Source of the DNA: Acephala macrosclerotiorum
Lineage: Eukaryota > Ascomycota > Leotiomycetes > Helotiales > Mollisiaceae
Assembly: GCA_014904845.1 (NCBI GenBank)
Contig: MU119358.1
Location: 62,001-126,000 of the forward strand
DNA length: 64,000 bases
Direction: 5' to 3'
Part shown: positions 1 through 64,000 of the stretch, piece after piece
Layout: each line of letters opens with the position of its first letter
Numbering within the stretch: the stretch's first letter is position 1
The notes under the pieces: generated by a model
Told to the model about the DNA's origin: nothing
The model's database searches: none
What the model saw: only the letters and a program-made list of their open reading frames with translations
Made by a program: the position numbers and the translations under genes

Positions 1-783
1 CGATTCCTCATCTTAGCAGTACGTACAGCAAATATGTAGGGACGACAGCGATCTTTTAATTTCACCTTCAAGGCTTCTCAGGTGCTCGTGCCACTCGAAG
101 GTCAACTGCCCTTAGCAGCCTAGCAGCGGAAACAGTGCTTCTGGGAGCACCCGCCGCGCCAGCGCGATGCCAAGTTCAGCCAATCGCAGCCAACGGCCCA
201 CTTTCCCCACAAAATGTTATTTCCACCTTCCTTTCTCAAGGAACACAATCTTCACTCCTCGCATCTCTTCGCCTCTCTTCACCGGCCCAAATCTCGAAGA
301 ACATGCAGGTCGCCTGCACCAAAGCTCAAGGAGCGTAGCATCGACCAACTGGAGCAATCCATCCGATACTTGACAGATCTTCTAGGCCATCTCAATGGCT
401 GGCAGAAGACGAGGGATAAGGATCACAGCAGCGAAGTCGTGACCCTAGTGGCCGGTAAATTCAGGTACCGGCCAATCCAGAGCTAGGATTGCGTTGGCTC
501 AAGAGAGCTTCATTTGTTTCTTTCCTTATCGAACTTCTCCATGCGGCAGATCCGCGTTTGTCCCGGATTGGCGTGCAATCGCGCTGTCCCACTTATGGGA
601 GGTGCTACCTGTAGCACTTGATCAATTTACATACAGATATCTATTAGATAAGAGCCATGCCCTATTTCTTTTTTTTACCCCTCGCCCCTCTCTCTTTCTT
701 TTCGTGCGTCTCTATTGGAAGACTTCTGGTCCAAGTGCTTGAGATAGAGCTTCAATTGTAGTTCTGAGCATTGATCTCTCATC
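1..783. promoter_or_regulatory. Intergenic / upstream region of the S28 peptidase gene
   Basis: No reading frame here has domain-like sequence. The pyrimidine-rich stretch at about 665-715 (runs of T and CT just upstream of the ATG at 784) resembles the CT-rich core-promoter tracts common in filamentous fungi. I see no convincing TATA box or RNA gene. Confidence 0.4.
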
Positions 784-2640
784 ATGAAGGCCTCAATTGT
801 TTCTGCCGTCGCCGCGTTGGCCAGCGTCGTGTCGGCAAACCAGTTTTTGAAGCTGGGTCGATTGGTCCCACCCATTGAGGAGGCGGATGAGTTTCCAGTG
901 TCTACTTCTTCGGCTGCAAATGTTAATGGATCGGCGTTCTTCACTCAGCTTCTTGATCACGATGATCCTAGCAAGGGAACCTTCCAACAGAAGTTTTGGT
1001 GGAACGCCAAGAATTGGGCAGGACCAGGGTCACCAGTAAGTTGGAACCACGATTCTAGGTGCCAAAATGCTGAGTATGATACCAGGTTGTGTTCTTCACC
1101 CCGGGTGAAATTGCTGCCGCAGCATATGGTGGATACCTGACAAATGTCACCATCACTGGTCTGTTCGCTCAAGAAATTGAGGGAGCAGTGGTCATGGTCG
1201 AGCGTAAGTCAATTCCAGCTCTCCCTACGATATAGCATACTGACAAGATCTTAGACCGATACTGGGGCGAATCTTCTCCATACGACGATCTGACCACCGA
1301 GAATCTGCAACTTTTGACCCTCAAGCAAGCAATTGCTGACTTCACATACTTCGCGAAGACCGTCGACCTACCATTTGACACAAACCACAGCAGTAATGCT
1401 GACAAGGCTCCTTGGGTGTTTTCTGGAGGAAGCTACTCTGGTGCTTTGGCCGCATGGACCGAGTCTACGGCACCCGGCACGTTCTGGGCATACCACGCGT
1501 CGAGTGCACCTGTCGAGGCGATCGAGGACTATGTAAGTCGCGAATCCTGAAGCATGCTGGATGTCACTGACAATGGCCAGTGGCAATACTTCTACCCAGT
1601 CCAGGACGGCATGCCAAAGAACTGCAGCAAGGATATCACCCTCGTGATTGACTACATGGATGATGTCTTGATGCACGGAACCGCTGATGAGGTCTACTCG
1701 CTCAAGAAGATGTTCGGTCTCGAGGCTTTGGAGCACAATGATGATTTCATGAGGTGTGTATTCGTTTTTTTTTTTTTTTTTTTTCAATAGAACTATTCAG
1801 CTAACAAACTCAGTGTCCTCGAGAACGGCCCATGGTTGTGGCAATCAAATAGCTTTTACTCCAACTACTCTGGGTTCTACCAATTCTGCGATGCCATCGA
1901 GAATGTTGAGGCAGGTGCTGCTGTGACTCCAGATGAGAACGGTGTTGGTTTGGAGAAGGCTTTAACTGCATACGCCAACTGGGTCAACACCACTGTCATC
2001 CCAGGCTGTAAGTGGACCATTTCGAATCTCGTCATTCCAAGCACTAACTCAACTCCTAGACTGCCAAGAATACGGATACACCGATGAAATGTCAACAGAG
2101 TGCATGAACACCTACAACGCCTCCAATCTTCTCTTCACCAATCGAACCGTTGGCAACGCCATTGACCGACAATGGAACTGGATGCTCTGTAACGAACCCT
2201 TCGACTACTGGCAAGACGGTGCTCCCCGCAGCCAACCCACCATTGTTTCCCGCCTCATTGACGCTGCCTACTGGCAACGTCAATGCGGACTTTTCTTCCC
2301 AACTGAGAACGGCTACACATACGGCTCCAACATCTCACCTGATAACAATGTTCATCAAGTCAACAAGTATACTCAGGGATGGAGATTGGAGGATACCACG
2401 CGTCTCATCTGGACAAACGGAGAGTTCGACCCTTGGAGAACATCTGGTGTCTCATCCCAATTCAGACCAGGTGGGCCACTTGCGAGCACTGAGCAGCACC
2501 CTCTTCAGATCATTCCAGGTGGTTTCCACTGCTCGGATCTTATATTGAAGAATGGAAAATTCAATGCGGGTGTTCAGGAGGTTATTGATAATGAAGTTAA
2601 GCAAATCGTGAGCTGGGTGAAGGAGTATTATGACCCGTAG
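784..2640 (+). CDS. Secreted serine carboxypeptidase, peptidase family S28 (Pro-Xaa carboxypeptidase-like)
   Basis: Six exons: 784-1035, 1086-1203, 1255-1532, 1581-1753, 1814-2007 and 2060-2640, giving about 531 residues, a normal S28 length. The ATG at 784 opens a signal peptide (residues 1-18, cut near VSA-NQ). The family block EHRYWGESSPY follows intron 2. The nucleophile motif GGSYSGA places Ser183. GEFDPWRTSG gives Asp462 and GGFHCSDL gives His495, so the Ser-Asp-His triad is complete. All five introns have GT/AG ends and the phases join cleanly. Intron 4 carries an 18-20 bp T run (about 1766-1784). S28 enzymes remove residues after proline and in fungi are typically secreted, acid-active proteases; that role is inferred. 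No paralogue or partner gene lies next to it. Confidence 0.93.
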
Positions 2641-2848
2641 AAGCATATATAGAGATGGATAATGTGTATGGTAACGAGGATACGAGATTTCTGAGAGCAA
2701 TCAAAAGCATATTCTGAGCTATCTCCTTATCTTTGCCTCTTCATTTCTGTCTTCTACTACATCAGCGGCAAGTTGCCCCACCTCGTCCCAAGCTCTACCC
2801 TTCCTACTCTTTTCTTCTCACCTCATATTTATACCTCAGTATTGCCCT

Positions 2849-3903
2849 TCAAGCAGTACCATTCCCCGTCGTCGTAACGTTAGGAAACGCCCCCTCAACA
2901 CTGATCTCCAAAATAAAATCCCCAATCCTCTCCGGAAACACATCCCCAACCCTCCTCTTCAAATCCTGCTGTCCTATACTCTCCAATACCTCAATCTCCC
3001 AACTTCGAAGATACTCGCGAGTCCGAGCTATGTTGTTGGTGGAGAAATCGTCCCATTCTTGTCTATGCGAAGGGATGACGATTTCGGGGTTGAGGGATTC
3101 GATTTTTACGAGGGCGCGGAGCCATTGGGAGCGCAGGGCTGGGGTGCTGGTTTCTTGTAGGTATTGGAAGCAGGAGCCGTAGACTGCGTCGCCGGTTACG
3201 ACTAGTTTTAGGGAGGGAACATGGAGGACGGTGGAGTTTGAGGTGTCGGTTTGTCCGACTTCGATGGCTTGGATGGCGTATCTAATCATCTTATTAGCAT
3301 GTTGTTAAGTTCTCGGATGATGTAGGAAAATCGAGCTAAAGGGCTGAGGGATTTTGCGAATACATACCCATCCAAATCAAACAACCCATTATCAGGCAGT
3401 GCATTCCAAGTCTCCGTTTGAGGCGCGATTTGGTTGGGGAAGTAGGGGGCCCAGAAATTGTCGAATTGTGCAGGTTCGAGTTGTTCTTTCGCGTGGTCTA
3501 TTGTTCCGGCGGTGGCGATTACAGTCGCGGTGGGGAAGTGGGAGAGGATGGTTGGGAGGCCGAAGAAGTGGTCGCCGTGGCCGTGTGTGATGTAGATATA
3601 TTTCAAGGTAACATTATTAGGCGCGAGTTCGCTCTTGATCCAGGACACTACTTTCTCCGAATCGTTGATAGAGAGAGGAGTATCGATTAAGATCGCATTT
3701 TCAGGACCGGAGATCAAGGTGAAGGTTGTGGGGGAGAAGGTGTAGTTGTTTGGTGGGTCGTAGACTGCGTAGGGAGGATTGAGGTAAGTTGTCCAGGTTA
3801 GGGAGGGTTGGGTTTCTGGTGATCGAGGCGTGAGAGATAATGAGATAGTGGATGGGATAGCGAGGAAGGGGATGAGGTTGGTAAGGGTAGATTTGAGCTG
3901 CAT
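2849..3903 (-). CDS. Secreted metallo-beta-lactamase-fold hydrolase
   Basis: Two exons on the minus strand, 3903-3368 and 3281-2849, with an 86-bp intron joined in phase 2, giving 322 residues. The N-terminus (about residues 1-22, hydrophobic, ending in SLSL) looks like a signal peptide. The metal-binding signature THGHGDH sits at residues 106-112, with an upstream LIDTPLS strand that fits the beta-lactamase fold. Exon 2 supplies the later ligands: a GD in VVTGDAVYG and a histidine in IVIPSHRQEW. The fold covers hydrolases acting on esters, lactones, glyoxalase substrates and others, and nothing here fixes the substrate. The gene is convergent with the upstream S28 peptidase, leaving about 200 bp between the stops. 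Confidence 0.85.
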
Positions 3904-4731
3904 TTTGAGATTCGATGTGGGAGATGAGGAGGTGACAGATGGTGAGGTGGATGTTCCATCCTAGAAGACACATTGAAGCTTCTTATGTAGTTCTCTCATC
4001 TTATGCTCGTTGCATACGTCTTCATTTGAGGCCTTGACGCTACTCCTGCTTTGTCAGAGTCGTACATAAGATGTTCATTAATCCAAGCATCCTCCATCGG
4101 CCGCTCCTCACTCTCTCAGGAAGCTCACAACGAACATTATATCCGACGTCAAAATTACATAGCGAAACCAAGCCTGATATGGAGTAGTGAAAAGTTAATG
4201 AAGCTGAAAGCGCTTACAAACTTAGACTTAAATGTTGAGTGATCATAGGATTCATGCAGGCAGGCGGCTCGTCATGTGGCTGGAGGTTTATCTCTGAAAG
4301 AAAGGCTTGACTATTTTCTTACTAGCTGGCATTGCCTGGAGAAGGTAATTTTGACGACTAAGAGTGAAGGTGCGGGCGATGACATGAGTGGTGTGATTAG
4401 TGAACGGTGACGAGGAAGACTTCGCTTGAAGAGAACGCAGCGCAAATGCGGATGCAACCGAAGAAGAACGCGGGGAAGCTCGTTACACTCGTTACGGGAA
4501 GATCAATGGCTTCAGAGAGTCGAGTGAATAAGGGTACAAGGCAAAGATTGTTTTCTTCTAGTCCTGCTTGGATAGGTACATATGTGTAGTGTGGGGACCA
4601 TGAACCATGACCCAACACTTGAGGCATAGACAAACAGGCCCGTCTCCCAACAATTAAAATAAGATACAAACGAGACACATAAATTTATCTCTAACGCCTT
4701 ATTTTTCGTCCCTCTCCAAGACTTCCCCATT
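3904..4731. other. Intergenic region, no gene recognised
   Basis: Several short frames occur in both directions, but none has a conserved motif or a plausible splice extension. It holds the 5' flank of the metallo-beta-lactamase-fold gene and the 3' flank of the tyrosinase relic. Confidence 0.4.
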
Positions 4732-5580
4732 TCATGGCGAATCGTAAACATAGTAGAATGGCCCGCCAACGATGCTCATCAAGCCCTTCAACTGATACGT
4801 CTTCGCTGCCACATTCGTGATGTTCACAACATCAGTGAGCTTCTGAAGTGCGCCACTGCCATACATCTGGGTCCCACCAGACATGATCTGCATGCAATTC
4901 GGCAAGTCTTACATCTTTTAGGGGAAGTCGGCATTTCCTACTCGAGTGCATTTCTAGAAAAGGGAACGAAGGAATCAGATCAACTCACCTGCCAAATCGC
5001 CCACACACGATCAATCTGTCCATGCAACAACCAGAATGCCGGATCTCCAGGGGAAGTGTAGAAATCTCCACCAGGATCAGAACTGATGGTGAAGTGAGCA
5101 GCAGAGTGGACTCCAGTCCCGCCCTGCATGACAGTCTGAAAATCTCCGATATTCTTGCAGGAGGTGATGAGGGACGCGATATTGGTGTATGTTGCGTAGT
5201 TTTTGGTGAGATAAGGGCCAAGGTCCCGGCGCAGGCAACGGGGGTTGTTGCTAAAACCATCGGCTCGGGGATTCTTGGGAGGTGCGGGGTCGGTCATAGG
5301 AGACACGGGTCTGAGAATGTTAGCAAAGACTTGGATGAGATGAGAGAAGGTGTAAGGTAGATGGGTATTGGAATTCCGGAGTGGGATCGGACGAAAGCCT
5401 ACCCTAAGTGGACTGTCATGCTAACTGTGCTAGGAGAGCAGGTTTGCCCTTGGTTTGCAGGTCCGTCACTGCATCCGCTGACACCAGTGCAACGAAAAGA
5501 AGAGACTATGGCCCAAGGATACACAGCTTTCTCCAGATAGAAGGTATGCTTGGTGCCATAGTAAGAAAATCGAACACAAG
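4732..5580 (-). pseudogene. Tyrosinase (type-3 copper oxidase) relic, 5' half lost or frameshifted
   Basis: The 3' half is well preserved. One exon covers 5310-4989 and the next 4887-4732; the introns at 5402-5311 and 4988-4888 have good GT/AG ends. The exon at 5310-4989 contains GGTGVHSAAHF and DPAFWLLHGQID, which fits the second-copper (CuB) pattern D-P-x-F-x(3)-H-x(3)-D. The C-terminus ends in a GGPFYYVYDSP tail typical of short secreted fungal tyrosinases. Upstream, a GCSDGPA block leads into 5403. Further upstream a CuA-like FLLWHQAYLL (about 5580-5545) is in a different frame from the adjacent YLEKA segment. No intact CuA histidine set, start codon or signal peptide is found. Type-3 copper tyrosinases oxidise phenols to quinones; this copy appears unable to make a complete enzyme. 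Confidence 0.7.
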
Positions 5581-6723
5581 AGACGTAAAATACCCAAGCT
5601 TGGGCAAATGGGGCTGCTCAAGTACACATCGCCATCATCTTAAAATGATCTCCCGTTTTATAGTACAGCATCGGTTAGCATGCGCGGCCTACGGACAGGA
5701 GCATATTGCATCGAATTTGAGGGCCGTGTGAACATGTCCGCCGCCTTCAAAGTTATCGAGGTCAAAGAGGTACCTTGACTGCTAGGGATGTGATTGTTAC
5801 CATCTTGACGCATGACTTGGAGACGTGGTATCGATGAGTACAGAGTGAATTATATATCTGAGCTTCTCAGGATATCGCAGGTGACCAGGTCAAAGAACAA
5901 TTCGTCCAACAAATTTTCGCGATGACAAGAATAGATCACGTATACCGCGACGCAACTGACGAGATCGTGATCTGAATACCCAAGCAGCACTCTTCCGGAG
6001 AATTGGAACTGGTAGCAACTTTCTTCATCAAAACCGTGTGGGTAATATCTACATGGATTGAGATTGATAATGAGAAGGAAGGAAAATCTTGGGACGACGC
6101 GTTTGAAGAAGGGTTGGCGACCAGCAACCAGTACAGACGACGCACCCTCTCATACTAGCTCCGCACATAGGAGCGGGCTAAACTTGAATCCTCGAGCTCT
6201 AACTAGCCTTAATAAGATATCCTTTGCTGGCCTTCAACAACCAACCTCCTCGATATTGCTCTTTGACACCATTCCAAGGACGTTGGCACATCACCACCTC
6301 TGAATGGCAGGAGAATAAAAATCGTTACCACCATGTATGGAAGACCACGGTCGAGAATTCGAACAGCCCGACCGGCAATTCCCCCAGCCGCATCAAGTCC
6401 CGGGTAAGGGCAGCAGGGAAAGAAGACTTTTAATGAACGCACCGCGGATCTGGGGTAACGAGGGTAAAAGTATGGGGAGTCCCCGCTCGAAATAATACGA
6501 CCTCTGGGCAGAATAGCCTGTTTGGGATTGCAGCCTTTCAAGTTCTATCTGATTTTTTTCTCTTGGAATTAGGAGACTTCGAATATACCGGCAGTGGTGG
6601 CAGTGGTGGCGGCTGGAGTTGGGGAACTTTCCTCATGTCCTGTGATGTATTTGAGGCTACTGGCCCCCAAGATGTTACCCTCAGTTGGCGTAGCTTTCTC
6701 CTGAGTCTTCGCCATTTTTCGTG
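5581..6723. other. Intergenic region, no gene recognised
   Basis: No convincing coding sequence. It may hide more of the decayed 5' end of the tyrosinase relic on the minus strand, but I could not trace conserved blocks beyond about 5580. A short GGTGGCAGT repeat occurs near 6590-6612. Confidence 0.35.
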
Positions 6724-7861
6724 ATGGCTTCAGTCTCTGGGCTTCTCGCTGTTGCAGCGATCTGCCTTTCCTTGCTTTCCTCTACCACTCCAGCACATCC
6801 TGGCGAGCATCATGACAAAATCGCGGTGCTTAAAGAGATGAAGGAGCTTAGCGTCGAGGCCATGGCACAGCAAGCCTCATACAGCAGCTGTGCGGACTCT
6901 GAAGAATCCCTAGCCAGAGCAGAACGTGCTGTACAGCGACGTGCAAATATTGTTCAAAAACTTCGAGAAGAGAGAGGTCTTTTAGATAGCGAGCCTGTGT
7001 CACACTCGTGCCATATCTTGCCATCTAACTTTTACTAGCACCTTTCGTCACCCGTCGTAACTTGGCCCAGTTCAAGACATGGGAGAAAACCAGCCACGAC
7101 AAGAGCTCTATGTCGAAGTTGAATGCCAACAGCCCTGGAGTAACTGTGTTCGGTGCCAACCTCAGTTGCATCCTCACCCCAGACAATGCTGATGGATCGT
7201 ACTACGTCCTCGGAGAGCACATTCGCACCAACGTCGTCGAAAATCAAGTTGGTGTGCCGATGCACTTAGACTTGCAATTCATCGATGTTATAACTTGCAA
7301 GCCTCTACAACCCCTCATTGTCAACATCTGGGGCTGCAATGCTACTGGCATCTACTCAGGTGCTGAATTCCACTTTCCTCCGTGGCGTTCAGCAGGCTGA
7401 CAAAGATGGTGTTGTTCAATTCGACCCTCTTCTCTGGCCCTACCAAGGACGAGCAACACATCAACACATGCTGACGCATACTGGAGCAACCATCCTTCCC
7501 AATGGAACTTTCACTGGGGGGTATGTCTTTCATCTCTCGCAACTATTCTTCGACACGGCACTCATCAATGCTGTTGAAGCTACGGCTCCGCATAACACGA
7601 ACAAGATCCCACATACGACCAATGACGCAGACATGTTCACCGGATACTCTGCCACTGCAGCTTATGATCCATTCCCGAACTACATCATGCTGGGTAGCTA
7701 GCTCTCAAGGTCTTTTCGTTTGGGCTGAGATAGGTGTGAAGCCAGCGAACGATCAAGGGACTTACGGGACCAATACAGCTTATCTGGCATCGGACTGTGG
7801 TCATGATAATCCAGCATTCAACATGTTTGCTACCGCTTTTCCTCCACCAACTGCTGGTTGA
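6724..7861 (+). pseudogene. Extracellular intradiol ring-cleavage dioxygenase, frameshifted
   Basis: An ATG at 6724 begins a signal peptide followed by HPGEHHDKIAVLKEM, as in secreted fungal intradiol dioxygenases. Active-site blocks remain: SYYVLGEHIR (first Tyr ligand), WGCNATGIYSG (second Tyr) and GRATHQHML (the two His ligands). They are not in one frame. After IYSG (about 7362) the reading frame shifts straight into LNSTFLRGVQQ and the usual 12-14 intervening residues are absent, so a frame-changing deletion is likely. Near 7690-7700 a TAGCTAGC tandem duplication shifts the frame again before SSQGLFVWAEIG, and the tail then stays open to 7861. The splice between LREER and FVTRRNLAQF around 6975-7036 is also uncertain. 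Family enzymes cleave catechol-type rings; this copy is probably inactive unless the shifts are assembly errors. Confidence 0.75.
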
Positions 7862-8292
7862 GGAGAATGTCCGGAATGATATCGGTGATTGGAAATTGAA
7901 TGGTAGTGCTGCGGAAATTAGTAGGTCAAGGAGTTTGTTTGTGGTTATACTTCAACAACCGAACTCTCGTCAAGGAATTATACGTATATAATCATTCCAC
8001 AATCAACATACTTGGGTACTTTCGTATCTTTTGGACTTACGGCCTGATTGGTGAAAGTGATCACGTGTACATTCGTAAATAGCAGGGGCAGTATTCCTGC
8101 AAGGAGCGCCGCGCTAGTATTAAGCTCAACCCTGGTACGCCACTTGGAAACTCAACCTGCAAAGTGTCCACTACAGGCCGGATTGGAAATCAAGGACGTT
8201 GCGACATAAACACAGCCTCTACCACCCGCTCACAGTGTCATACCTCCATACCAAAACGTCAATCAGGATTTAACTTCAACTTTGACTTCACA
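7862..8292. promoter_or_regulatory. Upstream region of the disulfide isomerase gene
   Basis: No separate gene is seen. The open frame runs back to 8164 without an ATG, so the ATG at 8293, which starts a clean signal peptide, is preferred. The segment 8170-8290 is therefore 5' untranslated sequence. Confidence 0.4.
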
Positions 8293-9478
8293 ATGGTTCT
8301 CCTCAAGAGCCTCCTAGTCTTCACCGGCCTGGCTACCTTATCGCTTGCTAAAGGGCCTGGTGGCTCCCCTCCAACGTATGATAACTCCGCCGTCCTCGAC
8401 CTCATTCCAGATAACTTCGATAAAATCGCCATCAGCGGAAAGCCTGCTCTCGTCGAGTTCTTCGCACCATGGTGTGGTCACTGCAAGAGCCTTGCTCCCG
8501 TCTACGAGGAACTGGCACAAAGCTTCGCTTTCGCCAAGGACAAGGTCAGCATTGCAAAGGTCGACGCAGATGCTGAGAAGACTTTGGGTAAGAGATTCGG
8601 CATCCAAGGCTTCCCAACGATCAAGTACTTCGATGGCAAGAGTGATAAGCCCGAGGATTACAGCGGTGGCAGAGATATTGATAGCTTGACGGAGTTCATC
8701 ACCAAGAAGACTGGTGTCAAGCCCAAGAAGGCGAAGGCTGCCCCAAGCCAGGTCGAGATGTTGAGCGACAAGTCATTCAAGGAGCAGATTGGTGGAGATA
8801 AGGACGTTTTGGTTGCATTTACTGCTCCATGGTGTGGGCGTAAGTATCATGCACAAATGATGATGAATTCATGCTAAGTATCTGGCAGACTGCAAATCCC
8901 TTGCTCCTATCTGGGAGAAGGTCGCTGCCGATTTCACCAACGAGCCCAACGTCGTCATCGCCAAGGTCGATGCCGAAGCCGAGAACTCGAAGGCCACAGC
9001 CCAAGACCAAGGCGTTTCCTCATACCCAACCATCAAGTTCTTCCCCAAGGGCACCACAAAGCCAGAGGCATACGAGGGTGGACGTACTGAGGCCGATTTC
9101 GTTACATTCTTGAACGACAAGGCTGGCACACACAGAACCGTTGGAGGTGGACTCGATGCTACTGCTGGTACCATTGAGGTCCTCGATGCCCTTGTCTCCA
9201 AGTTCACTGGTGGATCCAGCATTGCTGAAGTTGCTGCTGAAGCTACCAAGGCTGCTGCCGACCTCAAGAAAGATGCTCAGTACAAGTATGCCGATTACTA
9301 CGTCAGGGTCTTCGACAAATTGGCCAAGAATGATGGATTTGCCGCCAAGGAGTTTGCTCGTTTGGACAAGCTTATTAAGAAGGGAGGTTTGGCACCGGAG
9401 AAGCTTGATGAGATGACTAGCAAGACCAACATCTTGAAGAGATTCGTCGAGAAGGCCACTGGCAAGTCTGAGCTGTAG
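8293..9478 (+). CDS. Protein disulfide isomerase, ERp38/TigA type
   Basis: Exons 8293-8839 and 8889-9478, with a 49-bp intron splitting the second CGHC motif in phase 1, giving 378 residues. Residues 1-19 are a signal peptide. Thioredoxin domain 1 has WCGHCKS (Cys61/Cys64) and domain 2 repeats WCGHCKS (Cys181/Cys184), each followed by the cis-Pro loop (GFPTIKYF, SYPTIKFF). The C-terminal third (about residues 270-375) is an alpha-helical ERp29-like domain. The protein ends in KSEL, which could act as a weak K/HDEL-type ER retrieval signal (inference). It catalyses disulfide formation and reshuffling in the ER lumen. Two a-type domains plus an ERp29 C domain is the architecture known from Neurospora ERp38 and Aspergillus TigA. 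Confidence 0.94.
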
Positions 9479-9717
9479 ATAATAGAATTACGTATGGGTG
9501 GTCTGGGGTTGAATTTCGTGGGCAAAATTGATCTCGGACTGGCGTTATTGAATTGAGGGTGTCTAAAACCATTGTTTCTGCCAAATATCTTGTGAAGTCT
9601 GTACAATGTTCCAAGTGCCTTAAAAGTGCCTCCCTTGACAGATGCCAATGATTTCATTGTCCCATCCCGGCATATACTCCTGAACGCCTGCAATGTCCCA
9701 TCCTCCATCAATCATTG

Positions 9718-10088
9718 TTACTTTGTCGGACTGCTCTTCCCATCTTTCCCTTGGTTCTGCAACTGAGCCTCTAGATTGTCTAGCCGTCTCGACATCTCGT
9801 CCACTATAGCAACGCTTTATCAGCACATATTCCTATTTCAATGTCCGAGTCGGAAACATACTCTTTGCAAAGATCTCGCTCGATACCCCTGCAAACTTAT
9901 TCGACAATGTATTCAGCAGCTCATCAACAACGGCAGACAGTTCCGCGGGTGCAGAAGATTCAGCGCTCAACTATTTCCAAGTTAGTTCTTAGTTGGCAGA
10001 TCGGAGAGAGGAGGAAATGTACAGAATTGGTAGATGTCCTATTGTCCGTGTCGTTGGTTGGAGAGCTTGATACTTCATTGGATGCCAT
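9718..10088 (-). CDS. HSBP1-like small coiled-coil protein (heat-shock-factor-binding protein 1 family)
   Basis: A three-exon gene too fragmented to show as one open frame. Exons on the minus strand are 10088-10023 (phase 0), 9970-9862 (phase 1) and 9803-9718, giving 86 residues. The start is ATG GCA TCC at 10088. Exon 2 reads AELSAVVDELLNTLSNKFAG and exon 3 completes MDEMSRRLDNLEAQLQNQ. This matches the HSBP1 core, a heptad-repeat helix with a variable N-terminal tail, usually 75-90 residues in total. Introns are 52 and 58 bp with GT/AG ends. In animals HSBP1 binds trimeric Hsf1 and it also forms part of trimeric assemblies linked to the WASH complex; the fungal role is less clear. The gene is convergent with the disulfide isomerase gene (240 bp between stops). 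Confidence 0.85.
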
Positions 10089-10394
10089 GTTGTAATCTTT
10101 AATTCCTCAGACAGAATAGTAAAAGCCAAATACTAGGAGCGATTCGTCAAAACTAGCTTCTCGTAGGTTGCAATGTTTGTATGTTGTCTTGCAGAGGACA
10201 GAAGGCTGTCGGCGATGCACGGCTGAGGTCTCAACAAAGCCGAGCCTCGTCAACATCGTTCCAATCATCACACGAGCAACGTTCCTCTATCTCCAACCAC
10301 TTCAACATCCTCTACAGCGCCAGCGCTAATGGAAATACTATTTGCTTAAAAAGATGGTACTCTTATCCAGCAACATTCCTCCATCCGACTCAAC

Positions 10395-12977
10395 ATGCCA
10401 CCAAATCAACCCCCACCCCAAGAATACGCCCGCGTAGTCCTAATCATCGTCCTTCTCTTCTTCCTCTACACCTCTCCTGACCAACCTGTACCCTCAGGTA
10501 ACGGTTTTGGTCCTCCTCGCGACTATGCTGCTGAGCGCGCCGCTCGCGCTCGTCATTCTCTCGATATCCTGAACTCGTCTCGGCATGGCGACTTCTCTCC
10601 CAAAGCTCCAGATACACCTCGTGGTGAAGCTAGCAGATACCTGAACCTCACGGGCTTTAGAGAGGAAGATAATTATGCTTGGGAGAGGCTAGGAGCGTTT
10701 AAGAAGAGGAGTAGGGAGTTCAGTGTTGAGGCTAGAGGTGAGGATGGCGTAGGAAAAGCATTAAGAGGGGAAGTTTGGGAGAATGTTACGGGTGTGGTGG
10801 TAGGACGATGGACGAGGTATACCGAGGATTTGAATGGGGAGCAGAGACAGCGGACGCTGAATCTTTCGGAGATAGCGCCGGGGATTGATTGGGCGTTTAG
10901 GGAGGAGGAGTATTGGACGAGGAATATTACCGGGAGTGAGGGGAAGATGCAGATTAGGATTGATGAAAGGAATGTTGAGGGGATGACGTTTGATTTGAAT
11001 AAGCACGGGGTGGATATCAATAACGAGATTTGGAATGAGAGTAGGGCGAGCTGGTATACGGATTTTGTGAGAGAGGTGGAGGCTACTGTCGTGGTGCAGG
11101 ATGAGACAAGTAGTGGTGATGGGTGGGAGATGAAGGTCCATGGCGTGCATTGGCCCAGGAGAGGCGTTATGCTCATGACGACCACGAGCGAGAAGTTTGC
11201 TGGGGTATTTGGGTTGCCACATTTGACCGCAGATGTGGATCATTATATCACGAGCCAGAGGCTCTTGAATAAGACTCTGGAGAAGACAGTGGAAGGTATG
11301 GAAAAGACGTCTTGGGGAGATAACGGGAATCCTTGGACGGCGACACCGACGAATCAGGGCGATGCTACAATGCCGGCTCCTCATTGTGAGTTTGTGGTAT
11401 ATGCTCAGGTATATCCCGTGGATTCGGACCAGCCAATCGATACCGGAGGTCTCGCCATGAACACTGTTGTCCATGAGATTGAGCAAGAGCTTCGATTCCC
11501 AAACGGTGCCCCTATCCCACATGTCCCTGATATGCAAATGTCGGCAGTCATGCTTTCTCCAGACTGCGGTTTTATGCTCGAGTCGAAAGGACCTCCATCC
11601 TTTGCGCAGACTGACGGGAAGCATCTCAGAGGCAAGAAGCAGGAAGTGTGGCTTCAGGAAATTCAGTTCTGGCTACACATCTTTGCACTTGTAATCTTTG
11701 GTCAAATCCTGCTGCTGAAGATACAGTCTAAAGAAGCATCAACCCCATCGACAGTTAGTCGAGTGAGCTTGTACACCATAGCCATGATGCTTATGGCTGA
11801 CGCACTGCTCTTCTCTAGCATGTCGCTCGTCAGCGCGACCATCACGAGCTTTTTTCCTTCCTCACTTCTGACCTCTTTCAGTGCATTGATGTCAGTAGCA
11901 CTTGGTGTACGGTTCATAGGAGTCGTCTACAATGTTCAAGAGCCAGAAAGACTTGAGAGACAGCGAGCTCGACGTGCTTTAGAGGCAGCTAACGCCACTA
12001 CAAGAGCAGCGTCAACTCCCGCACCCGTTCCAATCATCACGGCTGCAGGTGCAGATGTAACTACGCCTAGGCCAACACCACTTTCTTCGAATGTCCCTAT
12101 CATCATACCATCCGATCAAGACATTGATGCTGAAATCGCAGAAAATGCGACTGCTCCGCCGGCTACCCTTCCAACGACCAACACTCCAGCAGCAAATACC
12201 GCACCCCAACGAAGCAACAACTTCGGAGCCGTCTACCTGAAGTTCATTCTCTGTCTAACAGTTATCCTCTTCGCCTCTCTCTCTGCCACCACGTGGCCTG
12301 TATCCATCCGTAATTGGTACATCCATATCGTCTCCTTCGCCTATCTCTCCTTCTGGATACCACAGATTCGACGAAACATCATCCGGAACTGCCGCAAAGC
12401 TCTTCTCTGGAAGTTCATCATTGGCCAGTCTATTCTTCGCCTACTACCATTTGCATATTTTTATCTCAAAGAAGACAACGTCATGTTTGCCGAGACAGAC
12501 TGGAAAGCTTTCTGTGTATTGGCAGGGTGGGTATGGATTCAGATCTGGATTCTCGTAGCGCAAGAAGTCCTCGGACCAAGATGGGGTCTTCCAAAAGGCT
12601 GGACAGAGGAAGGCTGGGACTATCATCCCATCCTACGCGAAGACAACGTGGAAGCAGGCGGGCTGCCAATCGGACTTGTTCAGATTCCTGCTTCTCCAAC
12701 ATTAGAGAGAGCCAACACAGCTGACGAGCAGGCAAGCAGAAAGAAGAGAGACGGAAGTGTAAGATCAGTCGATTGTGCGATCTGTATGCAGGTTCTAGAA
12801 GTTCCTGTTGTTGCAGCAGGCGAGGATGCGACTGGGACGGGCGTTGCGGGTATGCTGGCGAGGAGACAGTATATGGTTACGCCTTGTAGACACGTTTTTC
12901 ATAGTGCGTGTTTGGAGGGGTGGATGAGGTTTCGACTCCAGTGCCCGATATGTAGGGAGAATCTGCCGCCGTTGTAA
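10395..12977 (+). CDS. Tul1/DscA-like transmembrane RING-H2 E3 ubiquitin ligase (Dsc complex subunit)
   Basis: A single uninterrupted 860-codon exon. A hydrophobic N-terminal segment (residues about 12-29, VVLIIVLLFFLY) is followed by a long lumenal domain with N-glycosylation sites (for example NLTGF, NVTG, NITGS). A cluster of about seven membrane helices then follows (roughly residues 418-440, 456-480, 488-510, 613-636, 644-660, 674-692 and 706-728). The Ala/Thr/Pro-rich loop at about 535-605 is probably cytosolic. The C-terminus is a RING-H2 (about 793-857) with CAIC, CRHVFHSAC and CPIC zinc ligands. This is the architecture of yeast Tul1 and Aspergillus DscA, the catalytic subunit of the Golgi Dsc E3 complex. 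That complex ubiquitinates membrane proteins and activates the SREBP hypoxia pathway in several fungi; activity here is inferred by family. Confidence 0.9.
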   Translation: MPPNQPPPQEYARVVLIIVLLFFLYTSPDQPVPSGNGFGPPRDYAAERAARARHSLDILNSSRHGDFSPKAPDTPRGEASRYLNLTGFREEDNYAWERLGAFKKRSREFSVEARGEDGVGKALRGEVWENVTGVVVGRWTRYTEDLNGEQRQRTLNLSEIAPGIDWAFREEEYWTRNITGSEGKMQIRIDERNVEGMTFDLNKHGVDINNEIWNESRASWYTDFVREVEATVVVQDETSSGDGWEMKVHGVHWPRRGVMLMTTTSEKFAGVFGLPHLTADVDHYITSQRLLNKTLEKTVEGMEKTSWGDNGNPWTATPTNQGDATMPAPHCEFVVYAQVYPVDSDQPIDTGGLAMNTVVHEIEQELRFPNGAPIPHVPDMQMSAVMLSPDCGFMLESKGPPSFAQTDGKHLRGKKQEVWLQEIQFWLHIFALVIFGQILLLKIQSKEASTPSTVSRVSLYTIAMMLMADALLFSSMSLVSATITSFFPSSLLTSFSALMSVALGVRFIGVVYNVQEPERLERQRARRALEAANATTRAASTPAPVPIITAAGADVTTPRPTPLSSNVPIIIPSDQDIDAEIAENATAPPATLPTTNTPAANTAPQRSNNFGAVYLKFILCLTVILFASLSATTWPVSIRNWYIHIVSFAYLSFWIPQIRRNIIRNCRKALLWKFIIGQSILRLLPFAYFYLKEDNVMFAETDWKAFCVLAGWVWIQIWILVAQEVLGPRWGLPKGWTEEGWDYHPILREDNVEAGGLPIGLVQIPASPTLERANTADEQASRKKRDGSVRSVDCAICMQVLEVPVVAAGEDATGTGVAGMLARRQYMVTPCRHVFHSACLEGWMRFRLQCPICRENLPPL

Positions 12978-13542
12978 GATATTGGTGGAATTCATGATGC
13001 TTGCATTGGGTAGCGATGGCGTTTTGGGTATAATGAATGCTTTACGATCTCGTTTCTGCTTTCTGGTACCTCGACTACCTCGACTTGTGGCAGGCCACAT
13101 GAGATCAGTATCTTTCGGGTCTACATATTCTCTTACGTCGTTTGCTTTCAAAGTCGAGAACCGACATCCTGCTAGTATTGTGGCCCCCACTTTACAGCCG
13201 CGAGCCTCAGTCGAAGTCTCTTTGATGTCCTCGTCGAAATTGTTGTTTCGGGACCTGAAGACATTCTAGATCCCAGTCAGACCTAAGAACAGTCAATACA
13301 TTCAACATAGTCGACCTTCATAAATCCAACTCTTTGATGGCGATACTGCATTCGTATCCTCCTCGATTGCACGTACACATATATTTGGTATATAAGAGGG
13401 CTGTACGTCTAGTCAACATCCTCGAAGACAACTCAGCGCAATACTTCCTATCTGTCTTTACCATAATCCTACTCGGCTGCGCAGAAATTCGCTACATACT
13501 CATGAGCTTAAGTAGGTGGGCCTAGCGATCTAAGAATATAAG
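12978..13542. other. Intergenic region, no gene recognised
   Basis: Downstream of the RING E3 gene. Short frames occur in all phases but none has recognisable motifs or splice partners. Confidence 0.35.
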
Positions 13543-14842
13543 ATGGCAGTCCTCGACTTCCTCATCATTGCTGTCACAGGAACCATCTTCGCCATGATCT
13601 TCGTGGTCAGGACTCAGGAGCTCTGCACTGGACCCGTTAGCCCCAAAACCGCTACTGGTAAGTTTCCGCAGATGCTGTTCCAACGTCCCACAACTTCGAA
13701 TCAATCATGCTCATGACTCTAGATCAAGATTTCGAACAGCCTAGACACCTTTTACCAATGTAAGAAAAGAGTAAAAAAAGCGACGGCGAATGTTCCACAG
13801 TTGCATCTTTCCAAAGTCCCGAATTCGACGTCAAACGAACACTCAAACAGTATTATTACTTCCCTGTTGCATACGCGCTCGCAGTAACCCGTGTAGATGT
13901 TGAGCTTCGAGCGGTATGACATCAGCGGAAATCAGAATGCTTCAAAACCTACAGAAATAATAGAAACTTCCTCCGACGCAAAAGAGATCGTGCTCTTGAG
14001 GCCACGCCAGGAGATGTCAAAAGAGTAACGTTATGTGAGCAGCTCTTATGGATGCTGTAGAGATACAGAGATACAAGAATTCGAAGTTGTACTGACTGCA
14101 GTAAGGACCATCGTGTCGCCGAAGCTGAAACTTGTAAGTCTTGTTCCAAAAAAAAATTTCTTTAACCTTCGAGCTGACCAATCTGCAGCTGAGTATCTAA
14201 ACCTAGCAAGGTCAGGTCCCGAAAGTGGTATGCTAGAGGAGACTGTCAGCTGGCTGCAGGAATTGACGACATTCGAGAGAAATATCTTCAAATTGTGCTT
14301 CCACATTGGCGTTGAAGTTGTCAAATTCGCCCCAGCAAAAGAGTGTCTCAGACGACTTCGGGAACACACTCTCAATTGACAAGAATTGGCGCCTTTAATC
14401 AAAGACGACGCACGCTTGAACCAGGAACTCAGTAGCTGCAAGCGCGTCACTAGAGCCTTGCAGATCCGCCAAACGATACAAAAACTGACTTTAGGGCTCC
14501 CTACAGATCTCCGAATCTACAAGTGTAAAGGAGCTGCTGGGTTGAAATGGGCGAGATGGTGGCCCTGCGTCTGGAAAGATGCCGCGACCAACAAAAATAA
14601 TCCTTTCTACAGCCTTTGGCAGAACGCAAAGAGGGTCAAGGAGAGAGAATCATGAAACGAGTGGTCAGAATTTGTTCGCTTTGATGAGTGCGGAGATACA
14701 TGGTTATGATAAGCTCGATGATGAGTATGAGCACTTCGATACTTCGATTCGTGCTATAGCGAGAGTCCTGCATCCGGAAGAGACGATCGCAAACACTCGA
14801 GAAGTCAATTGGGAGCAAGAGATTAAGAAGTATCTACTGTAG
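13543..14842 (+). pseudogene. Decayed conserved gene of unknown function
   Basis: The ATG at 13543 opens a membrane-anchor-like stretch (LDFLIIAVTGTIFAMIF). Downstream blocks look strongly protein-like: TLKQYYYFPVAYALAVTR (13815-13890), FLRRKRDRALEATPGDVKR (about 13965-14024), CTDCSKDHRVAEAET (14085-14132, then a 55-bp intron), and a long open block from 14189 starting EYLNLARSGPESG. This block meets an in-frame TGA at 14377-14379 (AAT TGA CAA) and continues in the same frame for about 90 more codons to 14652. A GAGAGA slip near 14640-14650 then changes the frame, after which ETSGQNLFALMSAE runs to a stop at 14842. Phases of the first exons also do not join cleanly. The stop and frameshift suggest decay, and the gene sits beside a mutated transposon. 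I do not recognise the family. Confidence 0.5.
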
Positions 14843-14899
14843 TACAGGAAGTTGATGATATCGAAGAGACTAAATCCGAGAGGGTTCTTGAAGAAGAGA

Positions 14900-14936
14900 A
14901 GGAGGAGGAGGAGGAGGAGGAGGAGGAGGAGGAGGA
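14900..14936. repeat. GGA/GAG microsatellite (about 12 units)
   Basis: A pure trinucleotide run of GGA units follows the decayed gene. Read in one frame it would give a run of about eleven glutamates, so it could once have encoded that gene's acidic C-terminus. It now lies after a stop. Confidence 0.9.
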
Positions 14937-15214
14937 TTTACAGTGGGAATGAGGTCTTGGGCGCAAGCTCCAATGAAAAGTGGTTGCAGATGGAAAGTTA
15001 GAAGAACTGCGCGAATATTGGGGGGCTCCTGGTTATTGCTTTCCTTGCTTATGATGTTTACGGCTTGTCGGAACATAGAGTCAAAAGGATAGATCTCTAT
15101 AAGAATATTATTTTTGTTTTCATTAGATCATATTATACATCGAGCAATATCTCCCTCCCATCTGCCCTTGATGCTCTCCGAACGCAGTCTTCTGACACAA
15201 ATTGGTTATCATTA

Positions 15215-15340
15215 TCCCTTCGTCCGCTGAGACATGTTCCAACGCTAAGCAAGGGAGATTCGCTTAACTAGCGCTCATAATTTTATGTACCTTTACATAC
15301 AAATTTATGCGTTAAAGTACCTCAACTGAATGAAATCGCG
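15215..15340 (+). repeat. Left terminal inverted repeat of the piggyBac-like element
   Basis: Begins TCCCTTCGTCCGCTGAGACA and ends AATGAAATCGCG. It matches the reverse complement of 17154-17279 at all but a handful of positions. It contains TTAACTAGCGCTC at 15264, where TTAA is the canonical piggyBac target site. Confidence 0.92.
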
Positions 15341-17153
15341 CCCAGTAGTCTCCCACCTTACATAAATTAACATTACAAAACCCACAACCACTATATAAGC
15401 GCGTCGCTCTACTTTCTACAGGTCTCCCAAGGACCTTTTTGCACTTTTGGTTATATAAATACTAAGTACAAGTGCCTCTAGAACGCTTCTCCCAGTAGTG
15501 AAGACGTTCGTTTTCAGGGTTAAATACCTTCTTGCTTTCTAATCCTACCTTTAAACTCTATAACTTAGCCTTTTCCGAATATTCTAAGAGTTTACAATAA
15601 AGCTCGATCCTGAACTGCAATTGCGTTAGAGATTTTTTATCTATATAGAGCTTGTAAAATCGATAATCGTTCACGCAAGTAAGGTCGATTAATTAGTAAA
15701 ACAACGGCCACCAATTTTTAAAACTAAACTTGTGGATTTCATACGCTTCTTTAAACTGATTTACCAAGTCTACACTTCTTATATTCTGATTATAATCGTC
15801 GATAAAACAAGGAATTGGAAACTCCTTAACAAAATTGTTCCCAAAAACCCCTCGTATAAAAGCTCCATTTGTTGACGTCTTTGTAAAACGCTTTCTCTTT
15901 TTTTTTACTCAATTTTCCACTTTATTTACAATATAGATATTACTTAATTTAAGAACAATATTATTATTTTGTTAAGCGATACAGAGTATATTTTGTTCAA
16001 TTGTCGCAACAAGAGTATTCTAAAGAAGTTTTTTCGTAAATCGTTTTTTTATTGTCGATAGAGAATTAGAGAACGTTTTGTGCGGGCGCGTAGTTCTCAC
16101 AATATCAAATTTGCAAGTCTGTAACTCTACAAATAAAAGGACTGAGGTAAAGTAATTGTCTATATAAATAGCAATATACCGTCAAAAAAGCATTAAAGCT
16201 AGGGAGCGTACGAAAGAGTCGGTAGAAGTGAGGGATGGGTGTTTAATTAGAGCTTGCAACTTCTTTTTTTTTGAGCTCCATATCCACCCGTATATATATC
16301 CATGGTCTGCGATTCCGTAGACTTTGTATCTTTCTTTAATAAGTTTTTTAGACATTTTGTAAGTATGTGCGGACCTGTAAATAACTGCTTGTTAGTAAAG
16401 TAGCGAAGTAGCGGAGTAAAAAAAGAATAAATAAGAGATATATTTATCGATCGAAAAACCGCACTATAATTTCGTCAATATTTACTTTTGATGAAGGGAA
16501 GTAATACTTTCGATAGGAGGCTTAAATAGCTGAAGTAAAAGGTTCTAGTTTATACTACCAGATCTTGTTAGTAAAAAGCTGATAATTATTGCGTTCGTTA
16601 CTTTTAGGATTTGAAATATGGCAGTAACGCTTGATTTGTTCGAAGCGGCAGCGGGATATATGAACTGAAATCGTGTGTAAAAAGCTTTTATTAAAATCTG
16701 GATTCTAGTATAGCTCGATTTGAGACTCATAGTAGACATCCATATATAAAATAACGCCAATAAATACGTAATACTCCTCTAGCAACAAATCTTTTTATTC
16801 TCGTGTTTTTTTTTGTTGTACTTGAAATTTGTATATGTTAGCGTATCGATTGGTGTTTTTCGTGATCGTTTTGAAGAAATCGAGAATAAAAAACAGATTG
16901 AAATAGTCGAATGGGTGTGGATTCGAAGGAAAGGAAGGGGGTAGGAGCGGTTTCGAGTCTTGTAGAGACTCGATTTTAAATGGAGTATATAAAACTTTAT
17001 CGATAAAACTTAGTTTTTCAAGAATATCCTCTAGGACTTGTGATTTTCGCTTTGCACGCTGTAGTAATGGGCTTGAATTGCCGCTATAATTAGGGCTGGA
17101 ATAATCGCTAGAATCCTCTATTAGAACGCGCTTTTTTATGGAGAACGGGCAGA

Positions 17154-17279
17154 CGCGATTTCATTCAGTTGAAGTACCTTGACGCATAAATTTGTATGCA
17201 AAGGTACATAAAATTATGAGCGCTAGTTAAGCGAATCTCCCCTGCTTAGCGTTGGGACATGTCTCAGCGGACGAAGGGA
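17154..17279 (-). repeat. Right terminal inverted repeat of the piggyBac-like element
   Basis: Starts CGCGATTTCATTCAG and ends GGACGAAGGGA on the plus strand. It is the inverted partner of 15215-15340, and the mirrored internal TTAA is at 17227-17230. Confidence 0.92.
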
Positions 17280-17299
17280 TAGTCTCATATACCGCTATC

Positions 17300-17428
17300 C
17301 AATGAGCGAAGCAGACTTCAGCCAAACCCGAAGGCATGCATCTCTCGCCCGACATTTGACCAGGGATCGAAGATTTGTTGCGCGTCGCAGGAAGGTTGAG
17401 GCGGGCCTGGCGCAACAACCACTCGGCC
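17300..17428 (-). other. tRNA-like sequence, possible tRNA-derived SINE fragment
   Basis: On the minus strand, ATGGCCGAGTGGTTGTTGCG (from about 17428) matches the A box of Leu/Ser-type tRNAs, and CTTCGATCCC about 60 nt further on resembles a B box. The stretch between contains GC-rich pairing segments. I cannot fold a proper acceptor stem, T arm or anticodon arm, so this is not a functional tRNA. It could be a tRNA-derived SINE head or a degenerate tRNA, and it lies within 21 bp of the transposon end. Confidence 0.3.
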
Positions 17429-17693
17429 ATTTGCTAAAAATAGATATCGTGATGCGTGAGCAGAAGCGAGAAGTATCGGAGACGATTGTTCAGGAAGAAG
17501 TAGAGCACGGCTGCGAAGCTGCGAAACGAAGATAGCCTATGCATTAAGATCCAAGAAACAAACAATGAAAATACACAAAAAACAGCCGGTATCTGCATCC
17601 CCAACGCCTATGCTAAAATCGAGTCCCGGTATTTATACAATTTGATCCTTCCCCGTCATCTTCTCGACACTATTCAGTGCCTTCGCAGCACAT

Positions 17694-18680
17694 CTAGTGT
17701 CTCGGCCTCTGCATCTCCACATCCCTATCTTCACCTCTACTCCCCGCAATCCCCGCAATCCCCATAACCACCCGCCCAATAATCGTTTTCTTCGCAATAT
17801 TCAACGCCACATTTCCAGCTCCATTCTTCTTCTGCTCACCAGGCTGCACATACATAGGATCGGAGCTATTCGAGCTAGCAATTTGCCTCGTAGCCTCAAC
17901 ATGTTGTTCCTTGACCTGTTTCCTCAATGTCAGGCCCACAATCTCGAAGATAACCACGATGATGAATTCTTCGATCAAAGCGACGCAGAGGAAGATCGTG
18001 ACGTCGCCGGTGAGGATGTTGTATCTGGGTTTTGTGGAGAAGGTGCTGAGGCCGGAGTAGACAAGACGGACGGCGAGGAAGGGGCAAGCGAGTAGGACGG
18101 CTAGGAACAGTCGCTTCTCTCCTGCTTCAGCGTGTTTGATGAAGAAGGAGATGATGATGGTAAAGAGAACGATTAGGCCGTAGGATACGATGAGGAGACT
18201 GGTTCCAGCTTTGTTGAGTGTGCCGGGGTGGTATTTCCCTGTGTGTTCGAAATCGTTGCCTGCATCGATTCCACCAACTATACCGAGGATGAGACCGACG
18301 ATGATGATTGTTTGGACGAGTTGGAGCATCCGAGGGTGGAGGAAGGTATTGTAGGATTTGTGGATGCTGTCGAGAAGGCGGCTGAGGAGGCCCAGAGCTG
18401 CGAGCTCAATTGGAGAGACACCGATGCTGTTGAGGATGGCAGATCCGGTATAGAGACTGACTGACTTGGGGCTGCTGATGGTTGCGAGTTGCATACAAGG
18501 CCCGATGATTCTAGCGAGACAGAAGATGATCAGATACAGCCATCCGGAGTTGCGACGAAAGCCGTGCTTGACTGCGAGCCAGATACCGACAAACAAAGCT
18601 GGGATGTAAACAATGAGTTCGGCGATAGAGACACCATTTCGATAACTGAGCGTCATGTTGGAGGTAGAAATTGATGCCAA
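17694..18680 (-). CDS. Seven-helix integral membrane protein, DUF7702-like
   Basis: An intronless frame of 328 residues starting at the ATG at 18680. About seven hydrophobic helices are visible: roughly residues 17-38 (IAELIVYIPALFVGIWLAV), 46-66, 88-108, 118-140, 160-182, 190-210 and 222-250. The soluble C-tail (about 255-328) is polar and ends in RPRH. The FGFRR/ARIIGPCMQLA-type segment after helix 1 and the overall layout match an abundant fungal family of uncharacterised seven-helix proteins. No enzymatic motif is visible and the function is unknown; a receptor- or transporter-like role would be speculation. It is the first intact gene after the transposon. Confidence 0.82.
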   Translation of the reverse strand: MASISTSNMTLSYRNGVSIAELIVYIPALFVGIWLAVKHGFRRNSGWLYLIIFCLARIIGPCMQLATISSPKSVSLYTGSAILNSIGVSPIELAALGLLSRLLDSIHKSYNTFLHPRMLQLVQTIIIVGLILGIVGGIDAGNDFEHTGKYHPGTLNKAGTSLLIVSYGLIVLFTIIISFFIKHAEAGEKRLFLAVLLACPFLAVRLVYSGLSTFSTKPRYNILTGDVTIFLCVALIEEFIIVVIFEIVGLTLRKQVKEQHVEATRQIASSNSSDPMYVQPGEQKKNGAGNVALNIAKKTIIGRVVMGIAGIAGSRGEDRDVEMQRPRH

Positions 18681-19851
18681 AGACTAATTGGGGGCGAAAG
18701 CTTGAGAAAGTGAAGATGGATGGATGCAAGTGACTTGAGACTGAAGTGTTTGCTTGATGCGAATGAATAATCGACAACAGACAGAGGGAACGAGAGAAAT
18801 ATATACCACCTTGCGCATCATGCGTGCCACTCCTCTTGAACGCCATTTCTCCAGTTTGAGGAAATCGCGAAGTTGGACTAACCCAAAACGGAGTCCTCTA
18901 CGCTCGCAGCCTTGCCTGTAGCGTAAAATTGGGTGATGAGTAAGTCGCGCAGGTGTGGCGGCGGCCCTGTCAACAAGCTTAATTGAGCAAGGCGTGCGAG
19001 TAAGCCAATGAAGGAGGACCATTGCTCGTCCGTAAAATCTTCACCCTGGACGCACAACGCGCTCTGCTCGTTTGAATTTCACGGGTGGATTGACAACTGT
19101 CAGAGAGGAGAACGTCTCAAGCAGAGTCGGGGCTTCCACCAATTGTTCGGTACATTTGCCCATGAGCTTGTTGGAGTGTTGGCTGGTGAGATATAGATTA
19201 TGCATTTCGTGCCGAGATGGATGAAAGCAGCCTAGCAGCTCGCAGACTGCTCCCTCCTCATTTTTCTCCCCAATGAAAACCTCAATCCTGGCGTAGTGGC
19301 CATGCTCGTGGAGGCAGATGTGTCAGCGCCTTGAATGCCCAAATATCTCTTCGATGACTCCGAAAGTATGGCCCATGATATTGGCCCAGTTGGCTGTGCG
19401 GCATGAACATCTGAAGAATAGAAGTCGTGATGAAATGAAACTTGCACAGAGCACGCCATCTCGGGACTAGGGTAACACAACACTGCCCAAATGTGGCTCC
19501 CCTGCCTGCTTAATCATCCAAACTCGCCTGCTGCCGACTTCCACCATTCCTAATCGAGCATGCATCGCGACGTCCCTCCAACATTGCACGGTGTACGATA
19601 CAGGAAGTTCTATACGTCTGGCATCTCAAAGAAGCTTTTTGACTTCGATAAGCTCATGTGGCGCAGTCGAGTGTTGCGCGTACATTCTATCAGTACTTAA
19701 ACTTGGGTCTTTGAGCCACCCCAGGAATATGAAACACGTGAGGCCTGGAAGACTGTCGAATTATTATTCTGTCTATGCTGGTATAACGGTATGAGTTTGG
19801 TTTAAGCATCGTATCTATCATAACTCATTTCAATCCACCGTCATCGGAGGA
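18681..19851. promoter_or_regulatory. Divergent intergenic region between the membrane protein and a Zn-cluster regulator
   Basis: About 1.17 kb between two divergently transcribed genes, so it should hold both promoters. No gene, RNA or repeat is recognised. Confidence 0.4.
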
Positions 19852-22075
19852 ATGGTGTACTGCGGGAAGCCTTCGAAAGGCTGCAGCCACTGCCGTCGAC
19901 GCAAGATCCGGGTAAGTGGGAGACCCCAATCTTTATACCAACGCAGAAGCAAGCCAAATGTGACAAGGTTCAGTATTGGATATGCTTGGCATTTTGATGT
20001 CTTAGATACCGGATGTAGTACTGGTATGAGGAACATGGGGAAAGAGTTGCGACTGACAGTCACAAGTGCGATGTAGGCGTCCCAGCTTGTGGACAATGCA
20101 TCAAAGCTCAGAAAGAATGTCCTGGATATCGCAACATGCTGGATCTATCGTTCAGGAATGAGAGCGAAGATGTTATCAAGAAGGCAAAGGCCAAATCGAG
20201 AAGATCTCCGCCAGCTAGATCCAAAGAAGCATCGCCTGTCCCAAGCAAAGCCATCCAGGATGCAGCCACACCTAATGCAGCGTCACCCTCCTCCTCCACT
20301 ATCGTACCGAGTACGCCTCAACTAACATACAACTTCGTGGACTTCCCCACAATGTTCTTCGATAACATTGACTACTGGCTCAACACTAATCCTGTATCTT
20401 CCGACCTGTCTATCTTTTCTCTGCAGCCAACCATCGAAGAGGATGGCGTCAATTACTTCATGTTCAACTTTGTCAGGATGCCCAATGGCCCATCTCACGG
20501 GCATTTCTACTACATCGAGGATCTTTGCAGAAGTGGTGGTTTTGATGACACGCTGCAGTCTGCTATGACTGCCGCTGGGCTAGCTGGTCACGCCACGAAA
20601 ACGCAATCATCCCCTCTCATGTCCCGAGCCCGGAGAGAATATGCGGCAGCTCTTCGGAAGATTAATGCTTCCTTGAAATCACCCACTGAGGCTCTCAAAG
20701 ATAGCACTTTACTGGCCATTATTATCGTCGCAATCTTCGAGTCGATCGCAGGGGCGAAGGATTGTAAGTATCTCACCCCAAACCCTTCATTTTCCCTCGA
20801 ACTCCCACCACTCTTCACATCTGTCCACTTAGCTACCGCTCTCTGTACCTGTTAAGTTATACGCTAAACATCATAGTGTCTTTGAGAGAATGGACAGAAC
20901 ACGTCAACGGAGCTGCCACTCTAGTCAAATTACGAGGCCGTAATCAGCTCAAGCACCCAGGAGGTCTCAGCCTTTTTATGCATGCTACGTCGCACGTGAT
21001 TATCAGCTGCGTCCAACGAGAAATCCCCATGCCAACTCAATTGATTGAGCTTCGAGCCGAAGCATTCAGTTATCTACCAGTCGACCCAGCCTCCCGACAA
21101 ATGCGAATGATGGACGAATACACCATCTTCCGGGGCGCCGTCAAGTCTGGCTCTTTCGATGGTCCTGAAGCAATCATCAAAAGAGCACTAGAAATCGACA
21201 ACAGCCTCATTGAAAGCTTCACAGACGCCCCGAATGACTGGCTGTACGAGACTGTCTTTACAGATACAGACTGTGAAGTTGTTTTTGGTGGGTCCTACGA
21301 TATCTACTACGATCATTGGATCTCCCAGATGTGGAATGCAATGCGAACCACCCGCATCATGCTCCACGAAACCATCCGTAGCCAACTCATCAAAGGCTTC
21401 ACATCTACTCCCCAAATCTTTACTGCAGAAGAATTCCGAACACAGTTCCAGACATCAGCAAACATTTGCATGAATATGCGAGACGATATATTTCGCAGCG
21501 TCCCTCAACACCTGGGATTCGTGGTCAGAAAACCCTTTACCTCCTCGCCTCCTGGCATGTCTGACCTTTTTTCCGAAATTCAATCCTCAACGCCGCAATT
21601 TCAAGCCTTCAAACCGACATCGTTCACAGACCTCCTGCTAGACGAGGCTTTCAACGCTCCTCTACCCCCACCAAAAGAATATCTCCACCCAGACCCAACA
21701 CACCCCTCAATAAGCGGCTACTTCCTCCTCTGGCCTCTCTACGTCGCAGGCATAACCTGCGTCGGCACAATGGCTCACCGAACATTCGTAGCAAACACAT
21801 TACAGTATGTTGGAGAAAAGATTGGGATCAGAGCTGGGAGTAATTTGGCGGCGTTTATGAGAGAGCATAATATGGCTGCTGTGAGGCCTGATGTAGATGA
21901 GATGATAAAGAGGAGGATTGGGCGGTTGGGTTTGGGTGATGGGGATTGGGACGCGGATCAGTCGAAAAGGGAGTGGATATTGAAGGATGAGAAGCCGAAG
22001 CAGCCGTTGATGGAGATGTTGGCGAGGGAGGAGGACGAGAGAAGACAGCGGCTTAGGGTTGGAGCTAAGGTATAA
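19852..22075 (+). CDS. Zn(II)2Cys6 transcription factor with a fungal-specific regulatory domain
   Basis: Preferred exons are 19852-19911, 20067-20763 and 20877-22075, giving 651 residues. Joining exon 1 (ending KIR) directly to 20067 (starting CDVG) gives a perfect binuclear cluster C-x2-C-x6-C-x6-C-x2-C-x6-C from CSHCRRRKIR and CDVGVPACGQC. An internal mini-exon reading QAKCDK (19947/19950-19967) is splice-compatible but would spoil the cluster. The linker is Lys/Ser/Pro-rich and includes a likely nuclear signal (KKAKAKSRR). The remainder (from about residue 90) belongs to the large fungal_trans_2-type regulator group, with LREWTEHVNGAATLVKLRG being characteristic. It is a nuclear DNA-binding regulator with unknown targets. 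Confidence 0.87.
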
Positions 22076-22237
22076 AAATGTGTGAATAAACCCAATTTAA
22101 TCGCGTACCGGTTTTCCATGTGCCTGTGCAAGACTTCATCGTGGCATTCTTAGGAATGGACTTGGAGAGAAGTTCACGATGATGATCACTTGGGAGATGT
22201 CAGATTCAAATGCGGAAGGAGCAGCCGAGATATCATT

Positions 22238-22490
22238 GGGCAAGAAGGGCACAGTACTAAACTAAGCTATCTAACCTATTGATCATTTCTCCGCCTGCTG
22301 GCAAACCGCAATCTGACCCTGCAAAAGACCACTTTCGTAGCTGAATAGGAGAAACCGAAATACCAATGGGCAAGAAGGGCAGTAGACTAATCTAAGGCTA
22401 TCTAACTTATTGATCATTCTCCGCCTGCTGCAATTGTTGCATAATAGCAATCTGACCCTGCAAGAAGGCCACTTGGGCAGCCGAATCGCC
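22238..22490. repeat. Diverged tandem duplication of a gene 3' end (about 130-bp period)
   Basis: 22238-22367 and 22368-22490 are two imperfect copies sharing GGGCAAGAAGGGCA, CTATCTAAC, TATTGATCAT, CTCCGCCTGCTG and GCAATCTGACCCTGCA. The right copy contains the stop and last codons of the large protein encoded at 25896-22407. The left copy encodes a degenerate echo (LLQGQIAVCQQAEK) in its downstream flank. Confidence 0.8.
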
Positions 22491-25400
22491 TGAGAGATGT
22501 TCAGGGATAACGCCGAACTGGATAGACGCCGCAGCTTTGGGAGTGCTCTTTCCAAATTGGGAGGGAGTACGCTGGCCAGAGGCAGCACGTGGCTTGGAAG
22601 GAGTACGAACCTTGGCGGGGGCCTTCTTCTTGGGGCTGGCGGTGTTGGGAGTCGAGACACTCTTGCGCTTCTTTGAAGGAGATGGAGTGACGGGACCACC
22701 AATCTGCTGGTACTTGGCAAGAACTTGAACTGCCTTCACTGTTTGAGAGATGCGGTTGCACTTCGCGTCCTTGACCTGGTCCTTGTCCTTCCACTCCTCG
22801 AAATTTCGGACACGGGTCAAGAATCCCACTTCTGTAATATCATCAGGATCGCCTCGAGCCATGGATGTCTCGCCACGGAGCATGTACTCGCTCTCATTGA
22901 CGCCCATTGCCTTGAGTTGAGCGAAAGCAGCGGTACAGACGTGAACGAAGCTCTTGTACATCTCGATGGCAAACATGTGATCGAAGGTACCATTCTTGAT
23001 GATGCTGTAGGCCTTGGCGAGAACCATGGAAGCCTCCTCGAACTTGCCACTGAGATACAAATCCTTCCAGATATGGCCGGCGTTGTCCATGTCATACTTG
23101 ACATCGATGGCAGATGTGGTTGGGGCATCATTCTCCGGAGCAGCCAGAGGGGGAAGACCACCTGGATATCGGGGATCTGGTCGACGAAAGCCCATCGCGT
23201 ACAATTCTTCCTCGGATGTCACGTAAGAGCCAGCAGCTGGAGGATTGGCAGAAGCGTCGTCAGACCCGCAAGTAACAATAAGCTCACCAGTCACAGGATC
23301 CCTAATTGTCCTGATAACTTGGTTGGCATTAAAATCAGCGAGGAATCTCTGCATTGCCTCGAAGTTGGGGTTTCCAGGGCCAGGATTTGGAAGATTGGTA
23401 GAAGTGTTGGAAGTCTCGGAAAACACAACAGGGTCACCGTTCTGAGCAAGATCTTGGCCAGCATGAGTAGTAGGCGCATACTCCAGTGCCAGCAGTTCTT
23501 CGATGCTGTAGAGTCCAGAAGGAATATGTTGAAGATTGTCAGGCAGGTTGGAGGACTCGGAAGATACAACATGGCCACCATGAAGAAGAGCTTGGTCAGC
23601 TTGAATAGAACTACTAGTCGAATTACCGGCCGAAGTTAGGCTGGAGAGGAGTTGACCCATGCGGGCCGTGGCTTTAGTAAGGGCCGGGTGCCGAACTCCC
23701 AAGGAGACAGCAAGATCCACTGCCTTTTGAAGTCCCTCGTCATCCATATTGTCAAGGTCTTCAGGTGACTGCAATCCTAGAATGATGCACATGGATCGAG
23801 GTAGCTTGGTGTGATCATCGCTAATGTTGTTGTATGAAGAGTCGTAGTCGACAACTCGCTCAACGTGATTGTATTCGAAAGTTCTACCAGTCTTCTTGTC
23901 GGTGAACATTCTCTTCTCAACGGCCGGTTGAACAACAGGAGGTGGCTTCTGAGACTGATAGAAAACGTCCGGGGGAAAGTTCAGGAGGTTCTTGGCGCTG
24001 TGCATCTTCAACTTCTTGAACTCCTCCAAGGGAATGCCGAGATTCGAAGCGAGAACCTTGTTAGCTTGAGCCTCAAATGCGTCATCCTCAACATCATCTT
24101 GCGTCAAGTCCACGGGGGACTGGTCGTCAGCGAGGCCGGTGCTGCTCGTGTCCGAGACGGTACGGGCGTGGGTAGTACGACCTCGAGGGGGATCTGGAGG
24201 GGAGTCGTTGCCATCGTTTTGTGGGCCAAACGTGAAGCCATGAGGAGGAGTGCTGGGCAAGGCGGCACCTGCACCAGGAGTGTACGCAGGAATGAGATTG
24301 CCAACGACACCAGGAGCGGATCCAGGGTAGCCGTGATAAAGCTCTCCAACACGGCCAGTGTCGACGAAGCTCATGCCCACGGTCTTGGTCGGGACGGCAG
24401 AGCCATTGCCGATTGCAATGGTCTCAACGGGTTGAGTGAGCTCAGTTTGACCAAATTTGTAAGAGCTTTCGACCGACAAACCAGAAGGCACAAAATTTGA
24501 CGCGCCCATAGCGAGGGGGTTGTCAGGGGTACCAGCCGGTGTGTCTGCGCCAGCGAAGACACTGTCGAGGAAGCTCTCCAGGTCAGTGGCAGCGACCAAG
24601 GCATCATTGGGTGGAGCCTTGAAAGAACCATTGGCAATCTCAGCGGCGAGACCTCCAGTATCATTAGGAGCAATGAGTGAAGTGATGCAGACCATCATCT
24701 CCTCGTAAGAGTACAGCTCAGACATGACATTAGAGTTTATGTAATAAAAGCGGAATAATCCAGTGAAGGAATCCTGAAGGAGGACAACTTCAGTGTTGGG
24801 GCCGATAGGACGTCCAGTATACAAATCGATACGGGTGACGCCTTTGACGCCGGCGAGAAGAATAGAAGCCTTCGGAATGTTGTGGCAGTCTGTCAGGAAT
24901 TTTCTGAGAGCTATAAGTTGAGGCCGCTAAAGAAGTCAGCGGGTTCGAAGAGATTAGAGGAGTAGATATGCGTACATTCTCGGCATCAAACTTGAGCTGC
25001 TGCTGATAATGGGCAATGTTGGCAACCCCAGCATTGACTTCGACAGCGGCCACATCTCCACTGGTGTAGAGAGCAGCATTAGGAGCAGGGGGAGGAGGGT
25101 AGGCGATCATAAGATCCATAATCCCTTTAACAACAGACTCTTCAATGTTGGTGACACCGGCAGGGCCTCCAAAGAAGTCCTTGACAAGGCCATTGCCAGT
25201 CGGCTAAAGGAGGTCAGCGCGTTCAACAAAGCTAGAAGAGCAAGTGGGGACGCACAGAATAGTATTCAGCCACCATCTCTGCGTGAGATAATACAGTAGC
25301 CATGCTTCCAGAATTCACATCCATGAAGATGAGACCTCCATTGAAAGACCAAACGTTAACCTCTCTATGCTTGACATGTCCGGCGGGAACATCTTCAGCA

Positions 25401-25896
25401 ATGACGGCTCCAGCGAGTACACCACCAGTGTTGATAGCATCGGTTTCAGCATTAACAACTCCGGAGTTAGAAGCTTCAACCGCGCTCTTCTCGGTAGCAG
25501 TCTGCAAATGTCAGCGCGTTCTAACAAGGACGGCTCGTCCTTTCACGTGTTGCGTAACGTACCTCACTGTGTTGACTCTTGACTTCATCTTCCTCCAATT
25601 GTTCCTCGTCATCTTCAAAGAGGCTCCTGAGTTCGGACTCCGATCGATATTGTCTTGAGAATTGGTCCTCGCTCTCTTGACTCTCATCTTCGAATTCCAT
25701 CCATTGTTCCTTGAACATTGAAGTTTCGCAGGGGTCATAGCCCGGCAAGAACGAGTTTTTCAGAATCTCCGTTGGGGACAGAAGAGCTCCCAGGGGAGTT
25801 TCATCGGGGCCGCCCTGGAAAGTCAGCAATTGATCGATTCAATGGTGAGTTGATACGTACATCTGGCAGAGTGATCTCAAGATTTCCCGACGACAT
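22407..25896 (-). CDS. Large uncharacterised protein with acidic N-terminus and basic, NLS-like C-terminus
   Basis: Five exons on the minus strand: 25896-25861, 25814-25563, 25501-25256, 25203-24976 and 24926-22407, all joined in phase 0, giving about 1093 residues. I do not recognise the family. Residues about 50-95 are very acidic (EFEDESQESEDQF and an EEQLEEDEVK run). A Gly/Ala/Val-rich middle (about 100-370) contains LILLAGVKGVTRIDLYTG-like strands that could be a globular domain. An acidic/Ser/Thr-rich linker follows. The C-terminal helical region (about 860-990) contains HIWKDLYLSGKFEEASMVLA. The tail has PSPSKKRKS and SPKKKAPAKVR, typical bipartite nuclear signals, and ends in a Gln-rich coiled helix. 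A nuclear or chromatin-associated role is inferred from the tail only. The four N-terminal introns are all 46-101 bp. Confidence 0.75.
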
Positions 25897-25923
25897 TGCG
25901 ATGGTATTGAGGGGTAGGCAGGT

Positions 25924-26157
25924 GTGATTGAAGAAGGGTATGTGTTGTACAAAGACTTTGAAGAAGCTGCTCAGTAATGCGCGTAACGCGATTGAAGAGC
26001 GTGGGCTGTTGTACAGGAAATTTGTAGAAGAAGGGTAGATGTGATTGAAGAAGAGGATGTGTTGTACAAAAGACGTTGAAGGAATTGCCCAGCAGTGCGC
26101 TCAACGCGATTGAAAACGTGTGCTGTGGTACAGAAAGTTTGTAGAAGAGTGGTGTGC
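25924..26157. repeat. Two tandem 117-bp repeats just upstream of the large uncharacterised gene
   Basis: Units 25924-26040 and 26041-26157 share GTGATTGAAGAAG, ATGTGTTGTACAAA, GACGTTGAAG-like, AACGCGATTGAA and TTTGTAGAAGA segments. They start 28 bp from the predicted start codon, so they lie in the promoter or 5' UTR. GTTGTACA motifs recur further out to about 26225. Confidence 0.8.
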
Positions 26158-28094
26158 AGTGTTCGCAAGAAGCGTATGAAGTATGAAGGTGTTGTACAGG
26201 AAGCTCGAAGAGAACTGTTGTACAATTGGGGGTTTGGGAAAAGTTGTCGTGGGTTGTAGTTTGGGAGAAGGAAGCTGTGTGCGGAGGGGAGCTTAAATAA
26301 TTTGAAAAAATTTTCGTGTGTGGGCGGTCGTTCGAAGGTGATGGGGATATATCCTAAGCCTTGCGGTAAAAGGGTGCAAAGGGTGCAAAGGGTGCAAACT
26401 GCTACCAGCCCAGCTTCAATATCGTCATAACTAAGATACGGAGCAGCACGACGCATAGCCGAAGATAGAAGCACCCCTGTACCTTCACGCCTAGCAATTT
26501 CTCTGTATTGGATTTCTCAAGTGCTTGACCGAGGCGACCTCGTCCTGCAATACACATATTCAAGGCGTTCGAGCTTCTAGCCTTGAGGACAATTGAAGAG
26601 ACTAAGCCCGATGCAGAGTCTTCGCACGGTAAAGCATCATGATTTTGGATAATGACTCTCTTCACTTAAAGCAATTGCGCCGACGAGCTCAAGGCAAGCC
26701 TGAGAGCTGAGAACCTGTACGGTCAACACTTTACGATTGTCCGCGACACCATTCCAACTGAACAATTTTGCTTTATTTCATCACTCTGAATCCAATTGGC
26801 AATCATACACGTAAAGAATCAGCTAATGCACCATTTAGGGCGTGCAATTCCTTGTTCTTCAACATGAATGTCCTTGATGTCGTTAGACATTCGCTTAGAA
26901 TAGGGGAAGTCTTGGCATTAATTCTAACTGATCAAATGTAGTAGCACACCTGGAAACTTTTCAACAACACTTTGACGGTACCAGCATCTTTATGCAGAGA
27001 TATAGAGTTGTTGAGCAGATCCTGCTGCCAAACAATTGTCACTCATGGTGCGGTTCGCGTTGCATTCTTGTGCTGAGAGAGCACGTGCTGATAAATCAGG
27101 CACCAACAATTCTAAGGCAGAATATCCAAAGCCATCGATGGCACGAAGAAGTTGGCATTTGAAGATCTACCGTGGTATGCATTGACAACAATGTTTTGCA
27201 GGCAGTTAAGGCTATCCATTTTCTGCTTTAACATCGTCCTCACCGTGGAACCGCATGGAATACTCGAAAAATTGGTCTTTAGGTGTACCTAGCTCGAGCT
27301 AGCCCAACCTTCTCATTTTCTCGCGATGTGTGAGAAGGCTACTAGGGGTGTTTTCCGTGATGGAGGTTGGAAAAGCGTTTTCGGCGGCCACTTTTTTGAG
27401 GCACCAATTTCCGCCCTGATGCAGGTTCAGATGACAAAGCAAAAATTAGCGCGGCGTTGCTCTTCTCAGTTGCGACGAGTATCATCAATTCTTCAGATCA
27501 AGTCCTTAATTCCAGGCTCAATTCTAATTGCAAGCGCGATGTGGTGCCGCAGAGTTCAGAAGTGCTTCAATTTGAGCTGCTTGTGCAGGCTCATATACAA
27601 TTCCTGCTTCATGGCGACATTATCGTAAGGTGACTTTGCACTGGCTCTACCATTTTTGACATGAAGTTGCAATGGGAATGCATGTTGACGAGAAAACAGG
27701 CGGAGAGCCCATGCGCCTGCCCAGTAGGCAACATGGAAGAACTTGTAGATTTCGCTTGATTGCCCTGCACTTGCGTTTGGAATTGGAATTCTCACTTAGC
27801 AGACCGTTCCACCATCTACAGTTTTGCAGCAATGTCCTCATCTCAATTCCAATTCAGAAACATTTTCAAGTGCAGATCAAGAATTGGTAGAGGCAGAGTG
27901 ATTCACTGCTCACTGGGCAGCGGGCAGGCCGTCCACTCCTTCCACAGAAATCATCTCTCACAAGCAAGATTCCAATTCAAACGCAAACACAAGATCTCGA
28001 AGCAACAGTAACACCCCCTACAACCCACTGGGCGGTCTCATGAACTCATCTATTCATTCCAATTCTATTCCTTCTAGATCTGCCTGTTTCGCAC
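26158..28094. other. Long intergenic region, no gene recognised
   Basis: About 1.9 kb without a supported gene. It contains three exact GGGTGCAAA units (26372-26398). It also has an imperfect inverted repeat: TTGCGTTTGGAATTGGAAT at about 27770-27790, versus ATTCCAATTCAAACGCAAA at about 27970-27990. I see nothing else interpretable. Confidence 0.4.
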
Positions 28095-29553
28095 CTACTC
28101 CTTCCACATCAACCCTCTCAACCTCCCCTTCTCCTCCTCTCCTCCAAAAACTATTTCTATAGCTCCCCTGGCAAGCTCACAAATCTCTTTCCTATCCAAC
28201 CCAAAATGCTCTGCTATGAGTCGGTACTCGTTCGAAAGAGTACTTCCGAAGACTCCTACGTCGTCCGTCTGGTTTTGTTAGCTTCTGTTTCCACTCCAAT
28301 ACTCCCACACTCAAATATCCATCGAGCATAAAGTCATCAACCGATAAATTTCATAGAAAGGAGAAAGTTGAGGAACGTACGCTAAGAGCAATCCTACACC
28401 CCCTCCCATTCTCCCTCCACCACCCAAAATGATGATCCCCAAACGTCCCCGTAATCATCTTCGCATGCACATTACAACTCAAACACAACTCTAGTCCTAA
28501 TTTTCTCTTGATGATTTCTTGCTGAACGTTGGACGGGACGTTGATTACGTGTCCTATTCTATCTGGATTGTAGGATAGGAGGGTCTGGAGTTCGTCAGGA
28601 GTTGTTGTTGTGGGGACTTCGGCGAAATGGATTGTGATTTTGAGGCCGAGTTCTCGGGCTTTGAGGAAGGCGGGAGCGAAGAGAGAGACATCGCCAGCTG
28701 CTGGGTCGCCGCAGAGGTCGATGCCCACGACTCCTTGGGAGCGGTATTTGGCTGCGAGGTCTACGACTTGCATGGCAGTCGGAAGGTCATTACGGCGGTC
28801 GATTGAAAGTATCAAATTTGTTTTCAGGGTTGAGGTGGTGTTGGATATCTTGATACAATCAAGGACTGTTTGGACGTAGTCGTCCTTTGTCATATTTTCT
28901 GAGAGTATGGCTCGTGGTGTGGTGCGGAGTTCGAGGTAGACGACGCCATCGGCGGCGAAGTCTGCTAGGACAGACTTGGTGGTGTAGATCAGGGATGCTC
29001 GATCGTTACAGAGGCCGTAGATGTAGCGGGAAAAGAGGGGGAAGAACCTTCGTGAGGTGGTTAGCTTGGGATAGGAGAACCATGTGTAAGGTCCAGTGAC
29101 TCAATGTTCGGAGCTAGGTGTGGCAGTATGTCTTCACCTCAGTTCATTAAAGCGGCCAACCCTCACTCGACCAGCGTCGTACAACACCAACATCAATGCA
29201 GGGGATTCCACTCACGTGTCCAAATCATAATCATGCTTACCTTCAGGCATCTCAACAAGAGGATCCTCCAGCGCCGTCTCCCCCTTCTCCTTCTTCAGCA
29301 CCCAAACCTCATGAAGACATTGTCTCGAAATACTCCCACTCAAATGAGCATGCAACTATGATCAACGGTCAACTGTCAGCCTTATGTTAAATTGTCAATC
29401 AATGCGATCAATCCCGCATCACACTAGTGCTGGCATGCTAGATTGCGTTTGACGGCAACAGACGAGGTGCAGCCGCATCTGCAGTATGGCGTGTATGTAT
29501 GCATGTCTCAAATGACGGCTCACCTCGATTTTGGGCAGGGCTCTAAAGTCCAT
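28095..29553 (-). CDS. Adenosine deaminase-like protein (ADAL / N6-methyl-AMP deaminase type)
   Basis: Four exons on the minus strand: 29553-29524, 29355-29216, 29047-28381 and 28268-28095, giving 336 residues, the usual ADAL size. The TIM-barrel zinc motif LHAHLSGS (His12, His14) opens exon 2. Exon 3 gives FFPLFSRYIYGLCND, YLELRTTPR, GIDLCGDP, then IHFAE with the catalytic glutamate, and LCLSCNVHAK. The last exon supplies STDDVGVFG, whose Asp is the final metal ligand. EGKHDYDLDTFF, across the 29216/29047 junction, is the diagnostic ADAL segment and fixes that splice (phase 2). Family members deaminate adenosine or, for characterised ADAL proteins, N6-methyl-AMP to IMP, recycling methylated RNA nucleotides; which applies here is not provable from sequence. 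Cytosolic, with no signal peptide. Confidence 0.9.
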
Positions 29554-31142
29554 TTTGGAATTCTTGTGGGCGGGTTGAAGATTGGGGTTTGTCTTTAAAT
29601 GACGAGGCACCGATTCGGTGGTGAGACTATTGGAATTAATGTTTCTCGGGCTGCTTACGGCATCGGCATTTCCAAGAGTGGATGTCGGAGCGCGGGAAGA
29701 GAGTTTTGTCTCTCGACGGGAAGAGTGAGAAGAGGGGAGATGGACCTATCAACCCTTTGGCTGAAACCGATCGAGCACGTCAAACTTTCCAAAGAGCTTG
29801 AATACGAAGCTGGACAAAGAATTTGGGTTCGGTCGTGGGTGGCTGGGTTTGGAGGAGTGTATCGGAGAGTCGAATTTAAATCTCCGTTCCCTGTTTCTTC
29901 TCGGAGGTGTTCGTCTGGTCAATTGTACGCTACTGGGCTTCACTTGCTGTTCGAAGATTGGCTCCTTTAGTTCATCTGCGGCATATGAGGCTTCGTGGGT
30001 CAGCGAGAGGGGGGACCGCATAAGTGGTGGGTGGGTGCTATGGTGAATGGGTAGCAGCTAGCTGGGCGATCTCGACACCTGACATGTAGCTTAATTACAG
30101 AGAGTCTATCATAATTGATTACAGTACAGTGCTGTAGAGCTTGTGAGGTACACAAGAGCAGTGCAACATTCTGTTCCTCTGCTCTGGTCCTTGGGATGTT
30201 TCACGCAAAGCGAGTACCGACCAGCGGTGGCCCCTTTAGTGCTTGTGCCCTGCTGATTGCGCTGCACCGTAATTTAATGGTCCCCATCTTGCCATCGCAT
30301 CCACCCATGCTTCCGCTGCAGGAGGCGATAAAGGGAAAGTGGAAACTCCCCGTGCCGGGGCAGCAGCCTATGGTCTATCAAATGCGAACTCCTCTGCAAC
30401 TCTCTGCTCGGCCTCTGCCTGGCCTCTGCGCCGACTGTAGGCATGTTATTCTGCAGGGAGTACAGTGCACCGCTTGGACATATGGGACGTGTGAGATGTG
30501 CGGCGAAGTGAATCCTGATTGAGAGATCTGCCAGAGAATGTTCTTCGCCATTGCACTGGGCTGGGCTGGGCTTCCTTCGCTGTGCCGTCCCCCAGAATAC
30601 ATAGGAACAACGTTATCGGCGCCTTGTGAGCCTCGAGTCGTGCTGAAAAGTAAACGTTTGTCGGACGATCTGTCCGCTGAATCCTTCGGGTCAAGAGTAG
30701 AGTCTTGCCTGAACCATCGCCGTCTGGAAGCGGGAGCGCTCCTTCAAGCTGCGCGACCTTGGGCTTGACTGGGTTTTGGTTTGGTCTGCGGGTGAGCTCG
30801 GCTAAATTAGTACGGTCTGGAAAAGCAAGCAGCGCTGCACCTCCACAATCGACCCTTCCACTCAGACTCAATCCCGACTCCCAACTTCCAGGAAGTCGCA
30901 ACAGCACCAACACTCCTTCAATTGAGCCATCGACACCCCCTCTGCTGCATCGACTGTGCCATTGAGAGCGACACTCCGTTCTTGGGTGAACGTCGACGGC
31001 TCTTTGCCAACCATCAGTCAACAGCCTCGGGGAGCTATCCTCTATTTGGCGCACCCCCCTACCTAGCCTCATTTCAAACTCTCGGACGTCAACGACACAG
31101 CTGCTCAGCTTTCAAATCAATTGCTTCGACAACAACCACAAC
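29554..31142. promoter_or_regulatory. Divergent promoter region between the deaminase and G-beta genes
   Basis: 1.6 kb upstream of both genes. A 123-codon frame (29599-29970) and others here lack motifs and codon structure and are not annotated. The segment 30830-31140 is CA/CT-rich and probably 5' UTR for the G-beta gene, as is common for fungal signalling genes with long leaders. Confidence 0.4.
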
Positions 31143-32455
31143 ATGGCGAACGAGGTTTCCCCGGACCAGATGCAGGCGCGCATCCAGCAAGCCCGTCGTG
31201 AAGCTGAAAATCTGAAGGACAGGATAAAGCGAAAGAAGGATGAGTTGGCGGATGGAACGCGTGAGTTACCGACCTTTCGAGAGCTCATCTCAATTGCGAG
31301 AGCTCGCAATGCGCAGAGACCGCAGATATGTGCTAATGGTATTATATAGTCTCTGGCATTGCCAGGAGTCAACAGGAAGCTTTGCCAAAAAACCAAATGA
31401 TGAAGACGCGGAAGACGTTGAAGGGTCATCTAGCCAAAATTTACGCTATGCACTGGTCAACGGATAGGAGACATCTGGTGTCAGCTTCACAAGACGGAAA
31501 ACTTATCATCTGGGATGCGTACACAACAAACAAGGTCCATGCTATCCCTCTCAGGTCATCGTGGGTCATGACCTGCGCCTATGCCCCCAGTGGAAATTAT
31601 GTCGCCTGCGGTGGACTTGACAACATTTGCTCGATTTATAACCTCAACTCAAACCGAGATGGGCCAACCCGTGTTGCCAGAGAACTCTCAGGCCACTCCG
31701 GATACCTCTCCTGCTGTAGGTTCATCAACGACCGAAGCATCCTCACCTCTTCCGGTGATATGACTTGTATGAAGTGGGACGTTGAGACGGGTTCAAAGGT
31801 CACAGAATTCGCAGATCATTTGGGTGATGTCATGAGCATCAGTATAAATCCTACCAACCAGAACACCTTCGTGTCCGGTGCTTGCGATGCCTTCGCCAAG
31901 TTGTGGGATATCCGTGCCGGCAAGGCTGTCCAGACCTTCGCTGGCCACGAATCCGACATCAACGCCATCCAATTCTTCCCAGATGGCCACTCATTCGTCA
32001 CTGGTTCAGATGATGCCACCTGCAGACTGTTCGATATCAGAGCAGACCGAGAGCTGAACCAATATGGAGTACGATTTACCACCAAGTGCGTGGAACCTAT
32101 GCTGACAAATTATAGAGCGAGGCTATCCTCTGCGGTATCACCTCCGTAGCAACTTCTGTTTCCGGTAGACTCCTGTTTGCTGGTTATGATGATTTCGAGT
32201 GCAAGGTATGGCAGACATACATTTTCAAGCACAAAGGCAGAAGCTGACTGAAGACTTAGGTTTGGGACATCACTCGAGGTGAAAAGGTTGGATCGTTGGT
32301 CGGCCATGACAACCGAGTCAGTTGTTTGGGTGTTAGTAACGACGGCATGAGTTTGTGCACTGGATCGTGGGATTCATTGGTAAGTTCAGCCTCGGCACAT
32401 TGTCTGCTGCGAGCTCTGGCTAACTTATGTACAGCTTAAAATCTGGGCTATGTGA
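31143..32455 (+). CDS. Heterotrimeric G-protein beta subunit
   Basis: Five exons: 31143-31260, 31350-32068, 32116-32205, 32260-32379 and 32435-32455, giving 355 residues, matching fungal G-beta proteins. The N-terminal coiled coil (residues about 5-38, with [20 protein letters not shown]) binds G-gamma. [20 protein letters not shown] starts the seven WD40 blades, and the conserved WD dipeptides and GH turns are visible (for example [31 protein letters not shown] and [15 protein letters not shown]). The last exon encodes only LKIWAM and the stop, a standard G-beta ending. G-beta-gamma at the plasma membrane relays receptor signals controlling growth, mating, conidiation and virulence in ascomycetes. 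The orthologues are Aspergillus SfaD, Neurospora GNB-1 and Cryphonectria CPGB-1. Confidence 0.96.
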
Positions 32456-35400
32456 AGTGTATAAACCAACGACTGCGGACGGATTCCCCAATCGAATTGT
32501 GCAGAGCAATCCGAGGCTCCATACCCACCGAAACCCGACCACATCCACCACTCCTTTAATCACTCTCACACGATACCTAATACCCCTGTTAATCTCTGCG
32601 ACTGGGCGTATACTGGACGACGTTATGAAACCACTCCATGCCTTAGCGAAGCAGGTGTTCGTTGCTGGACTTTTGGATCGGATCCAAGCGTCAAGATCCT
32701 GTCAGCTGGTTGCGAGATATGATTCTGTGCTGAATAATTCTTCTTTTTCCAATTTCTTTGTTTGTATGGGCGGTCGTTATTGCATTGCCTGCTGCTCTGT
32801 TTTGTTGGGGCGCCTTTTGCTCAGGCTCTTCGCGATGATATCCTACCGAGACAACCGTGGTTCCAGGCCTCTTCTTCACCCATCAATCGATCAACCCCTG
32901 CGCACCTTTTTCTTTCCCTCCATGTCGTTTTCATTGCTCAATATTACAAAAAGCTTGAGTTATTTCGGTGGGGGTGGGCTGCTGTTGATGTGGTGTGGTG
33001 TATGGGGAAGGGTTGGGAGCGGAGGAGTCTCCGAATATTTGTGTGTGGTGGTGTCCAAGTCGATAAGAAATTCCAGGACTTGCCTGCACGATACCATTGG
33101 TTATGTGTAGATAGTCAGTTGGAGCCGTCATTCTCATGATGAAGCAGTTGCGGAAGGACTGAACTGGACTGTTTCTTCGGTTCGTCAAGCATTGTTTGTT
33201 GCTGCTTCGTCATTACAAATTCTGATATTGGCGTTGGCCTGGAATCAAACCAAACAAACAATGCTTGTAACATAGTCTAAGATGCATCCTCCATAGAAAA
33301 TAATTATGTATGAACGTTCTCTTGTGTTTGGGAATGTATCTTTCTGGTGTGGTATCTGTACTGGCTCGGAGACTGGGCTTGATGTCTACATTTATACTCA
33401 TGAGTAGGCGGCCAAACCCTTTATGAAAGGCTCGGTAGGTACGGAGGTACGGATGCCGAGCTATGATAATGTCCACACGTATACAAGTACCTCACCCTAG
33501 TTCCAAGACGGCGGAGTCACAGATCTTAGGTAGCGCTGCGGCTGCGGTATATCGTCACCAACGTTTGGGGCGTTGTGTGGGTGTGGGGACGGTAGTTCAT
33601 GTCGGGGTTCGTATTTTTCGCTATACAATACTTGCCTGACGTACTTGGTGCAGGAGTGTAGGATGGAGTGGAATGGAGCGGAAGGGAGAGTACATGAGGG
33701 GTGTGCATGCAGATGGATGGATGTAGCTGCAGATACGGGATGCAGGTTATGATGGAGGTGGAGTTGGAGGAATGAGGTTTTGAGTTTGTTTAAGCGAGCA
33801 TTTCTCGTGTTGAAGATTTAGAGTGTGAAGAGGGTCAAGGACAGCAAAATTGAAACTACATCTAAGTCTGAACGATCGCGAGATCGGTCGGTCTCTACAC
33901 GCTCCATCGATGTCACGATTCAGCTGAGCGGATGTTCTCATGACCAAAGTACTTTCAAGGAAGATAGATGGCTTTAGCCCTAAGTAAAGATGGGTGTGAA
34001 AGCCGAAGAGACTGGGAATTCCCCGTTCTTTCCGGCTTCAAAGTTCGTATTGCACCCTGATAATCATGCGTATAAAACTCCGAAGGACTATATTTAAATC
34101 AAGTCTCAGCTGTGTAGATGTGGCGTTGGGGGATAGCCTATGACCAATATACTGTCAAGGAACATATCTCTTTTCGACTCCAGATACCATCTTGCTCCTG
34201 GGAATGGGCTTGTTAAGAATGCGGTTATGATCGCTGGCCTTGTTTGATGTTCGAAGTTTTAAGGTCCAGGCCTAATGTTAGCACCCATTGGCTACTGCAG
34301 AGTCCTATGCGTGTGAAACGGGGGCGGCGCGAAAACATGCCATAACTAGGGACCGTCGACTTTCGGATCTATGGTGTGGGACATGGATGGCTGTGTCTTG
34401 CAGTCTTTGTGTTTCTGTAGATGTGCCACTCGAGTACCGAGTCGGGTTGCTGCTGATATGATGTATTTGATAGATTGTACAAACAGACTGATTAGATAGA
34501 TTGATTATTTGGACGGACACTTGGTACCACGGTCAGAAACGTATTAATATATGATTTCATATATCTTAGATCTCTTTTCTGTGTCTGAATTGGGAGTACA
34601 CACAATCTGAACGAACAGCAAACTTTCATGCGAACATCAGAATTGGGAAGAAAATCAGTAAAGCTTCAACAGACTACTGTCTGGCATAGCAAAACGAGGA
34701 GAAGCGCGCGACTACTTCGAAAAAGAATCCGACATTGACACAATTGACAAGTGTGCTTCTACGAGCCAGATCCTTGGACATCTTGGACACCTTGACGCCG
34801 TTGGAGAATTTCTGCAGCTCTGCGACGTTGCTGCACCCCACCTCCTGACCTCCAGTCCGGCATTGCTGGCTTGCATAACGCACCCGCAAGGTACCGAGAA
34901 AAAAGGAAATGGGAAAATATCCATTCCTGTATGCATCATATCGAGACGTCCAACATTTGTGTTCTTGATCGCGCAGTATATTGTAATTTCGTTTCTCTGC
35001 GCCCTCATCAACAACACCAAATCGCATACGACCAAGTGGGACTTCTACCTCTCAAAATAGGCCGCAAACCCACTTTCACCGTAAAAGCCACAACTCCCTC
35101 ATCACGGCATCTAACTCAGGACTGCCGGGAACCCATACCCAACGCAGAGGCATAAGAGCCGCCGACAAGGCTAAGATTGGGCTGAAACAACCTCCTTACA
35201 TCACCTCTCCTCCTTTTCCCACGCGGGACCACCGCACGCGACTTTCTATTCTTGGCGACGTGCGCATCTGTTAGAGATCTATTCAGGCTAGCCGCACCAG
35301 CACCTCCTGGCCGAGGGATCATCGTATGTGCTTTCCTACTTTGCGAAGACAGGTCACAGCAGCAAGAGTACCGGACTAGGGCAAGGATTTCGGGAAAAAG

Positions 35401-35628
35401 CTCGGATCCACTCCTTCCAGAAGACACGCGCTTTACTTCTTCCCCTCTCTTCGTGGCCAATCCTACCCTCTCCTGCCCTGTCCATCGTGTCACACCAGTC
35501 AAGTCGCGAGCTCAGATCTCCCTCTCCTCTCCTCAGCTCAGCTACCCTCTCCTATCCCAAGTCCGGCGCATAGACAGCACACATATAAGACAGTCCCTTC
35601 CACACCACCCGCCCTTTCCCTCGAAAAG
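32456..35628. other. Long intergenic region between G-beta and phosducin-like genes
   Basis: About 3.2 kb with no supported gene. The first few hundred bases are likely G-beta 3' UTR, and 35150-35625 is CT-rich and probably the 5' leader of the phosducin-like gene. Overlapping frames on both strands at 34674-35035 have no recognisable motifs. I see no RNA gene. Confidence 0.4.
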
Positions 35629-36563
35629 ATGGCATCACGAACAGCTGCACAAGAAGAATTCGATTCGATAATATATAAAGCCTCTCGTTCGGACCGACTC
35701 TCACACCACCCATCTGATCTCGACGACTATAGATCCGACCTCAAGAACGGAGACGAAGACAGAGACGAAGAAGACGAGTTTAGAAATAGAAAGATAGAAG
35801 AAAGCATGCGAATGCCACTCCTTGATCCGCGCGGTGGTCCCATGCACCTCCCGCATCGAGACTTTGATTCTGGCCGCACAACTGGCGTAAAGGGCGTCAT
35901 TGCCGATGCGAGGAGCTTTGAAGAGGCGAGGAAGAATGGGGGTTGGGGTAGGTCTAGGGAGAGGAGTTCTAGTCGGCTGAATAACTCGAGGGTGGATAAG
36001 AGGGCTAGCACGATGAGCTTTTTGAAGGATGATGGGGAGGGGAGTGAGAGCGAGGACGAGGAGTTCATTGAGAGGTGGAGGCAGCAGAGGAGGGAGGAGC
36101 TGCTAAGTGAGGGAAGAGACATCAGAAACCGGAGGACGAGTCCGAGTGTGAGGCGGTATGGCAGATTCGACGAGGTCGACGCATTAGGATATTTGGATGC
36201 TATTGAGAAGGTTACGAGGGATACTGTTGTGGTTGTCTTTGTCTACGATTCCGAGGTTTGTCTCCCCCTTCTGCTCCTTCCTTGCTGTTCAGAGCAAACG
36301 CTAATTCTTCCCAGTGCCCAGTCTCCCAACTCATCTCCGACGCACTCACCCCCCTCGTCCCCATGAACCCCTCCATCCATTTCGTCCGCGTCCACTACAC
36401 CGACATCGAATTCGACAATGCCGGCGTCCCCGCCGTCCTCGGATACAAGAACCAAGGGGACTTGTTCGCGAACCTCACATATATCATTGATCAGATACCC
36501 GACGATACGTTATTCGATACTAAGGCTTTGGAGAATGTTCTGAGGAAACATAAGATCCTATAG
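35629..36563 (+). CDS. Phosducin-like protein (PhLP), G-beta chaperone
   Basis: Exons 35629-36255 and 36315-36563 with a 59-bp phase-0 intron, giving 291 residues. The acidic/charged N-terminal half (residues 1-170) includes two polar helices (EDRDEEDEFRNRKIEE and SESEDEEFIERWRQQRREEL); the second is the family's G-beta-contacting helix region. The C-terminal half is the thioredoxin-like phosducin domain: RYGRFDEVDALGYLDAIEK, VVVVFVYDSE, then CPVSQLISDAL, HFVRVHYTDIEF and GVPAVLGYKNQGDL. No CxxC redox pair is present, as expected. Phosducin-like proteins work with the CCT chaperonin to fold and assemble G-beta-gamma; in Cryphonectria the homologue BDM-1 is needed for G-beta stability. A G-beta gene lies 3.2 kb upstream on the same strand. 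Confidence 0.93.
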
Positions 36564-37432
36564 TCTTCCTACATCTACTCCACAATACGAGGTAGTTGAG
36601 ACATCTTATTGCTAGGCTATATGTGTGTTGGCTATACCTTTCTTTGCTCTCACGAACGGACGGATATCGCAATGTACTACTAGATATGATTACGACCGAA
36701 GAATCTCTCGGAATTGAGCGTGGCGTTTTTCATAGACTTAGGTTTTTTCTGGGTGGCAGGCGAGACGGGTATGGGCATGGCTTTACTTGATACACTGAGA
36801 TTCGATCATTGCGTACCTTCGCATGAAATTACAAAACAATACCCTCTTTTTCTGTCAAGATCATCGCTCTGTGCTTCCAAACCAACAGTCTTGAATCGCA
36901 CTCTGGCCACCGCTCTATTGATCAGGTCATCGTGAAGAAAAACCGTACAGTAGTCTCGTCTCATGATCAGATCATCACATCCAACAATCTTGTCTTTATC
37001 CTATCTCGGCTGTTGGGAGTTGTCAAACTTTAAAAAAAAGGCTATGATAAACACTACCGTCTCACTATCCTGTACTACTGCACTCACCAAAGCGGCTTCT
37101 CCCGCTCGTCCCGTCTCTTCAACGTGAGGCTAAATCTTAGCTTGCATTCAGTACCGCAAAGTCAAATGTCTCGTCTCACTTCCGCCTAGGACATGTAAGA
37201 CATATAATCTGGTGCAGCCTGAATTGGGAAGGAGTTGACGAGCCGTTGGTGAAAATGTGTTCATTTGAAAAATCTACAGCAACTAAGACAATGGAAGGCT
37301 GCTTTGGTTTTCGGAAGCTGTCATTGCTAGAGATCTTGTCCCAAAACGCCAGTAACGAGAAACTAGAGCAAAGCAACAGTACACCCGCATCAAAACATCA
37401 TTCAGCACCACACAACGCTTCTCAACAACAAC
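36564..37432. other. Convergent intergenic region
   Basis: Lies between the 3' ends of the phosducin-like gene and the large Zn-cluster regulator. No gene or repeat recognised; mostly 3' untranslated sequence. Confidence 0.35.
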
Positions 37433-40400
37433 TCAGAACCCACCATCTCCAAACGTCGGATTATCCAGCGCCATAAAATCCAACAAATCCATCCCACCGA
37501 TATTTACCCCCTCCGCCGTCTGCGTAACACCCTGGTCGTTAATATGCTGATAGAACGCCGTTCCCGGCGGAAGATACCACATTTCGTTATTGCCACCTGC
37601 GCTCCAATCACCAGCCGCGGAGCCAAAGACATCCTGCATGTCGCCGTAATTGGATCCGGGAGCTTGGTTGTAGGGCGTGCCGGGGGCGGGGAAGAAGGAG
37701 CCGGAATTGAGGTCGAAGGGGGTTGCTGAGACGTTGAGATCTGACGTACAGGATGATTTGTTAGTTTCAATTGGGATTTGGAATGGATGGATGGGGAGGG
37801 GAAGGTGAGACGAACCTGTATTGCCCATGTAATTGGGTGTCCCGGCATTCCATTCTCGGATCATGTCCGCTTGCTCCGCTTTCGTTCTCTTTGCGTTTGG
37901 TTCGTGGTGCATGACAGGACTGCGGTTTCTGCTTAGGTTCTCTGGTGGCGGGGGACCTGTGGGCGCGCTGATGAAGCGGCTTCGGAGACGGGAGGTGAGG
38001 GTTTCGAGGAGATCTGCGAAACGGATACCGAGATGTACGTCATCGACTACGCAGTTCCGTAAGGCATCGACTGCTTTGTCCATCAGCCCTATGCTGATTT
38101 CGACGTCGGCCTTGGAGGCACCCAGTGCGAATGTTTTGAGTAGGAACATGGCGCCGCTGATGATGCGGAAGTAGCTGCGGACGGGAGCGTGCTTGAGATA
38201 GTCTCCTGGTAAAAGTCCATCTACGACGGTTCTAAGAAGACTTCGACTGCCGTCAACGACTTCACGAACATACTCTTGATCTGCTTTGGTGAAGCCGCCC
38301 AGTCTTGCGAGAGGGAGTTTTCCATAGTAGTTTTGAGTTTCCGGCGAAAGAACATTTCCGTTGGTTGTAGCCCCAGGAGGGTTTGAGTTGTTGCCGGCAT
38401 TGTTCGTGCATCTCTCTACTACAGCTTGCAATGACAGCGAGTTAACATATATTCGAACATACTCGTACTCGATGGACAAGATATGTCGCATGTATGGTGG
38501 TAAGCGGAATCTGTCGAATTCTTTTCGCCATCCGGCGAGAAGGGGTTGGAACTCCTTCAAAAGCTCGATGTAGCTACCATCTTGGATGATCTTGGTGGTA
38601 TATTGTCTTGACTTGAACAACTTCTCATTGCCAATTCGCATGGCATTGCTGATACCTGCCCAACAATGGATGATCTGATCATCCAGCTCCAGGTCCGGGA
38701 TGTAGCTGAATGTGTTTGATACCGAGGTGTTGGTCTCGGGCGTCTTGCCATCCATCGACGCCCGTCTCTTACGAGGGGCAAAGACGATGTCTGTAACACG
38801 CAAGTTCTCGGGTACCATGTTGGTCCATCCAAGACGTCCCGCGAGTTGAGTAACGTATATCAGGAGAAGTCTCTTGATCCTCCCAGCTCTCTCGCGATAG
38901 GATTGATCGTCGTATTCTGGTCGAGTCATTTCGCCACCGGCAGCCAACAGCTCCTCAATGTTGTCGAAAACACCAAGTTCATATGAAAGCCCCATAGCCG
39001 TGCTCAGAAGCATCCAACACATGCGGTCACTTCTCCAAGCAGGTTCGAGCCAGCTTTCAATTCTCTTTCCTCCAACTCCTCTAGGAACCCGAGCACCAGC
39101 TTCATCATCCGTGCTATAAGTGTCTGAGACCTCGTAGTTTGGGAGCATGAGTTCGTCGGTAGCTTCAGCAGGTGGGAAGTGAAGAGCGCGTGGATGCCAC
39201 TCCGTGAGCATCATTAGACTCTCGATCGTGCCTAAAGTCCTCAGACTTCCTTTTCTCAAGCCTCGCCATGGAGCAGTGCTAGAAGTTTGCGCTTCGGAAT
39301 CTGCTCCAGATCCGCAAAACCCTCCTCCAAATGCCTCTTGGCCCCAAAGACATCTCTCAATCATGCCCCTCAGATATGTCCAGAGCTGCTCATGAATCGC
39401 ATGTGACCGGCAGTGGCCTCCCGGTCCCGTGATTTGCTTATATCGAGACGCAATTGTCAAGAGAGTTACTGTCAAGATGGGCTCTTCGGTCAGTAACGTG
39501 TTGTGCGTGCCAGGATCACGGAAGGTTGGAGGAGATATAGGAGTTAATGGAGAAAGGTAGGCGTAATAGCTAGTACAGTTAGCCACACTCGCTGTGATTG
39601 AAGACGAGATACGTACTAATCAATGTAGTCAATCGCCTCAGGAGGAGTAAACCATCCGGCTCGTACAAATCTGAATCTTGCCCAAGCCTTGATTGCATCT
39701 TTGTAGCCTTGCTCTTGCGTTCTTTCAGGTCTCTCTAGCCCTTCCGTTGCTAATGCAGGGTCGATTACTGCTTCACGTCGTGGTTCTGGAGGACGCATGA
39801 GATGGTCTGGGAAAGCTTGATTACTGCTTCGTGACGGTGGAGGTAAGGATTGGTGTATGGAAGAGTTATTGTTCAAGAGTGGTGAAAGTTGACTGCTACT
39901 CCGTTCTCTCCTGTGACCAGGATTATTCGTGGCAGCTTTGTAGAGAAGATCCAAAGCATCGTGGGGTCCTACAGAATGTTAGTATTTTGTTTGATCCCTG
40001 AAGTTGTCATCTCTGGAGGGCGAATGTTCGAATCTTGTCACGGACATTCTACATGGCCATAATATCTATCAATGGCTTAGACAACATCGACCTTACAACG
40101 TCGATTGTTCTCTGAGACATTGTAAGTATTCTCGCTTTCCTGCGGAAGCTTGCAGATGGACAATGTCTATTGTTCCAAGACCTCGAGTATGTCGACGACG
40201 ACAAAGCGAAACAAAATATAGGCTCACCATAAACTTCTCGTCGCATCACCTCCTGCGCCTCCGGATTATCTAGCTGCGTATTCGGTCCATCTCCATATTC
40301 CTCATTGGCGCTATTGTCACCTCTCTCGCCTTGGTTCGGCCGCCGCAGAGGCTGCGGACGTCCAATCGAACCCCCAGGCGTCAGCGGTGGTCCAGGAATT

Positions 40401-40889
40401 GGAGCATTATCGGCATAAGACACAGATGCGCGAGCAGGAGCTCCCATCGAGGACTGTCTATTCGGGGCCGGCGGAGAGCCTTGCACCATTTTTCTTCCAT
40501 TTCGAATCATGTAATCGTCCTGGTCGTAGCCATCGAGGCTATCTGCGCCGCCATCATCGTGCTTGCGCTTCCTCCTCGTCGCAGAGAAGAAGCACTCCTT
40601 GCTTTCTCTTCTACAGCGCACGCAGGGCGGATCGCTAGGGTTATCGACACTTCCTAGGTCGCATTTCACTTTGCGGCGACGACATGGTATGCAGGCCTGA
40701 TAGACTCTTTTGTGTTGTGGAGGTTGCTGTCCTTGTGGTTGTGGGGCTGCGGGGGAGGCACTCGAGCCATTGGAGCTCTCAGCATGTAGAGGGTATTGTA
40801 ATGTCCTGGACTGAATGGTTCATTAGCTGTGAACTGTCTGCAAGACTGACTATCTGTACCTGGGTGTCGTAGCTCGGTGCGCTCGACAT
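37433..40889 (-). CDS. Zn(II)2Cys6 transcription factor, large (about 1033 residues)
   Basis: Exons on the minus strand: 40889-40860, 40810-40228, 39968-39617 and 39569-37433. The first intron is fixed by the frame leading to the cluster [17 protein letters not shown], which continues through [16 protein letters not shown]. This cluster has a long C3-C4 spacing ([12 protein letters not shown]), a hallmark of a subgroup that includes Aro80-like and related nitrogen/aromatic regulators; I would not name an orthologue. RRKRK just after it is a nuclear signal. The middle-homology (fungal_trans) domain spans about residues 320-760, opening with a [16 protein letters not shown] block and including [10 protein letters not shown]. 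The C-terminus is Asn/Gly/Pro-rich and may be an activation region. A 75-nt GT/AG segment (37815-37741) keeps the frame whether spliced or not (1008 versus 1033 residues). Targets are unknown. Confidence 0.85.
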
Positions 40890-41525
40890 TGTGAGGTCAA
40901 ATTAGGTGGCTAGAGTCGGCTTTGTATCGGGTTGAAGCGCAAAACGATGCTCGGGATGTACAACGCGGTCGCATAAAGTGGTCTGACTGTTACCGAAATC
41001 CCATGGCCCCGTGAAACCCAATTCCGGCAGGAAACGTGGTGGAAGAGACGGAAGATTGTTGTAGAAGTCGTGTTCCAAAGGAGTGGAAACTGATATCCGT
41101 TATCTGCCTTCCATTCTGGTACAATAGGGCTGCATTGCGCCTATTTTGTGTCACATGCACGGCAAGGAATCACCAAATATCAAACTTTCTACATGAGGAT
41201 TCTCGCTATTTCAGAGGAATTCAACATGAAAGTATATATTCTGCTTCACTATTCCTAGGCTATTGTTCAGTTGATGACCAAATGCACTGTCTGATCTTGA
41301 TACCGTGGTATTAAAAGGCTGCCCGGCGAGGACAGGGTGGAGATAGCTTCACTATCAAAATGGCAGATCCAGGTACTCGCTCGTAGGTAGGCCAGAAGAT
41401 ATTGCCAACAAAGTGGCCATTCCATGTCCCGGACCTGATCCGAGCATAGAGGGCAGCAGAAGCTGGTGCCCGTCTCCATCTTGTAGGCGGAGAAGTTGTC
41501 CGGCTCAATGATAGGGACCTAACCA
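40890..41525. other. Intergenic region, no gene recognised
   Basis: Promoter side of the large regulator and 3' flank of the cyclophilin gene. No coding or RNA signal. Confidence 0.35.
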
Positions 41526-43383
41526 TCACCAGCTATCAAAATTTCCGAATCCCCCGGATTTGATCTTCTTCTTGACAGGCTCTTCGAGCACGCCATCTTC
41601 GACATACGTGCTATTGGCTGTGTCTGCTGCAGCCGATTTCAAGTATTTTCCAACCCCACCAGACCCTTCTGCTTGTACGACGGTGCCATCATTCCTAATT
41701 CGCTTTCCCGTCCAGGTCGTCTTATCATCCTCCGTACCACCTTGCCTCCTAATCTCCTCTTTTTGCTTCTCCGCTTCGTCTTTTTCCCGCTTCTGCTTCT
41801 GGAATTCCTCGAATGGATCGACAAAAACCACTACATTCTCCATGACAATGTCGTCTAGTGGCCGGTTGCCGTCATCAACTGGAGCATTCTCTAATTTCGA
41901 TAATACATCCAGGCCACCAATAACTCGACCAAAAATAGTATGCTTTCGGTCGAGATGCTTTGCAGCTTTGTATGTGATGAAGAATTGACTCGAATTTGTA
42001 TTCTTCCCTTTGTTGGCCATACTCATGACACCTCTGGAATCGTGCGTCAGAGGTCCATCGAATTCGTCGTTGAAGTTCTTGCCCCAGATACTTGACCCGC
42101 CTTTGCCTGTACCAGTAGGATCACCACCTTGAATCATAAAATTCCTGATGTTTCGGTGAAATTTCACGCCGTTGTAATATCCCTTCTTAGCTAGGTGAAC
42201 GAAGTTCCATACAGCTCTTGGTGCAGTTTCCGTCTGGAGCTCGATGTTGATAGAACCTAGATTAGTCTCAATACGAGCGTAACCTTTGTTCTTGACCCTC
42301 TTTGGTCGAAGCATGTATTCCTCGTCGCTGAGCAATGCTCTCTCTCCACTGGTTTCAGGTGTGAGACCTGTAGACGTAAAACTTGCAGCTGCCTTTCCAG
42401 TCGTGTATTGGGCCGCATTGTATGCCATCTTCTTCTCTTGTACTATCGACGGCCTAGGTGGAGCCATTCCCTGCCCAGTCTTGGTCATCGCCTTCGACCG
42501 ATTGATATCCCCACCCGCTTCTCTTTCTCTCCTTGCCTTCTCGACAGCCTCTTTCGCCCTCAAGACCTTGTCTCCTACTCGTCCCAGCGCATCGATGTTC
42601 ACGCTTCCCTTCTGCCTCTCCTCCTCTTGCTCCTTGCTGAGCACAGTCTCTCCATCCTTCAAGAACTTGAACTTGCTCAAGTCTCGACTCTCGATATTCT
42701 GCGGATCCTGAAGTGTGATAATGTCTGATCTGCCAAATTCTCGATCATCAACCAAATCCAACCATATCTTCGGCTTAATGTTCAACCTCTCGACAGTCTC
42801 CCAAGCGAAGACATTCGCCTCACTCCCATGTCTGATCGCCACGATATGCGTATTATCCGTAAACACCTTGAAAGTGACAGGATCAACCATCTCGCCCTTC
42901 CCACCGCCTGCGCCACCTCCGCCGTCATGTGCGTCTGTGTCTCCATTCCGCGCAAAGTTGAGCTTGATCAAGTCTTTCTCTTTCAAGGGCTTCCCATTAA
43001 TAGGGTTCGTTCCATGCTTCGCTAGCCATTGACTTATGATCTCGACATCGAATATCGTGCCTTCTGCGGTGCAGACTGGGTGTTTGAATGGCTGGAGACT
43101 CGCGGCGCAGAAGTTGAAAGGCAGTCTTTTGAAAGATGAGCTATTTGGGGCTTTCTGTGAAACGTTCGAGCCTGCGCTAGCGGAGTAAGCGTCGGAGGAG
43201 GACCACTCTGAGTGCGTGATCTACGATGCGGTCAGCAATGGAACCAACAAGATGAGGGAGGAGCTGTTGATGGTAGGGAGGGCGGTTGTACTCACATAGA
43301 GTTTGTCAGTGCCTACAATGAACACCGGCGTCAGTTATTTTTCCATTACAGTGAGGAATAGAATGCGACCGACCTTTTCCCAT
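41526..43383 (-). CDS. cyp8: U-box cyclophilin, Cyp8/PPIL2 (Cyp60) type peptidyl-prolyl isomerase
   Basis: Exons on the minus strand: 43383-43374 (10 nt), 43312-43296 (17 nt) and 43220-41526, giving 573 residues. The two tiny first exons together give MGKGTDKLY, matching the conserved N-terminus of this family (MGKGTDKLYITHSEW). A U-box (about residues 40-115) contains PFKHPVCTAEGTIFDVEII, as expected for E3-type Cyp60. After a charged linker, the cyclophilin domain (about 315-475) has ARIETNLGSINIELQTETAP, FHRNIRNFMIQGGDPTGTG, SQFFITY and HLDRKHTIFGRVIGG, with the catalytic Arg and the FMxQG core intact. The C-terminus is Lys/Glu-rich and ends GGFGNFDSW. PPIL2-type proteins are nuclear, associate with the spliceosome and combine isomerase and ubiquitin-ligase modules. 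Confidence 0.94.
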
Positions 43384-44717
43384 TTTGATGTTGTTCCCTG
43401 CTCGACGTGGTATGGAGGTAGGAAGTTGAAGGTTGTTGACTTTTATTTCAAGAAGATCTTATCTTATCGCGGTTGTATGATGATCCGCATCCGACCTCAC
43501 TTTAGACGACATCTCTGTCTTCAATCTGTAAAACTTTGAATGAGATACGAAGCTGTACAGGTTGCTTCTTAGTTCACCCTCTTGTCCATCTTTGTGCTCC
43601 CAAGCAAACAAACAACAGTCCTTACTTCAGGCCTGACTACTCCTCTGCCCAGAATGTATCTCTCTAGTCTGCCTAGCTAGCAGCTCATCCTTTCCTTCCT
43701 AGAGACCACGGTACATGACCAGCATCTGCATATGGCTCAGCAACTAAATCTCTATCATGAGTAGTGTTATTTGACACAGATGCCATCTCGTTTTAAGACC
43801 ATCAGGCTGTCCTGGACTATTATGGGCGTTAAGCAACGACCCTTTGAGATCGCGAGGTTCTCTTTGAAACCGATGACTGGTGGACGAGAACAAACCAACT
43901 TCTTCTTCCTTAGCTAATTTGATTGCTGTGGGCGAGAACTTTGACCATAGCTACACCAACGTAGATGTTTCAATATCTTCTTTCTTGCTTGCATGCTGGC
44001 CAAGAATGAAAGAACAACGGTGTTTCATCTTCTCCCCACCTTGACAGGACAATCGGGACGGTTAAGCCATGCTAAGACGGAATATGCAGTACATTATCAT
44101 GGTATTAGCCAATGGCCTTCCTTGCTCGGAGATTATTGGCAGAGAAAGCCTAGATGAGGCTGGAACGCTGAGAACGTTGAGTCCGTATTGCAAGCTTTTG
44201 CATCAGCGACCCATTTGCAAGTCGAAAAGCTGCTCTGGAGCCTGCTTCTCGAAAGCAATGCCACTCAAACTTAAGGGGCTAAACAATTCATTTGAAATGA
44301 AGTGAAGCGAGTCCTTGCTCTTACTCTCCAATTACCTACTGCCTCCTACAAATAAGAGCAGCCCATATGATTGCGCCGGTGGTTTTCCAAGAAATATATA
44401 CTTGTAAACCTATAGACTCGGGCCAAGAACCAATTTCCAATTATCGCCCTCGATTATTATTGGTCTTTGTCCTCATCTAGCAAGCGGCCTTGGGTATGGA
44501 GTTACGGGGGTAGTCCTCGCTTAGTCGTGGAGCTGGCTATAGAATCCTCGTTCCCCACGACCCATTGCAAGAATTCCACAACAATTGCAATCGCAATTGA
44601 GCACAGCTTTTGCTTCTGTAAGCATATCCTCAGCTCCTCTATCGTGTCCTGCGGAACAGTCAACTGATAAAAGCTTGTGTTTAGGACACACGTGACACCC
44701 CTGTCGGCTGGTCAATC
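43384..44717. other. Intergenic region, no gene recognised
   Basis: About 1.3 kb with scattered short frames only. No recognisable domain, RNA or repeat. Confidence 0.35.
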
Positions 44718-45661
44718 ATGGCTTCTCGAGTTGAACAAAGCTGCCACCAGGTCATGGAGGACACCTGCGAGCGCATGATTGGAGACGTGAGTATCTATTG
44801 TCAATTTTTCCTTGCATTCATTAACAAGTTCATGCCAGGTTGCTGAGAAGCGGATGGATCAACCGAGCCAAGAGGGGCAATAGATTGAACACCTTCAGAC
44901 TTCAGCCATTGAGGGAGCAGGCCCATCTTCGACACAATATGTGGACTTTGGATCCCACGGTTTAGTTGTCGCGCAGCAGTCTCAACCCATGAACCACCCG
45001 TAGGCCGACACCCTTTCGTTTTTGATATCAGTACTGATATTTATGGCAGCCAACAAGGATGCGGGTCAAATATTGTGCAAGGCAGCCATGGTCGTAATTA
45101 CTCTTCCATCTCAGGACAGCCAAGCGGCTGTGCTCAAGTAAGGACACCTCCATATCTGGTGAAACGCAACTAAACGGCCTCTAGCGCCCTTCACAAACGT
45201 ATGGCGGACTTAACAGTGGCCTTTTAGGTCAAAGTCAAGACGATGTCGGCTTTACAGTAACCAAGATCACAAAGGACGGTAGTCGAATTCAACTTATCGG
45301 CCGACGGCATGGTGGAAAACATGGTTACAGATCGCCATGCAAGGATGCTCCTCATCCATCAGTGCAATTGAGTCAAATTCAACATGGACGAATGGGTGAA
45401 GTTCGCAGCCAACAGCGGGCTGTTCATGATCAACCTCCAAGCCGAGCCAAGAAACAACCACGTCCAGCCGGTCGATTCTTTGAGCAAAAGGTACAATCTG
45501 GGGATGCTTATGTGGTCCATCAAGTTATGGCTGCTTTGATTGATGCTGGCTATGGTCCCAACTCGAAATGGGGTGAGACGGATATTGTAGAGAACAAGGT
45601 CGAGGCTTTGGGTGAGGATGTTGGCGCTCAGGATGAGGACGTCGACATGAAGCATGACTGA
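44718..45661 (+). pseudogene. Uncharacterised gene, splice structure unresolved or decayed
   Basis: The ATG at 44718 begins MASRVEQSCHQVMEDTCERM and is followed by a good GT/AG intron (44787-44838). The next exon meets TAG in CAA TAG at about 44880, and a second TAG lies downstream in the same frame. A different frame is open from about 44925 to 45137 (including GCGSNIVQGSHGRNYSSISG). It then joins by a clean 47-bp intron (45138-45184) to a long open exon 45185-45661, whose protein is Gly/Gln/Arg/Lys-rich and ends in an acidic EDVGAQDEDVDMKHD tail. The 3' exons look real. The in-frame stops near the 5' end suggest either an unrecognised intron or decay. No family recognised. Confidence 0.4.
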
Positions 45662-45901
45662 GTATGAGAGACTTACTCTAGGCCTATGATATCATTGTAT
45701 CGTAGCCACTCAACTCTGTCAGGACTTCCAGAAGGATGATCTAAAATCTTGGTCCCGACTGATCATGTGATAAGCTGCATCCTTAGTGAAAGGCTCAACC
45801 ACACTCATCCCCAGCCTTCTCCTTCTTCACAACCGACTCACATCTTTACACTTTTTTTTCTCAAGAGCTAACGTACAATACCTCGAAATTGAAGTGGCGA
45901 G

Positions 45902-47173
45902 ATGGAGCCGGAACCAGGTCAGCAATACCGCTCTCCTCTTTGCCAATTCTAACTTGTGTGATTTCACAGCCTCACTACCAAGCAACACAGTTGTATCCTG
46001 GCAAACAGCGCTAGGGACTCTACTACCTCTTGCTCTCAATATATAGGGTCAACCAAGTGGCAGAGTGCTATTGCTCCCAACGCAATACGGTTCTCTCCTA
46101 CGATCGTTTCCCGCAGTAGCCCTTGTGGACAGCCTCTCCCTCATCATCAGCATTATATACACCTACTTTTCTCTTTATATAGGTCCACTTCAAGCTGTCG
46201 CATTGAATCTGAAAGATCGTTTCGAGCACCGAACCAAGAAGAGAATTATCGCCAAATTCTGCGGAAAGAACAGGGTGTGCGATGGTTGATGTTCGTCCTC
46301 GGCATTGCACAACCTGCCATCAAGCTCATTTCGATGAAAGGTCTCTTTTGGACGCAAGCTTGTGGCATATCTTGGGTTGTGTCATGTCTGGTGATCGAGC
46401 TGCTCTCATTTGTAGTTTCGAAACCATCCTAAGACCTCAGCTCAAATCTTTCGTCCCCTACAAGCGATCGCGCTACTACGACTCAGCTTTCAACTCGAAT
46501 ATTCTTCATGCAGACGACCATCAAGGGCCTTCACTCAGAGTTCTTAGCAGCATCAGTATTGATCCAATTTTGGATCGGCTTTAACATACTGCGACCACTA
46601 CTAATCCCAGACCGTGGAGCCCCCGACTCGATCACGGTCGCAGTGGCCGCGTTCATGATTATCTGCTTCTTCCCATCGGCATTGCTACCTTCCATGAGCG
46701 GAAGGAGGCCCGGAAGTGTGAAAACAGGGTTTGAAGGGATTCCTCACTCGGACTGGATATTGGATTGGCTGAGCTTCGCATTGACGGTTCTGCTGGTTTC
46801 TGGATTGCTACAGTGGCTGTTATCTCATTTTGATCGATTTCGGGGATACTCGAATCCGTGGCTAGCTCTGTCTGTTCAATACGGTCTGTTCTCCTCACTG
46901 ATTGTTACAATCGCGCTCATGCAGAGTTTTTGCCGACTACTTGTTCGAAGACTCCGCAAAGAGAGAAATGCTAGGGACAGATGGCCAGGAGATTTGAATG
47001 CCAGGCCAAGAGCGGAGCCTGAACGGACATCGCCAGTTGAGTCCGATGGTAAGATATTGTGGCTCGCTTGGCTATTGCTCATGAACTTTATGGTGTTAGT
47101 GTTGTGGTACGCGTACCAATACGATAGTGAGGGGACGGAGCTCATGAGTTGGACTTCGGTATTTGGGAAATAA
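45902..47173 (+). pseudogene. Multi-pass membrane protein gene with in-frame stop
   Basis: The ATG at 45902 (MEPEP) joins at 45917/45970 to SLPSNTVVSWQTALGTLLP. A TAG at 46044-46046 then breaks a frame that otherwise stays open and protein-like (GQPSGRVLLLPTQYGSLLRS, ALVDSLSLIISIIYTYFSLY) to about 46200. After a frame change near 46240, EENYRQILRKEQGVRWLMFV leads through two hydrophobic helices. A likely 75-bp intron then joins to the last exon, which has several helices (IICFFPSALLP, LSFALTVLLVSGLLQWLL, LFSSLIVTIALMQSF, LAWLLLMNFMVLVLWYAY) and stops at 47173. About six helices in total and no catalytic motif. The stop may be a real C-to-T mutation in a CAG codon, or the exon model may be wrong. 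Confidence 0.45.
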
Positions 47174-47323
47174 TCATCTCAGTTCATGAAAGCTCTTCAT
47201 CAGCATCTTCAAGGGCAGTGTATCAGCGTTCTCACATCTGAACACCGCCTCGAGGATCCAAACCACCACGTATACTCGCCACGGGTTCCAGGCTAGGGCA
47301 CTCAGCGCAACCAGAAGTCAGCC

Positions 47324-47979
47324 TCAATACCAATACCTCTTCAACAACCTCTCCTCTTCCCCACTCCACCTCCCATATGCCGCGCCAGCCTTCACAACCC
47401 CATTACCAACCCAGCTCATCAGTCCCGGCCATTTCATATCCCCAATCTCTGCCATCAAACACAACTGCACAAAGCCCTTCGGTAGTCCTTTCTCATCGCA
47501 TTCTCCATCCTCCGCCAGTCCATAAATGATATAAGCACATTTTTCGAATCCTTCATGGCCAGGAACTAGTTTGCCGACGAACTCGGCGTCGGAATCGGAC
47601 TCGTTAAAGAAGCGGTGTTTGGTGTTGATGGGGATTATGGCAGTCTCGCCGGGAGGGGGGCGGATAGTGGAGTCGTTGATTTGGAAAGATAGGTTGCCGG
47701 AGATGGCGGTGCATTCTTCGCGGTATGAGACTGAAGGTTGAGTCAATAACTAGAGTGGGGGAAAGAAGGCATTGAAGAGTTTTGGGTCGTCTTACGGTGG
47801 TAATGAAGAGGTGTACCGCCGCCAGGAGCTACGACAGCTCGGATCTGCGTATACTCTCCATTTGTCTCGTGAGCGTACTTCTCGATTGTGATTTTGTCAC
47901 GGATAATGGGGTGAGTGAGATGCCGTCGAGAAGGGTCTCGAATTCCTGGAGGAGTGAGAGTGTTCTTTGCGTCTGTCAT
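47324..47979 (-). CDS. Cupin-domain protein (RmlC-like)
   Basis: Exons 47979-47796 and 47730-47324 on the minus strand, with a 65-bp phase-1 intron, giving 196 residues. The cupin metal motif begins VVAPGGGTPLHYH at the end of exon 1, and exon 2 continues YREECTAISGNLSFQI; this matches the G-x5-H-x-H-x3-4-E signature of motif 1. The second motif is the PPPGETAIIPINTKHRFFN strand. An upstream in-frame ATG would add a hydrophobic leader, but the 47979 start (MTDAKN) is conserved-looking and lies after a pyrimidine-rich leader, so I prefer it. Cupins of this type include sugar epimerases, dioxygenases and storage proteins; the substrate is unknown. It is divergent from the reductase gene at 48751, sharing about 770 bp. 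Confidence 0.82.
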
Positions 47980-48750
47980 GGCTGCGTTGGACAAGGCGTA
48001 GGCCTGTACTTTGGTGAAAAAATGTATAAGTAGAGAGAAATAAGGAGGGAGAGAGAAGAAAAAGAAATGAGGAAGCATCTGATACAACAGAAAGTTAAAG
48101 TTAAGACCGCCTACCTGAAGTCATCCTGCCATACCCGAGAACCCCCTTTTGATAGGTCAGGACTACCGAGATCTTTGAGCACATCTACCACAGAGGCGGG
48201 ATGCAGCAGCAACCTACCTAAAGAGAGCAACATCTCAGAAGATCAGATCTCCAAGCTCATCCACCAGATCTCAAAAGTCACATACGTAAAATCCCAAACA
48301 TCATCTCTAGCGCTGACCTTAAATACCCCACACCCGCCCCTAACCACTCGCTTAGCCGCCTCTGCATCCGCCCCATGCCATCCGCTCTTCACTTCAAACT
48401 AAACCAAATTGAGGCTCGGGTTCGCAAGGTAATTAGTTTTAGAAATGCTAGGGTAGCAGAGCCGCAGAAGGGAAAGGTGATTGGAGGAGAAGGCGGAGAA
48501 GCGAGGTGAGATGTAAGCCGGATGTGTACTTGCTGTTTTGACTTCTTTCTGAGAAGGGAAGCAAATGGTACATATAAAGCATAGTTGCTCCTGAGAGGAA
48601 GGGAGACAAAAGCTATTCGATTCCACAAAAGTCCCCTTCGAATGCGGCTGAATTTCCTCTCAGAGCTTCTCAAGAAATCCCACTCGAAATCCGACTCGAA
48701 CCAAAGCTCCAAGTCATATCAACGTCACCAAGACCTCCACCTCTAGTATC

Positions 48751-49407
48751 ATGGCAGACGCAACAAACATCAAGAAGATCGCCATCATCACTGGTAGTAC
48801 TCGTGCTGTCCGAATCGGTCCCTCAGTCACCAAGTTCGTGACTTCAGTCCTCAAATCCGACATCTCCTCCAAATTCGAATTCTCTATCGTCGACATTGCC
48901 TCATTCAACCTCCCCGTCTTCGACGAAGCCGTGGTCCCCGCCTCCGTCCCATTCGCCGCTCAATTCGCGCACGCCCACTCCATCGCCTGGTCCGCCGAAA
49001 TATCTAAATACGCTGGCTACATCCTCATCACCGCCTGCTACAACCAAGGACCACCCGGCGGCGTCAAAAACGCAGTTGACTACCTCTACAACGAAATCAA
49101 AGGGAAGCCCTTCCTCATAATCTCATATGGCATGGAAGGAGGTGAGAAAGCGAGTGATAGCTTAGCGGTGAGTTTGAAGAGCATGCATACGGTGGTTATG
49201 GAGACGAGACCGATGTTGAGTTTGGCGAGGAATGAACCGTTTGAGTTTGGAATGCCGTTTGATTTGAGGCTGGCAGCGACGGGGAAGTTGGGTGAGGATA
49301 CCTTGAAGGCGTGGGAGGAGAAGAAGGGGGAGATTTTGAAGGGGTTTGGGGAATTGAAGGATTTCTTGGGGAAGGAGCCGGAGGTGAAAGCTGTGTCTGG
49401 TGTGTAA
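48751..49407 (+). CDS. NADPH-dependent FMN reductase-like flavodoxin-fold protein
   Basis: An intronless frame of 218 residues. KIAIITGSTRAVRIGPSVTK at residues 8-28 is the phosphate-binding first loop of the FMN_red family. ITACYNQGPPGGVKNAVDYL and PFLIISYGMEGGEKA are the two conserved flavin-edge and dimer segments. The size and absence of a signal peptide indicate a soluble cytosolic flavoprotein that reduces quinones, azo compounds or FMN with NADPH. Its stop is 49 bp from the stop of the convergent Zn-cluster regulator gene (49457), a tight arrangement. Confidence 0.9.
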   Translation: MADATNIKKIAIITGSTRAVRIGPSVTKFVTSVLKSDISSKFEFSIVDIASFNLPVFDEAVVPASVPFAAQFAHAHSIAWSAEISKYAGYILITACYNQGPPGGVKNAVDYLYNEIKGKPFLIISYGMEGGEKASDSLAVSLKSMHTVVMETRPMLSLARNEPFEFGMPFDLRLAATGKLGEDTLKAWEEKKGEILKGFGELKDFLGKEPEVKAVSGV

Positions 49408-49456
49408 TGGAGGCTTTGATGTCGTCGAGATAGTTTTTGAGTGCCCCAAAGAGTTC

Positions 49457-51251
49457 TTAGGGGAGCATACTAGATTTCTCGGCGGCTTCGACCTCTTCCA
49501 GGTAATTTGCTGAGAATGGAGTCAGTCATGTCAAGGCATATCCATCAAGATCACATACCATAGAGTCGATATCTCGGTGCATAATACCTCAAGTGCTTCT
49601 TTAACACCTCCAGATCAGCTTCCCAGTCTTCATCCCGCTCCGCAAATTGAATATGCATCATAGCAGAAACAACAGGAATGCGGTGAGCCCAGAAAGCGCA
49701 ACCATCAAAGTCAAACGGAACTCCTTGAAATGACTGCTTTGCAGCGTAAATGACGATTCTCGCTGCAGATAAAAGAGCGCTAGTTGCACGTGTGGTTCCT
49801 TCTGTGTCTCCTGCCTGGGAGGCGAGGTCTAATTCATGGAGATGAAGAGAGAATACGGCACAGGTCCGGATGGCGTATGGGCCACAGTATTTCCCATTGG
49901 CTTTCCCACTAAAACATCCCAGTCAGCCATGATAAATACCTCCATAATGCTTGGAGCAAGACCTACGGTGGTGGAATGCAAGCCGTAGCAAAGCCCTGGA
50001 GGGCAATGTCAAGTTTAGCCGCATCAGCTTCTCTCCTAGCAGGACTCTTGCTTTCATCCAAAATATGTCGAGTGACCAAATCAGACAAATATGTCATCTG
50101 GATAGCTGCTGCAAAAGACCCAAATCTGGTGCATCCGCGATCTTCTACGTCTAGGAAAGCGAGGTTGACATCCTCTGGAAGTAGCATCTCATCTCTTACT
50201 CGGTACTTGATTCCATCTTTGAGAGGCACTCGGGGAAGAAAGTCGTCCGCTGATGGCGCCGCTGAAGCAAAAGGAAGCTTGTTGTCCATGTACTCTAGGT
50301 TGATGATTCTGTTGGAAGTCAGTCTCACATTTCTCTCTCCTCCAGCATTACACACCTCTCCAGGATCACCAGGCACCACCAAATACATCTCCTCGCCTCA
50401 AAGATGATACCCTCATCACCTTCCGGTGGAACCTGCCTCACACAAGTATGCAACCCCAAGACCTGAGCCATCCGAATACAGCTCCCAATTGTCAACCAAC
50501 TATCTTGATGCAGTGCTTGAGCATGCTCCCAAGCAGCAATCAGAATCCCCAACTGCACCAGCTCCAAGCTGACTTTCCCGGTGCTTTGTAACAAAGACCA
50601 AATACTCTTCAACGTCAGGTATAACTCATCGCCACTTTCACCCTTACAAGTCCCGGGCCTTGGCGTCAAATGCGTGATCAAAAACATCCCTAACAACAGC
50701 GTTGAGAAATGAGAGTTCAACCCCACATCCTCATTCTCAAGCTGCCAATAGAAGACCTCCCCATCTACTACCGGCAGTGACTGGTTGAACGTCCTAAAGT
50801 AGGTATCGCAGAAAACATGGACATAACCCCTCTTTCTGCTAATAGCAGACAGAAGTCGATGCACTTGCACAGAAACCTCGTCATCAACGCTAATCGTTTG
50901 GCTTGATGAAAAGGATTTGAGGTTGCAGTCCCAAGATGTAGTGATTGAGGGAGGTATAGAGGAGGAGAAGCCCGGCACGACATCAACAAGGGGCGGAAGC
51001 ACCGTCACTCTGTCTCCGCTCTTGCTTCCGCCTTCGGTGGTATTGTCTGTGTACCAACATTTAACGAGGAGTCTGTCTTCGTGTAAGTTACCAATACGAA
51101 TCATTCCGGGTAAGCCGCGTGGAGAGACAAACCTGCTACACCTCCCACAAGCCGGCAACCCTTTATTACAGCTTTTCTTCCTCCTCTTGCAAGGCTCACA
51201 CACCGTATGTGCTGTTTTTGACACATTTACAATCGAGCTGTTGTCCGTCAT
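49457..51251 (-). CDS. Zn(II)2Cys6 transcription factor with a fungal_trans domain
   Basis: Five exons on the minus strand: 51251-51133, 51072-50356, 50308-49967, 49908-49559 and 49509-49457, giving 526 residues. Splicing out 51132-51073 yields the cluster CEPCKRRKKSCNKGLPACGRC followed by SRLLVKC, a perfect C-x2-C-x6-C-x6-C-x2-C-x6-C. Residues about 125-400 form the regulatory domain, with FCDTYFRTFNQSLPVVD, WLTIGSCIRMAQVLGLHT, EARRCIWWCLVILER and NLEYMDNKLPFA. These are typical of regulators encoded beside metabolic genes. It is convergent with the FMN reductase gene and near the cupin gene, so it may control them (inference). The 60-nt first intron keeps the frame open if retained. Confidence 0.9.
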
Positions 51252-51563
51252 CTTGCTAAATCCGAAGCTTGAAACATGTTTGAGAGTCGAGATGAGGGAA
51301 AGACTCGAGAACCTTGAGCTGCTGGGAGGTCATCGAGGTCCCCATTCTTACGTGAGGATGCTACCAGGCAAATGTCAGCGTGACGATCCTTATCGGCGTC
51401 ACGTGTGTCAGAGCATTTGCGGCACATCTCCTTCCCTTAAAAAAAAACTCTTTGGTGCAGAACAGAGAGATCAAGGAAAGTCCTAAGATGAGTGAAGGCA
51501 CCTGGCTGTTGACCAAATCAAATTGGAGTAAGGAGGAAAGAAGAACAGCAAAAGCCGCTATTG

Positions 51564-51636
<73 letters not shown>

Positions 51637-52843
51637 GAGTGGAAGCTGGAACAAAAGCGGCTTGTCTTTGCCGCTATCCAAAGAACATCTCATAAAAGCA
51701 GCATCGCGATTTCTTCAACTTCAAAGTACTACCACAATTATTCCTATTGATCGAACAATTTAATCTCAATTCTCATGATGACTGAACATATGATCTTTCG
51801 TTTCATTCTACTCTTAAGGCAATTGAAGAGTGGTTGAGAAATTCAAATAATTAATTCACGATAACTTGAGAACTGGTAAATGCAGCAGAAAGACTCCGCC
51901 TCACCAATGTAGGTCCCTCAAAAACATTACGATAAGTCGAGAAACATGCTGAAGTATTATAATTTACCTCCCGTACGTCGTACAGGACCTCTGAGACTCT
52001 GGTGGCTGAAAAACCTTGCAATTCCCGTCTTTTCCGCTGCCAAAATGTGCGTTCGTGGCTTGGGAAATGACAGTTCTTTACTCGTTGCTCTCCCTAGGTT
52101 TTCTATCCATACCGAGAATGAACGACTCAGAAACTTGAATCTTCAGGTATCTAATCATCTATAGAATAAGGAGACCATGACACAACATGCAAAGAGTTGT
52201 GTTCTAGCTAACTCCATTCCGAATCTCGTCAGGCAAAGTCAATGCCTAACTTGCGGCCTTGCTTGCACATTACTAGTTTTGATCTGAATAGAAGCTTGCA
52301 TTTGGAGGCCAAGTACGCTTCTAGTAGCCCCGACCCAGAAAACCAATGTTGGCGGAGTACACGAGGAAGGACCGAAATGGTGCTCCGTGATTGGGCTTCT
52401 CTCGCCTTAAGAGGCAGAACATACAGCAGGATGAGGCCCACGTCCTGAGGCAAGAGCTCTCTTCTCAATTTTCAAATTACAAGAGTGATCACGGATATCC
52501 TGCGTTGTGATGAGAGCTTTCTTAATAAACATGCAAAGCCAATATTTGATTTTTAGCGACGCCAACGACGTTATGATCCTTCTCGCCGCATGCTACACTA
52601 CCCAATGACTATAACTTCGTATCCTATTCATATTTCTCGTTTCCATCCATCTCGTGAATAACAATAATGTATCGTGCCCTTTGAACACCAAATCCAAAAT
52701 GCACAATTGCTCCTCCCTTCTCTTGCTCCACCTAAACGCCTCAAAAAAGACATTCCCTATCTTCGGTATATATGTACTCCTTGAAACACCTGCCAGTCGT
52801 GCAGTATTAACAAACATTACTCCTTCCCTCACTCTCATCCCTT
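51252..52843. other. Intergenic region with a long poly-A tract
   Basis: Contains the A-run at 51563-51627 and otherwise only short unsupported frames. It includes the promoter side of the Zn-cluster regulator and the 3' flank of the arrestin gene. Confidence 0.4.
51563..51627. repeat. 65-bp poly-A tract with one T
   Basis: 34 A residues, one T at 51597, then 30 A residues. It lies about 310 bp upstream of the divergent regulator's start codon. No target-site duplication or retroelement sequence is evident beside it. Confidence 0.95.
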
Positions 52844-55644
52844 TCATGTGGCAGGGACTGTCGAGTCGGAATCTCTCCCGAACGAATTGTATGCCATGAA
52901 GTTGCGGTCAATATCCATACTTCGATTGATCCTTCCACCAGGCGTACGAGGATTTACGACGTTGACCCGTCCGCGAGATGTGACTCTGTTCATATCCTCG
53001 TCGTCAGTCTGCTCATCTTCATATGCCCCAAGCCTAGAACATGGTTAGATACCCGACACGTGTGTAGCGAATGTTTGTTGTACATACCTGTCAAAGTAGT
53101 CGGCAAGACCATCATGACTCGGTGTGCCAACCACTTGATCGTAGAGTGGTGGGGGCGTTGGCATTGGTGGCGGTGGATCCTCGGCATCAAAAGGAGGTGG
53201 ATTAAAACTTGGGGCTCTCATCAGATGGATTGGCCGTTGCACAGCAGCCCCATTCATTGCTAAGTGCGCTTGAGGCGGTCTTGCCAAGTCAGGCAGAGCG
53301 CTCTCCATCCCATTCGGGTTCCCGAAATCGGTGGTTTCGAAGGAAGAAGTCATATTGCTCGCAGCCGCATTAGGACATCCACAAACACGTTGCATATTCA
53401 TCCTGCCTGCATTGAGATCTGAGTATTCTGGCAGAGCCAGATTGGCTTGCGTGGCTCGACAGCTCAGAAGCGAAATAGGCGAATCTATCGATATCTCGAA
53501 ATGGCGACGTTTCTTGCCAGTTGGATCGTCTGCGTCCAATCTTGATATTCGCATAACAATCTGTATTTTGGTTAGTCATAGACTCACCACATGCCAGAAG
53601 TCCATACCTTGATCCAGTGATGAACATCAACATTCTTCCATGAGCAATCGTGATGCAAGCGCTTCGTCCGATCCTTCTCAATGGCCTCACAGGTTGGTAA
53701 TTGTACATCCATCTCGATTTCTGTCGCACCGATGATACTCTCCAAGTCTCCAGCTAAATCAAGGTCTCCGAGCATGTTTTCTGTCACATCAGGAAGTGGC
53801 TCAGGGGTTCCTCCATATCTCTCAGCCATCCTTCTCCTCCTGGTTTCGACCCGCTCCCTGATTTCAGCTCGTTCTTGTGGACTTGGCTCGCCTCCTCGCC
53901 TTTGTCGGACCTCTGACCCGACGTAGTCTTTGCCTAATGGCTTTCCAGCAGATTTCTCCAACAAAAGAATTTTTCGAGTGGTATCTCTTCTGGTGACCTT
54001 CTTGTTGGCTGCATAGTATTCGATGTTCTCGCTGACATACACTTTGAGCTTGTGAACTTGGACCTTCGCCAATGGCATAAGTTTGAAGGCAATTGGGATC
54101 TTGGAGCCTAAAGGAAATGATTTTCCCGAGATCATGATTTCGTAGTGCAGCTGGTCTTCCCACTTCCTGCTAATTGAGATTGGCTCCACCAATTCTAGCG
54201 AATCTTCTGATGGTGATCGAATTACTGGGATCTCCTTGAAACCCTGGAGATTCGCCTTAAAGGTCCCCGCACGCTCCACGAGACATTCCAATTGCCACGT
54301 GACATGAGCAAGTGGAAGTTTAGTCGTCTCTGGGCTGTTGTTGTCGATTGGCAACTCGAAACTGTACTCGTAGATTCCGGGATGAAAGACCTTGTAGCCT
54401 TTCTGTGCAGGAGTTGGACCAAACGGGGAGTCGCCTTTGGTGAAACTGCGTGATTGATTGCTCTGTAAAGACAGCCTCTTTGCATCCTTAGCAGACAACA
54501 AGGTGCTGGATCTGCTCGATCGAGTGCCGATGCCTGGAAGAGAAAAGCCTGAGCTCTGATGACTAGGCGATGGAGGGCCTAATGTGCTGGCAAGATTCGT
54601 GACTGATGAAGATGCAGACTTGTCTCGCAAAGAATAATTGCACATCGCTCCGTAGCCTGTCTCCGAATCTTCATATGTACAGTTGAAGAACGGCATCACT
54701 TGAGTCCTGAATGACTCCTCCTCGAACAGTTGGGACTTCTCAGGGGGAATACCTGACGGAATTAGTTTCTTTAATAGATGTTCATAAGTATTAGATGGCA
54801 GCGTTATACCTTCTGGCCAGTCTGTCCGACCTCGACCTGTAAATTTCAACGTGACAGTTTTGAGCTTCACACTCTTTGTGACGTTCAGCTGCAGCTTTCC
54901 CCGCAGCAGCGCAGAAGTATTTGAATGGGAGTGGTTTGTGGTGCCATCGTGGTCGAGACCTGTGAGATATATCACCGGCTCAGCCAGAATGATTGAACAA
55001 GACACGCCATTGCCAGAGCAAACCGGCTTTTCCGAGTCCGAGCTGATCTTTCCATTCAGCAAAGACCCAGCGCTAATGCTAGGCCTTGTTGAATTGCTCA
55101 GAGTGCTACCCGCTTCGGATCCTATACCAGACACATGTGTTCCCGTAGCAGTCTCAAGTGAAGGTCTCGACATGGTCGTGTCCCCCGGTAAAGTAACAGG
55201 AGATGCCCTCCGAGCGAATATTGTCGTAGGATCTGATGAAGCTATTGACAAAGATGCTCGCGGGGACCTTGGTATTTCTGGGCTCGCAGACCTCGTCGAG
55301 TTTGCTGCTGAGGACGTAGCGGCAGAGGAGTTAGAGGATGACGGGAAGAAGACCGAACCCAGCACCCTCTTTGCGCTCTCGCGTGAGGACGCCAGCTTTC
55401 TGAGTTGTATACGAAGTTTTGAAGGTTTCTTCGGTGGTGGTGGAGGTGGTGAAGGTCGTAAATCGAACGGCACGAAACCGGCAGGAAGTCTCGTTATATG
55501 TATAGAATGTGGCCGACGTTGCCGGGGGCGGCAGGGAGGTATGGGCAGTGTTGGAGTCTGCGACTTGAAGGAGAAGAAGCTAGGAGGCGTATAATAGATT
55601 GAGCCTCTGCTGCTGTAATACGACAGAGTGACTGGTTCTGCCAT
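52844..55644 (-). CDS. Arrestin-related trafficking adaptor, CreD/Rod1 type (HECT ligase adaptor)
   Basis: Exons on the minus strand: 55644-54810, 54752-53608, 53560-53088 and 53033-52844, giving 880 residues. The arrestin-N region includes ISIILAEPVIYLTGLD and KLQLNVTKSVKLKTVTLKFT followed by GRGRTDWPEGIPPEKSQLFE. The last part depends on removing a 57-nt intron (54809-54753) that also stays open if retained. The arrestin-C region follows HPGIYEYSFELPIDNNSPET and spans LPLAHVTWQLECLVERAGTF through PIAFKLMPLAKVQVHKLKVY. A PPPLYDQ motif near the C-terminus fits the PPxY-type site that recruits Rsp5/HulA-type HECT ligases, and Pro-rich segments flank it. Such adaptors direct ubiquitination and endocytosis of nutrient transporters and, in Aspergillus, affect carbon repression. 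At 880 residues it is longer than the classic CreD (about 600), mainly through a long Ser-rich N-terminal region. Confidence 0.86.
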
Positions 55645-58058
55645 GATGAATGTTAACGAAAGGAGCCTCACAAGGGCGCTTCAATCGAGCTGAGGGGAAG
55701 TGAGGCTCGAAAAAAGGAAATAGTTGGTATTTTGATATTCGCGGTATGGTTCTGCACCCAAGCGCATGAGACTTTGAACGCTCTGGCATCTGATAGTCGA
55801 GTGCCAACCATATCATGCAATAAAAGGCGAGCAGGGTGAGTGCCGGTAAGGCTTAGGGGATATAATTCAAGCTGATATGCGACATGCGACTGACTGACTG
55901 GTAGACTCACAAGACTAGTTTGGCATGCGTTTGTTGTCACGGTGTGCAGGGAAGACTGGATGCCCGCTGCCAACACATGAAAGCAATCGCAGATGGCGGG
56001 GTGAAATTTCCCAAGATTCCCGGATTTGCAATGTTTGGGTTGCAAGGACTCGCCGTGTAGTCGACTCGGGCTGGCAGTCGGATCCTAGCTTCTGCGGCTT
56101 CGATGGCGGTATACGCGAGCCTGCTGAATCGCGACTGTACTTCCGTAATATGCACGGCGTGGGGGAGGTAGATGAGAGTGTTTCGCGAGGGAGTGAGAAA
56201 TGCAATCGTGCGAACTTTGTACAAGAATGCAGAATGCAGAATACTGCTTGCTGGGCAGGGCTCCTGTATGTACTGTGCAGCAGTGAGAGCGGAGGATGCA
56301 GGCCTCTCTGGATCTTGGTTGCTGGAGTTGGTGGTCGTGCTTTGTATGGACCAGTGAGCAGAGGTGAAGCTAGAAAAGAAAAGGTACAGGACGATGCCGA
56401 CGAGTCCGCGACCCAATCATGTTGAGAGGGGCCAGTGACATCAGCAAAAAAGCCCGTGTCTCCCTTGTCTTCCTAGTCGCCCGCAACGGCAGCCTCAACC
56501 GTCAGTCCACCAACACCGCGGGTGCACAGTCCAGCTCGAGATCATAATTATCTGATGGTCGAGATCCTGGATGGATCGCATGTTGCCCATACATCGGAAT
56601 CGCTGCATCTATATCGAGGATGCGGCCAGCTGTCGTTCTGCCAGGTAAATGATCTTAAAGTGCTGTTTGTAAGCAGGGAAACGGGAAACGCCCACTCAAG
56701 CCTTGGGCTAGTTTCGAGTAGGTTGAAGCGCGAAGGGTTCGTCCTTGCAAAACCTTGTTCGCGAAGCTCATGCATGAGGTTTCAAAATGACCAGAAGGTG
56801 CCGAAAAGATGCGTCTCCTTAGTACTCGAGCCCAACGGGGACGTTGCAGTACGACTTGTACCACGGAGAAACCCTCCTGCACGACACCAGCAAACGGCAA
56901 ATGTTCGGCCATCTGTCGGTCATCCATCATCCCCATACCGTACCCAACGCGTTTGCGGGAGTCGCAATGATTATACAATTCAACCGTGATTGCTTGGCTT
57001 TACCTCACGAGTGTCCCACGGAGAAATGAGAAAAATTACTCAGTTCCAACTCTCAAGCCTGGAGACGGACGGAGGCAAAGGTATGTGGAGTCATGGTCAG
57101 TGAGTGGCAAACTCAATCTCGATTCTCTATCTTCTCCAAACCTCAACCGGACTGCTGGACGTCCTCTATCACTGCCAACCCGAGGCCCAAACAGGAAATA
57201 CAGATTTGTTAAGCGTTCGAGGCGCCCTCTAAGAAACCGACAGGCTCAAGCCGAATGCCTCCCAACACCGGAAGACCGGAGGGGTACCTTTCTCGGAAGA
57301 GAGAACCCTTAAAGACGGCCAGCCACTGCCATCATGTATCTCACGTTTTCTTTTTCATGTGCACGAGATCTGGATCTGTTGATCCTGGCCTATGGGAGTC
57401 GTTCACCGCCGCGACAGCAGCCCATACTCGCAGGCTTTCTCATCAACATGCTGATGCAGGCCACGAATTCATGATGACCCGCTAGGCTAAGCCCTCCTCG
57501 ACACGTAATGGGTCCCGTCGCTGCCAGGGCAGACTAGGAAGAAATGCCTCCTTTTGAGGAGATCTTCGAACATTTTGAGATCAGATGGTAGGTTAGAGTA
57601 TTGGGAGGAAGAATAATCTGATCATGCAATGCACTCGGAGATGAGATCTGGTTGAAGTCTTGGTGGCTTGACCCTAGCGCTGATCATGCGGGGAGCCGTT
57701 GCTTCGAACAGAGAGACCCTGAAAATGAGATGAAATGTACGGTATCTCTCTATATCATTATTGTTAGGAAGAAGGAGACTTTGACATGAGATTACACGTA
57801 TGAGGCTATATAAGACAAATTGTTGGAAAAGAGAACGCAAACAAATCTGGTGTTTTGTTGTGAATTGTTGATTCTTTTGAGACGGGATCCGAGGTTGGCA
57901 GTCAAAACTTTATCCCACCTCGCTTCATTAGCCTTATCAGTACTATCTCCACGTGATGCAATTCAAAATCACCTGCAACATCCCTCCCACGCGACTTCGA
58001 GCTTTCGGACGCGTCGACGCCTCAATCGAGCGAATATCTTCAACCACCTAATTTGAGA
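55645..58058. promoter_or_regulatory. Divergent intergenic region between the arrestin and Rad4-like genes
   Basis: About 2.4 kb. Long overlapping frames at 55925-56425 (both strands) lack motifs and start codons of quality, so I annotate none. No RNA gene or repeat seen. Confidence 0.4.
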
Positions 58059-60625
58059 ATGGCAGACAATGATGGCAATGCGTCACTTAAGCGAATACCA
58101 CTCAATGAACCTGCCGACCTTTCAGCACCTCTGCGAGGTTGTGTCATTTGTTGTACTTCTGTTCCAGATGAAAAGCGCGTAAGTGTCTGGCTGCAGGCTC
58201 CCATCAAGGTCAACTAGCGCTCTTACTGACATTTCCTCCCAACTTTAGACACAAATTGCGAAATATGCAGAGCAGATGGGTGCGGTCCATCGGTATGACT
58301 TGACTCTCGATGTGACACATCTCATTGTTGCCGATTACAATACTCCGAAATACCGATACGTCGCTCGAGAAAGACCGGATGTACAGCCTATGACACTAGA
58401 ATGGATTGATGCCGTCCGAGAACTGTGGATCAATGATCAGGAAATCGACTTCACCTTACTCGAGACCGAGCATCGACTACCCACCTTCCATACCCTCAAA
58501 TTCAGCATGACAGGCTGCGATGATCGTAAGCTATCGAGTGTCGTCACAATGGCCTTCTGCTGACATAGAGCTTATAGCTTCGGAAAGGGCAGAAATCGCC
58601 GACCAGGTCAAGGCAAATGGAGCTATATACGAAGGAGACCTCACAAAACAAATTACACATTTGATCTCATTCCGGACAGAGGGTGCAAAATACCGAGCTG
58701 CCAGGAGTTGGGGTCTACGGATCGTGTCTGTCGAGTGGCTTCGCGATAGTATTGAAAGAGGGATGATATTAGACGAAAAGCTCTACGACCTAGCTTTACC
58801 AATAGACGAAAGAGGAAAGGGTGCCTGGGATAAGACGAAACCAAAGAGAACCTCGCTTGGCAAGCGTTCACGAGAAGGGAGCACAGCGGAAGAGGGAGGA
58901 AAAAGAAAGCTACGAAGAACAGCCAGTACCAAACTTACCAGCCAAAGTGAAGGGCTGTGGGGAGATATTGTCGGCGGTGGGAGTATGGTGGCACAAGTGT
59001 CTAGAAGTGGTGCTTGGGACAATGCCGAAGATGCTGCTTCACCACAAAATCAGGAACCTAAGGCGAAGGCACCCATCGCACCAGCGAACCCCTCATCGAT
59101 GAAGTCTACAATTGAGAATCTACCTGTTCGAGGGATGTTCAGCGGCTGTCGGTTCTACGTTCATGGCTTCAATGCCAAGCAGGACCAACTTCTTCGGAAC
59201 CACTTGACTACGAACGGCAGTGAGGTAGCAGATTCCATTCAGGATTTAGTGAGCACGGAGTCGGGAAGCGACGTTAAGCGTCTATTCCGGATCGTGCCTC
59301 CCGACTTGAAGGTCATCGAGTACCCACCGCTGCCAGAGTCCCAACTGGATATCGAAACAATTACATTCTGGTGGGTGGAGCGTTGTCTTCACAGCAAGAA
59401 GTTCGTGGAACCCAATGAATGTATCCTTGGCCGCCCATTCCCAATGTTCCCAATACAAGGCTTCAAAGGCATGATAGTCTCCTCGTCGGCCTTCACGGGT
59501 ATCGACCTCCTTCATCTCAAGAAAGCCGTCGACTTGATCGGTGCGACCTATAGCGAGGATATGACTCCTCAATCTACCGTGCTGGTCACGAAGTCTCTTA
59601 CTGCGTTAAGGCTAGACAAATCTGAATGTGCCAGAGAGTGGAATATTCCTATTGTGGCCACGGATTGGCTTTGGGAATGCATCGAATCTGGACAAAGACT
59701 ACCTTGGGCCAAGTACAAGCGGAGGTTAGCAAAGAAGCGAACAGACTCTTTGCCGAACTCAAAGGAGCAACCTTCTTCGAAAGAGCCATCACGGCCAGAG
59801 CGATCAAAAAGCGATATCGTGAAACCTGTTGCCACTTCAAGCGGCCATTCATCTAGTGTGACACGACCAGCTCCAAGTTCCGGACTCGATGATGCGTTCG
59901 CAAAAGATGAGCCTGCAGCTACAAGCACAACACGACCTCCACAAACCTCTGGATTCGATGATACTGCATTCGCAGACGACGAGCCCAACTTCAAGGAGGA
60001 GCAAGTCACCCAAGCTCTTTCATTCGCCGGCACCTCTTCCTCAACCCAAGATCTTCCAGCTAAGGCTGCTCCTCTCTCAGAACGAAACATCAACTCTCCA
60101 ACCAGAACCGTAACAAAAGCCCCAGCGCCCACCGAACCACCAGTAATCCGCCCCCAAGAAGACATCGGTAACGCAATCTCCAACCTCCTCGCAAAAACAA
60201 AAACATCCGCCCAACCTGACTCGTCCGAGAACCGCAGACGAGGCGGAAACCGCATCCTCGGCCGTGCAACCAGCAATGTGTCCACAGCCTCCCGTGCAAG
60301 CTCCGTCGATTCAACAATGAGCCATGGTCATCCTGTCCAATATCCCTCTGGCAACGAGAAGACGAATGAACAGATAGAGTTGTTGGTCAATGGGGATAAG
60401 AACGAAGTTGAGAATCTGGAAAGTCAGTTGCCAAGTACGCAGTTACAGTATGATGATCCGGGGAGTACGACTGCAAGAGAAATTGTGATGGCGCGGAGTA
60501 AAGGCGAAAAGATTGACCCAAAGAAGATTGGTCTGAAGGACAGGGCTGTGACAGTGGGAGATTTCGCTCCGATGGGGAGGACTACGAGGAGGGCTGGCAG
60601 GGATAGAGGTGGTCCTTTGAGATAG
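58059..60625 (+). CDS. BRCT-domain checkpoint/replication protein, Rad4(Cut5)/Dpb11/TopBP1-like
   Basis: Exons 58059-58178, 58249-58525 and 58569-60625, giving about 817 residues. Four BRCT repeats are visible. Repeat 1 (about 22-110) has GCVICCTSVPDEKR, DVTHLIVADYNTPKYR and LEWIDAVREL. Repeat 2 (about 122-205) has TGCDDQ, ANGAIYEGDLTKQITHLIS and VSVEWLRDSIERG. Repeat 3 (about 318-405) has MFSGCRFYVHGFNAKQ. Repeat 4 (about 427-515) has FKGMIVSSSAFTGIDLLHLK and PIVATDWLWECIESGQ. A basic Lys/Arg linker (KRSREGSTAEEGGKRKLRR) separates pairs 1-2 and 3-4, as in S. pombe Rad4. The Ser/Pro-rich C-terminal tail contains two similar acidic repeats (LDDAFAKDEPA and FDDTAFADDEPN) that resemble an ATR-activation-type acidic region (inference). 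It is a nuclear scaffold for replication initiation and the ATR checkpoint. Confidence 0.92.
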
Positions 60626-61406
60626 ATTTGGAAGTATGGAGGCATAGCGTGGCGTTTGTTGGGTACTTAAGATGGGTGTGATAGTAATGGATTGGACATT
60701 GTGACAACGTAACCCAGTGGAACTCGCTCATTGTAGTCCATCTCTGTTTCTGGTCTGAATACTGAGTCACGAGATTGAAAACTCCTACCAGCAAGCGCTG
60801 GCCTCGCGACGCACACCTCAAGTGAGGATAATCCAGTGTCTGTGAGAGAGAGTTTGATTACTGGGAGTTCCAAGCCCAAAGCATCCTAGCCCCAAGCAAT
60901 GAGCTTTGAGTATAAAGCACTTTGTTTTATATCACGATGAGCTCCTTCACTTTGTCGCAGTAGCAATTGTGTTCGCCGTCAAGAAGCAAATGAGCTCGAG
61001 GTATTGTTAATATATTTGCTTCACGGATCAGAGCATCGCACCTTTGTCGTGACAGTCATGCCTTTATTGCTCGATCGCTAAAAGTATACCCGCAAGCTAC
61101 TGCAAGGCACAGCAAAATGTTTCATCCCTCACGATCCTATTTCCTCATTTGGCGACCCAGGCTCGGCAAGTTAAAATCATCCTATTAGAAGTCTTCGTTA
61201 AACTCGTATTAAAGTTTTGGGGTCTCGGGGATCGGCCGAATGACGGATGTTAATCCTCGAATACTCGTCTCCTTAATCTCATATTCCTTTCTTAACTTTA
61301 CTTCGTATGTTTATAAACTACATCTCCCTCTTCTAAAGTAACTTACCATCACGCAATTTTCTTATCCAAGTTCAAAAACACTCGTTTAAATTTGCAACTA
61401 AGCAAA
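60626..61406. promoter_or_regulatory. Intergenic region upstream of the WSC protein gene
   Basis: No gene recognised. 61300-61390 is C/T- and A-rich just before the ATG, consistent with a fungal promoter and short leader. Confidence 0.35.
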
Positions 61407-62157
61407 ATGTACACTACATCTCGACTCTCGTTCGCCTCTCTGGCAATGCTCGCAAGCACCGTCGTTCTTTCCTCCGCAACATTAATGTCCTCGCGAGCCA
61501 CAACCGTCAATGACTTCACATACACCTCATGCCAATCCGCATCCGACTTTCAAGACGCCAGCCTAGGATTCGTTTCTGTTGCCAATTCAACCTTCATGTC
61601 CGTAGGCTACTGCACTACACAATGCGCTGGAAATTCAGACTACGCATTTGCTGCTCTCTATAACACGTACGTTTGTCCATATCCATATCCATATACACCT
61701 CTACAAAAATAAGATCAATATTCTGATATTTCAATTTCGCAGCGAATGTTTCTGCGGCCAACACTTCACCGCCATCTCCACAGGACAGGACGCTGATTGC
61801 GATACCCCCTGCCCAGGCTACCCAGACGATACCTGTGGTGGAACTCAAGACGCTGCGAAGGGAGTTGAATGGTACTCTCTCTACTCAAACTCAGGCTCGT
61901 CATCGTCATCAGACACAACGAGCTCCGTCTCCGCAACAAATATTCCCGGCACGACAGTTACTTCCTCGACGCCGGTTATGGGGACGAGTATATCATCTGT
62001 TAGCAATGTGACGGTGACAACGACTACGAGTACGTCTTCCAGTTCGGCGACGAGCAAGGCGTCTCAGGTCCCGGTTTCGGGTGCTGGTGCTGGTGTTGTG
62101 GGGGCTGAGAGGGTTGGGTTGCTAGTTTCGTTGGTTGGGTTACTGGCTTTCTTGTGA
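61407..62157 (+). CDS. WSC-domain cell-surface protein with predicted GPI anchor
   Basis: Exons 61407-61666 and 61743-62157 with a 76-bp phase-2 intron, giving 224 residues. Residues 1-26 are a signal peptide. One WSC domain (about 38-128) keeps the cysteine pattern: FTYTSCQSASDFQD, MSVGYCTTQCAGNSDYAFA, NTECFCGQ, DADCDTPCPGYPDDTCGG. A Ser/Thr-rich stalk (about 135-195, heavily O-glycosylated in known relatives) follows. The C-terminal GAGAGVVGAERVGLLVSLVG segment plus hydrophobic end is a GPI attachment signal. WSC domains bind wall glucan or act as mechanosensors, but true sensors have a transmembrane helix with a cytosolic tail. This shorter, tail-less form is more likely a wall or adhesin-type protein. 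Confidence 0.9.
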
Positions 62158-63891
62158 GATTCAGCAATGGCTTGTATATTAGAAATGTTGGGGTGTACGA
62201 AGGTGTGAAAAGGTGACCCGTCTTGCTCTAATGCAAAGCTACGCACTGCAACCTGCTCAACATCGTCGTCTTCCATCTGCCATGGCCAGTCGACATAGTC
62301 ACCGAGCCGATCTCTCTCATCGCTAGGTGGGTACTGTAGACGCATGCGGACTTAGTAGGCTACATGGATAGCATTGTCAAGAAGCTGTTCGCGCACATTT
62401 CCCTTTGAGTGCTACTGACTCTGGATCTCGGTTTCTTGACGCATCATCACGTGTCGATTCAAATACGGACATTTGTTCACAGCTCTTTTGACGAGGTCTT
62501 AGTCCGGACTTTGGTCGCAGGGGCTTGAGCCTAGTTAAAAGTCGGCCCACACTCCCTCCCATCTCTCTCATTCAAACCCCTTTTTCATCAACCAAAACCC
62601 CATTTCTTAACCACTTTCTTTCATTCGGACTTCAATCAGTTTGCAATCAATAATGCGTTTCCTTCCATTACAAATTCGTGTATCTTGGAAATTGAGAGAG
62701 GAGAGAGGACAACTTCTCTCACAGATTTTCCCAACCCCTCAGTTGGAGGCCGAACGTTCCTTAACGTTCCTTAACTCGGGAGCTTGTTATTGGTTCGCTT
62801 GGATTTGGAGGTGTCTGATTTCTTGAGAGGAGGAAGGGGGAGAGGACGGGTTACTGGGATTCTGATTCGTTGATCTTGTTTTTCTCTTCTTAGTGCTTTA
62901 GCTTTCGTTGCCTCGACCATTCGTGAGGTTGGCTTTTGTTGTTGTATTGCTGTATTTCCTTAGTAGTTCTGGTGGTGGTGGGAGAGGAAAGGAGAGACGA
63001 AGACGTCATTGGGAGATAAGTTCAGGCATTGGAAAGAGGTCTAGCGAGTTGTGGTCGAACTTCAGGGCATAGCTCACTGAAGATTCAGTCATTTAGTCAC
63101 TGAGACACAGCACTTTTCCCCAAATTTTATAACCTCGTAAGTCCCCCTTCGCTATAATATAAGCCATCAAATACACAAAGAGACGATTCGAAGCTGTCAA
63201 GTTGACAAAAATGAACCAGTCTTGATCTCAATCCAACCCATTTTCGATTTCATCAAGCTGGCGAAGATTTCTGAAGGAAGCTGTGTTTTGCATTATTGAT
63301 ACAGATAATGAAGAACTTCCTTGTTCTCAATGTTCAGCCTGCTTTGAGTCCGCCCTTAGATTCATCAAAATAATAAACGATTTACAAGGGAAGCTGCACT
63401 GTTGCATATTCAAACCAATTTATATTCCTGGTAGCCTAGTAGAAAAATGAGGCTGTGCCGACCAGTATCCGGGCGTTTATATCACGGCCCCCATGTTGCA
63501 GCAACTGTTATTGCTCTCTTGGGATGGCATACGGAGATTGCGGCATAAAGTGATGCGACTACAGGGCCTCGTGCCCTGAAATGGTGTTCTCAGGGCAACG
63601 ATGTCGCCATAGAGCGCTGAAAAGAGTGCTGTAAGCGAATAAATTCCCTGTAAATCTAGGGTATTAACGCTTATCAGCCGAAAAGTTCTAAAGCAACCGT
63701 ATGGGGGGTAGTGTTTAAGATAAGGTGTAAATAGCGAGCGCTGATAGGCTCCCTAGGCCTGACAGACATTAGAACTACCTAAGATCTCCAAAGAGGCTTT
63801 CAGGGTTGACAGCCTGGAAATATAGCGTTCTTGAAGCTTCTTGGCGGTGAGATAGCGTGTCTTTAGCGTACTGAGTACCTAGAATACTCTA
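62158..63891. other. Intergenic region, no gene recognised
   Basis: About 1.7 kb with no supported gene. The 58-codon frame starting at 62653 has no conserved motif. 63500-63890 has repeat-like texture (CCCTGTAAATCTAGGG, several TATCAG motifs) and may be part of another decayed element, but I cannot assign it. Confidence 0.35.
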
Positions 63892-64000
63892 TCCCTTCGT
63901 CCGGTAAAACATATCTCAACGCTAAACAAAAGAGATTCGCTTAACTAGCGCTCATTATTTTATGTACTTTTACATACAAATTTATGCGTCAAAGTACTTC
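63892..64000 (+). repeat. Second copy of the piggyBac-like terminal repeat, truncated by the window edge
   Basis: Starts TCCCTTCGTCC directly after CTCTA and follows the left terminal repeat at 15215 base for base, with mainly G-to-A/C-to-T differences. It includes ATTCGCTTAACTAGCGCTCA and TACATACAAATTTATGCG. Preceded by TA as at the other copy, so another element probably continues to the right. Confidence 0.9.

Follow-up and report, generated by a model that had tools for sequence, protein, structure and literature searches.

A dead piggyBac-type transposon of Acephala macrosclerotiorum with long inverted repeats and flanks that point to a TATA-type target

The piggyBac transposon is a standard genome-engineering tool, and the target TTAA is usually part of its definition. 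In the window (the whole 64,000-bp stretch of Acephala macrosclerotiorum DNA analysed here), an element with a piggyBac-type transposase lies between two 126-bp inverted repeats and is bordered by TA. How did such an element insert, and does it represent a distinct fungal subgroup or, as a sequence-only reading of the locus had also allowed, a composite of two transposons? The features on which the answer draws are these:

15215–17279, transposase on the minus strand: whole element, TCCC...GGGA, 2,065 bp
15213–15215, plus strand: left probable target remnant T-AT (TA, then T before CCC), a triplet shared by 102 of 104 ends
15215–15340, plus strand: left terminal inverted repeat, 126 bp
15312–16374, minus strand: transposase exon 2, 7 in-frame stops; last-frame stop at 15312
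15768–15770, minus strand: third catalytic Asp codon (piggyBac D447), from tblastn with P0001 and a sister copy aligned to 6x67
16158–16160, minus strand: second catalytic Asp codon (piggyBac D346), placed likewise
16375–16447, minus strand: putative intron, 73 bp, from comparison with the 47-bp intron of L017 and the window sequence
16448–17082, minus strand: transposase exon 1 (beginning placed approximately) with 4 in-frame stops; tblastn with P0001 covers 17076–16363 including the intron
16474–16476, minus strand: first catalytic Asp codon (piggyBac D268), placed as the other two
17154–17279, minus strand: 126-bp right terminal inverted repeat, with 95% complementarity to the left one
17279–17281, plus strand: right probable target remnant AT-A, a triplet shared by 102 of 104 ends
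63892–64000, minus strand: start of a second copy, which leaves the window at its end (C157:125892 onward)

Our analysis recovered the same coordinates for the element as had been proposed, and the TA on both sides was seen as well. With this TA included, the arms span 15213–15340 and 17154–17281 (128 nt each, 1,813 nt apart).

By its transposase, the window element is supported as a dead piggyBac-type transposon. Translated on the minus strand with stops read through, it matches PF13843 (DDE_Tnp_1_7), the domain that the earlier reading had expected, at 16444–16914 (E 2.2e-13) and 15669–16355 (E 4.6e-12). An intact homologue, P0001, is colinear with it from 17076 down to 15318 by tblastn, and a homologue adopts the overall piggyBac transposase fold. 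Among solved structures, the closest in sequence is piggyBat of Myotis lucifugus (9c0f, E 3.8e-14), with which the cysteine block aligns. A Pfam scan of the L017 read-through up to E 1 returned PF13843 alone and no Tc1/mariner-type transposase. The window transposase is full length, with 11 in-frame stops and no exon frameshift. The end of exon 1 was placed from the spliced sister copy L017 and the window sequence; the intron donor has apparently changed from GT to AT, and a branch-like CTAAC and a CAG acceptor are present. The three acidic blocks named earlier are indeed there, since all three catalytic Asp codons are retained on the minus strand. Across homologues, the D447 position is Asp in 39 of 39 and the D268 position in all 36 that have a residue. 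The cysteine-rich C-terminal domain is likewise conserved (C533, C536, C561, C564, C569, C574 and H579 invariant or at least 90% among 39 homologues), and some of its Cys/His residues in the window copy have been lost to stops and substitutions.

The same unit of about 2 kb recurs elsewhere in the genome, so the window element is not a chance arrangement. We searched 69.66 Mb in 778 contigs (comparison beyond this genome used proteins only) and found seven further full-length copies, L002–L008, at 76–90% identity, together with many diverged or cut copies; L002 is the closest relative of the window copy. A pattern of the outer 20 bases with at most 1 mismatch found 107 ends of this family in the genome, and the reversed pattern found 0.

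The flanks of these copies are nearly uniform. TA borders both sides in all 20 copies with both flanks, L014 being cut by a contig end. We read 104 distinct ends: TAT immediately precedes CCC in 102, and TTAA occurs in none; the base preceding TAT is C at 54 of the 104. The two deviating ends are the right ends of L130 (GGGG/TTTT, the slash marking the junction) and L133 (GGG/ATGA). The GGG/ATG of L133 matches the expectation for a TATG target. Four other piggyBac-type families with different ends (L030/L039, L033, L044 and L032) also have TA on both sides; ends were resolved for none of L029, L031, L041, L042 and L048. Sister families with the same TA...TA flanks have aligned repeats of 37–44 bp, versus 126 bp here, both above the 12–19 bp usual for piggyBac. 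The proposal that long repeats and a TA flank mark a distinct fungal subgroup thus holds in a sharper form, in which a plain TA duplication does not account for the flank.

That last point comes from unoccupied sites. For copies lying inside repeats, paralogs of the repeat without the element were scored under three junction models (no TA gained, one TA gained, both gained). At six sites pooled, 56 of 56 paralogs best fit no TA gained and 47 read exactly TATA, on the understanding that paralogs of a repeat differ from the true pre-insertion allele. All 13 paralogs fit no gain at the L002 site (11 reading TATA), as did all 20 at the site of the short element L138 (17 reading TATA) and all 20 at L141 (17 reading TATA). 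The remaining three sites have one paralog each, all fitting no gain: L018, whose paralog lies in the window itself (63529–63860, minus strand, 90%) and has TATG at the junction; L033, of another family, with TATA; and the second window copy, with TATA, for which the left flank came from the window and the right one from L020, on a different contig. The sites are not fully independent, since those of L002 and the second window copy have the right half of a repeat in common; in another repeat, L138, L008 and L019 occupy one and the same position. The L079–L110 loci represent a high-copy repeat with GGGGGAGACCCCCTGGGACCCCC-type palindromes, a repeated landing site. The flanks of the window copy are single copy in the genome and offer no paralog of its own empty site, as is also the case for L013b and L140, and L024 could be compared with paralogs only weakly. 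Two further sites are ambiguous. At L023, where the repeat varies in length and indels lie beside the junction, 2 of 12 paralogs fit no gain, 4 one TA gained and 6 both; at L008, whose left flank has 8 extra bases adjoining the end, the corresponding counts among 20 paralogs are 0, 18 and 2.

Flanks and unoccupied sites together show that this lineage enters TATA-type rather than TTAA sites and that its insertion yields TA/TCCC...GGGA/TA without gain of TA. The reading that we favour, with a probability of roughly 0.8, is a TATA target (CTATAG being preferred) with a 2-bp duplication of AT, T(AT)A, around piggyBac-like CCC ends; the element would then be CCC...GGG, 15216–17278. In such a scheme the enzyme would cut next to CCC, as piggyBac does, and the ends would be joined with a 2-bp rather than a 4-bp stagger, turning T(AT)A into T-AT-CCC...GGG-AT-A with AT duplicated. 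Excision through 2-nt ends would then restore TATA without a scar, and the 126-bp repeats may carry several putative transposase binding sites. One counter-argument to a 2-bp stagger is structural: the structure paper argues that a 4-bp offset follows necessarily from the piggyBac dimer (PMC7351741). The rival of a conventional TTAA piggyBac transposon with decayed flanks has the kind of transposase on its side, yet we give it almost no credence, for decay is unable to yield a pattern with TTAA at 0 of 104 ends and TAT common to 102. Blunt insertion into the middle of TA/TA, with ends that start TCCC and no target duplication, predicts sequences identical to those of the AT duplication at every junction. 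What separates the two is the end hallmark of piggyBac, CC[C/T]T (PMC2872659, PMC10175614). The window copy, whose end is CCCT, fits this hallmark if the end is placed after AT, whereas under blunt insertion the hallmark starts one base further in. DDE/D transposases join their ends in a staggered fashion, which also counts against a blunt event. For these two reasons we prefer the AT duplication and regard blunt insertion as unlikely. Many related ends start CCCCT, departing from the hallmark, and L032 starts CTC.

A plain TA duplication, as in Tc1/mariner elements, would explain why TA flanks every two-ended copy; TA duplications are also what the truffle paper reports for Ti_tr1 of Tuber indicum (PMC3864998). 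It is the best fit for 4 of the 12 paralogs at L023 and 18 of the 20 at L008. These sites carry the junction-side indels, however, and the 56 paralogs at the six other sites fit no gain better, which makes a TA duplication quite improbable. Fungal Tc1/mariner elements share the TA beside their ends with this family but have another transposase family, and their mode of duplication fails here at the six sites. Still less probable is the composite raised by the earlier reading, a piggyBac-type gene trapped between the repeats of another transposon type. In its favour, the repeats far exceed the 12–19 bp given as usual for piggyBac (PMC10175614). Against it, all eight full copies are the same single unit of about 2 kb with one transposase, the final codons of exon 2 fall within the left inverted repeat, and ends and flanks of this kind recur in four other piggyBac-type families, whose repeats are unrelated. 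The composite alternative thus found no support.

Residues that contact the target in piggyBac differ in this family, and we treat these sequence differences as possible correlates of a TATA target rather than as proof. In the piggyBac structure, the omega-loop residues R275, Y283 and K290 contact TTAA DNA, with Y283 stacking on the final A (PMC7351741). Among 39 aligned homologues, position Y283 holds Lys in 36 and is gapped in the other 3. Position R275 is occupied by Phe in 28, His in 4, Tyr in 3 and Glu in 1, with a gap in the remaining 3; Y439 is retained in 39 and N440 in 38. piggyBat, which targets TTAA, differs from our family in keeping Arg and Tyr at the R275 and Y283 positions in the printed alignment. 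None of ten loci of other families, of which L029, L031, L041, L042 and L048 have no resolved ends, has Tyr at the Y283 position: it is Lys in L031, L032 and L033 and Val in L029, L030, L039, L041, L042, L044 and L048. From sequence comparison, a link between loss of Y283 and the change of target is suggestive only. The fourth conserved Asp is mostly absent: the D450 position is Asn in the window copy (VDLVNQ), Asn in 33, Asp in 5 and Gln in 1 of the 39 aligned homologues, and Asn in 79 of the 88 homologues listed in which the motif was found. D450N in piggyBac strongly lowered excision from one plasmid (PMC2533014). A general link between the change from D450 to Asn and a TATA target was rejected, because L032, whose two ends both carry TAT, retains the fourth Asp (GVDRHDQ).

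Because the transposase is of the piggyBac kind and the TTAA rule does not hold (0 of 104 ends, with unoccupied sites of TATA type and no sign there of the 4-bp duplication), we class the element as a variant that targets TATA rather than as an ordinary piggyBac. With piggyBac of Trichoplusia ni (IFP2; 6x67/6x68) it shares the DDD core, the fold, the C-terminal cysteine-rich domain and ends that start with CCC. Unlike it, IFP2 duplicates a 4-bp TTAA target and has short repeats, Y283 (Lys in all 36 aligned homologues with a residue there) and D450 (mostly Asn among them). A literature search that left subscription papers and Repbase outside its scope found no piggyBac-type element with a TATA target. 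The nearest description is that of Ti_tr1 from the Tuber indicum MAT locus, published in 2013 with TA duplications, repeats of 52 bp and a transposase of the DDE_Tnp_1_7 type, its classification being called unclear (PMC3864998). Compared by that description only, Ti_tr1 resembles our element in its ascomycete host, size (a 2,351-bp insertion), intron-split transposase (566 aa), long repeats, TA by the ends and absence of TTAA, and differs in having 52-bp rather than 126-bp repeats and in standing as an unclassified TA duplication. PiggyMac of Paramecium, piggyBac-derived, cleaves DNA at TA, one TA remaining afterwards (PMC8086355); likened here by description, it differs as a domesticated excisase that performs no insertion.

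We think it rather probable that an entire branch of piggyBac-type elements in ascomycetes, truffle Ti_tr1 included, has left the TTAA rule, with a TATA palindrome as target, a 2-bp stagger and loss of the TTAA-reading tyrosine. If so, it would be a naturally re-targeted piggyBac. The TTAA rule has been explained structurally by dimer geometry and a few contacts, and a natural TATA branch with the same core would test that explanation directly and offer a set of residues to examine (the omega loop and D450). It would also settle the classing of fungal elements such as Ti_tr1 and correct the reading of their duplications, as T-AT-A is mistaken for a TA duplication when the empty site is not seen.

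The window copy was probably inactivated by RIP-like C-to-T/G-to-A change, heavier in the interior than at the ends. Its interior has TpA/ApT of 1.20 and (CpA+TpG)/(ApC+GpT) of 0.78, versus 0.65 and 1.30 in the rest of the window, and 34% GC versus 49%. These ratios and the low GC bear out the C-to-T-type decay noticed earlier; a strict CpA context did not hold. When the interiors of eight copies are aligned, the base after C/T-variable columns is T in 157 cases, A in 110, G in 44 and C in 29, a context that is not purely CpA. Across the eight full copies (L001–L008), GC ranges from 11% to 37% in the interior and from 36% to 45% in the left repeats, and 75% of ungapped interior columns are variable versus 25% in the repeats. 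The change thus spares the element ends or fades toward them; since copies were found by similarity, some with ruined ends may have been missed.

Other arrangements of these ends were also seen. L125–L139 are short palindromic elements with little beyond the family's two ends; with end pairs 112–163 bp or 430 bp apart, they are short non-autonomous forms. At G000:C2:307380-312049 (L143, L144), an end pair spans 4.7 kb and may represent a larger or nested element, and its right-end flank is identical over 59 bp to an L141 flank. L032 is a second piggyBac-type family, an element of about 2.64 kb whose two long open frames span 399 and 346 codons and whose ends are TAT/CTCACG. The second copy at 63892–64000 (L064, L111, L020) is broken by very AT-rich DNA (6–19% GC), and the rest of it probably lies in L020, where contig C369 begins.
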